From: Nitrospirota bacterium
GTDB taxonomy: Bacteria > Nitrospirota > Thermodesulfovibrionia > Thermodesulfovibrionales > Magnetobacteriaceae
Direction of reading: 5' to 3'
DNA length: 64,000 bases
NCBI GenBank assembly: GCA_015233015.1
Contig: JADFYO010000010.1
Location: 1-64,000, forward strand
Shown here: positions 1-64,000 of the stretch, one piece after another
Numbering within the stretch: the stretch's first letter is position 1
Layout: the number at the start of each line of letters is the position of its first letter
Notes under the pieces: model-generated
What the model was told of the DNA's origin: nothing
Databases searched by the model: none
The model's input: only the letters and a program-made list of their open reading frames with translations
Program-made: the position numbers and the translations under genes

Positions 1-1200
1 CTACTCCAACACTTCCGTAACGACGCCGGCACCAACCGTTCTTCCGCCTTCTCTTATGGCAAAGCGCAGTTCCTTCTCCATCGCTATCGGTCCTATTAAT
101 TCTATCTTAACACTTATATTATCTCCAGGCATCACCATCTCCACTCCTTCAGGCAGCTCCACTACTCCCGTTACGTCTGTCGTCCTGAAGTAAAACTGCG
201 GCCTGTATCCCTTGAAAAACGGCGTATGCCTTCCGCCCTCTTCCTTTGTCAGTACATAGGCCTCTGCCTTAAATTTCGTATGCGGCGTTATGCTCCCGGG
301 CTTCGCTAACACCTGCCCGCGTTCCACCTCATCCTTTCCTACGCCTCTTAACAACGCACCTATGTTGTCTCCGGCCCTTCCCTCGTCCAGCAGCTTTCTG
401 AACATCTCGACCCCTGTGACAACCGTCTTTCTCGTCGCCCCAAGTCCCACTATCTCCGCCTCGTCGCCTACCTTTACTATGCCCCTCTCCAGTCTGCCCG
501 TCACTACCGTGCCCCTGCCGCTTATCGAAAACACATCCTCTATCGGCATCAAAAACGGCTTGTCAAGCGCCCTCACCGGCTCAGGTATATAGGCGTCCAC
601 CGCAGCCATCAGCTCATGTATGCACTTATACTCAGGAGCGTTCGTATCTGTCGATGTGCTCTCCATCCCCTTTAACGCGCTTCCCTTTACTATCGGGATG
701 TCGTCGCCGGGGAAGCCATACTTGCTCAGCAGCTCCCTCACCTCAAGCTCCACCAAATCCAAAAGCTCAGGGTCGTCAACCATGTCCGTCTTGTTCATAA
801 ACACTACTATAAATGGCACGCCTACCTGTCTGGCCAACAGTATATGCTCCCTCGTCTGAGGCATCGGGCCGTCTGCCGCACTCACTACCAATATCGCACC
901 GTCCATCTGCGCCGCACCAGTTATCATGTTCTTAACATAGTCGGCGTGCCCGGGGCAGTCAACATGGGCGTAATGGCGCTTGTCCGTTTCGTATTCCACG
1001 TGTGCGGTGGCTATAGTTATACCCCTTGCTTTTTCTTCGGGGGCGTTATCTATCTGATCGTAGGCCGTGAACTTCGCCTGTCCCGTCATGGCCAATACCT
1101 TGGTTATCGTCGCCGTCAATGTCGTCTTGCCATGGTCAACGTGGCCTATCGTTCCCACGTTTACATGCGGCTTTGTCCTCTCAAATTTGGTCTTTGCCAT
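1..1200 (-). CDS. tuf: Elongation factor Tu
   Basis: GTP-dependent carrier of aminoacyl-tRNA to the ribosome, cytosolic. The 399-residue protein is full length, with the stop codon at the very edge of the window. The G-domain motifs are intact: GHVDHGKTT near residue 20, DCPGH near 82, NKTD near 136 and SALKG near 174, followed by the two beta-barrel domains. An AAGGAGG Shine-Dalgarno site lies just upstream of the ATG. It is the last gene of a tRNA-Tyr/Gly/Thr-tuf transcription unit, an arrangement also known from the E. coli tufB operon. Only one tuf copy is visible here; a second elsewhere in the genome is common in bacteria. Confidence 0.99.
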
Positions 1201-1271
1201 TTGCTTTCCTCCTTACTTTAAGTAGCCCGACATAATATTTTTTATTCATTATACAATTATCACATTCAATA

Positions 1272-1344
1272 AGCCCATGACCGGAATCGAACCGGTGACC
1301 TCATCCTTACCAAGGATGTGCTCTGCCGACTGAGCTACATGGGC
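1272..1344 (-). tRNA. tRNA-Thr(GGT)
   Basis: The reverse complement folds as a standard cloverleaf with acceptor stem GCCCATG/CATGGGC, anticodon loop TTGGTAA giving GGT, and T-arm with GGTTCGATTCC. No CCA is encoded. It lies 71 bp upstream of tuf and downstream of tRNA-Gly in the same unit. Confidence 0.96.
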
Positions 1345-1391
1345 ATAGTGTAACATTTTCAATGAGGCAACCGCCTTAATATATTTATTGA

Positions 1392-1466
1392 TGGAGCGGG
1401 AAACGGGATTCGAACCCGCGACCCTCAGCTTGGAAGGCTGACGCTCTACCACTGAGCTACTCCCGC
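1392..1466 (-). tRNA. tRNA-Gly(TCC)
   Basis: The reverse complement gives a cloverleaf with acceptor GCGGGAG/TTCCCGC, anticodon loop with TCC, and T-loop GGTTCGAATCC. The CCA end is encoded in the DNA, unlike the tRNA-Thr neighbour. Confidence 0.96.
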
Positions 1467-1508
1467 GCGATAAACTACTATTGTATTAAAATCGTTCGTC
1501 AAAACAAA

Positions 1509-1593
1509 TGGTGGAGAGGGGAGGATTCGAACCTCCGAAGGCGGAGCCAACGGGTTTACAGCCCGTCCCCTTTGGCCACTCGGGTACCTCTCC
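1509..1593 (-). tRNA. tRNA-Tyr(GTA)
   Basis: Class II tRNA of 85 nt including encoded CCA, with acceptor GGAGAGG/CCTCTCC, anticodon loop containing GTA, and a long variable arm (GGCTCCGCCTTC). It is the first gene of the tRNA-tuf unit. Confidence 0.96.
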
Positions 1594-1917
1594 ATGCGAA
1601 AGGCCGCGACATCTATCGACATTTCATACGTTTTCAACAACATTCCTTCCAATAACGTAACGTCCTTTTTGCGAGACTCTATTCTCCATAGAATTGAATA
1701 TTATATAGTAATAAATAAGCATTGTCAACATTATTTTAAAAAATTTCAGAGGGTCGAAGGGTTAAACCGATTTTTTTTTGGCAGCAGGGTACGGCTACGG
1801 TGTTTGTTTATTCGCTGATCTCTCAAGCAGGTACATCTTTGACGCTAATACCTCACATATTAATTGATTCGCATATTGCAACAAACATATACAAAATGTT
1901 ATTTTACCAAACTGACT
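1594..1917. other. Intergenic region between divergent tRNA-tuf unit and thiolase-like gene
   Basis: 324 bp between divergent genes. Apart from the minus-strand promoter at 1700-1728 I see no RNA gene or convincing ORF. No clear plus-strand promoter for the downstream gene was recognised. Confidence 0.5.
1700..1728 (-). promoter_or_regulatory. Sigma70-type promoter of the tRNA-tuf unit
   Basis: On the minus strand the sequence reads TTGACA (1723-1728), a 17-bp AT-rich spacer, then TATAAT (1700-1705): an exact match to the consensus with optimal spacing. Predicted transcription start is near 1693, about 100 bp before tRNA-Tyr. Such strength fits a stable-RNA and tuf operon. Confidence 0.9.
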
Positions 1918-2979
1918 ATGGTAAAGGCAGCGGCATTATTCTCCGGCGGGCTTGACAGTACGCTGGCAATTATATCCATATTACGACAAGGGGTAGAGGT
2001 TACGGCCATATCCTTTCAGAACCACTTTGGGTGCGATATAACAGACAGGTCGTCATGCTCCAAAGACCCGTATGCGGCGGCTGTGAAGTTTGGTTTTAAT
2101 GTAAAACTCTGCCATCTTGCCGATAAGTTTATAGAGATAGTTAAACATCCTAAGTTCGGCCACGGTAAGAACATGAACCCCTGCATAGACTGCCGCATTC
2201 TGATGCTCAAAGAGGCGAAGGCCTTCTTAACTATGACCGGAGGCGATTTCATCATCACCGGCGAGGTCATCGGACAGCGCCCGATGAGCCAGCGGCGTGA
2301 GTGTTTCCCGCTGATAGACAAAGAGGCCGGCGTCGTTGGCATGGTAGTGCGCCCGCTTTCTGCTAAACTCCTGCCGCCCACGAGAGCTGAACTTGACGGT
2401 CTGATAGACAGAGAAAAACTCCACGCCTTTAACGGGCGAACGAGAAGGCCGCAGCTTGAACTGGCGCGGCAGTTTGGCCTCACGGACTTTCCCAATCCCG
2501 CAGGTGGGTGTCTGCTTACTGACCCCATATATTCTTACCGGTTGACAGAGCTGCTCTCTCATATGCCCGACCCTCCCGTCAGAGACATAAACCTATTGAA
2601 AACAGGACGGCATTTCAGGTTGTCCGATACCTGTAAGGCAGTCGTTGGACGCGATGAGGGGGATAATAACGCCATAGACGCCCATGCGGTTGAGGGCGAT
2701 ATTACAATGTGCGTTTCTGACATCGGCTCGCCTGTTACGCTTGTTGCCGGTAATGCGGATGCCGACGCGCTTACTACAGCCGCTTCGCTGACGGCAAGAT
2801 ATGCCGATTGTAAATATGAAGCTACTGTAATTGTCTCCGCGTACAGAGTGGACAGCGCGGGCGTTCGTGTGCCGCTTGCCCCCTTGACGGCAGCCCCGGC
2901 GGACAATGAGCTTCTTAACGCCTTACGCATAGAGGAAAAAAGACAACGTGCCGGAAAATATGACAGAAAACATTCCTGA
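1918..2979 (+). CDS. PP-loop tRNA thiouridylase-like protein (MnmA/ThiI-related)
   Basis: Probable ATP-dependent tRNA sulfur-transfer enzyme. The N-terminus carries the PP-loop pyrophosphatase signature SGGLDST at residues 9-15, which binds and adenylates with ATP. Around residue 88 is a CxxC motif (PCIDC), followed by GEVIGQRPMSQR and a NPAGGCLLT segment, pattern typical of MnmA-like proteins with a non-canonical C-terminal domain. About 353 residues. I chose the ATG at 1918 because the family starts with the strand leading into the PP-loop; the ORF-track TTG at 1864 adds 18 residues with no homology-like character. Neither start has a good Shine-Dalgarno site. The gene overlaps the start of xseA by 32 bp, suggesting coupled translation. 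Exact tRNA position modified is not deducible. Confidence 0.8.
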   Translation: MVKAAALFSGGLDSTLAIISILRQGVEVTAISFQNHFGCDITDRSSCSKDPYAAAVKFGFNVKLCHLADKFIEIVKHPKFGHGKNMNPCIDCRILMLKEAKAFLTMTGGDFIITGEVIGQRPMSQRRECFPLIDKEAGVVGMVVRPLSAKLLPPTRAELDGLIDREKLHAFNGRTRRPQLELARQFGLTDFPNPAGGCLLTDPIYSYRLTELLSHMPDPPVRDINLLKTGRHFRLSDTCKAVVGRDEGDNNAIDAHAVEGDITMCVSDIGSPVTLVAGNADADALTTAASLTARYADCKYEATVIVSAYRVDSAGVRVPLAPLTAAPADNELLNALRIEEKRQRAGKYDRKHS

Positions 2980-4240
2980 ACAGGCTCTCCTAAGCCTTTA
3001 CGAGTTTAATCTAATCGTCAAAGAGGCTCTATCTTTGACTTTCCCCTCCCGATACCTGATTAAGGCCGAGACGGCGTCCATCAACATTGACGCCAAAGGG
3101 CATTGCTATATGGAATTAATCGAGAAGGACGACACGGGGATAAAGGCGCAGATGAGCAGCCGCATATGGGCAACGACATGGAACTACGTATCGAAGACGT
3201 TTACTTCTGCCACAGGCCAGCCCCTTACAAAGGGCATGAAAATCCTCGTCGAGGCCACGTTAAATTTTCACGAGAGGTTTGGCATGAGCCTTATAATTCA
3301 AGCAATCGACCCGTCATATACACTTGGCGAGATGGCCATGGCAAAACGCCAGATAATCGAAAGATTAACCAAAGAAGGACTGATAGATAAGAATAAGTCC
3401 GTCCCATTCCCTATAGTGCCTCTACGTATAGCGGTATTATCGTCAAAAACGGCGGCAGGCTATGAGGATTTCGTCAAACACCTCAGGGGAAACCCTTACG
3501 GCTACGCATTCAGCGTTACGTTGTTTGAGACGGCCGTTCAAGGGGATGCAGTGGAGTCAACTATGCTAAGGGCGTTATCGCTGTGCCGCGCAGAGGATTT
3601 CGACGTGGTAGTGATTACGCGCGGTGGTGGAGGGGCGTCTGACCTGTCTTGTTTTGATAACTACGCCGTTGCCCGTGCGATAGCCCTGTTTCCAATTCCG
3701 GTAATCTCAGGCATTGGGCACGAACGGGATAAGACGGTAATTGACGAAACCGCCCACACGACGATTAAAACTCCGACGGCGGCGGCGGCCTTTATTATCG
3801 AGAGGGTAAAACGGTTTGAAGATATAATAGACTTCGGTGGACAAAGACTGCTGAAATCGGTAGAGACGCTATGCCATGACGCCTCGGGAAGGCTGTTTCT
3901 ATTGTCGAAGGCCGTTGAGGCAGCGGTCGCTGCGGGGGTGATGAGGCACCGGTTTATGTTTGAGCACTATGCTAAAGGAATAAGCAGCGCCTCCCCGAAA
4001 CTGCTGGAAAAACACGGGGAAAGGCTGAATGCCGCTCTCGCTGCGGCCGGACATCTCGACCCTATAAGTATATTAAAAAGAGGTTTCAGCATTACCAGCG
4101 TAAACGGCAAGACGTTGAGGTCAGTGGAAGGCGTTTCTGCAGGTATACATTTGACGACATATTTATCTGATGGCAGCATTGAAAGCGAGGCCATGGAAAT
4201 AATACAAAAAGGTGGGGTGCAGGATGAAACAGAAATTTAA
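2948..4240 (+). CDS. xseA: Exodeoxyribonuclease VII large subunit
   Basis: Catalytic subunit of exonuclease VII, which degrades single-stranded DNA from both ends in DNA repair. The 430-residue protein has an N-terminal OB-fold (about residues 10-115) and the family's catalytic core with VVITRGGGGASDLSCFDN and PVISGIGHERDKTVIDETAH around residues 220-285, then the helical C-terminal region. The GTG start is preceded by GAGGAAAA at a workable distance; an ATG four codons later is an alternative. It overlaps the upstream thiolase-like gene and the downstream xseB, so the three genes probably form one operon. Confidence 0.97.
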   Translation: MPENMTENIPEQALLSLYEFNLIVKEALSLTFPSRYLIKAETASINIDAKGHCYMELIEKDDTGIKAQMSSRIWATTWNYVSKTFTSATGQPLTKGMKILVEATLNFHERFGMSLIIQAIDPSYTLGEMAMAKRQIIERLTKEGLIDKNKSVPFPIVPLRIAVLSSKTAAGYEDFVKHLRGNPYGYAFSVTLFETAVQGDAVESTMLRALSLCRAEDFDVVVITRGGGGASDLSCFDNYAVARAIALFPIPVISGIGHERDKTVIDETAHTTIKTPTAAAAFIIERVKRFEDIIDFGGQRLLKSVETLCHDASGRLFLLSKAVEAAVAAGVMRHRFMFEHYAKGISSASPKLLEKHGERLNAALAAAGHLDPISILKRGFSITSVNGKTLRSVEGVSAGIHLTTYLSDGSIESEAMEIIQKGGVQDETEI

Positions 4241-4481
4241 ATACTCTGAAGCACTGAGAGAAATCGAGGGAATAATCTCTGAGATAGAAGATGAATCCAT
4301 CGACATCGACGTGCTGACAGAAAAGGTAAAACGTGTGATAACGCTGATAAAGGCGTGTAAGGCAAGGCTTCGCGCCACGGAGGAAGACCTGAAGGATGTC
4401 CTTAAAGACCTGAGTGATGATAAACCCGGTGCGTCGTTGCCGGCAACAGGGTTGGGCGGGGCGTCTGGCCTTTTCGATTGA
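4224..4481 (+). CDS. xseB: Exodeoxyribonuclease VII small subunit
   Basis: Small helical subunit of exonuclease VII, partner of XseA. The 85-residue protein has the family pattern FKYSEALREIEGIISEIE near the N-terminus. The ATG at 4224 was preferred over the GTG at 4212 because it starts directly before the conserved region and has a GGTGGGG site upstream. Start lies within the last codons of xseA (17-bp overlap), consistent with translational coupling. Confidence 0.93.
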   Translation: MKQKFKYSEALREIEGIISEIEDESIDIDVLTEKVKRVITLIKACKARLRATEEDLKDVLKDLSDDKPGASLPATGLGGASGLFD

Positions 4482-4595
4482 CAAAAAATTAAGACAACAA
4501 AAATTTGCATATATTTGTTAATATATGGTGTTGAAGAGGAAAGCGTACCAAAAATAAAATATCAAATGGAGAGATTAGGAATGGAGAGATTTGGA

Positions 4596-6428
4596 ATGAA
4601 GAAACTACTGATGCTGATTTTAGCCGTGATGATGCTCGTATCCTGCAATGACGACAAGTCCGGCGTCCCGAAAAAAGAAGGGGCAAAAGAAGGGGCAAAA
4701 GAAGGGGCAACTGTTATTAAAGTCAATGATGTCAACATAACAACCGGGGTACTGCAGGAAGACCTCGCAAAGTTGCCGCCAAATTATAAATCGGCGTTTG
4801 CCGGCAAAGACGGCCTTCTGAGTTTTGTTGACGAGATTAAGAGGAGAGAAGTCCTTTATCTCGAGGCAAAAAAACAAGGTCTCGATAAAGATCCTGCGTT
4901 TGCAAAAAGACTGGATGAGTTTTCGAGGCTGAACCTTGTAAACTCCCTGATTTCGAAAAATGTGAATACGACCGATATAAAAGTAACTCCTGAGGAGGCG
5001 AAGGATTATTACGATAAGAATCCGAAAGAGTTCATTGTGCCCGATCAAATCAAGGCAAGTCACATACTGCTAAAGACTGAGGAAGAGGCAAAAAAAGTAT
5101 TGGACAAGGTAAAAAATGGCGGAGACTTTGCCGCTATCGCCAAAGAGAATTCTGTGGATAAGGTATCGGGTGAGAAGGGTGGAGACTTGGGATTTTTTGC
5201 GAAAGGGCAGCTTGATCCAACATTTGACGAGGCGGTGTTTAAGCTGAAAAAAGGTGAGGTAGGCCCGGTAGTCAAGACCAATTTCGGTTATCATGTAATA
5301 AAGGTTGTTGACACTAAAGCTTCCTCGAAAATGGAATACGAGCCGTCTAAGGCGATGATAATACAGTATCTGACCTCTGAAAAACAGAAAAAGGCGTTTG
5401 ACGAGTATGTCTCCCGGATTGAAAAGGGTTATAACGTGCAGATTGACCAAAAGGCAATGGACAGTTTCATGTCGAAATACACGGGCAGCGCTCCGCAGGA
5501 GAAGGCCGCGGCAACTCCGCCTGATACAACCCCAATTGTCAAAATTGGAGAAGCCTCTATAACCGCTGCCGGCATTGAAAGCGAATTGTTGAAACTTCCG
5601 CCTGAAGTAAAACAGTTTTTCAAAGGCAAGGAAGGCATGACAAAACTCATAGAAGAAATGAAAAAGACCGAGCTGCTCAACCTTGAAGCCAAAAAGGCAG
5701 GCATAGATAAATCCCCTGAATATGTCGCTAAGGTAGAGGAATTTAAAAAGGTAAATCTGATAAACACGCTGGTCAGGAAGGCATTTAAACCCGAAATGGC
5801 CCAGGTCACCCCTGATGAGGTAAAGGCGTATTATGATAATAACTCGAAAGACTTTACGCAGCCGGGACAGATTAAGGCAAGCCATATCTTAGTGAAGACC
5901 GAGGCAGAGGCACTAGCTGCTGCCGAAAAAATAAAAAAAGGCGCCAGCTTTGTTTCAGTTGCGAAGACCGACTCAATCGACAAGATGACGGCGGACAAGG
6001 GCGGCGACCTTGGATTTTTCTCTAAGGGCCAGATGGAGCCTTCGTTTGACGATGCGGTTTTTAAACTAAAGACGGGCGAAGTGAGCGCCCCTGTTAAGAC
6101 AACTTTTGGCTATCACATAATAACAGTAACAGACATAAAGCCCCCCAAGAAGGTTGACTTTGACGCGGCTAAAGACATGATAAACCAGCTGCTCTCAGAG
6201 CAAAAGAAAAACAAGGCATTCGACGATTATTACTTGGGCATAGAGAAAGGTTATAGCGTAATGGTCGATAAAAAGGCCCTTGATGAGTTTGTTATTAAAA
6301 ACACATCGGTAAAACCTGACCAGGGTGCCGCGGGGCACGGTGTGAATGTTCCTCAGGGTGCTTTGCCGGAAGGCCATCCACCAGTAGGCAGCCAGGGAGG
6401 CGCTTTGCCGGAAGGCCATCCCAAATAA
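4596..6428 (+). CDS. Lipoprotein with two parvulin-type PPIase modules
   Basis: Envelope-anchored peptidyl-prolyl cis-trans isomerase/chaperone of the SurA/PrsA/PpiC kind. The start at 4596 gives MKKLLMLILAVMMLVSC, a lipoprotein signal with LVSC lipobox; an upstream GGAGAG site fits. The 610-residue protein contains two copies of the same unit, each with a SurA_N-like helical segment and a parvulin rotamase domain marked by IKASHIL-KTE-EA and GGDLGFF-KGQ--P-FD-AVFKLK-GEV. The two rotamase domains are around residues 155-245 and 430-520. The C-terminus has two copies of GALPEGHP, encoded by a 20-bp direct DNA repeat. Internal duplication of the whole N-domain-plus-rotamase unit is the odd feature. 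It likely helps fold outer-membrane or periplasmic proteins. Confidence 0.9.
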   Translation: MKKLLMLILAVMMLVSCNDDKSGVPKKEGAKEGAKEGATVIKVNDVNITTGVLQEDLAKLPPNYKSAFAGKDGLLSFVDEIKRREVLYLEAKKQGLDKDPAFAKRLDEFSRLNLVNSLISKNVNTTDIKVTPEEAKDYYDKNPKEFIVPDQIKASHILLKTEEEAKKVLDKVKNGGDFAAIAKENSVDKVSGEKGGDLGFFAKGQLDPTFDEAVFKLKKGEVGPVVKTNFGYHVIKVVDTKASSKMEYEPSKAMIIQYLTSEKQKKAFDEYVSRIEKGYNVQIDQKAMDSFMSKYTGSAPQEKAAATPPDTTPIVKIGEASITAAGIESELLKLPPEVKQFFKGKEGMTKLIEEMKKTELLNLEAKKAGIDKSPEYVAKVEEFKKVNLINTLVRKAFKPEMAQVTPDEVKAYYDNNSKDFTQPGQIKASHILVKTEAEALAAAEKIKKGASFVSVAKTDSIDKMTADKGGDLGFFSKGQMEPSFDDAVFKLKTGEVSAPVKTTFGYHIITVTDIKPPKKVDFDAAKDMINQLLSEQKKNKAFDDYYLGIEKGYSVMVDKKALDEFVIKNTSVKPDQGAAGHGVNVPQGALPEGHPPVGSQGGALPEGHPK

Positions 6429-6449
6429 ATGCCGGCGTTAAGGGTGTAA

Positions 6450-7304
6450 ATGTTAAAACTATTAGACGGGATCGTCGAGCTGTATAAAAAAGTGGCGTCG
6501 TCGGTCCCGCCAGATGTCGAGAAAGCGATTGTCGGGGCATGTGAGGCCGAGCCTCTGGAGAAAGCAGGTAGAAACACATTAACCGCCTTAATCGATAAGA
6601 TAAGGGCTGCAAGGGCGGCAAAAACGCCCGTATGTGCCGATACCGGTATTCCGGTGTTCAGGATAAAAATTCCCCGCAGCCTGAGCCAAAACGAGATAGG
6701 GGAAATTGTTATTGAAGGCACAAAGGCGGCGAGTAAGAAAATCGGGTTTCACGACGCAGGCGTAATGGAGTCGCTTATGAACAGCCCTGACGGCAACCCT
6801 GCAGAAGGCTATCCTATCATTTACTTCGAAGAGTCGGAGGGGACATCCCTCGTGATAGACCTACTCTTAAACGGGGCTGATTGTGAAAATGCGGGAAGGC
6901 TCTTTACTCTTGCCCCCGGGGGGTTAACAGCCGGTGGGGTTATTCTGCCGCGAGGTTACGAAGCCATTGCTGGGTGTATCGAAGAGACAGTGGCAGGTGT
7001 GGGCGGCAATATTTGTTTCCCGTTAATTGTGGCTGTCGGTGCCGGTTCGGCAAGGGAGCAGGCCGCGGCACTCTCGAAACGACAGCTGATGAGAAAATTA
7101 AACGATGTTAATCCTGTAAGCCTTGCCGATGAGTTCGAGCATCAGGTGTTAATGAAAATAAATGCCAGGCCGGGTAATCATGGACTGAGAACGACCCTGA
7201 TAGGGGTAAAAATGGCGTCAGCGCCCATTCATCCGGCGTCATTCTTTGTTGACGTTACGATTTCATGCTGGGCATTACGCCGTGGAAGGCTCATCTGGAG
7301 TTAA
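6450..7304 (+). CDS. Class I fumarate hydratase, alpha subunit
   Basis: N-terminal/alpha half of a two-subunit, oxygen-sensitive [4Fe-4S] fumarase (or L-tartrate dehydratase), which interconverts fumarate and malate. The 284-residue product matches the usual alpha length, with VCADTGIPVF near residue 67, HPASFFVDVT near the end, and cysteines at the expected cluster positions including NICFPLIV and ISCWALRR. The usual GVGIGG stretch reads AVGAGSARE. The beta subunit, normally immediately downstream, is absent: the next 250 bp hold only a tiny gene and repeats. It may be encoded elsewhere or lost. It could also be a tartrate dehydratase-type alpha subunit; substrate cannot be decided. Confidence 0.88.
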   Translation: MLKLLDGIVELYKKVASSVPPDVEKAIVGACEAEPLEKAGRNTLTALIDKIRAARAAKTPVCADTGIPVFRIKIPRSLSQNEIGEIVIEGTKAASKKIGFHDAGVMESLMNSPDGNPAEGYPIIYFEESEGTSLVIDLLLNGADCENAGRLFTLAPGGLTAGGVILPRGYEAIAGCIEETVAGVGGNICFPLIVAVGAGSAREQAAALSKRQLMRKLNDVNPVSLADEFEHQVLMKINARPGNHGLRTTLIGVKMASAPIHPASFFVDVTISCWALRRGRLIWS

Positions 7305-7330
7305 ACTTATGTCAGGGAGTTAAACTTATC
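7293..7330 (+). repeat. Short direct repeat at the fumarase stop
   Basis: GGAGTTAAACTTAT occurs twice, 20 bp apart. The first copy contains the fumarase stop codon TAA. It may reflect a slipped duplication or the scar of a deletion that removed the expected beta-subunit gene; this is inference. Confidence 0.5.
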
Positions 7331-7379
7331 TTCCTATTTGACCGATATATAATTAAGCACTGTTTCACGGGAGGTTGAT

Positions 7380-7550
7380 ATGCCAGGTGAATATTTAATG
7401 ATGCCAGTTGAATCTATAGGAAGTATAGTAGGCCCGAGAGCCGTAGGAGCATCGTCTGGATGGGCTAAAAGAGAAGGCGGCAGAAAGAAGATGCGCAAGG
7501 AAAAGAGAAAGGTCGAGACTGAGAAGAGTCTCATAGATATAGTGGTCTGA
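7380..7550 (+). CDS. Small hypothetical protein, 56 residues
   Basis: Not in the supplied ORF track. An ATG preceded at the right distance by GGGAGG opens a 57-codon frame ending in TGA. The product begins MPGEYLMMPVES, has a glycine/serine-rich middle, a strongly basic stretch (KREGGRKKMRKEKRK) around residues 30-44 and ends in LIDIVV. No signal peptide, membrane segment or metal motif is visible. The strong ribosome binding site is the main support. The basic tract could bind nucleic acid, but I do not recognise the family. Confidence 0.5.
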   Translation: MPGEYLMMPVESIGSIVGPRAVGASSGWAKREGGRKKMRKEKRKVETEKSLIDIVV

Positions 7551-7587
7551 CCCTAAAAGAGTACTTGTAGAAGTATAGAGGTTTTAA

Positions 7588-7668
7588 TCATCCTGAGCCT
7601 GTCGAAGGATGTTCCTGTCTTTCACATTACCCTATAAACAGGAAATCCTTTGACAGGCTCAGGATGGA
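7588..7668. repeat. Inverted pair of REP-like 23-bp repeats
   Basis: CATCCTGAGCCTGTCGAAGGATG at 7589-7611 faces a slightly diverged copy in the opposite orientation at about 7646-7667 (TCCTTTGACAGGCTCAGGATG). Flanking TTCCTGT and ACAGGAA extend the pairing, so the whole 80 bp can form a long hairpin. The same unit recurs at 24.2, 24.4, 24.75 and 26.2-26.3 kb. Confidence 0.9.
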
Positions 7669-7789
7669 TGAGTAACATTAGTAAATCTGTCTGTCCCGCC
7701 TACGTAATAATAGCCTTTAGCCGGAGTTCGGAAGCCGCCAACGGCGGCACCCCAAACTTGATGATAAAGCATGTGCGAGAAACAGGGGT

Positions 7790-7810
7790 GAAGGGGGATT
7801 ATCCCCCTTC
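7790..7810. terminator. Hairpin between convergent genes
   Basis: GAAGGGGGAT-T-ATCCCCCTTC is a perfect 10-bp palindromic stem just past the 3' end of the minus-strand kinase gene. A weak T-rich tail (GTCTTT) follows on the plus strand. Probable transcription terminator; a short GCCGCC-AAC-GGCGGC hairpin sits 45 bp away. Confidence 0.5.
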
Positions 7811-7839
7811 GTCTTTAATCCTTATGCTGTTGGCGGTGT

Positions 7840-8793
7840 TTAATAAGCCGCCGTTGAGAATTCCGCCTCGAATCTCTTGTTGTATGCCTGTCTTGTGAAT
7901 GAGTAATTTTGGGTTCCATGGACTTCCACGCAGAATGATGCGGAGACCGCGCCCATTTTTGCCGCGTGAATGATTCCCATGTCCGGCATCATAAGTCCTT
8001 TAATGAGGCCGGCCCTGTACGCGTCTCCGGCGCCTGTTGGGTCACTAATCGTGGATGGAATCACGGCAGGGATGTCAACGGTATCAAGCCTGCCGTCTTG
8101 TCTGGATATCACGGTAGAGCCTTTCTCCGCCTTAGTGGTTATTACAATTTCGGCCATCGAGGAAATATCGCCGGCAGTGGCGCGGGTTTTCTCCATAGTA
8201 AGGCCGAGTTCGTAGTCATTGCTTATGAAAATCATTGCCCCTTTTATCATCTCTGTCAGCTGGTGTTGGTTCCATGCCGGCAGTGACTGTCCGGGGTCAA
8301 ATATATAGCGAATTCCTCGTTGTTTATATATCTTAATGAAATTATACATATCGTCGAGATTTCCCGGGGCTACAATGGCAATGGTTTTTTGCGGGTCGAG
8401 CGCGTTGAAATCATATGATGAGCTGTGTTTCATTGCCCCAGGATTAAAGGCGGTGATTTGATTCTCCGAGAGGTCTGTGGTGATATATGCCCCGGCGGTA
8501 AGCTCACCGGGTATTATTTTTATGAACTCGGTAGAGATACCGTTTTCTCTGAGCCAATTGCCGTACGGTTCGAAGTCATGACCGGCAGCGGAGACAATCT
8601 CAGGCCTTTCGCCAAGCAAGGACAAGGCGTAGGCGATATTGCCGGCCGTGCCGCCAAAATTCTCCTTGAGTTCGTTTATCATAAAGCATACGTTTAACAT
8701 ATGTAACTTGTCGGGCAGCAGGTGGTCAGAGAAATTGCCCGGAAAGTCCATTATCCTGTCATACGCGATAGAACCGGAAACTATTATGTTCAT
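7840..8793 (-). CDS. PfkB-family carbohydrate/nucleoside kinase
   Basis: Cytosolic ATP-dependent kinase of the ribokinase superfamily, 317 residues. The N-terminal MNIIVSGSIAYDRIMDFPG and FGGTAGNIAYALSLLGE (substrate-binding glycine pair) and the C-terminal DPTGAGDAYRAGLIKGL (catalytic Asp and anion hole) are intact. Overall appearance is closest to adenosine kinase-like PfkB proteins, so adenosine or a sugar is the likely substrate; this is not certain. ATG at 8793 was chosen because GGAGG lies 5 nt upstream; the track start adds MPHIGGT. It stands alone on the minus strand. Confidence 0.88.
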   Translation of the reverse strand: MNIIVSGSIAYDRIMDFPGNFSDHLLPDKLHMLNVCFMINELKENFGGTAGNIAYALSLLGERPEIVSAAGHDFEPYGNWLRENGISTEFIKIIPGELTAGAYITTDLSENQITAFNPGAMKHSSSYDFNALDPQKTIAIVAPGNLDDMYNFIKIYKQRGIRYIFDPGQSLPAWNQHQLTEMIKGAMIFISNDYELGLTMEKTRATAGDISSMAEIVITTKAEKGSTVISRQDGRLDTVDIPAVIPSTISDPTGAGDAYRAGLIKGLMMPDMGIIHAAKMGAVSASFCVEVHGTQNYSFTRQAYNKRFEAEFSTAAY

Positions 8794-8826
8794 AGTACCT
8801 CCAATGTGCGGCATAACAACAATGCC

Positions 8827-8856
8827 AATCTATCACAGCGAGTTACATTCTGTCAA
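8827..8856 (-). promoter_or_regulatory. Probable promoter of the PfkB-family kinase gene
   Basis: On the minus strand: TTGACA (8851-8856), 18-bp spacer, TAGATT (8827-8832). Predicted start near 8820 gives a short leader to the ATG at 8793. Confidence 0.6.
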
Positions 8857-8924
8857 TAATGATCGTGGATGAGCCGGGATGAGTTACTTCTATGTTTCGG
8901 GCCTATGTGTCAGGGTTCATTAAC

Positions 8925-11783
8925 TTATTGCCAGCTGACCCCTAAAGCATACGAAGTACCGTTATAATAAGTATATAGGTATCCATCTGTCCACGCTACG
9001 ACGGCAGCACCATTTGTAAACCACTGGACATAGTATGCGGCTGAACTGGACGTTCCAATATAGATGCTGCCGGATGTTGAGCCAAACCACGAGGCATATT
9101 GATTATAAATTGCGGTAATCTTCGTAGCTGCCTTGCCTAACGATTGCCAGGCCGCCCCTAAACCGGACAACTGGCCATTGTAGTATAAGTATATATTTCC
9201 ATCTGTTGCGGCTACGAGGTAAGCACCGTTGCTATATAACTGGTAATAGGCTATCCATGATGTTCCCGTCTGTATGCCTCCGGATGTTGCGCCAAACCAT
9301 GAGGCGTATTGATTATAGATTGCGGTAAATGCCGCGGAGGCGGCGTCAGAGTCTGAAATTCCCGATGTAAATGCCGCGGTTACGCTTTTAGCCGCCGACA
9401 TTGTTACAGTACAGGAAGAACCGCTTGTCGAATCACACCCTGACCAGCTTGTAAAAGTGGAACCGGATGAGGCCGCTGCCGTAAGCGTTACCGGCGTGCC
9501 TGACGTGTATGAAGCAGTGCCGGTGCTGCCGCTCCATGTGAGAGTTCCGCTTGATGCTGTTACGGTGCCCGTGCCGGTGCCGGATTTAGTTACACTAAGG
9601 GTATATCCGGTCGTGCCTCCTCTAACGGTTAACGTTGCCTGGTTACTGGTCACAGACCCCACTGAATTGCTGACCTGCACTGTAAATACCGTGCCGTTGT
9701 CGGCGGATGTTGTTACAGGCGTTGTATAAGTCGCGCTTGTGGCGCCACTGATGTTCACGCCGTTTTTCTGCCATTGATAAGTCAGAGTTGGTGACCCCGC
9801 TCCGGTTACCCTGAATGTTGCGCTCTGTCCGGCGGACACCGTCACGCTGTACGGCTGCGTTGCAATCGATGCCGAGACTAAACCGCCAGAGACAGCCGGC
9901 GGGTTACTGGAAGAACATCCGGTGAAATTGCAGCCCACTTGCACCGAAGAGGTCATCTCGTTCGCACCCGTTGCCGCCGAACTGTTATTGCTCACAGTGC
10001 AGGATGAGTTATCTACTTCGACAGGAACGAGGACATAGTTGTTAACAATTTGTGTGCTGCCGCAGTTAGAAATGTCTTGGATAAAAATAGAACTTTTTGA
10101 GCTCACATCGATAATGGAATTATTATGAACGTTATTGTTGTTCGGATATGGTTCACTCCCCCCAGTACCATCCGAAAGAACCTGAATACTGTGGAACTGA
10201 TTATTCCAGAAAATATTCTGATCTATCTCGAGACCACCGGCAAACATATCCAGATAAATGCCGACATAACCATAGTTATAAGTTGGCCCGGAATACAGCG
10301 ATTGAGTATATTGAATCCATGATTGAGTATCATGAATCCAGTTGTGGTGAATTCTGACTCCTGTAAGAGGCGGCATGCCTGCGCCGCCGGTATATATAGC
10401 ACCCGCGTCAATCGAAAGCATCATGGCATTGAATAAATTGTTATAGCTAATATCGTTATTGTTGGAATAAGTTTCTGTGCCGTTAGGCCAGTAAGCTTTT
10501 TTAATGAAAATAGAGTCACGTCCACTGGCGTAAATAGTATTGTTTTTAATCGAATGTCCAGTACCTGAAATATTAACGCCGGCGGCGTCGTTTGCCATAT
10601 AATCGATATGATGAATCAAATTATTCTGCACGATATTACTCCTTCCCATTAAAGCGACCCCGTTACCCGCACTGTATGAGATAGTACTGTTTTTCAAGGC
10701 ATTGCCGGTTCCGTTGATAACGATGCCGCTGTCATCAGTATGTGTATCCCAGTAGGAGGTCGGGTAAACAGGATTGGACGTGAGAGTCGTATAATGCGAG
10801 ACGTAAGTTGCAGTGATGCCGTCAACTGTATTGTTCTCGCTTGAAACATTGGTATTGATAGTACCTGCAAACAGATTTAAGTTCTGGATCGTCACATTCG
10901 ATTTTCCGCTCAGGTCAAGGGCGTACAGACGCTGCTTGGCGCGGACATCCAGAGTGTTGGGGTTTACACCTCCAGGAGCCCAGAAATACAGAGTACTGGA
11001 GCTGTTGTCATAATACCATTAGTTCTCTGTATCCAAAGCGCCCAGAGTACCAAACACGTAATAAAAACCTCCGGCAGTGGGGCTGATCATGGGAGGGAAA
11101 GTGGCTCCATCCAAGGTGAAAGCTAGTTGGCTGCTTTGCGACCCGGTTACAGTTCCGGTTTGTGAGGACCAAGGATCTGTGCCGCTCCAAAAATGAACCC
11201 TTGCGCCGGTCCAGTCGATATTCGGCAAATTCGAATCAACAAGTTTCGATGCGGTAGTGCCGGTCTGTGCAGTGGCCCAATTTATGTGGAAAAGATCGTC
11301 GCCGTTGGGCCAACGTGCCTCTGTCATCATCTGCTGTCCAACGAATAATTGATTGGTGTCATAAACGGTAGTACAATTATCACCGTTAGCACAAATCACG
11401 TATTTGATGTTACTCATTCTTGCACTTGCGCTGTAAATCGATCCATGGTACACCTTCCAACCTGTAACAGCATCGGTGCCGTCTATGGTCACTTGTTCAC
11501 TGTTGTAAGAGGTAATCGTTATTCCAGAATTTGGCGTCACTGTTTCGCGGTAGGTTCCGGCGCGAATATAACAAACCGAGCCGCTTGCGGCCGTGGAGGC
11601 GCATTTCTGGATGGTGAGAAAGGGCTGGCTGATTGTGCCTGGGTTAGAATCACTGCCATTGGTGGCTACATAGTAGTTTGCCGCATACGCTGACGCCGCG
11701 AAGCCGCTTAGTATAATAAATAGCACGGCCAGCACGGCTGAAGGAGTAGGGGTGGAACGCTTTATGGGGTTCCTGTCGGCCAC
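8925..11783 (-). pseudogene. Secreted parallel beta-helix protein interrupted by one in-frame stop
   Basis: Two ORFs in the track (11019-11783 and 8925-10895) are in the same frame and join across a single TAA at 11019-11021. The intervening codons translate smoothly (WYYDNSSSTLYFWAPGG), a typical beta-helix-protein motif, so the parent gene encoded about 952 residues. In order it has a signal peptide ending SAYA, a DUF1565-like start (YYVATNGSDSNPGT), right-handed beta-helix repeats, an Ig-like domain (TYQWQKNGVNISGA), an InlB-B-like repeat domain (GTPVTLTAAASSGSTFTSWSGC) and two tandem C-terminal repeats with AIYNQYASWFG. Start is GTG at 11783. Likely a cell-surface or secreted carbohydrate-active or adhesive protein before the nonsense change. 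A sequencing error or stop readthrough are alternatives. Confidence 0.85.
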
Positions 11784-11789
11784 CAGCGC

Positions 11790-11818
11790 AGTTTATCATA
11801 AAGTTGACCGATTGTCAA
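11790..11818 (-). promoter_or_regulatory. Probable promoter of the beta-helix gene
   Basis: Minus strand TTGACA (11813-11818), 17-bp spacer, TAAACT (11790-11795). The predicted start (about 11783) coincides with the GTG start codon, so the mRNA would be leaderless, or translation begins elsewhere. Confidence 0.55.
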
Positions 11819-11923
11819 GAATATTTTTGATTCGATGTTTTTGTTGGAAAATATTTTTGTTTGAGCCGGATTTTTTTAACGACCGCCCGTTGATAAAATC
11901 AAAACCGTGTGATAAACTATCAC

Positions 11924-12454
11924 ATGGAGACGCTTATTTCAGATAAAGACTTTGATTTGACAGAAATAATCGATGGGGTAGAGGTTATGGGGCCTAGTCC
12001 GTTTGGAAGGCATCAGGATATTAGTATGAGGATAGTTGATATTATCCTCTATCATTTGAGGAAAAACAGAACGGGGAATTTATATTTTTCCCCGCTTGAC
12101 GTTATTCTCGAAGAAGGTGTGCAGGTATTGCAGCCAGACATCATATTTATAAGGAATGAAAATATGGGTATCTTTCAGGATTATATAAGGGGCGCACCGG
12201 ATATGGTGTGTGAAATAGTCTCTAAGGGATCGGTTACCAAAGATACCGTTACGAAGAAAAAGATCTACGAAAAGTTTGGAGTGGCTGAGTATTGGATTGT
12301 TATACCTGAACTTGAAACCATAGAGGTCTTCACCTTAGAGGGAAATGCCTACGAGGTGTTTTCCATAGCGGAAGGTGGGGGCGTTGTTAAGTCCAGGGTA
12401 ATTGATGGTTTGGAAATAGCAAATAAGGATGTGTTTGGCGACTTCGGTTTCTAA
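11924..12454 (+). CDS. Uma2-family (DUF820) endonuclease-like protein
   Basis: PD-(D/E)XK-fold protein of about 176 residues. Diagnostic segments are IIDGVEVMGPSPFGRHQ near the N-terminus, QPDIIFIRNEN in the middle and MVCEIVSKGSVTKDTVTKKKIYEKFGVAEYWIVIPE, which holds the catalytic Asp, Glu and downstream Lys residues. The family is abundant in cyanobacteria and environmental bacteria and often lies near mobile DNA; its biological role is not well established. The ATG at 11924 directly follows a perfect small palindrome, GTGATA-AAC-TATCAC (11909-11923), which includes the GTG start used by the track. No clear Shine-Dalgarno site. Confidence 0.85.
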   Translation: METLISDKDFDLTEIIDGVEVMGPSPFGRHQDISMRIVDIILYHLRKNRTGNLYFSPLDVILEEGVQVLQPDIIFIRNENMGIFQDYIRGAPDMVCEIVSKGSVTKDTVTKKKIYEKFGVAEYWIVIPELETIEVFTLEGNAYEVFSIAEGGGVVKSRVIDGLEIANKDVFGDFGF

Positions 12455-12503
12455 GGTTTTTGATGATATAACGCGGCGGGCCGAAGTGGATAAATATTTT
12501 ATT

Positions 12504-12527
12504 TTGCAGTGATTTAAGTTACTGCAA
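12504..12527 (+). promoter_or_regulatory. Palindrome upstream of the respiratory operon
   Basis: TTGCAGT-gatttaagtt-ACTGCAA is a 7-bp perfect inverted repeat with 10-bp centre, placed immediately before the GGGGAGG ribosome binding site of the leader frame. It could be an operator for a dimeric regulator or an RNA hairpin controlling access to the ribosome site. It does not match the FNR/CRP half-site pattern. Confidence 0.45.
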
Positions 12528-12541
12528 CGGGGAGGCATGAG

Positions 12542-12583
12542 ATGTTTCAATATGTGAAAAACAGCGAGGTCAGCCATGCCTGA
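12542..12583 (+). CDS. Possible 13-residue leader peptide
   Basis: A strong GGGGAGG site precedes an ATG that opens the 13-codon frame [13 protein letters not shown] and stops at TGA overlapping the ATG of the following oxidoreductase gene (12576). The overlap would let ribosomes re-initiate on the large gene. It may instead be chance; the downstream gene also has its own CGAGG site. Confidence 0.35.
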   Translation: MFQYVKNSEVSHA

Positions 12584-14387
12584 GAAGCCATATAAGGTAG
12601 TAGTACCGGATTACAAATACTGGAGACAAAACGTCAAATGCCAGACCGGCTGCCCTGTGAACACGGACTCAAGGGGATACGTCAGGGCAATTGCCGACGG
12701 TGATTATGAGAGGGCATACTGGATAGCAAGGATACCGAACCCGTTGGCTTCCATATGCGGCAGGGTTTGCGCCGCCCCGTGCGAACTTGCGTGCAGACGT
12801 GGCCTAATTGACGAGGCGGTTTCGATAAGGGCGCTAAAGAGGTTTGTTACCGAAAAATTCGGCGTAGAGGCCAACGCCCCTCAATACAGGGGCGAGCTTC
12901 TTGGCAAATTAAAAGATGAAGGATGTGGCATCACAGGCATAGCCGCGGAGACTGATAAGCCCGTCTCGATAATAGGCGGCGGGCCTGCCGGTCTTGCCTG
13001 TGCGCACGAGCTGGCCCTGATGGGCTACAAGCCGGTGATTTATGAGATGGAAAAGGTAGCGGGCGGGATGTGTGCCGTTGGTGTACCGCCATACCGCCTG
13101 CCCAGGGAATTGCTGCAAGCTGAAATAGATGTAATAAAATTCCTTGGGGCAGAGATAAAGTGCGGCGTACAGATAGGCAAAGACATAGAATTAAAGCAAT
13201 TATACGGCGAATCCGCCGCGGTGCTTCTGGCCGTAGGGGCAAAGAAATCGAAGGTACTGCCGCTTGACCACTGTAATGCCGCCGGCGTTAGCGGGGGTGT
13301 GGATTTTCTGAGAGACGTATTTACGGGAAAGACGGTGAAAGCCGGCCCTAAGGTCGTCGTAGTGGGCGGCGGCAACGTGGCATATGATGTGGCAAGGACT
13401 GCCGTCAGGCAAAAAGGCGTTCAGTCTGTAACCCTTGTCTGCATCGAGCCGGAAGGCCATATGCTTGCCGACAGGGTTGAAGTGGAAGAAGGCGAAGAGG
13501 AAGGCGTAGAAAGGATAAACAGTTTCGGCCCTGACAAGATACACGTAGATGCAACCGGCACCGCAAAAAGCGTAACCTTTAAAAAGGTAATATCCATAAC
13601 CGGCCCTGATGGGCGCTTTAACCCCAGATACGACGAGGATGACAAGATAACACTCGAGGCCGATACGATATTCTTTTCCGTAGGGCAGGCATACGACCTT
13701 TCGTTTCTTGACAACTGCGGCCTCGATGTGGCAATGACACCGCGCTCAACGATAAGCGTGAAAGAGGACAAGGTCTCGACATCGCTGCCCGGACTTTTTG
13801 TCGCGGGGGACTTGGCTTATGGCCCTAAACTGATAATAGACGCAGTGGCTTCGGGAAAGGCGGCGGCGATGGCAATTCACGAGTACATCAGCGCCTCAAA
13901 ACCGGCTCTCAAAATTGATGAGAAGCACACAGTAGTGCCCGGCAACGCGGCTGCCCAGTTCTGGAATTACGAGAAGCTGCCGCGCGAAGAAGCAGGAGCC
14001 TTTGGAACAGAAGCAAGGCTTAGCGATGTATTTACGCCGGTTGAGACAGGCTATGCCAAAGATGAGGCGGAGCGGCAGGGGCAGAGGTGTCTGAACTGCG
14101 CCGTCAATACAATATTTGACGGCAATAAGTGCATACTTTGCGGCGGATGTGCCGACGTATGCCCGGAGTACTGCCTGAAGCTCGTCAGTCTCGATAGGAT
14201 AAGAGGCAGCGAGACGCTTACGGCGCTTTACAGGGCAAGGTACGGGAAAGAACCGGCGGGGGCAGGCAGCGCAATAGTTAAGGACGAGGACAGGTGCATA
14301 AGGTGCAGCCTGTGCGCAAAGCGCTGCCCCGTAGATGCAATAACGATGGAGCGATTTTCATTTAAGGAGGCTTATATCAATGAGTAG
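12576..14387 (+). CDS. FAD- and Fe-S-dependent NAD(P) oxidoreductase (GltD-like) of the b/Rieske module
   Basis: Soluble flavoprotein of 603 residues, related to the small subunit of glutamate synthase. It has an N-terminal cysteine-rich Fe-S domain (CQTGCPVNT and [16 protein letters not shown], residues 20-75), an FAD-binding GGGPAG near 133, a second nucleotide-binding GGGN near 264, and a C-terminal two-cluster ferredoxin domain ([15 protein letters not shown] near 519; [15 protein letters not shown] near 572). No glutamate synthase large subunit is nearby. Its stop overlaps the Rieske gene by 8 bp, so it is probably a dedicated partner of the cytochrome b/Rieske complex, joining NAD(P)H and quinol redox pools. 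A comparable pairing is known in anammox planctomycetes. The direction of electron flow is inference. Confidence 0.88.
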
Positions 14388-14856
14388 CGAGGCGCAGCAC
14401 AAGGACGGGGTTATATCGAGGCGGGAGTTTTTGAATGTGGCGGCGGCAGGGGCGGCTTTTTTGTCAATAGCGGCTGTGTTTGCCGGATTGTCAAGGTTTT
14501 TAAAGCCAAAGGTGGCGTATGAGGAGGCAACGAAGTTCAAAATTGGAACGGCGGACAACTTCCCCGTGGGGGTTGTTACTAAGTTTGACGAAAACGGGGT
14601 GTTTGTGTTTTCGAGTGAGGATGGGCTCTATGCCATATCCTGCGTGTGTACCCATTTAGGGTGCAGGGTGGCGCTGACAGAGACAGGTTTCGACTGCCCG
14701 TGCCACGGTTCGAAATTCAATAAAAATGGCAAGGTGACCGGCGGACCGGCGCCGAGGGCGCTCCCCTGGCTTCAGATCAGCCGCAGCGTAGATGGAAGCC
14801 TCGAAGTTGACACGGCAAAAGAAGTTTCGGCCGGGACAATATTTAAGATCGCATGA
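14380..14856 (+). CDS. Rieske [2Fe-2S] protein
   Basis: High-potential iron-sulfur subunit of a cytochrome bc-type quinol oxidising complex, anchored in the membrane with its cluster facing the periplasm. The 158-residue protein has a twin-arginine motif ([17 protein letters not shown]) merging with an N-terminal hydrophobic helix, and both cluster-binding boxes CTHLGC (about residue 92) and CPCHGS (about 107). It overlaps the preceding flavoprotein gene and is followed 13 bp later by the cytochrome b gene. Confidence 0.95.
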
Positions 14857-14869
14857 TTTTGGAGGGACA

Positions 14870-16426
14870 ATGAGTGAATCAAAAAATTCAGGGATAGGCG
14901 TACTGGCAGATAACCTGAAGTCTGTCTGGGGTTCGTTTGCGGGGTCTTTTTTCAGGGCAGGCAGGCCCGCGTCCGATATGTCAAGGGCTGCCATAATGGT
15001 CAACAACTTCTTCCTGCACATTCACAGCGTAAAGACACATATAAACTCATTGAGACCGGGCTTTACGCTCGGCATGGGGCTTATATCGATGTTTTTGTGC
15101 CTGATAACGGTCGGCTCCGGCGTTGCCCTCATGGTTTATTATAATCCATCTATCGAAAACGCCTATAACAGCGTTAAGGACATTAATTTTGTCGTTTTCG
15201 CGGGCAGGCTTATCAGGAATTCGCATAAGTGGGCTGGAGAGGGGATGATAGTGTTTGTGTTCCTGCACATGGCGAGGGTCTTCTATACGAATTCGTATAA
15301 GAGCGGGCGGGAGTTCAACTGGCTTGTTGGCGTGGTGCTGCTTGGTCTGACCTTCATGTTGAATCTGTCGGGGTATCTGCTGCCGTGGGACCAGCTCTCT
15401 TACTGGGCATTGGTTATTGTGTCCAATATCATGCAATCGCCCAAAGAACTAACGGATTCTCTTGGCTTAACCAAGTATTTCGACGTAGGCGGATTTTCAA
15501 AGGAACTCTTTCTGGCCGGTCTCAAACCGGGCAAGGAGGCGCTGAACAGGGTGTATCTGCTGCATGTGGTGTTCCTGCCGGTAACGCTTATGGTAATCGT
15601 TGGCGTGCACTTCTGGAGGATAAGAAAAGACGGCGGCCTCACAAGGCCGGCCAACTATACGGCAAAATATGAGGATATGAAGTATGTGATAGCGCCAGAT
15701 AAAAAGGGTGGAATATTCACCCCCAACAAGACCTACGGCCTGATGGAACTTGCAAAGGGCAAGACCCCGGCGGTCAACATTGACGTTGAGAACACGGTGT
15801 TGAGCTGGCCTAATCTCCTTGTTGCGGAGGCGGCGGTGTTTATGCTCTGTCTGGCCGGTGTAATCGCGTATTCGTTCTATATCGACGCGCCTCTGAAGGA
15901 ACTGGCCAATCCCCTGATACCTGAGAATCCGGCCAAGGCGCCGTGGTATTTTCTGGGGCTTCAGGAGCTGCTTTCATACTCCGCCTTCATGGGAGGCGTG
16001 GGGCTTCCCACGGTAGCCCTGATGGGACTGGCGCTGATACCGTTTTTGGACAGGGAGACTGACAAGGTTGGCGTATGGTTTTCAGGGAAGCGGGGAAAGG
16101 GTGTTGCCATTGAGGCCCTTATCGTTGGTGTAATCGCCTTAGCAGGCCTTATGGCGTTTGTCATATCCTTCGGCTGGTTCAGGACATGGTGGCCGGATAT
16201 CCCTCAGATAGTGATAACCTTTATAAATCCCGGTGTGATTTGGGTAGGGTTCATGATATTCTGGGCATTGTCGGTAACTGCAAGGACACGCTCGACTAGA
16301 ATGGGCGCAATAGCCTTGTTTACGATGTTCCTGCTCAGCTACCTGATACTGACCTATATAGGGACAGAACTCAGAGGGCCGAACTGGGGCTTTTATTGGT
16401 CAAAGAGCCAGTGGCCGATGCACTAA
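14870..16426 (+). CDS. Cytochrome b of a bc-type complex
   Basis: Membrane diheme cytochrome b, 518 residues, carrying quinol oxidation and reduction sites. The N-terminal half resembles cytochrome b6, with four membrane helices and the histidine-bearing segments SHKWAGEGMIVFVFLHMARVF and LHVVFLPVTLMVIVGVHFWRI. The C-terminal half resembles subunit IV, with PENPAKAPWYFLGLQELLSYSAF (PEWY-like loop reading APWY) and further helices. I chose ATG 14870 with GGAGGG upstream rather than the longer track start inside the Rieske gene. Fused b6/subunit IV form. Together with the Rieske protein it forms the quinone-reacting core of the operon. Confidence 0.94.
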   Translation: MSESKNSGIGVLADNLKSVWGSFAGSFFRAGRPASDMSRAAIMVNNFFLHIHSVKTHINSLRPGFTLGMGLISMFLCLITVGSGVALMVYYNPSIENAYNSVKDINFVVFAGRLIRNSHKWAGEGMIVFVFLHMARVFYTNSYKSGREFNWLVGVVLLGLTFMLNLSGYLLPWDQLSYWALVIVSNIMQSPKELTDSLGLTKYFDVGGFSKELFLAGLKPGKEALNRVYLLHVVFLPVTLMVIVGVHFWRIRKDGGLTRPANYTAKYEDMKYVIAPDKKGGIFTPNKTYGLMELAKGKTPAVNIDVENTVLSWPNLLVAEAAVFMLCLAGVIAYSFYIDAPLKELANPLIPENPAKAPWYFLGLQELLSYSAFMGGVGLPTVALMGLALIPFLDRETDKVGVWFSGKRGKGVAIEALIVGVIALAGLMAFVISFGWFRTWWPDIPQIVITFINPGVIWVGFMIFWALSVTARTRSTRMGAIALFTMFLLSYLILTYIGTELRGPNWGFYWSKSQWPMH

Positions 16427-16450
16427 AAATAAATTGGGAGAGTGTTACAT

Positions 16451-19400
16451 ATGAATGACGATAAAAAAGACGAAAAAGGGAAAATATCACGGCGGCAGTT
16501 TCTGACGTTTGCCGGCGGCGGCCTTATGCTCGCAGGCGTAAACGTCAACGTTCTGGGGCTTTTAGAGTCCAACACGTCAAACCCGCTCGAGCAGTATCCA
16601 AACAGGGACTGGGAGAAGGTCTTCAGGAATATATACCAGGAGGACAGCCACTTTCACTTCCTCTGCGCCCCCAACGATACGCACAACTGTCTCCTGAAGG
16701 CGCACATGAAAAACGGCGTAGTAACAAGAATAAGCCCGTCGTATCAATACGGCGAGGCAACGGATTTATACGGCAACAAGGCATCTCACCGCTGGGACCC
16801 GCGCATATGCCAAAAAGGCGTGGGCCTTGTCAGAAGACTCTACGGCGACAGGCGCGTAAAGGGCGCTATGATAAGAAAGGGTTTTAAGGACTGGGTAGAT
16901 AAGGGTTTCCCGCGTGATAAGGAAACGGGGAAACCTCCGGTTGAATATATGAAACGAGGCGACGACAAGTGGCTTAAGATCTCATGGGACGAGATCTATG
17001 ACATCACGGCTAAGGCACTTCGCAACATAGCCGAGACATATTCAGGCGCGCAGGGTACGCAATATCTGAACAAACAGGGCTATGACCCCGCCGTGGTGGA
17101 AGCGACACACGGGGCAGGGGTGCAGACCCTTAAATTCAGAGGCGGCATGGCATTCCTTGGAGCTACCAGAATATTCGGATACTACAGATTTGCCAATATG
17201 CTGGCGCTTCTCGATGCGAAGGTGAGAAATGTCAAACCCGAGGACGCCGTTGGCGCACGCGGCTGGGACAGTTACACGTGGCATACCGATCTGCCGCCCG
17301 GACATCCTATGGTTACCGGAGCGCAGACCAACGAGTTTGAGTTGTTTGCCGTTGAGAGGGCAAAGCTCCTCCTCGTATGGGGACTGAACTGGATAACGAC
17401 GAAGATGCCCGACGCCCATTGGATGACGGAGGCCAGATTAAAAGGCGCTAAGGTGGTGGTGATTACCGTTGAATATCCGGCTACCGCGTGCCGCGCCGAC
17501 GAGGTAATCGTGATAAGGCCGGGCACAGACCCCGCGTTTGCTTTGAGCCTCGCGCAGGTAATCATAAAGGAAAATCTATACGATGTTAATAACATAAAGA
17601 AAAATACAGATCTCCCGTTTCTCGTAAGGCTCGATACCCTCAAACTCCTCCATCCAGAAGATGTAATTCCTGGATATAAGAGGATAAACGCAACAAGAAA
17701 GACCAATGTCATGGGTAAGGATATAAAGCCCCCGCTGATAAAGGAACAGGGAGACCAGTACATAACGGAGGCACTGTTTAACGAATGGCAGGACTTCGTC
17801 GTATGGGATGTAAAGAAAAACGGCCCGGCTGCCATAAACAGGGATGACTTTGGTGATAAGATGCCCGCAGACCCGGCTCTTGAAGGGCTGTTCGATATTA
17901 CTACGGTTGATGGAAAGAAGGTTCAGGTACGTCCCGTATTTGACCTTATGAAGGAATACGTCAACGAAAACTATACCCCTGAACAGGCGGAGACTATAAC
18001 ATGGGCGCCAAAGGACGCGATAATATCCCTCGCCAGACAGATTGCCGCCAACAAAGAACAAACACTGTTTACAACTGGCATGGGGACGAACCAGTATTTT
18101 AATAACGATTTAAAGGACAGGGCGTTATTTTTCCTGTGCGCCCTGACGCGAAACCTCGGCTATCCCGGCGGCAACGTGGGAAGCTATGCCGGCAACTTCA
18201 GAGGGGCAATCATAGGCGGCATACCGACATACGCAATGGAAAACCCGTTTGACCAGGAACTTGACCCGACGAAGAAGTCGAAGCTCAGAAAGTGTCTCAA
18301 GTATGAATCCGCCCACTTTTTCAACAACGGCGACAGGACACTTCGCGTAGGCGGTCATGTGTTTGCCGGCAAGACCCATATGAACACGCCGTCAAAGGTG
18401 ATGATGATAAACAACTCCAACTCACTGATAGGAAACGCCAAGGGCCACTACGACGTGGTATTTAACACGTTGAAGGGTTTTGAGATGGTAACCGTGGCTG
18501 ACTATTGGTGGACTGCCTCGTGCGAGTATGCCGATATAGTGTTTGGCTGCGACGCACCGGCGGAGTTTAAGAAATACGATTTTACTGGTTCCTGCACTAA
18601 TCCTTTTGTTCAGGTATATCCACGCACTCCCCTTCCACGGCTATTCGATACTAAGCCGGACGTAGATATTCTTGCGGGTGTTGCCATTGCGCTTGGTAAA
18701 CAGTTAAATGACAAGAGGTTCGCCGACCACTGGAAGTTCGTAACCGATGACAAGATGGAGGTCTATTCCCAGAGGATAATAAACGCCTCGGCCAATCTTG
18801 CCGGTTATACGATACAGAAGCTCGAAGAGGACGCCAAAAATGGAAAACCGGCGCTGATGAACTGCCGGACGTATCCCAGAATATCCAGCTATGAGCAGGT
18901 TCACGACGGTACGCCGTATTATACGAAATCAGGCAGGCTTGAGTTCTATCGCCACGAAGACGAGTGGATTGCGCACGGCGAAAATATGGTCGTTTACAGA
19001 GAGCCGATAGATGCGACATTCTATGAACCAAACGTCATAGTCGGTAAAAAACATACCGCCATAAGGCCAAAAAAGCCGGAGGACTGGGGGTTTTCATCAA
19101 ATGACCTTTCAACTGATACCAGACAGGTAAGAAACATACAGAAGTCGGGAGAGGAGCTTATGCAGACAAAGCATCCCCTGATGGGCAAGGGTTATAAATT
19201 TATCCTGCATACGCCCAAATACCGCCACGGCGCGCATACCACGCCGTCTGATACCGACCTTGTAGCCGTATGGTTCGGGCCGTTTGCCGATATGTACAGG
19301 CGGGACAAGCGAATCCCATTCGTTACTGAGATGTATGTGGATATAAACCCGCTTGACGCCAAAGAGATAGGCGTCAACGACGGCGACTATGTCCATATTG

Positions 19401-19918
19401 ACGCCGACCCCGACGACCGTCCATACAGAGGGGCAAAAAAGACCGACGAGCATTATAAAGTCGCACGGCTTCTATGCCGGGCGCGCTACTACCCCGGCAC
19501 TCCTCGGGGTGTGACAAGGATGTGGCACAATGTCTATCCTGCAACCATAGGGAGCGTCAAAGGACACGAGACCAGACCGGACGGCCTTGCCAAAAGTCCT
19601 GAGACGAACTATCAGTCATTGTTTCGCTACGGCAGTCACCAGAGCACGACGCGCGCATGGCTGCGGCCAACGCTGCTCACCGATTCCCTTGTGCATAAGG
19701 AGATGTTTGGCCAGACAATCGGAAAGGGGTTTGAACCTGACATCCACTGCGCTAACGGCGCGCCGCGTGAAGGCTTTGTCACAATTCAAAAGGCCGAAGA
19801 CGGCGGCATAGATGCAAAAGGCCCGTGGAGGCCGGTAAAGAGCGGCATTCGCCCTACTATGGAAAGCGAGGCCATGTTAGCGTTTATAAACGGGAAATTT
19901 ATAGCCACTAAAAAATAA
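16451..19918 (+). CDS. nxrA: Nxr/Nar-type molybdopterin oxidoreductase alpha subunit
   Basis: Catalytic subunit of a type II DMSO reductase-family enzyme, nitrite oxidoreductase or periplasm-facing nitrate reductase, about 1155 residues. The N-terminus has a Tat signal (SRRQFLTFAGGG). The [4Fe-4S] binding pattern HFHFLC...HNCLL...RICQKG follows at about residues 62-120. The segment YTWHTDLPPGHPMVTGAQTN corresponds to the NarG WYCDLPP region around the Mo-coordinating Asp, and PDAHWMTEARLKGAKVVVITVEY is typical of Nar/Nxr. C-terminal molybdopterin-dinucleotide domain present. A GGGAGAG site precedes ATG 16451. Adjacent NxrB, NxrC, chaperone and cytochrome c genes complete the system. Other type II enzymes (selenate, chlorate, perchlorate reductases) remain possible. 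Confidence 0.85.
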   Translation: MNDDKKDEKGKISRRQFLTFAGGGLMLAGVNVNVLGLLESNTSNPLEQYPNRDWEKVFRNIYQEDSHFHFLCAPNDTHNCLLKAHMKNGVVTRISPSYQYGEATDLYGNKASHRWDPRICQKGVGLVRRLYGDRRVKGAMIRKGFKDWVDKGFPRDKETGKPPVEYMKRGDDKWLKISWDEIYDITAKALRNIAETYSGAQGTQYLNKQGYDPAVVEATHGAGVQTLKFRGGMAFLGATRIFGYYRFANMLALLDAKVRNVKPEDAVGARGWDSYTWHTDLPPGHPMVTGAQTNEFELFAVERAKLLLVWGLNWITTKMPDAHWMTEARLKGAKVVVITVEYPATACRADEVIVIRPGTDPAFALSLAQVIIKENLYDVNNIKKNTDLPFLVRLDTLKLLHPEDVIPGYKRINATRKTNVMGKDIKPPLIKEQGDQYITEALFNEWQDFVVWDVKKNGPAAINRDDFGDKMPADPALEGLFDITTVDGKKVQVRPVFDLMKEYVNENYTPEQAETITWAPKDAIISLARQIAANKEQTLFTTGMGTNQYFNNDLKDRALFFLCALTRNLGYPGGNVGSYAGNFRGAIIGGIPTYAMENPFDQELDPTKKSKLRKCLKYESAHFFNNGDRTLRVGGHVFAGKTHMNTPSKVMMINNSNSLIGNAKGHYDVVFNTLKGFEMVTVADYWWTASCEYADIVFGCDAPAEFKKYDFTGSCTNPFVQVYPRTPLPRLFDTKPDVDILAGVAIALGKQLNDKRFADHWKFVTDDKMEVYSQRIINASANLAGYTIQKLEEDAKNGKPALMNCRTYPRISSYEQVHDGTPYYTKSGRLEFYRHEDEWIAHGENMVVYREPIDATFYEPNVIVGKKHTAIRPKKPEDWGFSSNDLSTDTRQVRNIQKSGEELMQTKHPLMGKGYKFILHTPKYRHGAHTTPSDTDLVAVWFGPFADMYRRDKRIPFVTEMYVDINPLDAKEIGVNDGDYVHIDADPDDRPYRGAKKTDEHYKVARLLCRARYYPGTPRGVTRMWHNVYPATIGSVKGHETRPDGLAKSPETNYQSLFRYGSHQSTTRAWLRPTLLTDSLVHKEMFGQTIGKGFEPDIHCANGAPREGFVTIQKAEDGGIDAKGPWRPVKSGIRPTMESEAMLAFINGKFIATKK

Positions 19919-19932
19919 GGAGACCAGCCCCG

Positions 19933-21066
19933 ATGCAAATGAGAAAGGTTTACAACTGGCAATTAGGCAGGAACGCGTCATACATATATCCTCAGGTGAG
20001 GCCACAAAAACAATGGGCCATGGTCTTCGACCTGAATAAGTGCATAGCCTGCCAGACATGCTCACTGGCTTGTAAGACGACATGGACCTCCGGCAAAGGC
20101 CAGGAATACATGTTCTGGAACAATGTGGAGACAAAACCCTACGGCGGATATCCGGTAGGCTGGGATATGGGCATTCTGTCCAAACTGGGGCCGCAGGAAT
20201 GGCATGGCGAGAAATATGCCGGCAAGACCCTCTTTGAGGCTGCCGAAAAGGATGAGAAGATACTCCAGCACATAGCCGCCGATGAGGACTGGGCACATCC
20301 CAACATTGGTGAGGATGAGATTGCCGGTTCGATTAATAAGGGCGACTGGCTCACCCTACCCCACAGGGTGTGGATGTTCTATCTGCCACGGACATGTGCC
20401 CACTGCACATACCCGGCATGTCTGGCGGCCTGCCCGCGAAAGGCGATTTACAAGAGGCCAGAGGACGGCATCGTCCTTATCGATCAGTCCCGATGCCGCG
20501 GCTACAGGGAGTGCGTGCGTGCATGTCCCTACAAGAAGCCGATGTTTAATGTTGAGACGAGGATAAGCGAGAAGTGCATAGGTTGCTACCCTAAGGTTGA
20601 ACAGGGCCTGATGACCCAATGCGTTACCAACTGTATTGGAAGAATAAGGCTGCATGGATACTTAAATACACCAGAGAAGGCAGTGAAAGAAAACCCTATC
20701 GATTATCTTGTGCATGTGAGGAAGCTGGCGCTGCCGCTATACCCGCAGTTTGGAACGGAGCCGAATATATACTACATCCCTCCGATACACGCGCCGGTGT
20801 CCTATCTGGAGCAGATGTTTGGCCCGGGCGTGGGCACTGCGGTCAGGACGTATAAGAATATACCCAACGACCAAACTCTTAAGGGACTGCTGGTCTTATT
20901 CGGGAGTATGGAGAAGATCCTCTCTTCGTTCAAGGTTGACGATAAGCTCGCATACGGCTTCGATGATAAGGGCAACGAGATAGTTAAGGTGCCCGTAACC
21001 GAGCCTATGTTTGTGAGGGAATTTTTCGATTCAAAACTCAAAGTATTCAGGCAAAATACACCTTAA
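19933..21066 (+). CDS. nxrB: Nxr/Nar-type Fe-S beta subunit
   Basis: Electron-transfer subunit of the NxrABC enzyme, 377 residues, expected to be exported together with the Tat-carrying alpha subunit since it has no signal of its own. It contains four cysteine groups: CIACQTCSLACKTTW, CAHCTYPACLAACP, CRGYRECVRACPYKK and CIGCYPKVEQGLMTQC...C. In the CRGYREC group the Tyr takes the place of a cysteine, as Trp does in NarH, which fits one [3Fe-4S] and three [4Fe-4S] clusters. Starts 14 bp after nxrA with AAGGAG upstream. Confidence 0.93.
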   Translation: MQMRKVYNWQLGRNASYIYPQVRPQKQWAMVFDLNKCIACQTCSLACKTTWTSGKGQEYMFWNNVETKPYGGYPVGWDMGILSKLGPQEWHGEKYAGKTLFEAAEKDEKILQHIAADEDWAHPNIGEDEIAGSINKGDWLTLPHRVWMFYLPRTCAHCTYPACLAACPRKAIYKRPEDGIVLIDQSRCRGYRECVRACPYKKPMFNVETRISEKCIGCYPKVEQGLMTQCVTNCIGRIRLHGYLNTPEKAVKENPIDYLVHVRKLALPLYPQFGTEPNIYYIPPIHAPVSYLEQMFGPGVGTAVRTYKNIPNDQTLKGLLVLFGSMEKILSSFKVDDKLAYGFDDKGNEIVKVPVTEPMFVREFFDSKLKVFRQNTP

Positions 21067-21081
21067 GGGGCAACGGAGGCT

Positions 21082-21954
21082 ATGATGATAAGAAAGATTT
21101 TTTTAGTGCTTGCAATAGCCCTTGCATTTGTACAGGGCGCGTATGGACAGGGAAAACCCTTTGTAGAGATTACATCGTTTCACAAGGATGCCGATGTCTC
21201 TAAAGTTGGTATAAACGATGATGTGTGGAAGGATGTTGCTTCTTATAAGCAGCCGCTTCAGAGGCAGTTTCTCTTGGAGCCAAAGCCAAAGGATGTGGGC
21301 GTGAAGGAGGTGCATGTACAGTCTGTTAACGACGGCAGGTTCATCGCATTTCGCCTGACGTGGAAAGACGATACGAAAGACGATACACTCAAGATAACTA
21401 ATTTTTCTGACGCGGCGGCGATACAATTCCCCGTTTCCTCCGACCCGCTCCCTGAGTATTTCATGGGAGAGCCAAAAAAGCCCGTGCATATCCTCTATTG
21501 GAAGGCATGGAGGACTAAAGACCAGAGAGATGGGACGCAAAGCGTCAACACAAGCTATCCCAATATGACAATCGATATGTACACCTTCGACTACAAGGTC
21601 ACAGGCACGGGAACTGATAAGACACAGGCACAGAAAGATATGTTTATTCCCGGAAGAGCGGCTTTAAATCCTATAGACAGCGCTCACAAGGAGATAATAG
21701 AAGAGGCATCGGCAGAAGGGCCAGGTACATTAAAAACCAAACCAGTGGAAAATACGGTGGGAGATGCCCAATGGCAAAACGGCACATGGACGCTTGTGAT
21801 GAGAAGGCCGATGACGGTAGCCGACAAGGAAAGCGTACAGTTCAAGGCCGGAGAGAGAAAACCAATAGCCTTTGCCGTATGGGAAGGACACCATATGGAA
21901 GGCGGCGGGCGTAAGGCAGTGTCCCCGGCATGGGCCGAAGTGATGGTGCAATAG
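21082..21954 (+). CDS. nxrC: Heme b-binding gamma subunit (NxrC/ethylbenzene dehydrogenase-like)
   Basis: Periplasmic subunit that passes electrons between the beta subunit and a cytochrome c. The 290-residue protein has a signal peptide (MIRKIFLVLAIALAFVQGAYG) and the fold pattern of the ethylbenzene dehydrogenase-like heme-binding family, with FIAFRLTWKDDTKDD, DAAAIQFPV, and C-terminal FAVWEGHHMEGGGRKAVSPAW. Heme b is normally held by Met and Lys in this family; the ligands cannot be assigned with certainty here. It replaces the membrane NarI subunit, supporting a soluble, outward-facing NxrABC. Confidence 0.87.
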   Translation: MMIRKIFLVLAIALAFVQGAYGQGKPFVEITSFHKDADVSKVGINDDVWKDVASYKQPLQRQFLLEPKPKDVGVKEVHVQSVNDGRFIAFRLTWKDDTKDDTLKITNFSDAAAIQFPVSSDPLPEYFMGEPKKPVHILYWKAWRTKDQRDGTQSVNTSYPNMTIDMYTFDYKVTGTGTDKTQAQKDMFIPGRAALNPIDSAHKEIIEEASAEGPGTLKTKPVENTVGDAQWQNGTWTLVMRRPMTVADKESVQFKAGERKPIAFAVWEGHHMEGGGRKAVSPAWAEVMVQ

Positions 21955-21956
21955 CT

Positions 21957-22679
21957 ATGGATGAATTAGTCTATCTGTATAAGTTAGCCTCATTGGGACT
22001 TCAATATCCCGACGAAACAGGCTGGGCTTCCATAGAGAATATACTTTCTGAAAGGGAAGCGCTCTTCGAGGGGGAAATGCTACTGTTGGTAAATAATTTC
22101 AACAATGAATTCAGGGGCGCGGCAATTGAGGATATTCAGTCGGACTATCTGAGCTTCTTTGATTTAGGGGGCCAGATTTCCCCATACGAGACCGAGTATC
22201 TGACAGAAAAAATATCCAGAAAACCATTTGAACTGTCTGATATCGCCGGTTTTTACAGTGCGTTTGGTCTGAGTATCAATCAGTCGTCCAATAACAGGGA
22301 GATAGTTGACCACATCTCAGTAGAGCTTGAGTTCATGGCGCTCCTCACATGGAAGGAACGATATGCCGTGGAAACGAAGTCTAAGGAACATGAGGAGATT
22401 GTTCTTGACGCGAAGAGGAAATTTTTGAAAGACCATCTTGCAAGGTGGGGATTTTTTTACTGCCGTCAGATGGAGAGTCTCGAAGGAGCTTTCCATAAAA
22501 GCCTTGGGAGGATTGTGGAGGCGCTGCTCACGTCGGAGTGTGAAAGGCACGGTCTCGATAAGACCCTCTATAACAAAGATTTGACGAGAGAGGCCCTGAG
22601 CGGCGTCAGGTGCGATACGCTGACTTGCGGTGCTTTGCCGGAACTACATATAACGGAGAGGGAGGATTATGCACGGTAG
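21957..22679 (+). CDS. TorD/NarJ-type molybdoenzyme chaperone
   Basis: Cytosolic all-helical chaperone of 240 residues that binds the catalytic subunit during cofactor insertion and before Tat export. Family-like segments include YLYKLASLGLQYPDETG, YLSFFDLGGQISPYETEYL and FYSAFGLS. The ATG at 21957 lies two bases after the nxrC stop; the track start would overlap nxrC. It overlaps the cytochrome c gene downstream by 11 bp. Presence here supports Tat-dependent maturation of NxrA. Confidence 0.85.
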   Translation: MDELVYLYKLASLGLQYPDETGWASIENILSEREALFEGEMLLLVNNFNNEFRGAAIEDIQSDYLSFFDLGGQISPYETEYLTEKISRKPFELSDIAGFYSAFGLSINQSSNNREIVDHISVELEFMALLTWKERYAVETKSKEHEEIVLDAKRKFLKDHLARWGFFYCRQMESLEGAFHKSLGRIVEALLTSECERHGLDKTLYNKDLTREALSGVRCDTLTCGALPELHITEREDYAR

Positions 22680-24072
22680 ATATTATTCATGGATGATATT
22701 CATATCGGCAGCGGTGCTGATAGTATTCACTTTAATGTTTGTTCGCGGCGAGATGTCGCCTGAGTGGAAACCGTACCAGCTGCAGTACAGAGACCTGGCT
22801 ATAGCCTCAGCCAAAGACACGGACACTAAAAAGACTGCCCTGTCAATGGACATCGAGGTCAGGCAGCTCTACCTTGGAGCGCTGAAGCGAGTTGACAGGT
22901 GCACAAGCTGTCATCTGGGCGTTGAGAATCCCGCAATGGAAAAGATGCCGCAGCCGTTAAAGACACACAGCGGTCCATATCTGAAAAATCACCCGTCAGA
23001 CAAGTTCGGCTGCACAGTATGCCACAACGGCCAGGGCCGCGCGGTGGATATGGAAAACGCGCACGGGCTTGGTCACAAGGCGCATTGGGATTTGCCCATA
23101 TTGCCGTTGAAGTATATTCAAAGCGCGTGTGCCTCCTGCCATGACGCCGGCATGCTGAAAGACAACGGCGGCGTTAACGTGGCAAAGGGCGATGTGCTCT
23201 TCAGAGAGCGCGGTTGCAAGGGCTGCCACAAACTTGACGGCGTGGGCGGCGTCATAGGAAAGGCACTCGACGGCGTAGGCTCTCAGCCCGTGGCGTATTT
23301 TCCGATGAAAAACATTCAAGGCGAGAAAACCGTCTATGCCTGGATGAAGGAACACTTCGACGACCCAAGAAATGTCGTTGCCACCAGCGAGATGAAATCG
23401 GACTTCACCGACGAGGAGACAGACCAGTTGACGACATTCGTGCTGTCGCTGCACGCAGATGAGATACCCAAAAAGTACAGGCGTCTCGGGAAAGGCTTGG
23501 ACATACCAGATTCTGGGGAGTATTTGTATAAGATGTACTGCGGCGCCTGCCATGCCTCTGGAAAGGACAGCGTCTATGACGAAGTGTTTAAAAGGACTAT
23601 TCCATCAATTCAAAATCCTTCATTTTTGAAGGCAGTGGATAAGAAATATCTGAAGACGGTTATAGAAGAGGGACGCGCCGGAACTCAGATGACGGCATGG
23701 AAATCCTCTGCCGCCGGACTAACAGACGGGCAAATCGACAAGATAATTGATTACATTGTTCAGGATAAGCCTGCCACAGTTGCAGCGGCGTTTGACTGCA
23801 CACCGTATAAACCTGACGTACAAAACGGCGAAGAGCTGTTCAGGGTACGCTGCGTAAGCTGCCACGGCAAAAAAGGCGAGGGCGGCGTCGGCCTTAACCT
23901 CAGAAATCCCGTAGTCCAAAAAGAGGCAAGCGCGGAGTTCCTCGCTATCACACTGCGCGATGGAAGAGAAGGCACCCACATGGCGTCATTCGGACCTGAT
24001 GGGGCAGGCCTGAGTAACGAAAACATCGCCGACATCGTGGCATTCGTTAAGACGCTTTCAACGAAGAAGTGA
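22669..24072 (+). CDS. Membrane-anchored six-heme cytochrome c
   Basis: Periplasmic electron carrier, 467 residues. An N-terminal uncleaved-looking helix (WMIFISAAVLIVFTLMFV) anchors it. Six CxxCH heme sites are present: CTSCH near residue 78, CTVCH 115, CASCH 155, CKGCH 184, CGACH 291 and CVSCH 395. The last three belong to class I cytochrome c-like modules. It is the final gene of the operon and probably links the cytochrome b/Rieske complex to NxrABC, acting as the cytochrome c1 replacement or as donor/acceptor to NxrC. Confidence 0.93.
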   Translation: MHGRYYSWMIFISAAVLIVFTLMFVRGEMSPEWKPYQLQYRDLAIASAKDTDTKKTALSMDIEVRQLYLGALKRVDRCTSCHLGVENPAMEKMPQPLKTHSGPYLKNHPSDKFGCTVCHNGQGRAVDMENAHGLGHKAHWDLPILPLKYIQSACASCHDAGMLKDNGGVNVAKGDVLFRERGCKGCHKLDGVGGVIGKALDGVGSQPVAYFPMKNIQGEKTVYAWMKEHFDDPRNVVATSEMKSDFTDEETDQLTTFVLSLHADEIPKKYRRLGKGLDIPDSGEYLYKMYCGACHASGKDSVYDEVFKRTIPSIQNPSFLKAVDKKYLKTVIEEGRAGTQMTAWKSSAAGLTDGQIDKIIDYIVQDKPATVAAAFDCTPYKPDVQNGEELFRVRCVSCHGKKGEGGVGLNLRNPVVQKEASAEFLAITLRDGREGTHMASFGPDGAGLSNENIADIVAFVKTLSTKK

Positions 24073-24096
24073 TTTAACCTGCTAAGAGGTGAGCTG

Positions 24097-24149
24097 ATGA
24101 GGACAACAGCCCGCGCCCAGCCCTGAGTAAGAGGGTGCGCGGGCTGTTG
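24097..24149 (+). terminator. Long GC-rich hairpin after the respiratory operon
   Basis: CAACAGCCCGCGC (24104-24116) pairs perfectly with GCGCGGGCTGTTG (24137-24149), extended by CCC/GGG with one bulge. It lies 30 bp after the cytochrome c stop, so termination is likely, but no T-run follows. The upstream arm lies within a nine-codon frame (MRTTARAQP, 24097-24126) that has an AAGAGGTG site before it, which looks attenuator-like. Confidence 0.6.
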
Positions 24150-24170
24150 CCTGATACCAATCAAAGGAGT

Positions 24171-24233
24171 AATTCGGAGCATCCTTCGACAGGCTCAGGA
24201 TGATTCAATTGTTTTATGATGATTCGATTATTA
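24171..24233 (+). repeat. 62-bp repeat with REP-like core, left copy
   Basis: AATTCGGAGCATCCTTCGAC...GATGATTCGATTATT contains the 23-bp core CATCCTTCGACAGGCTCAGGATG (24180-24202). A near-identical 62-bp copy in the same orientation lies at 24738-24800, so the two bracket the GIY-YIG gene. Confidence 0.9.
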
Positions 24234-24300
24234 GAGGAATATCCCTTCTATGAACGAATACCCTTACTTCTATGAACGTATCTATGTACAAGAAGATTTC

Positions 24301-24349
24301 TATAACAATCAAATAAATCTATAACAATCAAATAAATCTATAACAATCA
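24301..24349 (+). repeat. Tandem 19-bp repeat, about 2.5 copies
   Basis: TATAACAATCAAATAAATC is repeated at 24301, 24320 and 24339 (last copy partial). It lies in the spacer between the left repeat and the inverted REP-like copy at 24403, a spacer made almost entirely of short low-complexity repeats. Confidence 0.85.
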
Positions 24350-24402
24350 ACTCACACTATGATAATCGAAGAACTCTATAATAATCGAAATAAAAATCGA
24401 AT

Positions 24403-24425
24403 CATCCTGAGCCTGTCGAAGGATG
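24403..24425 (-). repeat. REP-like 23-bp repeat, inverted copy beside GIY-YIG gene
   Basis: CATCCTGAGCCTGTCGAAGGATG, opposite in orientation to the copies at 24180 and 24747. It sits directly past the 3' end of the GIY-YIG gene. Confidence 0.9.
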
Positions 24426-24432
24426 CTCCTTA

Positions 24433-24723
24433 TTACTCCTTTGTCTTGAGCTTGGCATTAGAATATTCAACAAGTTTCTCCCATTCACCGCTAATCAATG
24501 CCTCTTTTTTCCTTCGTGACCAACCTTTTATCTGTCTTTCTCTCAAGGAAGCATCATGGGTTGTAGCCATTTCACAACAGTATTCCAGCTTCTCTGGCAA
24601 CCTTTTGGCTGTATATCCATCGTAACGGCCATCGTTATGCTCATAAAGCCGTTTTTCTAAATCCACAGTAGAACCAGTGTAATATGAGCCGTCCGAACAT
24701 TTTAAGACATAGACCCATGCCAT
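24433..24723 (-). CDS. GIY-YIG nuclease, Ssn/UPF0213-like
   Basis: Single-domain nuclease of 96 residues. It has WVYVLKCSDGSYYTGST (GIY-YIG motif, residues 3-19), an arginine in LEKRLYEHN, YTAKRLPEKLEYC and the closing LRERQIKGWSRRKKEALI with the metal-binding Glu. Small GIY-YIG proteins of this kind include the Ssn family, recently described as site-specific single-strand DNA nucleases that cut repeats dispersed around their own gene. Here the gene lies between inverted and direct copies of a 23-bp palindromic repeat. I chose ATG 24723; the frame stays open upstream into the repeat (MSKDAP...), a sign that the repeat abuts the gene. No good Shine-Dalgarno site. Target specificity is inference. 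Confidence 0.85.
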   Translation of the reverse strand: MAWVYVLKCSDGSYYTGSTVDLEKRLYEHNDGRYDGYTAKRLPEKLEYCCEMATTHDASLRERQIKGWSRRKKEALISGEWEKLVEYSNAKLKTKE

Positions 24724-24737
24724 GTTTTTAGGATAGC

Positions 24738-24800
24738 AATTCGGAGCATCCTTCGACAAGCTCAGGATGATTCGATTGTTATATGATGATTCGATTGTTC
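24738..24800 (+). repeat. 62-bp repeat with REP-like core, right copy
   Basis: Near-identical to 24171-24233, with core CATCCTTCGACAAGCTCAGGATG (one base changed, G to A). It overlaps the upstream region of the GIY-YIG gene and precedes the TPR gene promoter. Confidence 0.9.
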
Positions 24801-24818
24801 AGGCAATTAATATATTCG

Positions 24819-24847
24819 TTGCAATGTCAAATTGATTATGCTACAAT
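24819..24847 (+). promoter_or_regulatory. Probable promoter of the TPR gene
   Basis: TTGCAA (24819-24824), 17-bp spacer, TACAAT (24842-24847), about 30 bp before the ATG at 24882. Confidence 0.6.
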
Positions 24848-24881
24848 CTTTCATTCTTATACCAGATGATGGAGGCGTTAT

Positions 24882-26192
24882 ATGCCCAAAAAAATAAAGA
24901 AGCCCCCCAAACCTAAAGATCGCTCTAAAGTATTACTATGGATTGTCGACAAAATTATTCTTATTGTTATAGCGATAGCTGCTGGTTATGCTGTTTATTA
25001 CTTTACGACACACAAAGAAGATGTTAGGAAACAAGAAGCACTCGTCGCTACAATTGAAAACGCTGAAAAGATTCAGGTGAATGATCCAAAAGCGGCTTTA
25101 GAAATATATAAAGATACCCTGAAATCATTATCCCCACAAAGCGACCCTCAACTCTTCGCCCGAGTAAAGCAGAACGAAGGTGACTGTTTATCTGATTTGT
25201 CGTTAGTCAATAACAGGGAAGATAATCTGAAAAACGCGATAATTGCATATGAAGCGGCGCTGGAAATAAGAACATTTAATAAATATCCTAATGAATATGC
25301 CTCTATTCACAATAATCTTGGAATTGCTTACAGAAACCTTTCAGAGGTGCGGGAAAAAGAGAAAAATGTAAAATATGCCATTAAGGAATATGAGGAGGCC
25401 CTTACAATATATACCATTGACAAATTTCCGATTGATTACGCACAGACTCAAAATAATCTTGGAAATGCTTACGGAAACCTTTCAGAGGTGCGGGATAAAG
25501 AGACAAATGTAACCCTTGCCATTAAAGCTTACGAGGAGGCCATTAAAATCAGAACCATTGACAAATTTCCGATTGATTACGCACAGACTCAAAATAATCT
25601 TGGAAATGCTTACGGAAACCTTTCACAGAAAAGGAATAAAGAGACAAACATAAAACTCGCCGTTAAGGCATACGAGGAGGCCCTTAAAATATATACCATT
25701 GACAAATTTCCTACTCAATATGCAGGGATCCAAAATAATCTTGGAGTTGCCTATTGGGAACTTTCAGAGGTGCGGGATAAAGAGACAAATGTAAACCTTG
25801 CCATTAAGGCATATGAGGAAGCCCTTAAAATCAGAACCATTGACAAATTTCCGATTGATTACGCACAGACTCAAAATAATCTTGGAAATGCTTACAGAAA
25901 CCTTTCACTGGCACGGGATAAAGAGACTAACGTAAAACTTGCCGTTAAGGCATACGAGGAGGCTCTTAAAATCAAAACCATTGACAAATTTCCTAATGAT
26001 TACGCACAGACTCAAAATAATCTTGGAGCTGCTTATAAGGAACTTTCACAGGTAAGGGATAAAGAGACAAATGTAAAACTTGCAGTTAAGGCATATGAGG
26101 AGGCATTGAAGATTTATACTCAAAAAGATTATCCCGATTCTTATGAACTTGTAATGAAAAACCTGAATAAGGCCAGGGAAATGCTGCGGTGA
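24882..26192 (+). CDS. Membrane-anchored TPR protein with near-identical repeats
   Basis: 436 residues. A lysine/proline-rich N-terminus is followed by one membrane helix (ILIVIAIAAGYAVYYF, about residues 27-45), and the rest is a tetratricopeptide solenoid. Seven units of about 47 residues run from residue 100 to the end, the middle five nearly identical (NNLGNAY-NLS-VRDKETNVKLA-KAYEEALKI-TIDKFP-DYAQTQ). At DNA level this is a 141-bp tandem array that can gain or lose units in frame. TPR arrays mediate protein-protein contacts; the partner is unknown. Good GATGGAGG site upstream. REP-like repeats lie on both sides. Confidence 0.88.
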   Translation: MPKKIKKPPKPKDRSKVLLWIVDKIILIVIAIAAGYAVYYFTTHKEDVRKQEALVATIENAEKIQVNDPKAALEIYKDTLKSLSPQSDPQLFARVKQNEGDCLSDLSLVNNREDNLKNAIIAYEAALEIRTFNKYPNEYASIHNNLGIAYRNLSEVREKEKNVKYAIKEYEEALTIYTIDKFPIDYAQTQNNLGNAYGNLSEVRDKETNVTLAIKAYEEAIKIRTIDKFPIDYAQTQNNLGNAYGNLSQKRNKETNIKLAVKAYEEALKIYTIDKFPTQYAGIQNNLGVAYWELSEVRDKETNVNLAIKAYEEALKIRTIDKFPIDYAQTQNNLGNAYRNLSLARDKETNVKLAVKAYEEALKIKTIDKFPNDYAQTQNNLGAAYKELSQVRDKETNVKLAVKAYEEALKIYTQKDYPDSYELVMKNLNKAREMLR

Positions 26193-26234
26193 GCGCGTCG
26201 TTATAGGAAGTTGCTGACAAATGAGTAGTCGGAG

Positions 26235-26344
26235 CATCCTTCGACAGGCTCAGGATGATTCTATTGGTAGGATGATTCTATCGTTAGATGATTCTATCGG
26301 TGGTATTTTGATCTCGGGAATCATCCTGAGCCTGTCGAAGGATG
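26235..26344. repeat. Inverted pair of REP-like repeats with tandem spacer
   Basis: CATCCTTCGACAGGCTCAGGATG (26235-26257) and its reverse complement (26322-26344) face each other. The spacer holds three imperfect copies of GATGATTCTATYG, 16-18 bp apart. It lies between the convergent TPR and archease genes and could also act as a bidirectional hairpin. Confidence 0.9.
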
Positions 26345-26353
26345 AGGGTTTAT

Positions 26354-26770
26354 TCAAATATCAAATATAATTACGGCAGTCCAACCCTTATCACCCTTGT
26401 CAAGTTGCAGCTTATGATACGTGGCCGCCTTTATCAGGAAACCGCAGTCGTGTTTCTCCAGATTAAAATGCTCGCCTTTGATTTCAGCGCTGAGGTGGCG
26501 GTTGTCCAGGGATGCTATATTAACCTGTCTTCCTATAAACCCGTTCGTGTCAAACAGGCAGATTAGTTCATTAAGCCATGCGACTAGTAGTCTTTCGGTA
26601 GTGTCCTCTGTAACTGTTACCTGTATTGTTGTAAGAGGCTCGACGTTATCTATTTCTGTTGTGAGCGAATAAAACCCAATCGCGGCGGTTTCAAAGATTT
26701 CCTCAAGCGTCGGGGCAGATACTTTTATCCCCAAATCGCCCGATATGTCAAGCATCTCAATGTTTTCCAT
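26354..26770 (-). CDS. Archease
   Basis: Small acidic protein of 138 residues that, in characterised systems, activates the RNA ligase RtcB by helping guanylylation. Matching features are MLDISGDLGIKVSAPTLEEIFETAAIGFYSL at the N-terminus, ERLLVAWLNELICLFDT in the middle and the C-terminal IKAATYHKLQLDKGDKGWTAVIIFDI, with the metal-binding Asp residues. TGAGG precedes the ATG. No rtcB gene lies in the window. Confidence 0.9.
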   Translation of the reverse strand: MENIEMLDISGDLGIKVSAPTLEEIFETAAIGFYSLTTEIDNVEPLTTIQVTVTEDTTERLLVAWLNELICLFDTNGFIGRQVNIASLDNRHLSAEIKGEHFNLEKHDCGFLIKAATYHKLQLDKGDKGWTAVIIFDI

Positions 26771-27021
26771 GCCTCAGTAAATTACCATTTCAGGCCGATT
26801 ACGTGCAACTCGCAGCTGCGGCTATGCGAATAGCTGGCCTCAGTCGTCAGGGCAATCGCATTTGAAAAATAAAGCAGAAGATACCGATGCAATCATTCCG
26901 GCTTGCAGACTGTGTCATAATTATTTTTATCCAATGCGGAACAAAGTTACGGATTCAGACCCGGAAGGTGTTGTAAGGATGCACTCATACGAGTGGATAT
27001 GATGCTTGGGACGGGCAGGCA
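26771..27021. other. Non-coding stretch upstream of RT debris
   Basis: No ORF, RNA gene or repeat recognised. The last 30 bp (GGATATGATGCTTGGGACGG onward) may still belong to the reverse transcriptase remnant that follows. Confidence 0.4.
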
Positions 27022-27288
27022 ATGGGTAATGCCGATATCAGGAGCTACTTTGTGAGCATACCTCACGACAGGTTGATGGAGGACATCAAAGAGCAAGTGG
27101 CGGATGGACGGGTAGTGAAACTGATAGAAGGCTATCTGAAGCAGGGCGTAATGGATGGCCTCGACCTGTGGGAACATGAAAGAGTTACACCGCAGGTGTC
27201 AGTCCACTACTGGCTAATATCTATCTGAACAAAATCGACCATGCAATGAGCGGTTTAGGATACGAAATGGTAAGATACTCTGATGATT
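27022..27288 (+). pseudogene. Group II intron reverse transcriptase fragment 1
   Basis: Translation gives NADIRSYFVSIPHDRLMEDIKEQVADGRVVKLIEGYLKQGVMDGL, then after a one-base frame change PLLANIYLNKIDHAM and MVRYSDD. These are the RT motifs around the first catalytic Asp, the GxPQG/SPLLANIYL box and the YxDD box of group II intron-encoded proteins. Both ends are missing and the frame is broken, so it is a decayed remnant. Confidence 0.85.
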
Positions 27289-27373
27289 GTGCGCCACGAG
27301 GCTGCACAAAAGATGAGAGTAGGTCTCTCGGAGCCGGTTTTCAGGAACAGGCTTCAAACCACCTCAAGCGGCT

Positions 27374-27520
27374 GTAGTCAAAGGGTTCTTTGATAGCATT
27401 GACCATGAACTTATGATGCGAGCGGTGCATAAACGTGCCGAATCCAAGTGGATATTGCTGTGTGTTGAACGGTGGCTTAAAACACCGGTACAACTACCAG
27501 ATGATACAAAAACGACATAA
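27374..27520 (+). pseudogene. Group II intron reverse transcriptase fragment 2
   Basis: Frame 27374-27520 reads KGFFDSIDHELMMRAV and ESKWILLCVERWLKTPVQ, matching the same RT region as fragment 1 but clearly from a second, different copy. Between the two copies, directly after the YSDD codons, the sequence GTGCGCC at 27289 resembles a group II intron 5' end. Remnant only. Confidence 0.8.
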
Positions 27521-27813
27521 ATAAGTTTGAAGATATAAGGATTGCAGTCGTCTCGCCTTACGAATTGCTTTTAAAGGAACTTTTAAGCCTATGAGATACA
27601 AAACATGACGGCCATGATGGGGAACTTGAGACATCTATGTTGCTTGTCATGTCCCCAAGCCTCGTGAAGAAAAACATTTGGCGCAAGCAACTACCATTAT
27701 GGAAAAATGTTCTTGACTTTTTGGGTAGCATTTCGCTATGCTATATAGGTAATTTATTTAAGAGTATCGGATTGTTGGTATGCTGAAGAGGTGGATATAA
27801 TGCATCTGATGGA
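27521..27813. other. Leader region before the antiterminator gene
   Basis: No coding sequence found. It contains the promoter-like site at 27713-27742 and, near 27788, AAGAGGTGG before an ATG in a frame that does not match the downstream family. Confidence 0.45.
27713..27742 (+). promoter_or_regulatory. Possible promoter of the glycan cluster
   Basis: TTGACT (27713-27718), 18-bp spacer, TATGCT (27737-27742), followed by ATATAGG. It precedes the NusG-like gene by about 70 bp. Confidence 0.45.
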
Positions 27814-28325
27814 GTGGACCTTCTATGGAATTGTGTTTATGTCATGCCAAATCGCGAATTCAAGGTTAGGGAGAGATTGTTAAGAGCTAAAATAGAGGCG
27901 TTCCTGTCGACTGCAATAAAGTTAAGCAGATGGAAGGACGGGGAAAAACTGATGGAGTTTCCTCTCTCCCCGTATTATTTGTTTGTACGGATAAGAGCCA
28001 ATTCAGAGGATAAAGGCTTTGTGTTGCGAACGCCGGGAGTTATACGCTTCGTAGGTGCGAAAAATAGCAACGGGTATGGTTATGAATCCGTACCGCATCG
28101 GCAGATAACCTATCTGAAGATAATATCAGAAAGTAAGGAAGCAGTAAATTCCTATCCTTTTATGATCGAAGGGCAAAAGGTAAGGGTAACGAAGGGGCCT
28201 TTTGTCGGAGTCGATGGTCTCCTTAATTAAGGAAAAAGGTTTGCACAAGCTGGTTTTTTTTTATTGATATGTTACGGCAGGGAGTGTCTGTCGAAATAGA
28301 CGCTTCCGACGTAGAATCTATTTAG
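27814..28325 (+). pseudogene. NusG/UpxY-type transcription antiterminator, frameshifted
   Basis: The open part (138 residues from GTG 27814) is the NGN domain of specialised NusG paralogues: LWNCVYVMPNREFKVRERL, LSPYYLFVRI, TPGVIRFVGA, then the KOW start GQKVRVTKGPFVGVDGLL. It stops at TAA, but the KOW domain continues in other frames: IKEKGLHKLVFF, then after a T9 run IDMLRQGVSVEIDASDVESI to the stop at 28325. Two single-base insertions explain both shifts. Such proteins (RfaH, UpxY, LoaP) bind paused RNA polymerase and keep long polysaccharide operons transcribed, matching its position at the head of the glycan cluster. Slippage at the T9 tract or sequencing error are alternatives for the second shift. 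Confidence 0.8.
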
Positions 28326-28505
28326 CGTTTAGTTAGAGTTCAGGGAAGATATTTGCCTTGAGTCTGTAACATGATGTTTTACTTACATTTTCTGGGCGGG
28401 ATATGTAAGTGACAGCGGTGGAGCTATGTGCATCATAGCCTGAACGCAGCGCCTGTCCCCTTCTATGACAGAGAGAAATACAGAGAGAAATAGAGAAATA
28501 TAGAT

Positions 28506-29783
28506 ATGTCTTTACTTAAAAGCAGCTCGTTGATTTTCGCAGGCTTGATGATTGGAAGTATAGCTAATTACCTGTTTCAGGTTACCATGGGGCGGATTCT
28601 TACTGTTACGATGTACGGAGAGCTAAACGCCCTTTTTTCCATCACTGCGATTTTTGGCGTACCGTTTGCGAGCCTGACCACCTATTTGGCAAAGAGCATA
28701 TCCCACGACCATGCTATCGGCAGGAACGATAGCATAAAATTGGTCATTAAGAAGGCATACAAATCTATTGGTATAGCTATCGTTGTTATATTTCTCATAG
28801 GAGGTCTTTTCTCCGGCTTTACAAGCGAACGGCTGAAGATGGATAGTATAATTCCAGTTTTGCTGCTTTTTTTGTATATAGGCATATCCACTGTAACTCC
28901 GGTTAATATGGGCATATTACAGGGATTGCATAACTTTAGGATGATTTCATTCTTGTCCGCCGGAGGGGGCGTTTTAAAATATCTGTTCGGAGTTGCCCTT
29001 GTTGCCCTCGGCCTCGGGCTAAATGGAGTCATGGCAGGGATGATTATTGCCGGTATATTAGTGGGCTATTTATCATTTATTCCTATAAAAAAAGAGATGA
29101 AGCCCCCTGATGGCCCGGCTATGATTAATGACGATAATAACAGCACCCCGCTGTCTTTCTTTATTCCGGTTATTGTTGCGAATTTGGCCTTTGCCGTTTT
29201 GACGCAGTCTGATATTATAATGGTTAAGTATTTTTTCTCACCGGAAGACGCCGGCTTCTACAGTTCTGCAGCTGTTATTGGCAAGACGGTGATGTATATT
29301 CCGGGGGCGATAGTGTTGGCTCTTTTCCCTTCGGTCGCATCCAGTAAGGCGAGGGAGGAAGGCACCATGAACCTGATTCTTAAAGCGCTTGCGCTTACTG
29401 TGCTGATGTCTGGTGGAGGCGCTTTAGTTCTCTACTTTTTCCCGGGGCAGGTAATATCGGTATTTTTTGGAGGGAAGTTCGCTCAGGCAGCTCATCTGAT
29501 AGGACTTTTCGCAATAGTGATGCTTCCTATGGCATTTATAATGGTACTGATGAATTACAACCTTGCGAGGGGCAGCTGCATGTTTGTCTATATTATGATT
29601 TTTTGCTCGCTTTTTCAAGTTGCGGGGATTTCTGTTTATCACAACAGCCTCAAATCAGTCCTTAGAGTAATATTGCTTTCAGGGAGTCTTTGCGGTTTAC
29701 TAATGTTTATCGCGTTAGGGATTGAATACTTTGGATTTGGGGCTATGTTAAATAGTTATCGTAAAACTCAGGCGGTACATTGA
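28506..29783 (+). CDS. Polysaccharide flippase (Wzx/MurJ-like superfamily)
   Basis: Integral membrane protein of 425 residues with about 12 to 14 predicted helices, expected to flip lipid-linked glycan across the inner membrane. It begins SSSLIFAGLMIGSIANYLFQVTMGRILTVTMYGELNALFS, the typical first-helix pattern of the polysaccharide biosynthesis/flippase family, and contains SDIIMVKYFFSPEDAGFYSSAAVIGK mid-protein, another hallmark. Ribosome binding site is weak (GAGAAATATAG). First intact gene of the cluster. Confidence 0.88.
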   Translation: MSLLKSSSLIFAGLMIGSIANYLFQVTMGRILTVTMYGELNALFSITAIFGVPFASLTTYLAKSISHDHAIGRNDSIKLVIKKAYKSIGIAIVVIFLIGGLFSGFTSERLKMDSIIPVLLLFLYIGISTVTPVNMGILQGLHNFRMISFLSAGGGVLKYLFGVALVALGLGLNGVMAGMIIAGILVGYLSFIPIKKEMKPPDGPAMINDDNNSTPLSFFIPVIVANLAFAVLTQSDIIMVKYFFSPEDAGFYSSAAVIGKTVMYIPGAIVLALFPSVASSKAREEGTMNLILKALALTVLMSGGGALVLYFFPGQVISVFFGGKFAQAAHLIGLFAIVMLPMAFIMVLMNYNLARGSCMFVYIMIFCSLFQVAGISVYHNSLKSVLRVILLSGSLCGLLMFIALGIEYFGFGAMLNSYRKTQAVH

Positions 29784-29818
29784 TTGAGAAACATGCGATT
29801 CTACTGTAATAAAAATGA

Positions 29819-30085
29819 ATGCGGCAATATCTTATGAAGCTGATATCCATAGTCGTTCCTTTGTACTGTGAAGAAATAAATATAGCTATGATGTTAATGA
29901 CATATCTTTTTTATAAACCGGGATTTTTCTATCCTATGACGATGATACTGGTAAGTAATACGTTTCTTATCGTAATAGCGCCAATATGCCTTGGTTTTAT
30001 AGCCTTATACATAGGTAATATCCAATCTGAGGTTACTAAAAGGCCTTTGTATAGAGTTAAAGACCGGATTATTTTGATGAATTAA
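29819..30085 (+). pseudogene. Internally deleted GT2 glycosyltransferase remnant
   Basis: The 88-codon frame joins the first 17 residues of a family 2 glycosyltransferase (MKLISIVVPLYCEEINI) directly to the C-terminal membrane part (FFYPMTMILVSNTFLIVIAPICLGFIALYIGNI..EVTKRPLYRVKDRI) of the dolichyl-phosphate-type GT2 group. About 230 residues containing all catalytic motifs are missing, the rest staying in frame. Compare the intact relative at 36133. Function lost. Confidence 0.7.
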
Positions 30086-30179
30086 TTGCGGCATTATATT
30101 GTTGGCAGTGTGGTAAAAGTCCATTTGCGTCATTGCTGTTTATTTAATATAGTAAGAGAAGTTGCTGAGAGGAAATGCC

Positions 30180-30878
30180 TTGAAATATATTATAAATGAA
30201 AAGCCAGGTGATCCTTTAGCCGGGCGTACGCTGTACATAACTAAATTTGTTTCGGATGGAGACATAGAAGACAAGAACGTTTTAGATATAGGTTGCGGGT
30301 TTGGGTGGTTTCCGTTAAATTGCTTAAGTAGAGGTGTGAAAAGTATAGTTGGATTAGAGATTAGCGAGGATAGTCTTAGTATTGCAAAAAAGTATTTAAT
30401 TTCAGAAAAGCTATCTTTAAATATTGGCATCGCGACGGATTTAGCTTTTGACAACGATAGCTTTGATACGGTCACAGCATGGGATGTTATAGAACATATA
30501 CCTTTAAAGACTGAAGAAGCGATGTTTAAAGAAGTTTACAGGGTTTTAAAACATAATGGAGTCTTTTATATGTCAACACCTCATAGTTCTTTATTCTGCA
30601 CTATTTTTGATCCTGCATGGTGGTTAATGGGACATCGTCATTATTCACAAAATGAGCTTGTTTCTATCGCAGAAGATAACGGATTTAAGGTGGAACTATT
30701 TGAAATACGAGGCGACTGGTGGGATTTAGCAACAATATGGAATCTATATATATCAAAATGGATATTTAGAAGAAAACCATTTTTTTATTCTTATTTTCGT
30801 AAGCAAATAAACAAAGAATATGCTAAAGGAAATGGTTTTACACAGGTCTTTATGAAGGCAAAGGCAATGAAAGAATAA
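30180..30878 (+). CDS. Class I SAM-dependent methyltransferase
   Basis: 232-residue Rossmann-fold methyltransferase. The SAM-binding motif I is NVLDIGCGFGWFP; motif II acidic residue follows in VGLEISEDSL, and motif IV region is FDTVTAWDVIEHIPL. Start chosen as TTG 30180, with GAGAGGAAA seven bases upstream; the track start at TTG 30162 has none. Probably modifies a sugar or lipid carrier intermediate in the glycan pathway; substrate unknown. Confidence 0.85.
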   Translation: MKYIINEKPGDPLAGRTLYITKFVSDGDIEDKNVLDIGCGFGWFPLNCLSRGVKSIVGLEISEDSLSIAKKYLISEKLSLNIGIATDLAFDNDSFDTVTAWDVIEHIPLKTEEAMFKEVYRVLKHNGVFYMSTPHSSLFCTIFDPAWWLMGHRHYSQNELVSIAEDNGFKVELFEIRGDWWDLATIWNLYISKWIFRRKPFFYSYFRKQINKEYAKGNGFTQVFMKAKAMKE

Positions 30879-31090
30879 AATTGGACTTCATATTATTCAA
30901 GATAGCAGGTGTGGAGTTTTGGAAATGGGTTAGAGCTGTGAGTTAAATGATCATATTATTCGGAGCAAAAAATATAGAGGATGTCCATGCCCTATATGCA
31001 TTGATCTTCAGAGGGCATTGACATCTCGACCACTCATAAAAAGCAAGGAGAACAAAGCGATACCATTAAACACCTATAAGGCGTTTCGAG

Positions 31091-31336
31091 ATGGCAAGTC
31101 TCTTTAGAAAGACGCTTTCGACAACTAATCCCATAGAGTCCTGTTTTTCAGTAACCAGGACAGTAACCTTTAGAGTGAAGCGCTGGAGGGAAGTTGACAT
31201 GAGACAAAGGTGGGCGGCCGCAGCGCTGCTGTGTGTCGGGAAGAAATTTAAACGGATTAAGGGTTACAAAGATATTTCAAAACTCGTAGCTGCTTCGCAG
31301 CAAAAAACACTTGACAAGAAGGAGGTTGCTGCGTAA
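31091..31336 (+). pseudogene. IS256-family transposase C-terminal fragment
   Basis: The frame encodes LFRKTLSTTNPIESCFSVTRTVTFRVKRWREVDMRQRWAAAALLCVGKKFKRIKGYKDISKLVAA, the conserved C-terminal end of IS256-type (Mutator) DDE transposases including the TTN-IE-E/S region. The N-terminal three quarters, with the first catalytic Asp residues, is missing. Flanking DNA from 30879 to 31659 shows no other gene, only likely IS debris such as CCAGGACAAAACC near 31586. Confidence 0.85.
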
Positions 31337-31659
31337 AATATGCGTACTGAAGGCATTCCTGCTTCAATGGAAATCGGGATAACCTCTCGTCGAGGGATAA
31401 CCTGTTGGGACTAATCAGACGGTTAGAAGGGAGTGGGCGAAAGTTTACGCCCTACAAAAACCTTAACCGGATGAAAGGTCTCTGATGCCTTAAAAACTCA
31501 TGCTTTTAGGTATGGATGCTTCTGAGCATAACTGCTCTCGCAGTATCTTAAAATGTGAATCGGATTTGTCCAATTCACGCTGAACCAGGACAAAACCACG
31601 ATTGCAGATAAGGGTCCACTATACAGATAGGTCCCGCGCAGAACTGATTGGAGGTCACA
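31337..31659. other. Non-coding IS-derived stretch
   Basis: About 320 bp after the transposase fragment with no ORF of interest. I could not identify clear terminal inverted repeats. A GGAGG site at its end belongs to the next gene. Confidence 0.4.
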
Positions 31660-33186
31660 ATGACTAAAGAAAATATATTGTTTATACGTGAAAGAGAAAG
31701 TGTTCAAAGCAATTGGGTAAACTATGGAATGGGAGTAGTTGCAACAATTGCATCTAAGGAATTTAACGTAAAATTAATAGATAATGTATCGAAGTACGTT
31801 ACATATTCAACAGGAGATATTCTAGGTGTAATAAAAACATTTAAGCCGGCTGTTGTTTGCTTTTCGATTGCAACAGTAAACGCATACTCATCGTATGCGA
31901 CTATATCGGCTATTAAAGAACTATATCCCCGATTGCCAATCGTGGCCGGAAGTCTCCACGTAGGCCATAAGTACAAAGAAGGTCTTGATCATAAAATTGA
32001 TTACATAGTAAGAGGTGAGGCTGATCTGGTCATAATTCCATTGCTAAATAAGATTATTAAAAACAATTTCGACAAATCGGATTCAATAGATATTGAAGGT
32101 GTAGCATACTATCGTAATAATGAATTAGTTAATAGCGGAATAACCCCGTTGCCCTTCAACCTCGACGAAACGTCGTCTGTTGATTATAAGCTCTACGATT
32201 TAGATAAATACATACGCTGCGATGCTGACCTTGATCTGTTTGGACGAGTTTTAACTCAAAGAGGTTGTCCATTCAGATGCACTTTTTGCAGTGATGAGTT
32301 TACACAAACAAAAGTACGTTATAGGAGTCTCGATAATGTTATGATTGAGATAGAAGATAAGTATAAGATGGGAATTAAGACCATTAATTTACAAGACGCC
32401 GATTTTACAATGTCAGAAAAGCGTGTTACCGACTTTTGCAATCGCATGATAGATAGTGGCTTAAGTAAAAAGCTCAAAATTACTTGTCAGACTGACTCGT
32501 TTAAACCATTTAACCTGGCAACGTTAGAACTAATGAAAAAGGCCGGATTTACAACTATAGCATTAGGTATTGAAAGAATGGTAAAATCGTCGCAAGTAAT
32601 GATCAATAAGAAGCTTAATAACGACATTGTTATACAAAATCTCAAGAATATACGGCAAGTAGGGTTTAATACAATGGTTAATTTTTTAGTAGGTTTTCCG
32701 TTTGAAACAATGGCTACGTTAGAAGAAGAGACCGTAATTTTTAAAGAGATTATGAGTAAATACGCCGATATTACACAAGTACCCATCTTGATGCCGATGC
32801 CTGGAACGGTCGAGTATGACCGTCTGACCAGCAACAGGGAATGGTATTTAAACCCCATGTTGTTTCAAGATAAGGTGCCTCTCTATAAAGTCATAGAAAG
32901 ATTAAGCGTTGACCCGGAGGAAGTTAATATTTACGGTTTTAAAAAAGGCTTGATCAAGAAGATGCTGAAAATTAGAGAAGATTTCAGACTGGCGGGAATA
33001 CTTAAGAAAAGCAGGATTTTGTACATGTTATATAAATATAGTCTAATCTTAGCAAAAATATCAAGAATGCTATATAAACTGAATCCCAAACTAGAGTATT
33101 TCTTATTCGGATATTTAAGACTGGTTCTTGTAAATTTGCAGGATTGGCTAACTATTTATTGGTATAAAAAAGTAAATAAACATTAA
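31660..33186 (+). CDS. B12-binding-domain radical SAM protein 1
   Basis: 508-residue enzyme with an N-terminal cobalamin-binding-type domain (residues 1-150; here with VVCFSIATVNAYSSYATISAIKELYP and VAGSLHVGH) and a radical SAM core starting at RGCPFRCTFCSD, the CxxxCxxC [4Fe-4S] site near residue 205. Members of this group methylate unactivated carbon or phosphorus, or carry out rearrangements. GGAGG directly precedes ATG 31660. The C-terminal region has no extra Fe-S motif. It is one of four B12-type radical SAM genes in the cluster and the most divergent; substrate unknown but probably a glycan or lipid precursor. Confidence 0.88.
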   Translation: MTKENILFIRERESVQSNWVNYGMGVVATIASKEFNVKLIDNVSKYVTYSTGDILGVIKTFKPAVVCFSIATVNAYSSYATISAIKELYPRLPIVAGSLHVGHKYKEGLDHKIDYIVRGEADLVIIPLLNKIIKNNFDKSDSIDIEGVAYYRNNELVNSGITPLPFNLDETSSVDYKLYDLDKYIRCDADLDLFGRVLTQRGCPFRCTFCSDEFTQTKVRYRSLDNVMIEIEDKYKMGIKTINLQDADFTMSEKRVTDFCNRMIDSGLSKKLKITCQTDSFKPFNLATLELMKKAGFTTIALGIERMVKSSQVMINKKLNNDIVIQNLKNIRQVGFNTMVNFLVGFPFETMATLEEETVIFKEIMSKYADITQVPILMPMPGTVEYDRLTSNREWYLNPMLFQDKVPLYKVIERLSVDPEEVNIYGFKKGLIKKMLKIREDFRLAGILKKSRILYMLYKYSLILAKISRMLYKLNPKLEYFLFGYLRLVLVNLQDWLTIYWYKKVNKH

Positions 33187-33463
33187 AGGAGTACATTCTT
33201 TGGCAGTGTCCGATCAACTTTTTTTGATATCAGGGGTAATCGGCAAAGTTTAGTGTTAAGCGTGCTTTTCTGAAGTGTCCATTTGGATTGGATGTGTTAA
33301 TTAGTTTACGGATGTATTCTGTATGTATTTAATACGAAGAATCGTGAACTTAGGTTTTCCTCAATGGGGCACTATAATTGGGAATGCATGCAAAAATGGG
33401 ATTAGGAGTGATTGCAACGCAGTAATAAATATATTTAGATTCTAAATATTTTTAAAAAATATC

Positions 33464-34240
33464 ATGATAAGCTTTTATAAATACATAAGAAAATATTTAA
33501 TGAAGAGTATTTCGCCAAAAATACTTGGTGACGGATTAAAGAGCTGTAACGAAATTGGGAAGTCTCTCGTTAAAAAGAAGGGTGTCGATTGTTTTTTAGA
33601 CGTAGGGGCCGGAGAAGGACAACTTACTCTAGAGTTTGCAGAAACTATTAAGACTAAACATATTTATGGGATAGATTTTGTAGATAGTAATATTATATTA
33701 CTAAAAGAGAAGTCAATAAATGCGGTTAAAGTTGATTTAAATGGTCATTTTCCATTTGATGATTCTTCTTTCGACATAATTTTATCAAGCCAAAATATAG
33801 AGCATATTTGCAATGTAAGAAGTTATCTTGGGGAATGCTATCGCTGTTTGAAAAAGGGTGGACAGTTTATAGTACTTACGGAAAACCTTGCCGCGTGGGA
33901 TAATATTTTTTCGTTAATATTAGGATGGCAGCCTTTTTCTACAACACCCATAGATGGGTGGAATGTTGGTAATCCTCTTACATGGCATCTTGACGAAGAG
34001 AAGACTCTTCTCAAGTCCGATAATATAGAAACGTATAAAAATACAGGTGTGGTTGGAGTGGCCGGGCACGTTAGAGTGCCTACGATAAGTTCGTTAAAAG
34101 AATTATTGCAAAAAACTGGCTTTATTGATATTGAAATTTATACGAAAGGGTATTTTCCCTTCTGGGGAACATTATCAGAATGGCTGTGCAGTATTGATAA
34201 AAGACATGGTCACTTTTTAATAGCTTCGTGTTTTAAATAA
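33464..34240 (+). CDS. Class I SAM-dependent methyltransferase
   Basis: 258 residues. Motif I is CFLDVGAGEGQLTLEFA and the post-motif acidic residue lies in IYGIDFVDSN; FDIILSSQNIEHICNV is the motif IV region. It shares the pattern ILGWQPFSTTP...AGHVRV with the methyltransferase at 45470, so the two are members of one subfamily. No Shine-Dalgarno site before the ATG. The preceding 277 bp are non-coding. Confidence 0.85.
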   Translation: MISFYKYIRKYLMKSISPKILGDGLKSCNEIGKSLVKKKGVDCFLDVGAGEGQLTLEFAETIKTKHIYGIDFVDSNIILLKEKSINAVKVDLNGHFPFDDSSFDIILSSQNIEHICNVRSYLGECYRCLKKGGQFIVLTENLAAWDNIFSLILGWQPFSTTPIDGWNVGNPLTWHLDEEKTLLKSDNIETYKNTGVVGVAGHVRVPTISSLKELLQKTGFIDIEIYTKGYFPFWGTLSEWLCSIDKRHGHFLIASCFK

Positions 34241-34373
34241 TAGAAAAGTATTTGTAGCATATTAAGTCAGTGTTGCAATTGTTGCCGCCTGTGAATTTTA
34301 CGGGGAAATCAATCAGAGTAGCTTAAGTACGAACCGGAATTAAACAAAAGGCAATCTATTCAATTGATAAAAG

Positions 34374-35174
34374 ATGGATGAAGCAAGAAAAATAGATATA
34401 CAGCGGAAATTAAGGCTTGACTTAATTGAATTACATTATATAGCTCACGCAGGCCATATTGGTGCTTCGTTGTCTTGTATGGATATAATGATTCATATTA
34501 TGTTATTTGAAATGGGATGTAATGATTATTTTATTCTTTCAAAAGGACATGCTGCCGCTGCATTATATACTATTTTACACTACAAAAAACTTATATCCGA
34601 TGAGGAATTAGCCTCTTTTTACAAAGACGGAACTACTTTGCCAGCGCACCCGCCCGCAATATCGAAAAGTTACATCCCTTTTGCAACTGGCTCGTTAGGG
34701 CACGGTCTGTCAATAGCCGCAGGCATGGCGCTTCATAAAAAGCTTGGGAAAGACACATCAGATTATCGCGTCTTTTGTCTTCTTTCCGATGGTGAATGTA
34801 ATGAAGGTGCAGTATGGGAAGCTGTTTTATTTTCCGTTAAACATAAGCTGGAAAATCTTATAATCATGATTGATAGAAATGGATTGCAGGGGTTTGACAA
34901 AACGGAAGGCGTGACAGATGACGGAGTAAGCGCGTCCAAGTGGAAAGCGTTTGGCTGTGACGTGTATCAGTGTGACGGTCATAATTTAGAAGACATGGCA
35001 TCTGTCTTTCTTAACATAAAAGCGAACTCCGCTCCAATAGTTGTTATTTTTAATACTATAAAGGGGAAAGGGATAGGCTACATGGAAGGCAAGTTGGAAT
35101 GGCATTATCTTCCAATGGATGACATCCAATATGCAACTGCGATAAAAGAAATCAGGGAAAAATATAGTGCGTAA
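34374..35174 (+). CDS. Transketolase, N-terminal (TPP-binding) subunit
   Basis: First half of a split transketolase-like enzyme, 266 residues. TPP/metal site: LLSDGECNEGAVWEAVLFSVKHKLENLIIMIDRNG; the N-terminal GHIGASLSCMDIM and HGLSIAAGMALHKKL are conserved. Overlaps the C-terminal subunit gene by 8 bp. In glycan clusters such pairs are thought to transfer two-carbon or acyl units to make branched or extended sugars, while housekeeping transketolase is usually a single polypeptide. Cytosolic. Confidence 0.92.
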   Translation: MDEARKIDIQRKLRLDLIELHYIAHAGHIGASLSCMDIMIHIMLFEMGCNDYFILSKGHAAAALYTILHYKKLISDEELASFYKDGTTLPAHPPAISKSYIPFATGSLGHGLSIAAGMALHKKLGKDTSDYRVFCLLSDGECNEGAVWEAVLFSVKHKLENLIIMIDRNGLQGFDKTEGVTDDGVSASKWKAFGCDVYQCDGHNLEDMASVFLNIKANSAPIVVIFNTIKGKGIGYMEGKLEWHYLPMDDIQYATAIKEIREKYSA

Positions 35175-36072
35175 GTTATTTGCAAAATTTATGGAAAACG
35201 TGAGCTTTGAAAAAGAAAATATAGTGTTTTTAACGGGCGATGTCGGCTTTATGTCTCTTGAGGGTCTCAGAGAGAACCTAAAACATAGATTTATAAATGC
35301 AGGCGTTGCCGAACAGAATATGATAGGTGTAGCTGCAGGACTCGCATTTATGGGTAATATGGTGTGGTGCTACAGTATTGCGCCTTTTGTTACGGCAAGA
35401 GTTTACGAACAATTAAGAAACGATGTTGATTTACACTGCATGAACGTCAAGGTGGTAGGCAATGGTGGCGGCTATGGGTATGGCATTATGGGTCCGACGC
35501 ATCACACCATAGACGATATTGCTCTTATGCACGCATTACGAAACTTTAAAATATATGTCCCAGCCTTTGCCAGCGACGTGGAGCAGGTTCTGAAACTTAT
35601 GGTTAATGAAAATGTCCCATCGTATTTGAGACTCGGCTTAGCCCAGGATGCTGCCTTTGATGTACCAGTGTTCTCTCCAATGCGTAATATAAGCAGAGGT
35701 GATAAGATAACCGTTGTCACCGCAGGTCCACTGATACATGAAGTAATAGGGAGTATGGATAAACTTTCCGGCAAGGAGGTCGTAGATTTATGGTGCATTG
35801 GACAATTGCCACTTTCTTTCCCCGATGAGTTCATCTTATCGTTAAGAAAGACTAAGAAATTATTAGTTTTAGAGGAACATATCTCTCATGGCGGTATTGG
35901 GAGTGTGATATCAACTGAAGTGTTGTCAAAGGGCTTTGCGCTTGACATGTTTGTTCACCGTTATGCTCTGGGATACCCTTCGAAAAGGTACGGAAGCCAA
36001 ATGTGGCATAGAAAGGAGTGCAAAATCGACAGCGAAGCTATATACTATGATATAATGGACATGATAGCATGA
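35167..36072 (+). CDS. Transketolase, C-terminal (pyrimidine-binding) subunit
   Basis: Second half of the split transketolase, 301 residues: pyrimidine-binding domain with FINAGVAEQNMIGVAAGLAFMG (the Glu that activates TPP) and the C-terminal domain ending GYPSKRYGSQ. Start GTG overlaps the preceding gene. Together with it a heterotetramer is expected. Confidence 0.92.
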   Translation: MRKLFAKFMENVSFEKENIVFLTGDVGFMSLEGLRENLKHRFINAGVAEQNMIGVAAGLAFMGNMVWCYSIAPFVTARVYEQLRNDVDLHCMNVKVVGNGGGYGYGIMGPTHHTIDDIALMHALRNFKIYVPAFASDVEQVLKLMVNENVPSYLRLGLAQDAAFDVPVFSPMRNISRGDKITVVTAGPLIHEVIGSMDKLSGKEVVDLWCIGQLPLSFPDEFILSLRKTKKLLVLEEHISHGGIGSVISTEVLSKGFALDMFVHRYALGYPSKRYGSQMWHRKECKIDSEAIYYDIMDMIA

Positions 36073-36132
36073 GGCAGGACGGTAATTTTTGTAAATCTAC
36101 GCTCAGATACATCAGTTCTGGAGGACGTTACT

Positions 36133-37122
36133 GTGCTTACAAATAAATATATTTCTGTAGTTGTAGCATGCTATCGGGATGAACTTAGTGTGACAGAAAT
36201 GTTAAAAAGGCTTCAGGCGACGATGGAAAAGATAACCCCCAACTGGGAAGTTATCTATGTTAATGACGCAAGTCCCGATAATGCCGAATATGTCTTACTT
36301 GAACAGGCTGCAATAAATCCCAGATTAACGGTAATATCCCATGCCCGAAACTTTGGGGCGCAGGTAGCATTTTCGACAGGGCTTGCACAGGCAATAGGAG
36401 ATGCAGTAGTAATAATGGATGGAGATCTGCAGGATCCACCTGAATTGATAGAGGAATTTATACAAACATGGCTTTCAGGTTATAAAGTAGTTTATGGAAT
36501 AAGAAAGAAGCGCCACGAGGGGTCTATTCGTAATATTGGATATAAAGTATTTTATAAAATTTTAAACAAAATAGCATATATCGATATACCGCTGGATGCA
36601 GGGGAGTTCTCTTTAATGGATCGTGTCGTTGTAGATGTTATATCAGCCAGCAGGGAACGAGACAGGCTTATAAGAGGGTTGCGGGCGTATGCCGGGTTTA
36701 AACAAAAGGGTATTGAATTTGAAAGACCGCAGCGCTATTCGGGCGAATCTACCCAAAGTTTGCTGGATTATTTTATGTGGGCATTTAAATCCTTCATATC
36801 TTTTTCATTGGTTCCATTGCGCATAATAACGACGATGGCTTTTATTATGGGTATAGCCTTAACATTTCTTTTAATGTATTATATAGGCGGTTTTTTGTTG
36901 GGTTTTTCTGCTCCTAGAGGATATATGACTTTATTAAGTTTGATTTTAGGTATTGGTACTATGGTTATGCTGTCGCTGGGTATTATCGGAGAGTATATTG
37001 GACGATTATTTGTAGAAATTAAACATCGCCCACAACCGGTAATTAGTGCTTTAGTTAATGACCATCGCAAGGAATCCATTCGCTGGCTTGGTCAAACAGA
37101 CACAAAAAACTCTGAAGATTAA
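36133..37122 (+). CDS. GT2 glycosyltransferase, dolichyl-phosphate-sugar-synthase type
   Basis: 329 residues: GT-A domain with SVVVACYRDELSVTEML, the nucleotide-sugar site VIYVNDASPD and VIMDGDLQDPPELI (DxD), followed by two membrane helices (IITTMAFIMGIALTFLLMYYI and LLSLILGIGTMVMLSLGII) and the closing EYIGRLFVEIKHRPQPVI. Such enzymes load a sugar or amino sugar onto undecaprenyl phosphate. GTG start with GGAGG eight bases upstream. It shows what the deleted GT2 at 29819 has lost. Confidence 0.92.
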   Translation: MLTNKYISVVVACYRDELSVTEMLKRLQATMEKITPNWEVIYVNDASPDNAEYVLLEQAAINPRLTVISHARNFGAQVAFSTGLAQAIGDAVVIMDGDLQDPPELIEEFIQTWLSGYKVVYGIRKKRHEGSIRNIGYKVFYKILNKIAYIDIPLDAGEFSLMDRVVVDVISASRERDRLIRGLRAYAGFKQKGIEFERPQRYSGESTQSLLDYFMWAFKSFISFSLVPLRIITTMAFIMGIALTFLLMYYIGGFLLGFSAPRGYMTLLSLILGIGTMVMLSLGIIGEYIGRLFVEIKHRPQPVISALVNDHRKESIRWLGQTDTKNSED

Positions 37123-37133
37123 AAGGATACCTC

Positions 37134-38708
37134 ATGAAATTGGCGTTTGTCTCGGTAGAAAATGGCATAGTAGCAATCGGTTTTAGGAAGATGGCAGCTG
37201 TTGCCCGCACCATGCAGCCTGACGCGGGAGTGTATTATGTGGTGCCGGCGCAGTTTTTCAATCCCCTCAATTTAATTCTGCCAAATAGAGTGGATAAAGA
37301 TATTTTTTCAGAGAAAGAAATAGACGATATTGCAGAACATTTAGCACTTTTCGACATGGTGTGTTTTTCTTCCATGACGGCTTTTTCCGCTCTGACAAAA
37401 AGGATTATTGCAAAGATACGGCGAGTTAATCGTGATGCGTACATAGTATGGGGCGGGGTTCACTCGATCGTGTATCCAGAAGACGCGATACAATTCGCTG
37501 ACGCCATATGTGTGGGCGAGGGTGAAAAAGACTTTAAGGAATTTTTTACCTTTTTTCGCGATGGATTAGATTTCACAATGACCAAAAACTTTTGGTTTAA
37601 TATAGGCGATAGAATAATAAAAAATGGTTTTTCCCCCCTAAACACACCTCAGGAAATGGATAGTTTTCCGTTTCCTCTTTATGCGGACAGAGAATTAATA
37701 TACAGAAAAAATAAACGAGGATTTGCAGATTGTGGGCTGTCCGACTACCTGGCTAACAATAGTCTTTGCTATAACACAGTTTGGTCGATTGGTTGCCCTA
37801 ATAAATGTATTTACTGCAGCAATTCCAAATTCACTGAAAACGATAAAAACTATAAAATACTCAGACACCCAAGCGTTGAATATATTATTGCCGAGGTAGA
37901 AAGTGTTTTAGAGAAGCACCCGCATATCTCCACAATATCTTTCCACGACGATTCCTTTATGGCAATCCCTTATGCTACCCTTGAAAGGTTTGCGTCTCTG
38001 TGGAAGGAAAGAATTAGCAAACCTTTTTGTGTACTAGGTCTAATACCGTCTTATGTAAAGAGAGATAAGATAGATGTGCTTGTCAATGCAGGGATGATCC
38101 GGGTACGTATGGGAATCCAAAGCGGAAGCGATAGAATTTTGAAATTTTATAAGAGACCAAATCCCGCAGGTGTTATTCTCAACGCCTCTTCTGTTTTAGC
38201 GGAGTTTAAAGAACATATGCTCCCACCATCATATGATATTATTTTGGATAATCCCATAGAAGAGAGGGACGATGTTGTGGCAACCCTCGAAATGCTCTAT
38301 GAGATTCACAGGCCATTCACTCTTAATATATTTTCCCTGAGGGTTATTCCTAATACGGAACTCGCGCGTGAGTTTGAGCGCCTTAATATAAATGTACAAG
38401 ATATTAAACATAATTTTCTAAATGTTAAACCTACCCTTGCCAATCTGCTTGTTTATTTGCTGATACTATTTAAGCCACCTAAATGGATGTTTCGAAGACT
38501 CCTCGGACGTGTGAAACCGTTTCATGAAAAACAATGTCAATATCCTGTATCGATGACAATTTTGAGAATATTGGTTTATGCAAAAAAAGCGCTGGTTTAT
38601 CTTCGGTTTCTATATTTTGATGCAATGTTAGGGAAAGTCGGCTATATTTTATATAAGATTGGACTGATCAAATATTATCAAAGGCGCAATAAGCGGTATG
38701 TTCAATGA
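37134..38708 (+). CDS. B12-binding-domain radical SAM protein 2
   Basis: 524 residues: N-terminal B12-type domain (with FDMVCFSSMTAFSALT and YIVWGGVHSIVYPEDAI) and radical SAM core at GCPNKCIYCSNSKF (residues about 220-235), then FHDDSFMAIPY and MGIQSGSDRILKFYKRP. It is a close paralogue of the gene at 46847: equal length, colinear, and nearly identical over long segments. Overlaps the next gene by ATGA. Probably modifies a cluster-specific sugar or lipid intermediate; reaction unknown. Confidence 0.9.
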   Translation: MKLAFVSVENGIVAIGFRKMAAVARTMQPDAGVYYVVPAQFFNPLNLILPNRVDKDIFSEKEIDDIAEHLALFDMVCFSSMTAFSALTKRIIAKIRRVNRDAYIVWGGVHSIVYPEDAIQFADAICVGEGEKDFKEFFTFFRDGLDFTMTKNFWFNIGDRIIKNGFSPLNTPQEMDSFPFPLYADRELIYRKNKRGFADCGLSDYLANNSLCYNTVWSIGCPNKCIYCSNSKFTENDKNYKILRHPSVEYIIAEVESVLEKHPHISTISFHDDSFMAIPYATLERFASLWKERISKPFCVLGLIPSYVKRDKIDVLVNAGMIRVRMGIQSGSDRILKFYKRPNPAGVILNASSVLAEFKEHMLPPSYDIILDNPIEERDDVVATLEMLYEIHRPFTLNIFSLRVIPNTELAREFERLNINVQDIKHNFLNVKPTLANLLVYLLILFKPPKWMFRRLLGRVKPFHEKQCQYPVSMTILRILVYAKKALVYLRFLYFDAMLGKVGYILYKIGLIKYYQRRNKRYVQ

Positions 38709-39190
38709 GACCGGTGTTTCATATTATAGCCGCTATATCGGGAAGTGTTCCGGTTTATATTGCCACAAAATCGTTAGACTGCGCATTGATTTATGGTTCA
38801 ACGGTGGTATTTATTGATATAGACCACCTTTTAGATTATGTCCTATGGAACAAGAGACCTATAAATCTTAAGGGGTTTTTGAAAATGGGCAATGCGGGCA
38901 ACTGGTCAAGGGTGCTTTTTATCATGCATGGCTACGAATGGCTTTTAATCTTAATCGTGTTAGACCTGTCATTTCAAAATATTTTTGTCTATGCCATGAC
39001 GGCGGGCTATTTCGTACATATTCTTATGGACGAGACAGGGAACAGACTACCTTCATGCCGAGCGAGGATTAAGCCGCTTTTTTACCTTCTTTCGTACAGA
39101 GCTGCTATGGGGTTTAAAATAGACAAAATATGCTATGGAACTAATATGGTTAGTCCGCAGAATACTTCTAACCTTAACATCCTGAATTGA
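38705..39190 (+). CDS. Small membrane protein, DUF457/YdjM-like metal-dependent hydrolase type
   Basis: 161 residues with about three to four hydrophobic helices. VVFIDIDHLLDYVLW, MHGYEWLLIL and AGYFVHILMDE place His and Asp residues as in the inner-membrane LexA-regulated YdjM-like family, suggesting metal binding. Starts in the ATGA overlap with radical SAM gene 2. Real function unknown. Confidence 0.65.
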   Translation: MRPVFHIIAAISGSVPVYIATKSLDCALIYGSTVVFIDIDHLLDYVLWNKRPINLKGFLKMGNAGNWSRVLFIMHGYEWLLILIVLDLSFQNIFVYAMTAGYFVHILMDETGNRLPSCRARIKPLFYLLSYRAAMGFKIDKICYGTNMVSPQNTSNLNILN

Positions 39191-39203
39191 GGGAATAATA
39201 ATT

Positions 39204-40271
39204 ATGAATTATAAAATCAGAGGTCTAAAGACACTTGCAGGCCTTGGGTATCAGGTGCTTAGAGCAAATGTGTCAAAAAGAAGAATTCCTATTTTCTTGA
39301 GTCTAAACATTACTAACAAGTGCAATTTACAGTGCAAATACTGCTACATCAGAGACGATAAACTGGACAAATCAATATTAGATGCAGAGTATTCTAAAGA
39401 AGAGATTTTCAAAATAGTCGACGAGTTTTATGAAATGGGTACGAGAATGATTTATATTCTTGGAGGCGAGCCGCTCATTCACAAAGATATCGGTAAGATA
39501 ATAGACTACATAGTGAATAAGAATATATATCTTCACATAACAACAAATGGTACTTTGATAGAGCGCAAACTCGATGAAATAAAAAACGTTCACACACTCT
39601 GTGTCAGCCTCGATGGCATTGAAGACCATAATGACGACCTCCGGGGCAAGGGTGTTTTTAATCAGGCTATTAAGGGTATTAAGTCCGCAGTAAATGCGTC
39701 AATACCGTGTAGGGTTCATGCTGTATTGACGAGAAAAAACCTTCATGAGATAAGAACTATCGTAGAGTTATGCAGGGATTTGAAAATCACTTTCTCCATA
39801 TCACCTCCAAACTTTCTTGGGGAAACGGAGATTCCAGACTTGAGAATCTCTACAGATGAATACAAGGTCTTTTGGAAAGAATACCTGAACATGTACCATC
39901 AGGGATTGCCCATCGGGAATTCTTCCGAAGCTATCAAGCAATGCCTTAACTGGCCGGTAGATTATCACAGATACATAAAAGCCGATGAGAAGGTAGGCCA
40001 TTATAAGCCTACTTTTTGTTTAAATGGTCACTTATATGCAGGTTTGGCTGCAGATGGTACGATGTGCAATTGTATTAATCTAGGGGTATTGAATGGTCCG
40101 AATATAAAGAAATATGGTGTTAAAAAAGCCTGGGAGATGTTATTGCAATGGAGGCCGGACTGTGTTTCCTGCGCGAGCATTAACTGTATCGAGACTGCCA
40201 TGCTGTTGAATTTGAGGCTGGGAACGGTTTTCAACGGTTTAAACTTTCACAGAAAATTCTTTCACAGGTGA
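39204..40271 (+). CDS. Radical SAM/SPASM-domain protein
   Basis: 355 residues. Radical SAM cluster motif CNLQCKYCYIRDD near residue 37, GGEPLIHKDI (SAM-binding GGE) and a C-terminal SPASM-like cysteine set: CLNGHLYAGLAADGTMCNCINLG and CVSCASINCIETAM. SPASM proteins bind auxiliary Fe-S clusters and modify peptides, sugars or lipids. Lies in line with the other cluster genes and has no precursor peptide gene beside it, which favours a small-molecule or glycan substrate. Confidence 0.88.
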   Translation: MNYKIRGLKTLAGLGYQVLRANVSKRRIPIFLSLNITNKCNLQCKYCYIRDDKLDKSILDAEYSKEEIFKIVDEFYEMGTRMIYILGGEPLIHKDIGKIIDYIVNKNIYLHITTNGTLIERKLDEIKNVHTLCVSLDGIEDHNDDLRGKGVFNQAIKGIKSAVNASIPCRVHAVLTRKNLHEIRTIVELCRDLKITFSISPPNFLGETEIPDLRISTDEYKVFWKEYLNMYHQGLPIGNSSEAIKQCLNWPVDYHRYIKADEKVGHYKPTFCLNGHLYAGLAADGTMCNCINLGVLNGPNIKKYGVKKAWEMLLQWRPDCVSCASINCIETAMLLNLRLGTVFNGLNFHRKFFHR

Positions 40272-40308
40272 CAGGTTATCGGTGGACAAAACTACCTGCC
40301 GCTAAAGA

Positions 40309-41271
40309 ATGGAATTACAGGGCACAGATACTAACTACTCCATGAATAGCACGGACATAACTTTTGTGGAAACAAAATGTCTGTTTTGTGCTGAGTCCAG
40401 TGACAAACTCTTGTATCCCATGAAGCTTGAAAAGACCGATTTTAATGCCTACGCTTTCAGTGCACGCAGAAAAAGAAAGAGAGAACATTATAGGATCTTA
40501 GTTTGTGAAAAATGTGGACTGGTAAGATCAGATCCTGTCATAGAAAAGGAGCAGCTCGATTTGTTGTACGGGGAAAGTCAGTTTATTTACTCTGAGGAAG
40601 CCCCGTTTGCTGCTGAAACATATCTCCAACTGCTGCAAGAAAAGGTCATACCTTATATAGAAGGAGATTTAAAAAATAAAACGCTTCTTGAGATAGGATG
40701 CGGTAACGGCTTTTTTCTCGAAAACGCTCTCGAGTTGGAAATTAATGATGTAACTGGCATTGAGCCAAGTAGAAGTTGTTATGAAAATGCCTCCGGCAAA
40801 GTAAAAAAAAACATAATAAACGATGTCTTCAGGGTGGAAACCTTTCAGGGCAAAAAGTTTGACATGATTTGTAGCTTTCACGTTTTAGATCATGTACCAG
40901 ATCCTAAGCAAACCCTTGCAGATGTAATGGAGCTGCTTAGCCCGGGGGGATGCGTCCTCCTTGCCTGCCATGATGTCGAAAGCTGGAGCGTGAAACTGAT
41001 GAAAGACCACACCCCAATCTTTGACATAGAGCATATCTACCTGTTTTCGAAGAATACCCTCTCACGTCTCATGAGTGAAGCAGGTTTTGAAGTGGTTGAA
41101 GTCAGCTCCTACACAAACACGTATCCTCTCGGTTACTGGCTGCGTATGATGCCTGTTGTATCAGGTCTTGTGCAGTTTTTACCAAAGAGTTTGAAAAACA
41201 TTCCTTTGCCGGTCAAAGCAGGAAATATCTACGCTGTAGGTAAAAAACCTTGTAGGAGAAAATACAGTTGA
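40309..41271 (+). CDS. Methyltransferase with N-terminal zinc ribbon
   Basis: 320 residues. An N-terminal zinc-binding pair CLFCAES...CEKCGLVRSDP (residues about 23-75) is followed by a class I methyltransferase domain with TLLEIGCGNGFFLENAL and FDMICSFHVLDHVPDP. This zinc-ribbon plus methyltransferase design is common among sugar C- and O-methyltransferases of polysaccharide and antibiotic pathways. Gene begins 37 bp after the SPASM gene. Confidence 0.87.
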   Translation: MELQGTDTNYSMNSTDITFVETKCLFCAESSDKLLYPMKLEKTDFNAYAFSARRKRKREHYRILVCEKCGLVRSDPVIEKEQLDLLYGESQFIYSEEAPFAAETYLQLLQEKVIPYIEGDLKNKTLLEIGCGNGFFLENALELEINDVTGIEPSRSCYENASGKVKKNIINDVFRVETFQGKKFDMICSFHVLDHVPDPKQTLADVMELLSPGGCVLLACHDVESWSVKLMKDHTPIFDIEHIYLFSKNTLSRLMSEAGFEVVEVSSYTNTYPLGYWLRMMPVVSGLVQFLPKSLKNIPLPVKAGNIYAVGKKPCRRKYS

Positions 41272-41281
41272 AAAGGTTGAT

Positions 41282-42031
41282 ATGGAAAAGTTTCCGTCTA
41301 TAGCCAATTTGCCTCCGGGGGATACTTTACGAAGTAAATTGCTTTTTTTCTTAAGAACCGTGGCCGACTTACAGGTAGCCTCAGTTTTACAAAAACTCGT
41401 GCCGTGGCTTTCGTCTCTTTCGGGCAATGTGCTGGAAGTCGGTTGCGGCGCTCAACCGTACAGACATTATGTGCCCAAAAGATGCACCTACACGGGGTTG
41501 GATTGGGAAAACTCCGAGGCTGCCTTTGGTTATAAAGCCCCGGACACTGTTTACTATAATGGAGGGGCTTTCCCTTTTCCCGACAACTCATACGACAATG
41601 TTTTTCACACCGAAGTGATAGAACATGTTTATCATACAGAGTCCTTTTTCAAAGAATGTAAAAGGGTCTTGAAAGACAGAGGAGAGATGTTTTTTAGCGT
41701 TCCTTTTTCGGCAAGATTTCACTATATACCTTACGATTACTGGCGCTACACCCCGTCGGCTCTAAGGAGACTTTTGGAAGAGGCAGGTTTCTGCGATATT
41801 CAAATAATACCCAGAGGTAATGATTTTACAGTTTTTTTCTATAAGGCGTTAAGTATAATCTACAGGTGGTTTTCCGGTAAGGGCTTGATAAAAGTTCTGG
41901 CAATACTGTTTTCTCCTTTAGCGTTTTTGTCCTTGATAATCGGACATCTTTCTCTGAGAACAAAGATGGGCTCCGATGACGATTGTTTAGGATACACTGT
42001 GAAATCCAGGGCTCAGTTGCTGAGTGACTGA
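41282..42031 (+). CDS. Class I SAM-dependent methyltransferase
   Basis: 249 residues. Motif I NVLEVGCGAQPYRHYV; YTGLDWENSEAAFGYKAPDTVYYNGGAFPFPDNSYDNVFHTEVIEHV covers motifs II to IV. A hydrophobic segment near the C-terminus (LIKVLAILFSPLAFLSLIIGHLSL) suggests membrane association. Starts 10 bp after the preceding gene. Confidence 0.86.
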   Translation: MEKFPSIANLPPGDTLRSKLLFFLRTVADLQVASVLQKLVPWLSSLSGNVLEVGCGAQPYRHYVPKRCTYTGLDWENSEAAFGYKAPDTVYYNGGAFPFPDNSYDNVFHTEVIEHVYHTESFFKECKRVLKDRGEMFFSVPFSARFHYIPYDYWRYTPSALRRLLEEAGFCDIQIIPRGNDFTVFFYKALSIIYRWFSGKGLIKVLAILFSPLAFLSLIIGHLSLRTKMGSDDDCLGYTVKSRAQLLSD

Positions 42032-42068
42032 ATTGGTGTCTACCATTGATATCACACCTCAGTACGTG

Positions 42069-42140
42069 ACATAATTCCCACGAAACTGCTTTAACTATGC
42101 GGCTTGGGTATCATCTTAATCTTATGTACTTATTAGTAAC
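42069..42140 (+). repeat. 72-bp dispersed element, copy A
   Basis: ACATAATTCCC, 17 bp, then ATGCGGCTTGGGTATCATCT...CTTATGTACTTATTAGTAA. A copy with the same spacing lies at 55682-55752. Both start about 40 bp or less after a stop codon. Nature unknown: end of a lost mobile element or a conserved 3' RNA element. Confidence 0.55.
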
Positions 42141-42773
42141 TTGTTTCAACATCTCAAACGAATGATATCGCGTATCCGCTCTTTATTGAACAGTGCTCAT
42201 ATTTATGACGCCTTTACCCTGTTTGTTTGTGGACGGGAAGGCATTGTAAAATCCTATTTACATCCCAAAGAAGGCGACAGTATTTTGGATATCGGATGCG
42301 GTACTGGCATAATCGTCCAGTATTTGCCGGATATTGTTAAATATCGGGGCTGGGACATCAGTCAAGAGTATATCCAATTTGCGAAGGAAAGGTATCGAAC
42401 CCGGCCTAATGTTGTTTTTGAGTGTAAAGACATCAATAGAATAAATGATATTCAGGATATAGCTCTGTATGATATCGTGGTGGCCGTTGGAGTGTTACAT
42501 CATCTTAAGGACGAAGAGGCAGGCAGATTATGTGAGGTTGTTGCCGCCGTCATCAAACCAGAAGGGAGATTTGTAACAGCAGATGGATGCTATGCGAAGG
42601 AGCAATCCATGATTGCACGCTATCTGCTTTCAAAGGATCGTGGCAAATATGTACGAGACAAAGATGGATATATTTCTCTCGTATCTGATTATTTCGGTAA
42701 TATAAAAGTTGATATCCGGCATGATATGTGCCGCATCCCCACTACATCAATTATTATGGAATGCTCTCTGTGA
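42141..42773 (+). CDS. Class I SAM-dependent methyltransferase
   Basis: 210 residues from TTG 42141 (ATG 42162 is an alternative start). Motif I is DSILDIGCGTGIIVQYL, with GWDISQEYIQFAKERY and YDIVVAVGVLHHL following. Role in the glycan pathway inferred from position. The next 160 bp hold no gene except a six-codon frame (MNCPKC) behind an AGGAGG site. Confidence 0.84.
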   Translation: MFQHLKRMISRIRSLLNSAHIYDAFTLFVCGREGIVKSYLHPKEGDSILDIGCGTGIIVQYLPDIVKYRGWDISQEYIQFAKERYRTRPNVVFECKDINRINDIQDIALYDIVVAVGVLHHLKDEEAGRLCEVVAAVIKPEGRFVTADGCYAKEQSMIARYLLSKDRGKYVRDKDGYISLVSDYFGNIKVDIRHDMCRIPTTSIIMECSL

Positions 42774-42936
42774 AGCGAGGGAGTCATGTTTAAACATCTC
42801 TACCGATATCAAGGTGCAGTTGAACCAGAGAAAACTTGGGATTGCATTGGCAAAAGCTCTCCTCAGTAAGGATCATCAGGAGGATAAAAGCATGAACTGT
42901 CCAAAGTGCTAAGGATGTGTATGCTAAACATAAGCC

Positions 42937-45399
42937 ATGAAAGAAAAACTTAAGCATATCTTTTCGAACAACTGCAATCTGTTGGTATTTCTATTATACC
43001 AGGCAGTGAGCGTATTCGTTTTTCAGCAATATTACATGGGAGAGGGCAAAGCACTTTATGCGACGCAGGGAGATTTTCCTACTGAAGTCTCGTTATTCTA
43101 CTATTATTCGAAAAAATTATTGGATTTATTTACTAACCTCCAATGGAATCCCTACGAGTTCAGCGGGTTGCCCTTTCTGTCCGATCTGGCTTATGCGCTC
43201 TACTATCCCTCGAATGTGGTGTTGGCTTTTATGGTAAATATTTTCAATCCTGAAATGCCCACATTCTTCAGAATCTACGAGTATTACTCTATTGCCGGGC
43301 TTAGTACGGGTGGTTTCTTTATGTACTTGTTTCTATATAGGTCAGACTTAAAGCTCAACAAACAGGCCTCCTTCGTAGGTGGTCTGATTTTTATGTATTC
43401 AGGAACTTCAGTGTTGTTGGTTTCATGGTTAACATTGATGCAAACTGTAATATGGTATCCACTTATATTTTTATACGTAGAAAAATATCTTAATACCGAC
43501 AGACTAAAGTTCCTTCTCATCGCATCGTTATTCCACGCCTTCAGCGTTTTCGCGGGCACCCCGGAATTAAATATATATTTTGGGATACCGCTTGTATTAT
43601 TTATAGTGTTCAAGCTGTATTTACAGAGGAATGAAAGCTGCAACCATGGAAGGAACTACTTAAAAACAGTATCATTATTTCTTGTCGTCTTTACCTTAGT
43701 AACGATACTCGTAACTGCAGTCGAATTATTGCCGGCAATGCAATGTGCAGGGCTATCTGCCAGAACGCCATTTAACTATAGTAATCTCTCCTCGCTAGGA
43801 CAACGACCTGTACACAAGTTGCTTAGTCTTTTTTTAAGGGAGTTGCCAGTTTTAAGGGAGCTACCAGAATCGGGCTTTTTTATGGGCGAAATATATGATA
43901 GCCTGCTTAGTTTTATTTTGTTTCTGACCGCCATTTATTTCATATATATGAAGCACTATTATGAGAAAGAAAAGGTGACGGAAAAGATGCATGACATTTA
44001 CTTCTGGTCGTTTACAACAGTATTGTCTCTATTATTATATCTAAGTAAATCTACGATTTTGTGGGACCTTACTTATAATATTATTCCCTATGTAGATAGG
44101 TTCAGAAGTGTGTGGAAATATTCCGCCGTATCGTCGTTTGCTTTGGCAATTATCTCCGCAATCGTACTGAATGCGATGTACAGTTTATCTCCTCTATACA
44201 TTAAATTTGTTAAACGCTTTCTGTTAAAGGTGTTAGGCATTTTCGTGGTATTTGTTCTTTTTTTCTTATTTCTTTTTGTTATAATGAAGCTTGATCCCGA
44301 CCGCGTAGTATTGATTAAATATCTTGACGATGCCGTATTTCAACTTATTTTTATAAGCCTTAACGTCTTCTTGCTTTTGCTTTTCATTAAGAATAGGAGC
44401 AAAATAATATTATCTCTATTAATAATCCTGCTTCTCGTAGATACAAGCGTAACGGTTAAAAAAACTATCGTATTAAATTCTTCCATGAGTCCGGAGCAGC
44501 TATTCTATAATAACGAGGCCCTAACGCTGTTACAGGAAGAAACACACAAAGGGTTATTCAGAGTAGTTTATGCGCATCCGGTGATGGGCGTTTATGGGCC
44601 AATGTTTTATAACATAGAGAGCATTGGTGGGCATATACCGCTCGTCCCCGGTGCCGTTGCAGAGGCTACTGGTATGGCTGGAACATGTGGTTCTGTCTCC
44701 TGCTTGAACCCCTATTTGCTCGGATTCTTAAATGTGAAATACGTTTACACTTTCAATACGCAACTGAACTTGCCTGCATATAAAGAATTTCGGGTTATTG
44801 GCATAACTCGAAAGAATAAGAAAACATTTACCAGACACGATGGAAAGTTTCATCTACCGGTAGCAGAAGGGGATAAGGTGTATATCTACGAACTAACTTC
44901 AGTCTTCCCGAGGTTTTTCTTTAACTACTCTATGCCAGTTTCATACGATTTTACCCTGGAAGATTCCGTAAGGACTTGTCTTGAGGATGTAGAAAGGAGT
45001 TTGGTAAATGGTCTTGCCGTCCCCTTGTGGCTCGATCAGAGAGATTATGACAGTAATCTTATGGAATACGAATATATGAATCCTCAGGGTAATCCTCAGT
45101 ACCAGAATATTAACGGCATAAAAGTAAATAAATATGAAAACAGCTATATAGACCTGGACGTCAATACGGATAAGGATGGTATGTTGGTAATAACCAACAC
45201 CTACTATCCAGGCTGGAGATGCGTGGTTGACGGTCAGGATACAAAGATATATAATGTGTACGGCGCATATCAGGGAATATTGCTGAAAACAGGTAAACAT
45301 AGAGTGCAGTTAACTTTTAGATTACAGCATTATGGACTTTACCTCACGATTTCCATGCTGTCTTTGATCATGGTAATAGTTTTAATAATATTATTATAG
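42937..45399 (+). CDS. YfhO-like multi-pass membrane protein
   Basis: 820 residues: about a dozen membrane helices in the first 560 residues with an early extracytoplasmic loop (YATQGDFPTEVSLFYYYSKKLLDL...QWNPYEFSGLPFLSD), an extracytoplasmic domain, and a final helix. The C-terminal block ITNTYYPGWRCVVDGQDTKIYNVYGAYQGILLKTGKHRVQLTF is the hallmark of YfhO, a GT-C-like family needed for glycosylation of lipid- or wall-linked polymers in Gram-positives. Likely adds a sugar on the periplasmic side using polyprenyl-phosphate sugars, which the GT2 gene at 36133 could supply. Confidence 0.85.
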   Translation: MKEKLKHIFSNNCNLLVFLLYQAVSVFVFQQYYMGEGKALYATQGDFPTEVSLFYYYSKKLLDLFTNLQWNPYEFSGLPFLSDLAYALYYPSNVVLAFMVNIFNPEMPTFFRIYEYYSIAGLSTGGFFMYLFLYRSDLKLNKQASFVGGLIFMYSGTSVLLVSWLTLMQTVIWYPLIFLYVEKYLNTDRLKFLLIASLFHAFSVFAGTPELNIYFGIPLVLFIVFKLYLQRNESCNHGRNYLKTVSLFLVVFTLVTILVTAVELLPAMQCAGLSARTPFNYSNLSSLGQRPVHKLLSLFLRELPVLRELPESGFFMGEIYDSLLSFILFLTAIYFIYMKHYYEKEKVTEKMHDIYFWSFTTVLSLLLYLSKSTILWDLTYNIIPYVDRFRSVWKYSAVSSFALAIISAIVLNAMYSLSPLYIKFVKRFLLKVLGIFVVFVLFFLFLFVIMKLDPDRVVLIKYLDDAVFQLIFISLNVFLLLLFIKNRSKIILSLLIILLLVDTSVTVKKTIVLNSSMSPEQLFYNNEALTLLQEETHKGLFRVVYAHPVMGVYGPMFYNIESIGGHIPLVPGAVAEATGMAGTCGSVSCLNPYLLGFLNVKYVYTFNTQLNLPAYKEFRVIGITRKNKKTFTRHDGKFHLPVAEGDKVYIYELTSVFPRFFFNYSMPVSYDFTLEDSVRTCLEDVERSLVNGLAVPLWLDQRDYDSNLMEYEYMNPQGNPQYQNINGIKVNKYENSYIDLDVNTDKDGMLVITNTYYPGWRCVVDGQDTKIYNVYGAYQGILLKTGKHRVQLTFRLQHYGLYLTISMLSLIMVIVLIILL

Positions 45400-45469
45400 T
45401 ATAGACCGCCAATGTCATTCAAATGTTGCTTTAAATCAGTTAGTATAGTTAAGAAAAGGAGGAAGTGCC

Positions 45470-46237
45470 GTGAATGAGAAGCGGGAAGCGATAGATGGGA
45501 TTATAGGCTTTTATAATAAGAGCGGCTGTTGTAGCATGACGGAGGCTTATTTAAAAACCGATCGGATGTTAAAATTAAAATGTGAAGTATTGAACTTCAT
45601 AAACAATAAACCCTCCCTAAATATCCTGGATATAGGTACGGGGAACGGCGAATTCATTTACCGGTTGTCAAATCAATGTCCCCAACACCATTTTTTTGGA
45701 TGCGATATTTCAGAGGATATAATTCAGCAAAATATTATTGAAAAGACAACCGTTAAATGGTCAGTGGAAAATATTAACACAAGGACAAGTTATAGCAACG
45801 ATTATTTTGATATCGTCATAGCTGGCGAGGTTATAGAACATATGTACGATACTGATTCCTTCATTCTGGAAATAAAACGAATATTAAAAATTAAAGGCTT
45901 ATTATTTATAAGCACGCCAAACCTATCTTCCTGGATAGATCGGTTAACCTTGTTATTAGGTTGGCAGCCACTTAGTACTGAGGTGTCAAATGTCCATAGA
46001 GCCTTTGGCAGAGAAGGATTCTATAAAATGTTACGAGTTAGCGGAGATTCTCAAAGTGCCGGGCATCTACGATGTTTTAGCAGGGGTGCCCTTTATTCGT
46101 TCCTTAAATACTATAAATTCAATGTTATTAAAGATATCCCTTGTCACCTCCATAACTTCTTGATTAACAGGATAATAACAAGGGTATTCCCGCGATTATC
46201 TCAACAAATGCTATTAATTGCGGTAAGGGAGTTCTAA
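45470..46237 (+). CDS. Class I SAM-dependent methyltransferase
   Basis: 255 residues. Motif I LNILDIGTGNGEFIYRL, then FFGCDISEDI and FDIVIAGEVIEHMYDT. LLLGWQPLSTEV and SAGHLRCFS match the subfamily of the gene at 33464. GTG start with AGGAGG upstream. Sixth methyltransferase of the cluster. Confidence 0.86.
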   Translation: MNEKREAIDGIIGFYNKSGCCSMTEAYLKTDRMLKLKCEVLNFINNKPSLNILDIGTGNGEFIYRLSNQCPQHHFFGCDISEDIIQQNIIEKTTVKWSVENINTRTSYSNDYFDIVIAGEVIEHMYDTDSFILEIKRILKIKGLLFISTPNLSSWIDRLTLLLGWQPLSTEVSNVHRAFGREGFYKMLRVSGDSQSAGHLRCFSRGALYSFLKYYKFNVIKDIPCHLHNFLINRIITRVFPRLSQQMLLIAVREF

Positions 46238-46846
46238 AGTAATAACCTAAATTATCTATGTAGTTAACTCTGCCCATGTAATACTATGAGTGTCGTGTTC
46301 TTTACCAAACATAATCCTATTGATTTATTTCTAAAAATGACAAAGGCTCCCTTAAATCCACCAAAGGGTGGTACTGACATTGGGGGCCAGTTCACTTTCG
46401 GATAGATTCCTTTTCGAGGCAACGACTCTATTTTATATAGATTTATGCATGAGGCAATACGTAGGGTATAAAAGCCGGCTCTGCTTGATTTGCCATCGCA
46501 AAAATAACTCTTTTGTTATGCCGTTGTGCTATACTAATACGGTTGCAGTACATATAGGACAATAAATCAATGAACATGTTATAATAAAGATATGAGAGAC
46601 AGACCGGGTGCAAAGATACTTTCGCCGCAAGGGTGAGAGGCGTTGAGTCTGATTGAAGAGTTATAATATAAAATTATAGAATGGACAGTGGGCTGGAGAT
46701 TGACCAAATCTGTGTCTCGGAAGGTATTTCTGACAACAAGTCGTCATTCTGTGCAGAATGTGTGAGATATGCGGCTATATAATATGTCTTATATTTGCTG
46801 CACTGAGTGATATAACGCTAGTAGAGCGAAAGGTTGAGGAGGTCTC
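46238..46846. other. Long non-coding stretch before radical SAM gene 3
   Basis: About 600 bp without a supported gene; the ORF at 46368-46565 lacks family features and a ribosome site. It contains the repeated promoter-like element at 46545-46597 and a further AT-rich stretch (GTTATAATATAAAATTATAG near 46659). Confidence 0.5.
46545..46597 (+). promoter_or_regulatory. Repeated promoter-like element, copy 1
   Basis: AGGACA (46556-46561), 18-bp spacer, TATAAT (46580-46585) within about 50 bp shared with 51168-51221 (common GACAATAAA and ATGTTATAATAAAGATAT). Each precedes a B12-type radical SAM gene by about 260-350 bp. Confidence 0.5.
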
Positions 46847-48421
46847 ATGAAAGTAGCAGTTGTTTCAGTAGCAAACGATATTATTGCCATAGGGTTTAGG
46901 AAAATAGCTGCCATAGCCCGTCAAGTATACCCATCAACTGAGGTGTATTATGTGGTGTCTAGTTATCCTTACTCTGCTCTCAATTATATAATGCCAACAA
47001 GAGTGGATAAGTTTTTTTTCTCGGATAAGGAATTAGCCGATATTTCAGAACATTTGGCACTTTTTGATATGGTGTGCTTTTCCTCTATGACATATAGCGC
47101 TGATCTGACAAAAGCGATTATTACAAATATCCGGAAAATTAATGCCAATGTGTACATAGTATTAGGTGGGGTTCACTCTATCGTGTATCCCGATGATGCG
47201 ATACAATTTGCCGACGCTATATGTGTTGGTGAGGGAGAGAGGGCTTTTAAGGAATTCTTTTCTGCGTACATAAATGGTTTGGACTTCACTAATACGAAAA
47301 ACTTCTGGTTTAATCAGAAAGGTTCAATAACAAAAAATTCTTTTTTTCCTTTAAGCACACCTCAGGAAATAGAGACTTTTCCGTTTCCAATTTACGCAGA
47401 AAGAGAATTAATATATAGTAGTCATAAACGAGGATTTACTGATTGCGGACTGTCCGACTACTTAGCTTATAATGATCTTTCCTACAATACCGTTTGGTCG
47501 ATTGGATGTCCTAATAAATGCACTTACTGCAGTAATTCTAAATTCATCGAAAATGACAAAAATTACAGAATATTAAGATATCCAAGCGTTGAATATATCA
47601 TAACAGAGATAGAAGGTGTTTTTGAAAAGCATCCGCATATCTCTAAAGTAAATTTTCATGACGATAGTTTTATGGCAATTCCGTATAAAGCCATTGAGCT
47701 GTTTGCATCTCAGTGGAAGGAAAGAATAGGTCTGCCTTTTTACGTAACGGGTTTAATACCGTCCTACGTCAAGAGAGATAAGATGGCGGTGCTTATAGAG
47801 GCGGGGATGAACCAAGTACGAATGGGAATTCAGAGTGGGAGTGACAGAATTCTGGCGTTTTATAAGAGACCAAATCCAGCAGGAATTGTTTTTAGCGCCG
47901 CATCTATTATTACGGAGTTTAAAGAGCATCTGATCTTACCGTCATACGACATTATTATGGATAATCCCATTGAAACAAGAGAAGATATATTGGCAACACT
48001 TGAAATGGCATATATGCTACCTCGGCCATACACTCTTAACTTGTTTTCCCTGAGGGCCATGCCTAATACGGAATTGGCTCACGAATTTGAACGTCTCAAC
48101 GTGAATCTAAAAGACCTTAAAGACAATTACTCAAACTTACGGCCTACCTTTGCCAACCTTCTGATGCGTTTGCTGGTACTATTTAAGCCGCCACAATGGT
48201 TGTTTCAGAGATTCCTCAGGCGAGTAAAACCATTTCAAGAAAAACAGACTTTATTTCCAATATTGCATGTAGTTTTAAGGATATTGTGTACGCTAAAAGT
48301 TGTGATATCCCGTGTTTTAGTTCGCGATTTTGCGCATCCGGCGACGTGTAAAGTGGGGTATTTATTGTGGAAAATGGGACTGATCAAGTTCACTATAAGC
48401 CGCAAAATACGTCGCATATAG
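46847..48421 (+). CDS. B12-binding-domain radical SAM protein 3 (paralogue of 2)
   Basis: 524 residues, same length as and colinear with the gene at 37134. Shared segments include FDMVCFSSMT, GGVHSIVYP-DAIQFADAICVGEGE, YNTVWSIGCPNKC-YCSNSKF-ENDKNY and MGIQSGSDRIL-FYKRPNPAGI. The Fe-S motif is GCPNKCTYCSN. GAGGAGG lies upstream of the ATG. A duplication with divergence is the simplest explanation; the two proteins may act on different positions or sugars. Confidence 0.9.
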   Translation: MKVAVVSVANDIIAIGFRKIAAIARQVYPSTEVYYVVSSYPYSALNYIMPTRVDKFFFSDKELADISEHLALFDMVCFSSMTYSADLTKAIITNIRKINANVYIVLGGVHSIVYPDDAIQFADAICVGEGERAFKEFFSAYINGLDFTNTKNFWFNQKGSITKNSFFPLSTPQEIETFPFPIYAERELIYSSHKRGFTDCGLSDYLAYNDLSYNTVWSIGCPNKCTYCSNSKFIENDKNYRILRYPSVEYIITEIEGVFEKHPHISKVNFHDDSFMAIPYKAIELFASQWKERIGLPFYVTGLIPSYVKRDKMAVLIEAGMNQVRMGIQSGSDRILAFYKRPNPAGIVFSAASIITEFKEHLILPSYDIIMDNPIETREDILATLEMAYMLPRPYTLNLFSLRAMPNTELAHEFERLNVNLKDLKDNYSNLRPTFANLLMRLLVLFKPPQWLFQRFLRRVKPFQEKQTLFPILHVVLRILCTLKVVISRVLVRDFAHPATCKVGYLLWKMGLIKFTISRKIRRI

Positions 48422-48807
48422 TATGCTTGCCAACGAGTGTGAGTAGCAAATAAAATTACCGCCTGACGACAATTATAATTGTCTGGTACGAAGTAAAAGT
48501 AACCTATCTGATTTTTTCGGGAAGGAGGGACTTAGATGGCAATAGGTCACCTGATAATTATTCTTACCAAAAATTTTACCAAAATAGACATTTCTACTTT
48601 GGTAAAAATAGGACATTTTTCATTGGCTTGACAAAAAAATAGGGATCTTGCTTTCTTTGCATGAGAATAGCTATTACAGAGCTACATGAATGCGAAGATG
48701 AGGGGAAAAGGCTCTTTGATGATTTTAGGCGCTGAGAGCGGAAACATTTTGCAATTGCCGCAATAAACAACTGTTAAGTTAATTAATGGCATTGAAGCTG
48801 AGGTAAC
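48422..48807. other. Non-coding stretch with repeated TTACCAAAA boxes
   Basis: 386 bp without a gene. It contains the box cluster at 48564-48620, TTGACA at 48627-48632 without a good -10, and GACAATTATAATTGTC (48471-48486), a perfect 16-bp palindrome resembling an operator. Confidence 0.5.
48564..48620. promoter_or_regulatory. Cluster of TTACCAAA boxes
   Basis: TTACCAAAA and TTTTACCAAAATAGACATTT are followed by an inverted CTTTGGTAAAAATAGGACATTTTT. Two boxes are direct and one is inverted, giving a possible binding site for a regulator, or an IS end. Confidence 0.35.
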
Positions 48808-49911
48808 ATGAAAATACTGTGGTTTACATGGAAGGATATGGAACATCCGTTAGCCGGTGGGGCGGAGCTTGTCAATGAGGAAATAGGTATAAGGCTTGCA
48901 AGAGACGGACACGAAGTAGTATTTTTAGTTGCAGGGTTTAAAGGCGCCGTCAGTGAGACTATTAGAAACGGTTATAAGATTATTAGGGTTGGGAATAGGT
49001 ACAGTGTTTATTATGCGGCGTACCGTTATTACAATAAATATCTTCAAGGCTGGGCAGATATAGTAATAGATGAATGCAATACGGTGCCATTTTTTTGTAA
49101 ATTTTATGTAAAAGAACGTAATTTTTTATTTATTGACCAATTAGCAAGAGAGATTTGGTTCCATGAAATGTTTTTCCCGATAAATATATTAGGTTATTTA
49201 GTTGAACCCGTTTATCTATGGTTACTGAGAGACAGGAGAGTTATCACTATTTCTAATAGCACTAAAAAAGACCTTCTAAGGTATGGTTTCAAAAATGGAA
49301 ATATTGCGATAATAAGTGTAGGTATTGATATTACGCCAGTGGAAGATATAAATCAAATGGCGAAGTATGATGAGCCAACCATATTAAGTATAGGTTATAT
49401 CCGAAGCATGAAAAGAACTCATCATATAATAATGGCGTTTGAAATCGCTAAGAAAGATATAAAAGATTTAAAATTGATCATCGCAGGCGGGTATGATAGT
49501 AAATATGGTAAAAAAGTATTTGAATTAATGCAGAAATCGATTTATTCGTCTTCTATTATCTATCGTGGGAAGGTTGATAAAGAAAATAAATTGGAACTAT
49601 TGCGGAAGTGCCATTTAATCGCGGTGACGTCTGTCAAGGAGGGGTGGGGATTAATTGTCACAGAAGCTAATAGCCAGGGTACGCCTGCCGTCGTTTACAA
49701 TGTGGATGGTTTAAAGGATAGTGTCATTGACAAAGAAACTGGATTGATTTGTAAAAAAAACAGCCCTTCTGAAATGGCCGAGAAAATGAGTGAGCTTTTG
49801 ATAAATAGGGAAATATATTACAAATTCAGACATAACGCGTGGCAATGGAGTAAAGAAATAAATTTTGATCGATGTTATAATGATTTCAAACAGACTATTG
49901 AGAATTGTTAG
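48808..49911 (+). CDS. GT4 family glycosyltransferase
   Basis: 367-residue GT-B retaining glycosyltransferase acting at the inner face of the membrane. N-terminal WKDMEHPLAGGAELVNEEIGIRLARDGHEV binds acceptor, while the C-terminal donor site has TILSIGYIRSMKRTH, IYRGKVDKENKLELLRKCH and the E-x7-E block EGWGLIVTEANSQGTPAVVY. Transfers a sugar from a nucleotide donor to the growing glycan; identity of sugar unknown. AGGTAAC before the ATG is a weak ribosome site. Confidence 0.92.
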   Translation: MKILWFTWKDMEHPLAGGAELVNEEIGIRLARDGHEVVFLVAGFKGAVSETIRNGYKIIRVGNRYSVYYAAYRYYNKYLQGWADIVIDECNTVPFFCKFYVKERNFLFIDQLAREIWFHEMFFPINILGYLVEPVYLWLLRDRRVITISNSTKKDLLRYGFKNGNIAIISVGIDITPVEDINQMAKYDEPTILSIGYIRSMKRTHHIIMAFEIAKKDIKDLKLIIAGGYDSKYGKKVFELMQKSIYSSSIIYRGKVDKENKLELLRKCHLIAVTSVKEGWGLIVTEANSQGTPAVVYNVDGLKDSVIDKETGLICKKNSPSEMAEKMSELLINREIYYKFRHNAWQWSKEINFDRCYNDFKQTIENC

Positions 49912-50058
49912 CGAAGTATAACCTAATTGATTGCATAAAACTATATAATGAAGAAGAAATATTGATAATACATCGATTACTTGGGTATAAGAAACTTAGG
50001 GATATGGATTATTATAAGGATAGGGACCGCCGCCTGATAGCGGAAACTATGTTTTTTT

Positions 50059-50904
50059 ATGCAAAGGTTAGTTGAGCAACAACATCATAGAGATGGAACT
50101 TTGAAATATAAGCCTATGGTTTCCGTGATTATCACGACAAAGAACTCCGGAAGGACCATAGAAAAGTGCCTGGAATCTGTAAAAAACCAAAGTTATAATA
50201 ATATAGAATTAATTTTGGTAGATAATAATTCCACTGACTCAACTAAAGAAATAGCTTATAAGTATACGGATAAAGTATATAATTTAGGACCTGAAAGGAG
50301 TGCACAAAGAAATTACGGCGCTAAAATAGCTAGCGGAGATTACTTATTAATTGATGATAGTGATATTTATTTTAATGTTGATACAATAAAAGAGCTTATA
50401 GAAGTTATTGAAAAAGAAGCATGTGATGCAGTAATATTACCCGAAAGGTCAATTGGTCCTGGTTTTTGGGTAAAAGTTAAGGCGCATGAAAGAAGTTTTT
50501 ACGTTGGCAATGATTACATTGAAGCACCGAGGTTTATTAAAAAAAGCGTATATCATATGATAGGTGGTTATGATGAAAATTTAAGTGCGGCAGAAGATTG
50601 GGATTTAACTATCAGGCTAAGAGAGTCAGGGTATAAAATTTGTAGAGCAGCTCTGTTTGTAGAGCATGATGAAGGGAAAATGGGTTTAATGGGTAGTAGT
50701 AAAAAGAAAAGATATTATGCAAATGATATTTTTGAGATATATGCAAAAAAACATCCGGAATATTTTAAGATGCAGATGAGCGTTCTGGTTAGATTTCCCA
50801 TAAAAAAGCTGTTTGTGAATTTTATGAATCATCCTATTCTGACAATTACTATGTTCTTGATGAAAGGGCTTGAGTTGGTTAATAGTTTAAAAGTCAATAA
50901 ATAA
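50059..50904 (+). CDS. GT2 family glycosyltransferase
   Basis: 281-residue inverting GT-A enzyme. MVSVIITTKNSGRTIEKCLESVKNQSYNNIELILVDNNSTDST is the nucleotide-sugar binding start; LIDDSDIYF gives the DxD-like metal site (DDSD) and SAAEDWDLTIRLRESG the catalytic ED motif. Unlike the GT2 at 36133 it lacks C-terminal membrane helices. The start could also be the Met at residue 20. Confidence 0.9.
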   Translation: MQRLVEQQHHRDGTLKYKPMVSVIITTKNSGRTIEKCLESVKNQSYNNIELILVDNNSTDSTKEIAYKYTDKVYNLGPERSAQRNYGAKIASGDYLLIDDSDIYFNVDTIKELIEVIEKEACDAVILPERSIGPGFWVKVKAHERSFYVGNDYIEAPRFIKKSVYHMIGGYDENLSAAEDWDLTIRLRESGYKICRAALFVEHDEGKMGLMGSSKKKRYYANDIFEIYAKKHPEYFKMQMSVLVRFPIKKLFVNFMNHPILTITMFLMKGLELVNSLKVNK

Positions 50905-51558
50905 TTATGAACTTATCTGCCCTAAACCCGGTTTAGAAAAGTGAAACATGGTGAAAGCCATTGTGGCTTACTAATAAGTAAATATTAAAAATCTAATATG
51001 TAGGTGGACGATATTTATCACGCAATGGTTTTACGTAGCGGCTCGGCTTTGGCAATGCCTTCATACTTATACTCTCCTTAATAAGTAACTATGCTTAGTA
51101 TTTATAAAATAGTTACGATAGTAAATGAGGGAATTGGATGGAAGGAAAGCAGGTAGTATTACTCAGAGCAACAAATATAAGACAATAAACGAATAGAAAT
51201 GTTATAATAAAGATATAGAAAATGTTTTGTTATAGAAACAAGCGGACACTGTTGAAGTTTCAATTTGTATTATGACATGGGCACTTTTGGGAATGCACCT
51301 GTTATAGAAACGACAGTCTGTGGTTCTATGGATTTCTGCTTTGGCGGGAATCCATTCTATGGAATTTCTTATGCATTTGCGTCACTTATATATTGATTAG
51401 TAAATGTTTCGGATGATACATAATATCAACTGAAATATGAAATGAAAACGTGGGAGCTTCATGAAAAAAAAATACGTTGACTTTGTAAAGTCAATTTGGG
51501 TAGCTTAATAGTCAGATTGAAATCAACTTGCCAAATGGTAACAAAAAAAGGAGGAAAT
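50905..51558. other. Long non-coding stretch before radical SAM gene 4
   Basis: About 650 bp with no recognisable gene. It holds the second promoter-like element (51168-51221) and, near 51037-51090, a stretch weakly resembling the 72-bp dispersed element (GCGGCTCGG ... ACTTATACTCTCCTTAATAAG). Confidence 0.5.
51168..51221 (+). promoter_or_regulatory. Repeated promoter-like element, copy 2
   Basis: AAGACA (51179-51184), 18-bp spacer, TATAAT (51203-51208). Same geometry and about 40 matching bases with the copy at 46545-46597. Confidence 0.5.
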
Positions 51559-53055
51559 ATGAATATATTGCTTATCAGGCCATACCTGACGAGGACCGTG
51601 CCTGACAAGAGTTTTCCCGTCGAACCACTCGGTTTACTCTACCTTGCCACTTATGCGCGCAGGATGGCTCAAGAAACCGGGATAGAGCTTAATATCGAAA
51701 TTCTTGACGCGCAGCTCAGTGATAGATCTGATTGGCTGAAAACGGATCGTGGATATCGGCAGGGGCTTGACGATAATGAAATTAAGAGTTATCTTAGCAG
51801 ATATAATGCAGATATCGTCGGTATTACAAACAGCTATACTGCACATTTGCAGGATGTCTTAGAATTGGTCGCTATGGTAAAAACATGCAATCCCGCCGCC
51901 CTGATAGTTATTGGTGGCGCTCATGCGACTATAGACCATGTAGCGCTGGCATCACGCAAGGATATCGACATGGTAGTCCGTGGTGAGGGAGAAGAAATTT
52001 TTGCAGACGTCCTCTTGGCAAAAAGCAAAGGAATGGCGTTTGGCAACATAGCAGGAATAACTCTTATGGACAATGGAACATTAAAGATCAATGAAGATCG
52101 ACCTCTTATAACTGATTTAGATACCTTACCAATTCCAGATCGTTCTTATATCAAGTACGAATCGTATCTTCAGAATAATTCAACCGTTGTACCGAAACAT
52201 AAACCGGTTGGAACAATTTTTTCATCCAGAGGTTGTCCATATAATTGTATTTTTTGCAGCACGTCAAAAGTGTGGAGGAACATCTGGCGAGGTAGAAGTC
52301 CTGAAAACGTGATGCGGGAAATCGACTATTTGACAACCACATATGGTGTGCAGGAAATATGCTTTGAGGATGATCAGTTTATGGGAAATAGAAAGCGAGT
52401 AATAGACCTGTGTAATCTGATTGCCGAAAACAAGATGGTAAAGAGTGTTATCGTGCCGCCTGGCATATCGCCTCGCTTCATTGATGACGAAATATTGGAC
52501 GCGTTTAAAAGGGCAAAATTTTATAGGCTTATGCTCTCGGTTGATGTGGGAGTTGAGTCTTCCCGAAAATATGTGAGAAAACCAGTCGACTTGAATAAAA
52601 TACGTGATATAGTGAAAAAATGCAACAAGAAAGGTTTTTGGACATATGCTTCTTTTGTTGTCGGGTTTCCAGAGGAAACGGAACAAGATGTTATAAATAC
52701 GATTAATTTTGCATATAGTCTTCATTTAGATACAGTAGTTTTGTATTTGGCACAGCCTCACTTGGGTTCTGAGTTATTTGAGATCTACAAGAGAGAAGGG
52801 CTTATTAAAGAGGACGTAGATTCATCGTTCACAAGCGATCAGGATATGTTTAAAACTTTTTTTGGCACATACCACGTTTCCTCTAAAGAATTGACGGCTC
52901 TTGTATTATCTGCATCAAATGGATATCAAAAGTATCATCTCCGCCACTTTCTCAATCCATCATATGTTGCAAAGGAATTTGTTCCAAAGATATTCTCATT
53001 AGATAAGGTGAAGTATTTTGCCAAGCTTTTGAGGTGGGTACTAAATGATAAATAG
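51559..53055 (+). CDS. B12-binding-domain radical SAM protein 4
   Basis: 498 residues: N-terminal B12-type domain (NILLIRPYLTR, EPLGLLYLATYARR, DIVGITNSYTAHLQDV, ALIVIGGAHAT) and radical SAM core at SSRGCPYNCIFCSTSK (about residue 225), then CFEDDQFMG and a TIM-barrel second half. The layout is that of the BchE/P-methylase-like class. GGAGG precedes ATG 51559; the track start is upstream without a site. It is distinct from paralogues 2 and 3. Confidence 0.9.
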   Translation: MNILLIRPYLTRTVPDKSFPVEPLGLLYLATYARRMAQETGIELNIEILDAQLSDRSDWLKTDRGYRQGLDDNEIKSYLSRYNADIVGITNSYTAHLQDVLELVAMVKTCNPAALIVIGGAHATIDHVALASRKDIDMVVRGEGEEIFADVLLAKSKGMAFGNIAGITLMDNGTLKINEDRPLITDLDTLPIPDRSYIKYESYLQNNSTVVPKHKPVGTIFSSRGCPYNCIFCSTSKVWRNIWRGRSPENVMREIDYLTTTYGVQEICFEDDQFMGNRKRVIDLCNLIAENKMVKSVIVPPGISPRFIDDEILDAFKRAKFYRLMLSVDVGVESSRKYVRKPVDLNKIRDIVKKCNKKGFWTYASFVVGFPEETEQDVINTINFAYSLHLDTVVLYLAQPHLGSELFEIYKREGLIKEDVDSSFTSDQDMFKTFFGTYHVSSKELTALVLSASNGYQKYHLRHFLNPSYVAKEFVPKIFSLDKVKYFAKLLRWVLNDK

Positions 53056-53119
53056 TGCAGGGATAATAATTATAGAACTGAAGTACTCTGGAATAAGTGG
53101 ACACCAAAGCAACTACACC

Positions 53120-53396
53120 ACTGAGACATAACCTAACGTACCGACAGACGAGGGACGTTTGTACATTGCAGGGCATAAGGATATATGCCGCGGCAAAATT
53201 GTTGTATATTCCATGTCAACGTATAAAAGAAGAACTTGTCAGCCGAGCGCTGTTTAGGGCAGTTGAATCAAGACGCCCTCGCAAGGGGCTTATCCATCAT
53301 TCTGACTGCGGAAGCCATTACTGCTCACATGAATACAGGAGGCTGCTTGAGCAGTTAGGCATAGTGGCGTCTATGAACAAAATGGTAACCTATAGT
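53120..53396 (+). pseudogene. IS3-family transposase (orfB) fragment, frameshifted
   Basis: Reading across two frames gives VPTDEGRLYIAGHKDICRGKIVVYSMS and then EELVSRALFRAVESRRPRKGLIHHSDCGSHYCSHEYRRLLEQLGIVASMNK, which is the rve integrase core of IS3-type transposases around the first two catalytic acids. The final Glu region and all of orfA are missing. It fills the gap between two cluster genes. Confidence 0.85.
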
Positions 53397-53424
53397 TGAT
53401 ACTTACTTTATTATCGGGACAACA

Positions 53425-55680
53425 GTGAAAAGATATTTATACCACATATTGATTTGTATAGGAGTAGTGCTTCTACTTGTACTAATATATAACAAGATGA
53501 TATTTTCCAAAATCGTAACATTTAGTGATACTTTCTATTATCACAATGAGACATTGACTTCAATATGCAAAGACGACGCTTGTTTTAATACAACATACCT
53601 GGATGTGGACCGCCAAGGTTCAGTTGGATCGAATCTATTTATACAAAGTTCGCCTTGGTGGGCATGCCTTGCGACGCTTGTACGATATACCGATTTCGCA
53701 AAGGCTCTTTTTTTATTAAACCATTTACTCGCTTTTTTATTGATAGTGTCTGGCGGTTACCTTTTCTTTAAAAAAGTATTAGATTTTAATGGCTATGCAA
53801 TAGTTGTAGCTCTTATTGTTTATTTATTTAACACATATATATTAGTTTTACAAAATACCCATCTCTTGATTTATATAGCAGGTTCTACTACTTATATGCT
53901 ATTATATCTAGTATATAGTAATCTCAATAGAAAGCGTATTTTGCATTTATATGGCATAGTCGTATTTATGACGATCTCTGCTATGGCTGATGTAAGGATT
54001 CTTTACAGTATTATTCTCTTTATATTATTACCCTTTGTAATATTGAATATCTCTAAAAATAAATATACTACATTAGTACGTTTTGCCTTTGCGGGCGTCA
54101 TATTTGTTAGTTTTAATCTATTCTGGATGCTTTGCATATTCAACTACGATAGTGCTAATTATAGTGAGTTTAGCAGGAATTTCTTTAATAGTGGTGGTCA
54201 GACGTTAAAATATGTTTTGTCGTTATATTATTGCTTTTGGCCCGGGAATAACGCATCGCTGGCTGGAGGGACGTTATATGAAGTGCCATTCTATTATGTA
54301 TTAATACCTTTATACGCTATTGCTGGTATATTTCTGCAAAGTAAAAAAAAGTGTATACTATGTTTTGCCTTAATATCAATCATAGGAATAACACTTGCTA
54401 AACTGGATAATCCGCCGTTTGGTGAAATATATGTTTATCTTTGGAAGTATTTGCCAGGATTTAACGTATTCAGAGATTCATCGAAGTTCTATTTTATTAT
54501 AGCCGTAGGATATTCTGTTTTAATCGGTGCCTTTATTGATTATATGTGGAAATATTTTAATAAGACTACCTACCAGATATTTGTTACCGTTGCTATAACA
54601 TTAAGCATTTCTCTACTGTTCTTATTTAATACCGTACCGCTAATTAGCGGGAAGATTGGCGGCTTGTTTATGGAACGTAATATTCCGGAAGATTATTTAA
54701 AACTTAAGAAATTTATATTAGCACAACCCAACTATTTTAGGATAATGTCCATTCCATCAGCGTCAAGATGGCTTATATCTACTGCTGAACATCCGGTTGT
54801 TAACTACCAAATAGTTGCGCGGCAACCATTCTGGTCACCAAATTGTGGGACAGCCCCCGCTAAATATCGCTATCGCGACTTCACAGGAGAAGTGGACATT
54901 CCCATTCCTGTAGATTGTGACAATGACAGTCGTCAAGACATTAAAATTATGTTAGAAATATTTACTGATAAATATGCAAAAGAATATTATGATATGGCAT
55001 CAATCAAATATATACTTATTCAAATTGGTCGCAGCAGTAAAGCAGATGTCGACGATGTGGATGCTGATTGGTTCTGGCGTCAGTTTCTGCCTAAAGATTA
55101 TTTTATTAGGCAATTTAAAAATGACGCGAACTATGAACAAATTGATATTGGCACAAAAAACCTGATTATTATTGAAAATAAACAATATAAACCACACATT
55201 TATTTAACAAATGACAGCGAGGATTCAAGCTATAAAAAGGTGAACTATTCTCCGGTAGACTATAAATATATAAAGTCAACGGAATATAAGATAAACCTTC
55301 GAAACATCAAAACCCCCGTCTTTCTTCATTTTTCCGATCAATATAATACAATGTGGAAAATTAGGGTTGGAGATTTTAGTTGGTTTAACGTATTAAAGGA
55401 TAAGAATTATTTTCTGCCAGATATATATCATTTTAGCAGTCGTCTAAATATGAATACCTTTTATATAGATCCTGAATTTATAAAAAAAGAGTATAAGAGT
55501 AATGTTAAATTGAATTCCGATGGTTCTATGGATTTAGATATGACAATTTACTTTAGGCCACAAAGTTATAATTACATAGGAACAATAATCAGCGTGGGAG
55601 CGTTTTTAGCCGTAACATTATTCGTTATAATATATGAATTATACATTAGAAGACCGTCGATGCTAAGGAGGGGTGTATAA
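53425..55680 (+). CDS. Large multi-pass membrane protein, GT-C-like topology
   Basis: 751 residues. One N-terminal helix, an extracytoplasmic loop, about ten further helices up to residue 410, a soluble extracytoplasmic domain (residues 420-710) and a last helix (YIGTIISVGAFLAVTLFVIIYELYI). This is the architecture of polyprenyl-sugar-using GT-C enzymes and of YfhO-type proteins, but no catalytic signature is clear. Likely periplasmic glycan modification; family not firmly recognised. GTG start. Confidence 0.6.
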   Translation: MKRYLYHILICIGVVLLLVLIYNKMIFSKIVTFSDTFYYHNETLTSICKDDACFNTTYLDVDRQGSVGSNLFIQSSPWWACLATLVRYTDFAKALFLLNHLLAFLLIVSGGYLFFKKVLDFNGYAIVVALIVYLFNTYILVLQNTHLLIYIAGSTTYMLLYLVYSNLNRKRILHLYGIVVFMTISAMADVRILYSIILFILLPFVILNISKNKYTTLVRFAFAGVIFVSFNLFWMLCIFNYDSANYSEFSRNFFNSGGQTLKYVLSLYYCFWPGNNASLAGGTLYEVPFYYVLIPLYAIAGIFLQSKKKCILCFALISIIGITLAKLDNPPFGEIYVYLWKYLPGFNVFRDSSKFYFIIAVGYSVLIGAFIDYMWKYFNKTTYQIFVTVAITLSISLLFLFNTVPLISGKIGGLFMERNIPEDYLKLKKFILAQPNYFRIMSIPSASRWLISTAEHPVVNYQIVARQPFWSPNCGTAPAKYRYRDFTGEVDIPIPVDCDNDSRQDIKIMLEIFTDKYAKEYYDMASIKYILIQIGRSSKADVDDVDADWFWRQFLPKDYFIRQFKNDANYEQIDIGTKNLIIIENKQYKPHIYLTNDSEDSSYKKVNYSPVDYKYIKSTEYKINLRNIKTPVFLHFSDQYNTMWKIRVGDFSWFNVLKDKNYFLPDIYHFSSRLNMNTFYIDPEFIKKEYKSNVKLNSDGSMDLDMTIYFRPQSYNYIGTIISVGAFLAVTLFVIIYELYIRRPSMLRRGV

Positions 55681-55681
55681 A

Positions 55682-55752
55682 ACATAATTCCCTCCTATAC
55701 GCCATATTGATGTGGCTTGGTTACCATCTCACTTATGGACTCCTTAATAAAT
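55682..55752 (+). repeat. 72-bp dispersed element, copy B
   Basis: ACATAATTCCC, 17 bp, ATGTGGCTTGGTTACCATCT...CTTATGGACTCCTTAATAA, matching copy A at 42069-42140. Follows directly after the stop codon of the membrane protein gene. The remaining 240 bp up to 55995 hold no supported gene. Confidence 0.55.
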
Positions 55753-55995
55753 GGAATTTTGCAATCAATGGGTAAACTTGCCATGTCAGTGTTTTGTTAT
55801 AGATTAAAATGAGCAGATAAAAAAAACAATAAAGAGGTATTTTATTACGAAATGGCAAAAGCGTGAAAGAGAAGGTTAGGGTGCATTTGGCACCAGAAAT
55901 GAAGTGGAGATAGTGAAAGAAGCCAGAATGAAAATGGAGACTTTCGGAGCCTGGCAAAAAGCTGTGAATATGCTGCTCCAATATTCTTAAATTCC

Positions 55996-58722
55996 ATGTC
56001 CATCAAGACAACTCTTAAAGCCATAACGGCATTACTAATTTTTACGTCGGTGTTGCACTGCCATTCTCTTGCCTATGCGCTTGCTCGCGAGACATTTATC
56101 TTAAAGGCACGGGTTGAACTGAAAAAAGATGTTTATACAGTTGTGGCACAATCACTACCGATTCATTTGACCAGGGACAGGGTAGTGCCAGCGAATGGCG
56201 GAGGGGGGTGGATTGAGAAAGAAGGCAATTTGGTGTGGATTCCATGTGAAGGAAAATCATTTCTTAAAATTCCAATGGAGATTCCGGGACTCAAAGGCGG
56301 AAATATCGACGCACAGGTGTTTCCTCGTGATTTTGATGAGTTATGGATTGAGTATAACGACATTAATCCTAAAAACCCTTGCAATATAGGCGTTAGCCTT
56401 AGTCTTAATCCTTTAACTAAAAATAAAGAAGTATTAAGGCAGGACAACATTACTGCCATTACTATCAATGAACCCCTTGAGCTAACTGAGAACATTACTG
56501 AGAACATTACTGAAAACATTATTGAAAACATCACTGAAAACATCGATGTGGCCCATTCGCAATGGAAGGTAAAGAACAAGATGTACAGTTTAAAGAGAGA
56601 CCTCGGCCTTTCTTTTGATCAGGACTGGCGTTATGAACAGGACAACAAACACACGGTTATCGAAAGGCGGTTTCATAATCGCATCCCTCCCTTAGAGGTT
56701 ATAGACCTTCAATTTTCTATTAGTACTAAGATCAAAGGTGTTAATCTAAAACTTGCATTCGAAAACAGGCCTAAGCCGGATGTAACTGTGCAGTGGGAAC
56801 AGTTGCCAGTGGACGTTATTCATGCCGCTGATAAAACCATAGTACGCATTTGGATAGGAAAGTATGTAAGGAAGACTTTTCCAGGCAAGGAGGAGGCCTT
56901 TCTTGAGGAGCTGTTAGTACATATTGATAGTCAGGTTGACCAGGTTGTTAAAGCTCGTCCATTCAATATGCTTGTTTTTCAAAATAATATGGCGGGGAAA
57001 AATAACAAAAAAGATACGCATAAAGGGAAAAAACAAAACGCGACTATAGTACTGCCGACTGGAACAGTTAAATTAAACACCGGCATTAATAGGATTAAAG
57101 TGAATATAAAGGAGTTATCGGAACTCTATGCAAATGACAATGGAACCGCCCTTATTAAAGCGTTATTGTATGTGAATCCCTCTGATTCCAATAATTATGG
57201 CGGTGTTCGGCTTGCAGGAGTATGGGCAGTGAGGAACGATGCAGATGTAAGACCAATAGTTCTGTCAGTTATTGATAATATTACCAAAGATTTTGGAGGG
57301 CCATTTCTGAATCCTTCTTTAGACAATGAGCATGTCGAAGCTCTGAAGTTTTCAAGCTATTATTACTTTAATAAGTCCATTGATTGGAGAATATCTGATA
57401 AGAAATCCCCGATAGGTAAGGAAAGTTTAACCAGTAATGATAAAATATTACAGGACAACCATTTTGTTAAAATTATTGCGAATCGTATCACGTCCGATGA
57501 TAATGAACTCGCTATGGAAAAAGACAGGGATAATCGGTTAGAAATATTATGGCCAATCGACACAATCATCGATGAGGACACACGTTTTATCCTTCGGCTT
57601 TCCAGTGGTGATAAATTCGTGAAATCTGGGCTGATGGTCATAAAGTCCGGCACTGGAGATGAGTTCAGAAGGTTTTTCGAACCGAACAAGGCACTGGATC
57701 TAAAAGGTATCGAGGGCAGGATAACCGAAATCAGTCTCAGGATGGAGTTATCTGAAGCCCCATTTTCTCTCGGACTGAAAGATGTGGCTTTGTTCAGGCC
57801 TGTTTCACTTCTCCCCGCAGAGACGCTAAAGATGCAGCGCCCAATTTATGTTCGTGAACCTCTTAACGATGACAAGCTGCGTTCAATAGGTGAAGAAATG
57901 CAAAATTCTGCAATCCTAAATGTCGGCGGAAAAAATTTTTACCCGAGGGAAACAAAAGCTGATTTTGCCGGGGAACTGATATCCGGCGGAGCATGGTTGG
58001 ATATAGGTACAATTGCACTTGACAACACAACGGATTACATAAAAGTTCTTGATAATCCTTATCTAACGGTAACGTCAGTGATTGCAGAGCGGATTCTATC
58101 AACCGGGCAGCTTCATATGCCGAAATTTGAGAAACAGGAAAAAGTTCTCATGTCTCAATGGCCTAAAAGACTGCTCACAACAGGCCTATTGATATTCATC
58201 GTTGCGCCACTTGCCCTTTTATGGCGTAAGGGTTATTGGCAGAGGCTATGGCAAAAGATAAAATACTTTATAGGGTTTATTCTGAGCTGTTTAAGGATAG
58301 TCAGAGAAAAAACATGGGCAAAACTGTTGCATGGCAATGTACATAAAATGATATTCTGGATATTATTGGGTGGCTTAATGTATTTTATTGGACTTATAAC
58401 CAAATCGATGGGAACTGATAGCCCTTTTTTCACTGTTGGCGGTATATCTGGTTTCATGGCGCTTAGGAGCCTGTTATGGTTAGTCCGTCCATGGATTTCA
58501 AAGCGATGGAGCGCAGCCGCTGAAAGAATTTACGAAGAGAGGGGCAATGTATGTATTCTCGGATTTATGGTAACCATTATAGGATGTGCAATATTGTTGA
58601 CTTTAAAAAACGAGATTGTTGCTGGACAGCTTGCCATAATCGGGTATTACTGCCTCGTGGCCGGTACCACGCAAAAGGTGTGGCAAATGAGGAAAGAGGC
58701 TAAGTCCGTTGATGGAGACTAA
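55996..58722 (+). CDS. Exported protein with C-terminal membrane domain, unknown family
   Basis: 908 residues. Signal peptide-like start (LKAITALLIFTSVLHCHSLAYA), a large extracytoplasmic region (about residues 30-715) with beta-rich character, and about four membrane helices at the C-terminus (LLTTGLLIFIVAPLALLW; IFWILLGGLMYFIGLI; VTIIGCAILLTL; LAIIGYYCLVAG). Residues about 164-183 are five copies of a four-residue unit (TENI), encoded by a 12-bp tandem repeat. The stop overlaps the DUF2079 gene by 14 bp, so the two proteins probably work together. I do not recognise the family; no catalytic motif seen. Confidence 0.65.
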   Translation: MSIKTTLKAITALLIFTSVLHCHSLAYALARETFILKARVELKKDVYTVVAQSLPIHLTRDRVVPANGGGGWIEKEGNLVWIPCEGKSFLKIPMEIPGLKGGNIDAQVFPRDFDELWIEYNDINPKNPCNIGVSLSLNPLTKNKEVLRQDNITAITINEPLELTENITENITENIIENITENIDVAHSQWKVKNKMYSLKRDLGLSFDQDWRYEQDNKHTVIERRFHNRIPPLEVIDLQFSISTKIKGVNLKLAFENRPKPDVTVQWEQLPVDVIHAADKTIVRIWIGKYVRKTFPGKEEAFLEELLVHIDSQVDQVVKARPFNMLVFQNNMAGKNNKKDTHKGKKQNATIVLPTGTVKLNTGINRIKVNIKELSELYANDNGTALIKALLYVNPSDSNNYGGVRLAGVWAVRNDADVRPIVLSVIDNITKDFGGPFLNPSLDNEHVEALKFSSYYYFNKSIDWRISDKKSPIGKESLTSNDKILQDNHFVKIIANRITSDDNELAMEKDRDNRLEILWPIDTIIDEDTRFILRLSSGDKFVKSGLMVIKSGTGDEFRRFFEPNKALDLKGIEGRITEISLRMELSEAPFSLGLKDVALFRPVSLLPAETLKMQRPIYVREPLNDDKLRSIGEEMQNSAILNVGGKNFYPRETKADFAGELISGGAWLDIGTIALDNTTDYIKVLDNPYLTVTSVIAERILSTGQLHMPKFEKQEKVLMSQWPKRLLTTGLLIFIVAPLALLWRKGYWQRLWQKIKYFIGFILSCLRIVREKTWAKLLHGNVHKMIFWILLGGLMYFIGLITKSMGTDSPFFTVGGISGFMALRSLLWLVRPWISKRWSAAAERIYEERGNVCILGFMVTIIGCAILLTLKNEIVAGQLAIIGYYCLVAGTTQKVWQMRKEAKSVDGD
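56485..56544 (+). repeat. In-frame 12-bp tandem repeat, five units
   Basis: ACTGAGAACATT and close variants occur five times in a row, encoding (T/I)ENI units. Copy-number change would add or remove four residues without shifting frame. Confidence 0.85.
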
Positions 58723-60262
58723 AGAATGCCGCCATAGCCTTTACATATTCGTAGCACTGACGCTTATACTATCAAGCCTTGCTATCTTCAAGTACGTTTC
58801 GTTACATTCCACTGTCTGTGACCTGGGGATATTTCTCTGGGTATTTTATAAAATGGGGGTTTACGGAAGGTGGCAGTTGTTTTCCTATGGTCACTTGCAG
58901 CCATTTTTAATACCCTTGTATCTATTTTTAAAGCTATTCCCCTCTAATTTAGTCCCCTATATAATTCTTTTTCTTCAGAGTGCTCTCCTTTCCTTACCTT
59001 CCATATGGCTTCTGCGCCGTTATGGTTATATGGCATTGGCAGGCTTCGTCCTCTACTTTCCCCTCTGGTATAATGCCCTTAATGATTTTCATATGGACCA
59101 CATGGTCGTGCCGTTGCTGTTTGGATTCTTCCTTTTAGCTGAACAGAAAAAGATATGGCTGGCAGTTGTTTGTGCTTCATGCGTTGCCTTCGTCAAGGAA
59201 CCATTCGCGTTACAGACGGCAGCTTGCGGCATCTATCTGATGATAGCTTCAAGAAAATTATTGGCCGGTACTTTCTTATTTCTTTTCGGCATCCTTTACT
59301 TTCACGCAGCGACTCGCTATATGATACCATACTTTACAACAGGAAGTAGTTTCCTCGATGCCCCGGCTTTTTCGTGGATGGGACACGGCGTCGGAGAAAA
59401 GTTGCTTTTTATTGTAAAACATCCTTTAACAATAATATCGGAAATATTTTCTAACACATTGAAAATTAAATACTTGATTGTCATATTTGGCGCGCTTTGT
59501 TTTATCCCTCTTTCAAGGCCAGCCATGTTGATTCCAGCAATTCCCATAATCGGAATTGCCCTGCTTTCCAGACACGATGCTTACTATTCCTTCACAAACC
59601 ATTACACGGCCGGTCTTATTGCTCCATTTATAATGGCATTTATTAAGGGACTTCCAGCAGCTGAATCTTTATGGGAAAAGATGAGGTTGACAAAAAGAAT
59701 GTTTATGCCGTTAGTCTTGACCATTTTAATATTGGGCAATATATGGTTTTCGCCTTCTTTTCTATACCGCTATTTCTGGATTCCCAAGCATTGGGAGCGA
59801 CACTTTACGGCATATATACCTACTGAAAGAGACGCCATAATAAAGGAAGCCATACTGTCCAATATTCCTTCAACCCCTGATATTTTGATCAGTACGCCAA
59901 ACAATATCAATTGGGATTATCTTATATATCGCAGACAATTCCTTGTTTTTCCCCAAGGAGTAATGGACACTGCTGACGAGATAAATCCATCCGAATACAG
60001 TTTCCATGGTTTAATAAGCTTTATAATGCATGGACAGCAACCGCAGGTGAATATCGAAAAACTATCTGCCGATTATGCCGTTATCGATTCCAAAAGGCCT
60101 TATTTTGTCTTTGATAAAGGCTGTCAATGGCATTATGGAAAGTGTACTGATATAAATATGGAAGAAAGATTCCTTGGCTTAGTCAGGAAGGCAATGGAGA
60201 GATATGATATAATTTATGAAATGGACGGCTTGGTGATTCTAAAAAGAAAAACGTATGATTAG
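58709..60262 (+). CDS. DUF2079 multi-pass membrane protein
   Basis: 517 residues with about ten to twelve helices and a C-terminal soluble tail. The DUF2079 pattern is visible: VCDLGIFLWVF near residue 36, YGHLQPFLIPLYLFLKLFP, LQSALLSLPSIWLLRR and LNDFHMDHMVVPLLFGFFLLAEQ. The family has GT-C-like topology and is often found in glycan loci; biochemical role unproven. Overlaps the preceding gene by 14 bp. Confidence 0.82.
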   Translation: MMETKECRHSLYIFVALTLILSSLAIFKYVSLHSTVCDLGIFLWVFYKMGVYGRWQLFSYGHLQPFLIPLYLFLKLFPSNLVPYIILFLQSALLSLPSIWLLRRYGYMALAGFVLYFPLWYNALNDFHMDHMVVPLLFGFFLLAEQKKIWLAVVCASCVAFVKEPFALQTAACGIYLMIASRKLLAGTFLFLFGILYFHAATRYMIPYFTTGSSFLDAPAFSWMGHGVGEKLLFIVKHPLTIISEIFSNTLKIKYLIVIFGALCFIPLSRPAMLIPAIPIIGIALLSRHDAYYSFTNHYTAGLIAPFIMAFIKGLPAAESLWEKMRLTKRMFMPLVLTILILGNIWFSPSFLYRYFWIPKHWERHFTAYIPTERDAIIKEAILSNIPSTPDILISTPNNINWDYLIYRRQFLVFPQGVMDTADEINPSEYSFHGLISFIMHGQQPQVNIEKLSADYAVIDSKRPYFVFDKGCQWHYGKCTDINMEERFLGLVRKAMERYDIIYEMDGLVILKRKTYD

Positions 60263-60270
60263 TCCCAACA

Positions 60271-60438
60271 TGTTATCCCTCCACCGGTTGCTCCCATGCA
60301 GAGCCTGTCTACGTTTCTCCTGCTGAAGGTTGTGAATACACTTTGTCCATACCTCTACATCCTGAACCAGGCCCTGGCATTTTGAAAAAACTGATAAGGC
60401 ATGCAAATATTTCCGTGGAGGAGTTTAATAACCTATAG
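60271..60438 (+). pseudogene. HicA toxin remnant
   Basis: A 55-residue frame without a start codon reads TGCSHAEPVYVSPAEGCEYTLSIPLHPEPGPGILKKLIRHANISVEEFNNL. This matches the second half of HicA mRNA interferases: the GSH region with catalytic His, the IPLH strand and the closing G-L-K-I-R-A-IS-EEF helix. The N-terminal strand and any HicB antitoxin are missing, so it is a truncated remnant downstream of the DUF2079 gene. Confidence 0.7.
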
Positions 60439-60597
60439 GTTTCTTATCTTATCGGGAGGGTGTAAGGTCATTACAAAAAAAGTTGTCCTGCTTTCAAAAA
60501 GACTACCATGTATGCCACAATAACCATAAGCAGAGGAGAATTACAATCTTAGGTTGGGCAATTCTCACATGTGCTTTTTGAAATCAGGAGGAGTATT
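60439..60597. other. Non-coding stretch upstream of secreted protein gene
   Basis: No gene recognised. A GGAGGAG site at its end serves the next ATG. Confidence 0.4.
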
Positions 60598-61107
60598 ATG
60601 AAGAAATCTCTCTTGTCAGCTTTGACAGTCTTAGTGGTCGTGCTATCGGTTGGCGTCGTTTATGCCGCAACAATTACCTATAACATGCCTTATTTCCATA
60701 CCGACCCAGCCAGTGTCGGATACTGTATCATAAGCAACTCCGTTGCTGACAACACCACAGACCTGACAGTGTCTTTTGTCGTATCCGCAGTTGGCAGGTC
60801 TTTAGGTACCAAACCCTCCGGTACTGTTCATACCTTTACAAGACCTCTTGCAGCTCAAACGGCAAAACAATTCACACTCCTGGGAACAACAATCACTGAT
60901 GACACAAATACGTTTGATTTAGCGACTGACATATATGGCAGTGCCGCCAATACCGGTATTAACTTTAGTGGCAGGTTCACTTTCACCACAAGCGGGACTG
61001 CAACTTGTAAAGACGTGTTGATATCATGTTTCCAGGGAACTACGACTCCAAAAAGAAATATGGTTGGTTATTCGTGCTGGGACGGCACAAATATGCAAAG
61101 TTATTGA
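60598..61107 (+). CDS. Secreted hypothetical protein
   Basis: 169 residues from ATG 60598, which has GGAGGAG upstream. Signal peptide MKKSLLSALTVLVVVLSVGVVYA with cleavage after VYA. The mature part is rich in Ser, Thr and Gly, with four cysteines (YCIISN, CKDVLISC, YSCWDG) that could form disulfides, and a predicted beta structure. It resembles small exported beta-sandwich proteins, but the family is not recognised. Confidence 0.7.
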   Translation: MKKSLLSALTVLVVVLSVGVVYAATITYNMPYFHTDPASVGYCIISNSVADNTTDLTVSFVVSAVGRSLGTKPSGTVHTFTRPLAAQTAKQFTLLGTTITDDTNTFDLATDIYGSAANTGINFSGRFTFTTSGTATCKDVLISCFQGTTTPKRNMVGYSCWDGTNMQSY

Positions 61108-61143
61108 GATATGTTTAACCTGCACAGATCTTAACTGTCTATA

Positions 61144-61168
61144 CTCCCTGCGGCGTCGCCGCAGGGAG
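61144..61168. terminator. Perfect hairpin between convergent genes
   Basis: CTCCCTGCGGCG-T-CGCCGCAGGGAG, a 12-bp perfect stem, sits between the ends of the plus-strand gene at 61107 and the minus-strand gene at 61234. No T-run on either side, but the position and stability fit a bidirectional terminator. Confidence 0.65.
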
Positions 61169-61233
61169 ATTATAAAGATGTTCCGCGTTGCTTTGGTCAA
61201 GCCTTTAACGAAGTCGAAAGAAACCGCGCCGGC

Positions 61234-61563
61234 CTATTTGCCAATTTGACGGCTGACCGCGTTCTCCTGCTGATTAATGGCTTTTTGCTCCGCCTTTGTT
61301 ATGTGTCCCCCGTTTTGTTTTGCCATATCGCGTTCTTCCTGACGGATTTGGCGGTCTTCTTTTTTAAGCTGCTTCGCTTTGGCAGGAGACATTTTCCCCT
61401 CTTTAACCTTCTCATTAATGCGCTTGTTCTGATTGTTGAGACGTTTGTTTACCTGTGCCCTGCGTGGGTGGTTCTTTTGCCATTGGTCTTCAGCCGTTGC
61501 AATGCCAGCAAAGGACGACACGAGCATTGCCAACGAAATAATTACGCTAAATACTCTCAACAT
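61234..61563 (-). CDS. Small periplasmic protein of unknown function
   Basis: 109 residues with signal peptide (MLRVFSVIISLAMLVSSFAGIATA) and a highly charged helical mature part: QKNHPRRAQVNKRLNNQNKRINEKVKEGKMSPAKAKQLKKEDRQIRQEERDMAKQNGGHITKAEQKAINQQENAVSRQIGK. This pattern (HPRRAEVN, NGGHIT, LNQQEN-SRQI) recurs in many Proteobacteria as a conserved uncharacterised periplasmic protein. AAGGAGG precedes the ATG. Confidence 0.82.
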   Translation of the reverse strand: MLRVFSVIISLAMLVSSFAGIATAEDQWQKNHPRRAQVNKRLNNQNKRINEKVKEGKMSPAKAKQLKKEDRQIRQEERDMAKQNGGHITKAEQKAINQQENAVSRQIGK

Positions 61564-61746
61564 GGGGTTCCTCCTTATACTATTTGATTTGTAATCGCCC
61601 GCCCATAGGGACGTTTGGTTATGCCTCTTAATTATATCAAATCGGCGCTCTGATAAAAAAGTGCAAACTTATCGCCTGAACTGATGTGAGATAAAAATAC
61701 CTACCAAGTGGTCTCTGTTTTATTGTATAATAGCCCAGGAGGGTTA

Positions 61747-63033
61747 ATGCTCGATATAAGGTTTATACGTGAAAATACCGCCCTTGTAAAAGAGGCGCTT
61801 CAGAATAGAAACAGCACCATCGACATCGACGCTCTCCTCCAACTTGAGAACTCACGCCGGGGGCTTCAACAACAGGCAGATGAACTCAGAAGCAGACGAA
61901 ACATCATCTCCGAGGAAATCGGTATGATGAAAAGGCTTCAGCTTAAACCGGACTACAACACAGACATGGTGAAAGATAAAACCGCTGAAGTCAATGAAAT
62001 CGCAGAAGCATTAAAAGAGGCTGAAGATAAGTTGAAGTCAGTTGAAGAGAAAATTGCCTCTGTCACCATGATTATACCAAATATACCGCACGCAACCGTC
62101 CCCGTCGGCAAAGACGAGACCTGTAACGTCGAAATGAGAAAATGGGGCGAGCCGCGCCTGTTTGACTTCCAGCCGCTCAATCACTGGGACATCGCCAGGG
62201 CGCTAGATATTATAGACTTTGACAGGGCGGCCAAGATTGCCGGCGCGCGGTTTGCTATTATGAAGGGATACGGGGCGCGGCTTGAACGGGCGTTAATGAA
62301 CTTCATGCTCGACCATAACGGCGCACGCGGTTACAAGGAAGTACTCCCTCCCATATTGGTCAATCGCGAGAGTATGACCGGCACGGGGCAGCTGCCAAAG
62401 TTTGCAGAGGAGTTGTTTCGCATTGCCGACCCGGAGTTTTATCTCGTGCCCACTGCCGAGGTACCCGTTACGAATATCCACGCGGGGGAAATCCTCAAAG
62501 AAGACGAACTGCCGATTTACTATACCGCATATACGCCGTGTTTCAGACGCGAGGCCGGCTCCTACGGCAAGGACACAAGAGGGCTTATCAGACAGCACCA
62601 GTTCAATAAAGTTGAACTCGTCAAATTCGTCAAACCTGAGCACTCCTACGACGAGCTCGAGGGTCTGACCGCGGATGCCGAAGACATTCTCAGGCAGCTT
62701 GGCCTGCCATACAGGGTAATGCTGCTTTGCACGGGCGACATAGGGTTTTCCGCCTCAAAAACATATGACATAGAGGTCTGGCTCCCAGGTCAGACGCGAT
62801 ACAGGGAAATATCCTCATGCTCGAATTTTGAGGACTTTCAGGCGAGGCGCGCTAAAATACGCTTTAAACGGACAGACAAAAAAGGCACCGAATTCGTCCA
62901 CACACTAAACGGCTCAGGGCTTGCCATAGGAAGAACTGTGGCCGCTATTATAGAAAACTACCAGCAAAAAGACGGCTCCATAACAATACCCCAAGTCCTC
63001 AGGACTTACATGGGCGCTGACGTTATAAAATAA
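61747..63033 (+). CDS. serS: Seryl-tRNA synthetase
   Basis: Class II synthetase of 428 residues that charges tRNA-Ser. N-terminal long helical hairpin (residues about 30-105) that grips the tRNA variable arm, motif 2 [29 protein letters not shown], and motif 3 [22 protein letters not shown] 61747 directly follows AGGAGGG; the track start adds 13 residues. Nineteen bases before hemC, likely one operon. A TATAAT hexamer lies at 61726 but too close to the start to be a convincing promoter. Confidence 0.98.
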
Positions 63034-63052
63034 CCTAAGAAGGCGAGGCTAA

Positions 63053-63994
63053 ATGGAAATCACAATAGGAACCCGCGGCAGTAAGCTGGCGCTGTGGCAG
63101 GCCGAATGGGTCAGGCGGCAGCTGGTGCAGTTTCAACCGGGGCTTGTCGTAAACATTAAGATAATAAAGACTACCGGAGATAAAATCCTCGACGTGCCGC
63201 TTTCAAAAGTCGGCGGCAAGGGACTATTCGTAAAGGAGATAGAGGAGTCGCTTCTGCGCCATGAGTCAGACATAGCAGTCCACAGCATGAAAGATGTGCC
63301 GACGGACTTCCCCCAGGGGCTGCACCTTGCGGCGATATGCGAAAGAGAAGACCCGCGCGACGCCTTCGTTGGCAGACAGGGGATAGGCAGTTTTAACGCA
63401 ATGCCCGACGGGGCAGTCCTGGGGACAAGCAGCCTCAGACGCTCCTGCCAGCTTCTGAACCTGAAACCAAATCTTAAGATAGTTCAACTCAGGGGAAACC
63501 TTCAAACGCGTCTCAAACGGCTCGACGAGGGACTGTGTGACGCGATAATATTGGCCGCGGCAGGAATGAAGCGGCTTGGCGTGGAAGGCAGGATAACAGA
63601 AATCCTGCCCGTTGAAATAAGCCTGCCGGCAATAGGTCAGGGTGCACTCGGCTTAGAATGCCGCGTGAATACTTCAGACTCAAAAGACAGTATAGTAAAC
63701 GCCCTCGCCGCGCGGCTAAACCACGAAGAGACAGCGGTTTGTGTACGGGCAGAGCGCGCGTTTTTAAAGAGGCTCGAGGGCGGCTGCCAGGTGCCCATAG
63801 CGGCACACGCAACGCTTATTGGAGAAGGCAAAATCCATATGGTCGGTTTAGTAGGAAGGGTTGACGGGAGGGTGATGATTCGCGGCGTTATCGAGGGTAG
63901 TTCGGAGTCCATTGGGGTTACCCTTGCCGAGGACCTCCTCAGGCGCGGCGCGGGCGAGATACTGCGTGAGGTCTATGAAAAAAACAAAGGGTAA
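63053..63994 (+). CDS. hemC: Hydroxymethylbilane synthase (porphobilinogen deaminase)
   Basis: Tetrapyrrole pathway enzyme joining four porphobilinogens into hydroxymethylbilane, needed for heme, siroheme and B12. 313 residues, full length, with IGTRGSKLALWQAEWV at the N-terminus, SMKDVPT, LGTSSLRRSCQL, QLRGNLQTRLKRLDEG and the cofactor-anchoring cysteine in LEGGCQVPIAAHA near residue 243. The heme- and B12-rich content of this window (cytochromes, B12-type radical SAM proteins) makes demand for it obvious. Confidence 0.98.
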   Translation: MEITIGTRGSKLALWQAEWVRRQLVQFQPGLVVNIKIIKTTGDKILDVPLSKVGGKGLFVKEIEESLLRHESDIAVHSMKDVPTDFPQGLHLAAICEREDPRDAFVGRQGIGSFNAMPDGAVLGTSSLRRSCQLLNLKPNLKIVQLRGNLQTRLKRLDEGLCDAIILAAAGMKRLGVEGRITEILPVEISLPAIGQGALGLECRVNTSDSKDSIVNALAARLNHEETAVCVRAERAFLKRLEGGCQVPIAAHATLIGEGKIHMVGLVGRVDGRVMIRGVIEGSSESIGVTLAEDLLRRGAGEILREVYEKNKG

Positions 63995-64000
63995 GGTCTT

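Follow-up and report, generated by a model that had tools for sequence, protein, structure and literature searches.

Is the specialised NusG gene at the head of a glycan gene cluster in a Nitrospirota genome still a working regulator, and, if it is not, to what kind of system did it belong? UpxY/RfaH-type factors normally aid RNA polymerase on its way through long surface-sugar operons, and the gene in question has the marks of this group. It lies in the window, the 64,000-nt stretch of DNA that was analysed, on contig C11 of a draft genome (3.78 Mb, 149 contigs, 99.23% complete). A sequence-only reading had already placed a specialised NusG at 27814-28325, and the profile searches agree: the PF02357 match scores 50.5 bits, and NF033644 (UpxY) scores 86.7 bits for the open frame alone and 100.9 bits for the frames fused by placing X across the two lesions, against a family cut-off of 100. 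The gene differs from RfaH in that its score for the equivalog TIGR01955 (44.2 bits, 57 with the frames joined) is far under the cut-off of 144.5, and from LoaP in that it reaches only 39.7 bits for a cut-off of 125. Downstream of it are a flippase, glycosyltransferases and methyltransferases, the context of a surface polysaccharide cluster. Two further NusG proteins are encoded in the source genome: the one on contig C83, which scores better than the product of the window gene, is presumably the housekeeping NusG, and the one on contig C72 (locus L034) is an intact UpxY-type paralogue, 64% identical to the window copy. What follows leads us to regard the locus as probably a dead regulatory unit, in which a leader and an UpxY-type NusG gene were followed, some 60-100 nt after the gene, by an ops-like element for recruitment.

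A complete NGN plus KOW architecture in one frame is not found in the window gene. The open frame (27814-28230, +; ORF and profile matches) has 138 codons for amino acids and covers the NGN domain and the first part of KOW. It ends within KOW at a TAA (28228-28230), which is generated by one extra A in CTTAATTAAGG (28222-28232, +). The second lesion is the T9 tract (28254-28262, +), which has one base beyond the need of the reading frame. The premature TAA sits 23 nt before this tract, so that translation in the NGN frame ends without reaching T9. The remainder of KOW (28254-28325, +), ending in DMLRQGVSVEIDASDVESI and a stop, lies untranslated in the third frame, with 87% identity to the masked query, and its end can be reached only via two separate +1 events. 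The sequence-only reading had stated that KOW needs two single-base corrections, one of them at T9, and had proposed a comparison with relatives; in the alignment with the three nearest ones (the C72 paralogue and the genes G005:C44 and G005:C76 of the genus-mate Candidatus Magnetominusculus sp. LBB02, magnetotactic Nitrospirota), neither insertion is found, which bears that statement out. In addition, the start codon looks lost in an alignment of few sequences: the ancestral position (27796-27798, +), where the sister copy has ATG, reads TAT after a 1-nt deletion, and an out-of-frame ATG at 27801 now lies 3′ of a Shine-Dalgarno-like GAGGTGG.

The substitutions in the gene were then considered by codon position, counting the changes unique to one copy at the sites where the other three sequences agree. 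The window copy has 9, 7, and 6 such changes at positions 1, 2, and 3 (of 107, 112, and 64 sites), while the intact C72 copy has 6, 2, and 11 (of 104, 107, and 69 sites). The changes specific to the window copy are found at 19 of 190 sites in NGN and at 3 of 93 in KOW; that NGN changed more than KOW is the opposite of what is predicted for a maintained NGN-only protein. Within NGN, the replacements P38S, R49G, and F58S affect columns that are conserved in 27-28 of 28 homologues. Taken alone, these losses are suggestive, since the intact divergent homologue L015 deviates equally often. The earlier statement that the NGN domain is intact thus holds insofar as the PF02357 match survives, and fails with respect to these three residues and the deletion at the start site. 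The closest relative at the DNA level, G005:C76 of LBB02 (blastn, 76.6% identity over 740 columns), is itself broken: its matched frame is interrupted by one TGA and two TAA codons. These lesions are different ones; the two species thus each keep one intact upxY and have lost the other independently. With lesions in start and frame, a codon pattern of the neutral kind, lost near-invariant residues, and a sister copy that died independently, the window upxY is, judged from its sequence, really broken and a pseudogene, in agreement with the dead regulator that the sequence-only reading had listed among its options.

Several readings would spare the gene. It might be intact in the organism, both indels being assembly or sequencing artefacts; one lesion does fall in the T9 homopolymer and the genome is a draft of many contigs, but the CTTAATTAAGG lesion lies outside any homopolymer, the start codon is damaged too, and the neutral substitutions and near-invariant losses cannot come from errors at two bases. 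Since, moreover, the adjoining DNA is likewise decayed, the sister copy is dead in another species, and most large ORFs of the window are open, we consider this explanation improbable. Even less credit can be given to the idea of a deliberate NGN-only factor, in which loss of KOW would free NGN to become a constitutive elongation factor under selection. In RfaH, the site by which NGN binds the polymerase is hidden by the KOW domain (PMC6370827, PMC11001881), from which it follows that removal of KOW could leave an active NGN, and the 138-aa frame with its PF02357 match persists. Against this stand the lost start codon, the Shine-Dalgarno-like sequence placed for the out-of-frame ATG, the excess of changes in NGN over KOW, and the three residue losses; a selected NGN-only form was rejected on the codon-position counts and the lost residues. 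An NGN-only form had been offered earlier as one outcome; it is possible as a product, and there is no sign of selection for it in the NGN and KOW counts. The least probable reading, to a degree that it hardly deserves consideration, is that programmed frameshifting or transcript slippage yields the full-length protein. The T9 tract that invites it is present in the window gene, but lies 3′ of the stop; a full-length product would take two separate +1 events, and neither site occurs in the three relatives. The proposal that slippage at T9 partly restores the regulator was rejected for the reason that translation has already stopped before the tract.

The decay extends beyond the gene. Upstream, remnants of the reverse transcriptase of a group II intron are spread over several frames (26850-27520, +); the sequence search against PDB matched group II intron reverse transcriptases (E 3e-12 to 5e-12), and Rfam RF01999 (group-II-D1D4-2) matched at 27315-27449 (E 5.6e-8). 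The unit shared with LBB02 contig C76, as delimited by blastn, runs from 27701 to 28435 (+) and consists of the leader, upxY, and the downstream element; no synteny with that contig was seen beyond it. The first intact gene of the cluster is a polysaccharide flippase (28506-29783, +; PF01943, E 1.6e-12). It is followed by a glycosyltransferase relic (29819-30085, +) in which both ends are kept and the middle is deleted, as found by comparison with L034:10695-11633 (72% over 61 aa and 80% over 20 aa). A full-length glycosyltransferase gene comes after the intact upxY in C72. With the reverse transcriptase relic, the internally deleted glycosyltransferase, and the degenerate regulatory element, this patch is a mobile-element-rich graveyard of a formerly larger unit.

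What kind of unit it was can be seen from its living relatives. When the DNA after the stop codons was compared, a near-identical block was found 3′ of upxY in most relatives. This element consists of a hairpin and then GCGGAGCAKTG, usually about 50-150 nt downstream of the UpxY-type gene, and it apparently has not been described so far beside intact UpxY-type genes across Nitrospirota. A sequence-only model (R1) was built from 22 copies and used to survey the 129 genomes of the order that are at least 90% complete, with acceptance at E ≤ 1e-3. The survey gave 92 copies in 64 genomes, and UpxY above the family cut-off in 62: 56 genomes have both, 6 have only UpxY, 8 have only the element, and 59 have neither. 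Among the 76 genomes outside the training set, the corresponding numbers are 36, 3, 6, and 31, so that the element occurs in 36 of 39 genomes with UpxY and in 6 of 37 without it (Fisher p 7e-12, a value that overstates independence because genomes share ancestry). The loci of the model had been found via UpxY, a bias that this out-of-sample test and the copies far from UpxY offset only partly.

The position of the element is also constrained. Forty-eight of the 68 UpxY genes above the family cut-off have an element within 1.2 kb; the 49 elements lying this near are all on the same strand as the gene, and 45 of them are downstream, the median distance from the end of the profile match being 91 nt. 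A further 43 copies are farther from any UpxY above the cut-off or on other contigs, many of them directly ahead of exopolysaccharide genes. Among the first downstream proteins of the far copies (38 scanned), many fall into families of sugar-nucleotide or exopolysaccharide metabolism: NTP_transferase was found 7 times, GDP_Man_Dehyd and Epimerase 5 times each, and PrsT and Poly_export 4 times each, raw counts that overlap between families. The genes after these copies include those for GDP-mannose dehydratase, glucose-1-phosphate cytidylyltransferase, UDP-glucose dehydrogenase, PrsT, and polysaccharide export, and also, as named by eye from N-terminal sequences, chain-length and mannose-1-phosphate guanylyltransferase-like genes; some far copies have no evident glycan link. 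The element is present in further classes of the phylum Nitrospirota. The link with UpxY is not absolute: the intact genes G000:C72 (L034) and G005:C44 (L036) lack a clear element, and as none is recognisable beside either of them, their UpxY may rely on an altered site or on no site at all. At another locus, L073, one upxY has the element both upstream and downstream (G041:C2:848-877 and 1463-1492).

In the hairpin, the 3′ arm TGTAACYGAGARGGC pairs with the upstream GCCTTCTCRGTTACA. For 67 copies, pairing with the own 5′ arm gives -13.6 kcal/mol, as against -7.7 when the upstream DNA is shuffled (p 3e-11) and -12.1 when it is swapped (p 0.007); the latter is a modest signal of covariation. 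The core consensus is GGCGGAGCAKTG. Its heptamer GCGGAGC, which is able to form GC-GGA-GC, is invariant in 22 of the 22 model sequences; the later copy count required it in each copy and is therefore no test of this invariance. From the end of the hairpin to the presumed pause site it is about 10 nt, a spacing like that in hairpin-stabilised pauses. JUMPstart RNA (RF01707) and EAR (RF01735) are leader elements of polysaccharide operons that are linked to antitermination. The element differs from these in that no Rfam family matched at any of its positions in searches with limits of E 5 and E 2, and a riboswitch or other known RNA was accordingly discarded as a candidate.

The nearest parallel is RfaH with ops, which likewise joins a specialised NusG to a short element in glycan-operon leaders. 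In E. coli ops, the loop G4-A7, which RfaH contacts, is closed by C3:G8, and T6 is flipped into RfaH (PMC5995543). The ops core GGCGGTAGYNTG, with T6, is not what the Nitrospirota consensus contains: the loop is GGA in place of GGTA, that is, one base shorter and without the flipped-out T6, and a long hairpin directly precedes the core. Both elements nevertheless appear to set GC-loop-GC within a pause skeleton of the form G-11 G-10 ... T-1 G+1. The element is thus not ops by sequence; from the shared frame and the GG...TG skeleton, we infer that it may work like ops as a docking site. LoaP of Bacillus is a NusG paralogue that requires a hairpin in the dfn leader for antitermination (PMC12691694). 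The combination of paralogue and leader hairpin is similar, but the dfn hairpin is small and of the UNCG type, whereas that of Nitrospirota is long, its loop varies, and its 3′ core is invariant. The genes for Bacteroides UpxY antiterminators lie within surface polysaccharide operons or at their head (PMC7593976, PMC7819879), and the window gene, though broken, resembles them in NGN plus KOW architecture and operon context; its NF033644 score falls below or just above the family cut-off according to whether the frames are joined. No upxZ came to notice near it. In B. fragilis, the leader acted on is upstream of upxY (PMC7819879), whereas the Nitrospirota element is usually downstream, with some copies upstream.

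These comparisons suggest how a living copy would operate. The polymerase would transcribe upxY and then meet the hairpin and the consensus-pause-like GGCGGAGCAKTG, where it may pause; UpxY would dock at the pause on the exposed hairpin or the non-template strand and, acting as an antiterminator like RfaH recruited at ops, stay on the polymerase while the glycan operon is transcribed. Where copies stand before other exopolysaccharide operons, UpxY would act on them in trans. The element could instead be a leader RNA in its own right, such as an attenuator or an RNA that binds a ligand or a protein, and do no more than occur in the same glycan operons as UpxY. Its strong RNA hairpin fits this, as does its presence in 8 of the 67 genomes without UpxY above the cut-off, though some of those 8 have lower-scoring UpxY-like genes. 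The tight one-sided position just after UpxY, the strong co-occurrence at the genome level, the pause-like skeleton and loop near those of ops, and the missing Rfam match speak against it, and we hold it to be a possible but rather doubtful account. A docking site of UpxY-type factors is what the element probably is. We lean, with some reserve, toward an RfaH/ops-like regulon of Nitrospirota's own, in which GCCTTCTCRGTTACA-loop-TGTAACYGAGARGGC followed by GGAGCAKTG would recruit UpxY in cis and in trans for phylum-wide control of exopolysaccharide operons, the window being one unit that is dying.

In the window itself, a hairpin of 8 bp is formed by ACTTACAT (28381-28388) and ATGTAAGT (28403-28410) at 28381-28410 (+); one position that is invariant elsewhere has changed from C to G, and the 5′ arm matches this change. 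The decayed core GGTGGAGCTATG (28417-28428, +) is found after the gene, at the conserved position. For this copy, model R1 gives 2.9 bits, 0.2 for the sequence beside C72, and 9.7 for the LBB02 copy, while accepted copies score about 20.6-37.3, and a genome scan found no near-consensus copy in the source genome. Since the window element is so decayed, trans action here by the intact C72 paralogue cannot be assumed. With a gene that lacks its start, frame, and KOW end, and with a decayed element, the unit would be non-functional in the source genome, any product being a 138-aa NGN-only fragment, and the system appears to be fading in this lineage. The best reading of the window is a relic of an RfaH/ops-like system that is otherwise alive across Nitrospirota.

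By itself, the pseudogene is ordinary; the part of interest is the element beside its living relatives. In the literature searched, ops is described for RfaH and a hairpin for LoaP, and no recruitment site is named for UpxY. The route by which UpxY-type factors reach their operons therefore appears undescribed, and the element offers a candidate for it. Being conserved, placed, and countable in a phylum with cultured members, it is directly testable, and if the reading is true, ops-like sites would extend beyond Proteobacteria, here with an altered loop.

Some minor features of the window were also recorded. Scans for promoters and terminators gave little above chance. A possible relic of an IS256-type transposase C-terminus lies at 30900-31400, with a TTNPIES motif read by eye; Pfam gave no match for it or for the short intron reverse transcriptase relics. 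A REP-like dispersed palindromic repeat, CATCCTTCGACAGGCTCAGGATGATTC, occurs in both orientations at 24168-24443, 24735-24799, and 26231-26344, where at least 5 copies surround genes for a GIY-YIG protein and an archease. Five 141-nt tandem repeats, 76-80% alike, are found within a TPR protein (25230-26093). The cluster at 31648-53055 encodes B12-binding radical SAM proteins (at 31648, 37134, 46847, and 51496), together with methyltransferases and a two-gene transketolase, a content that is unusual for a plain capsule cluster.
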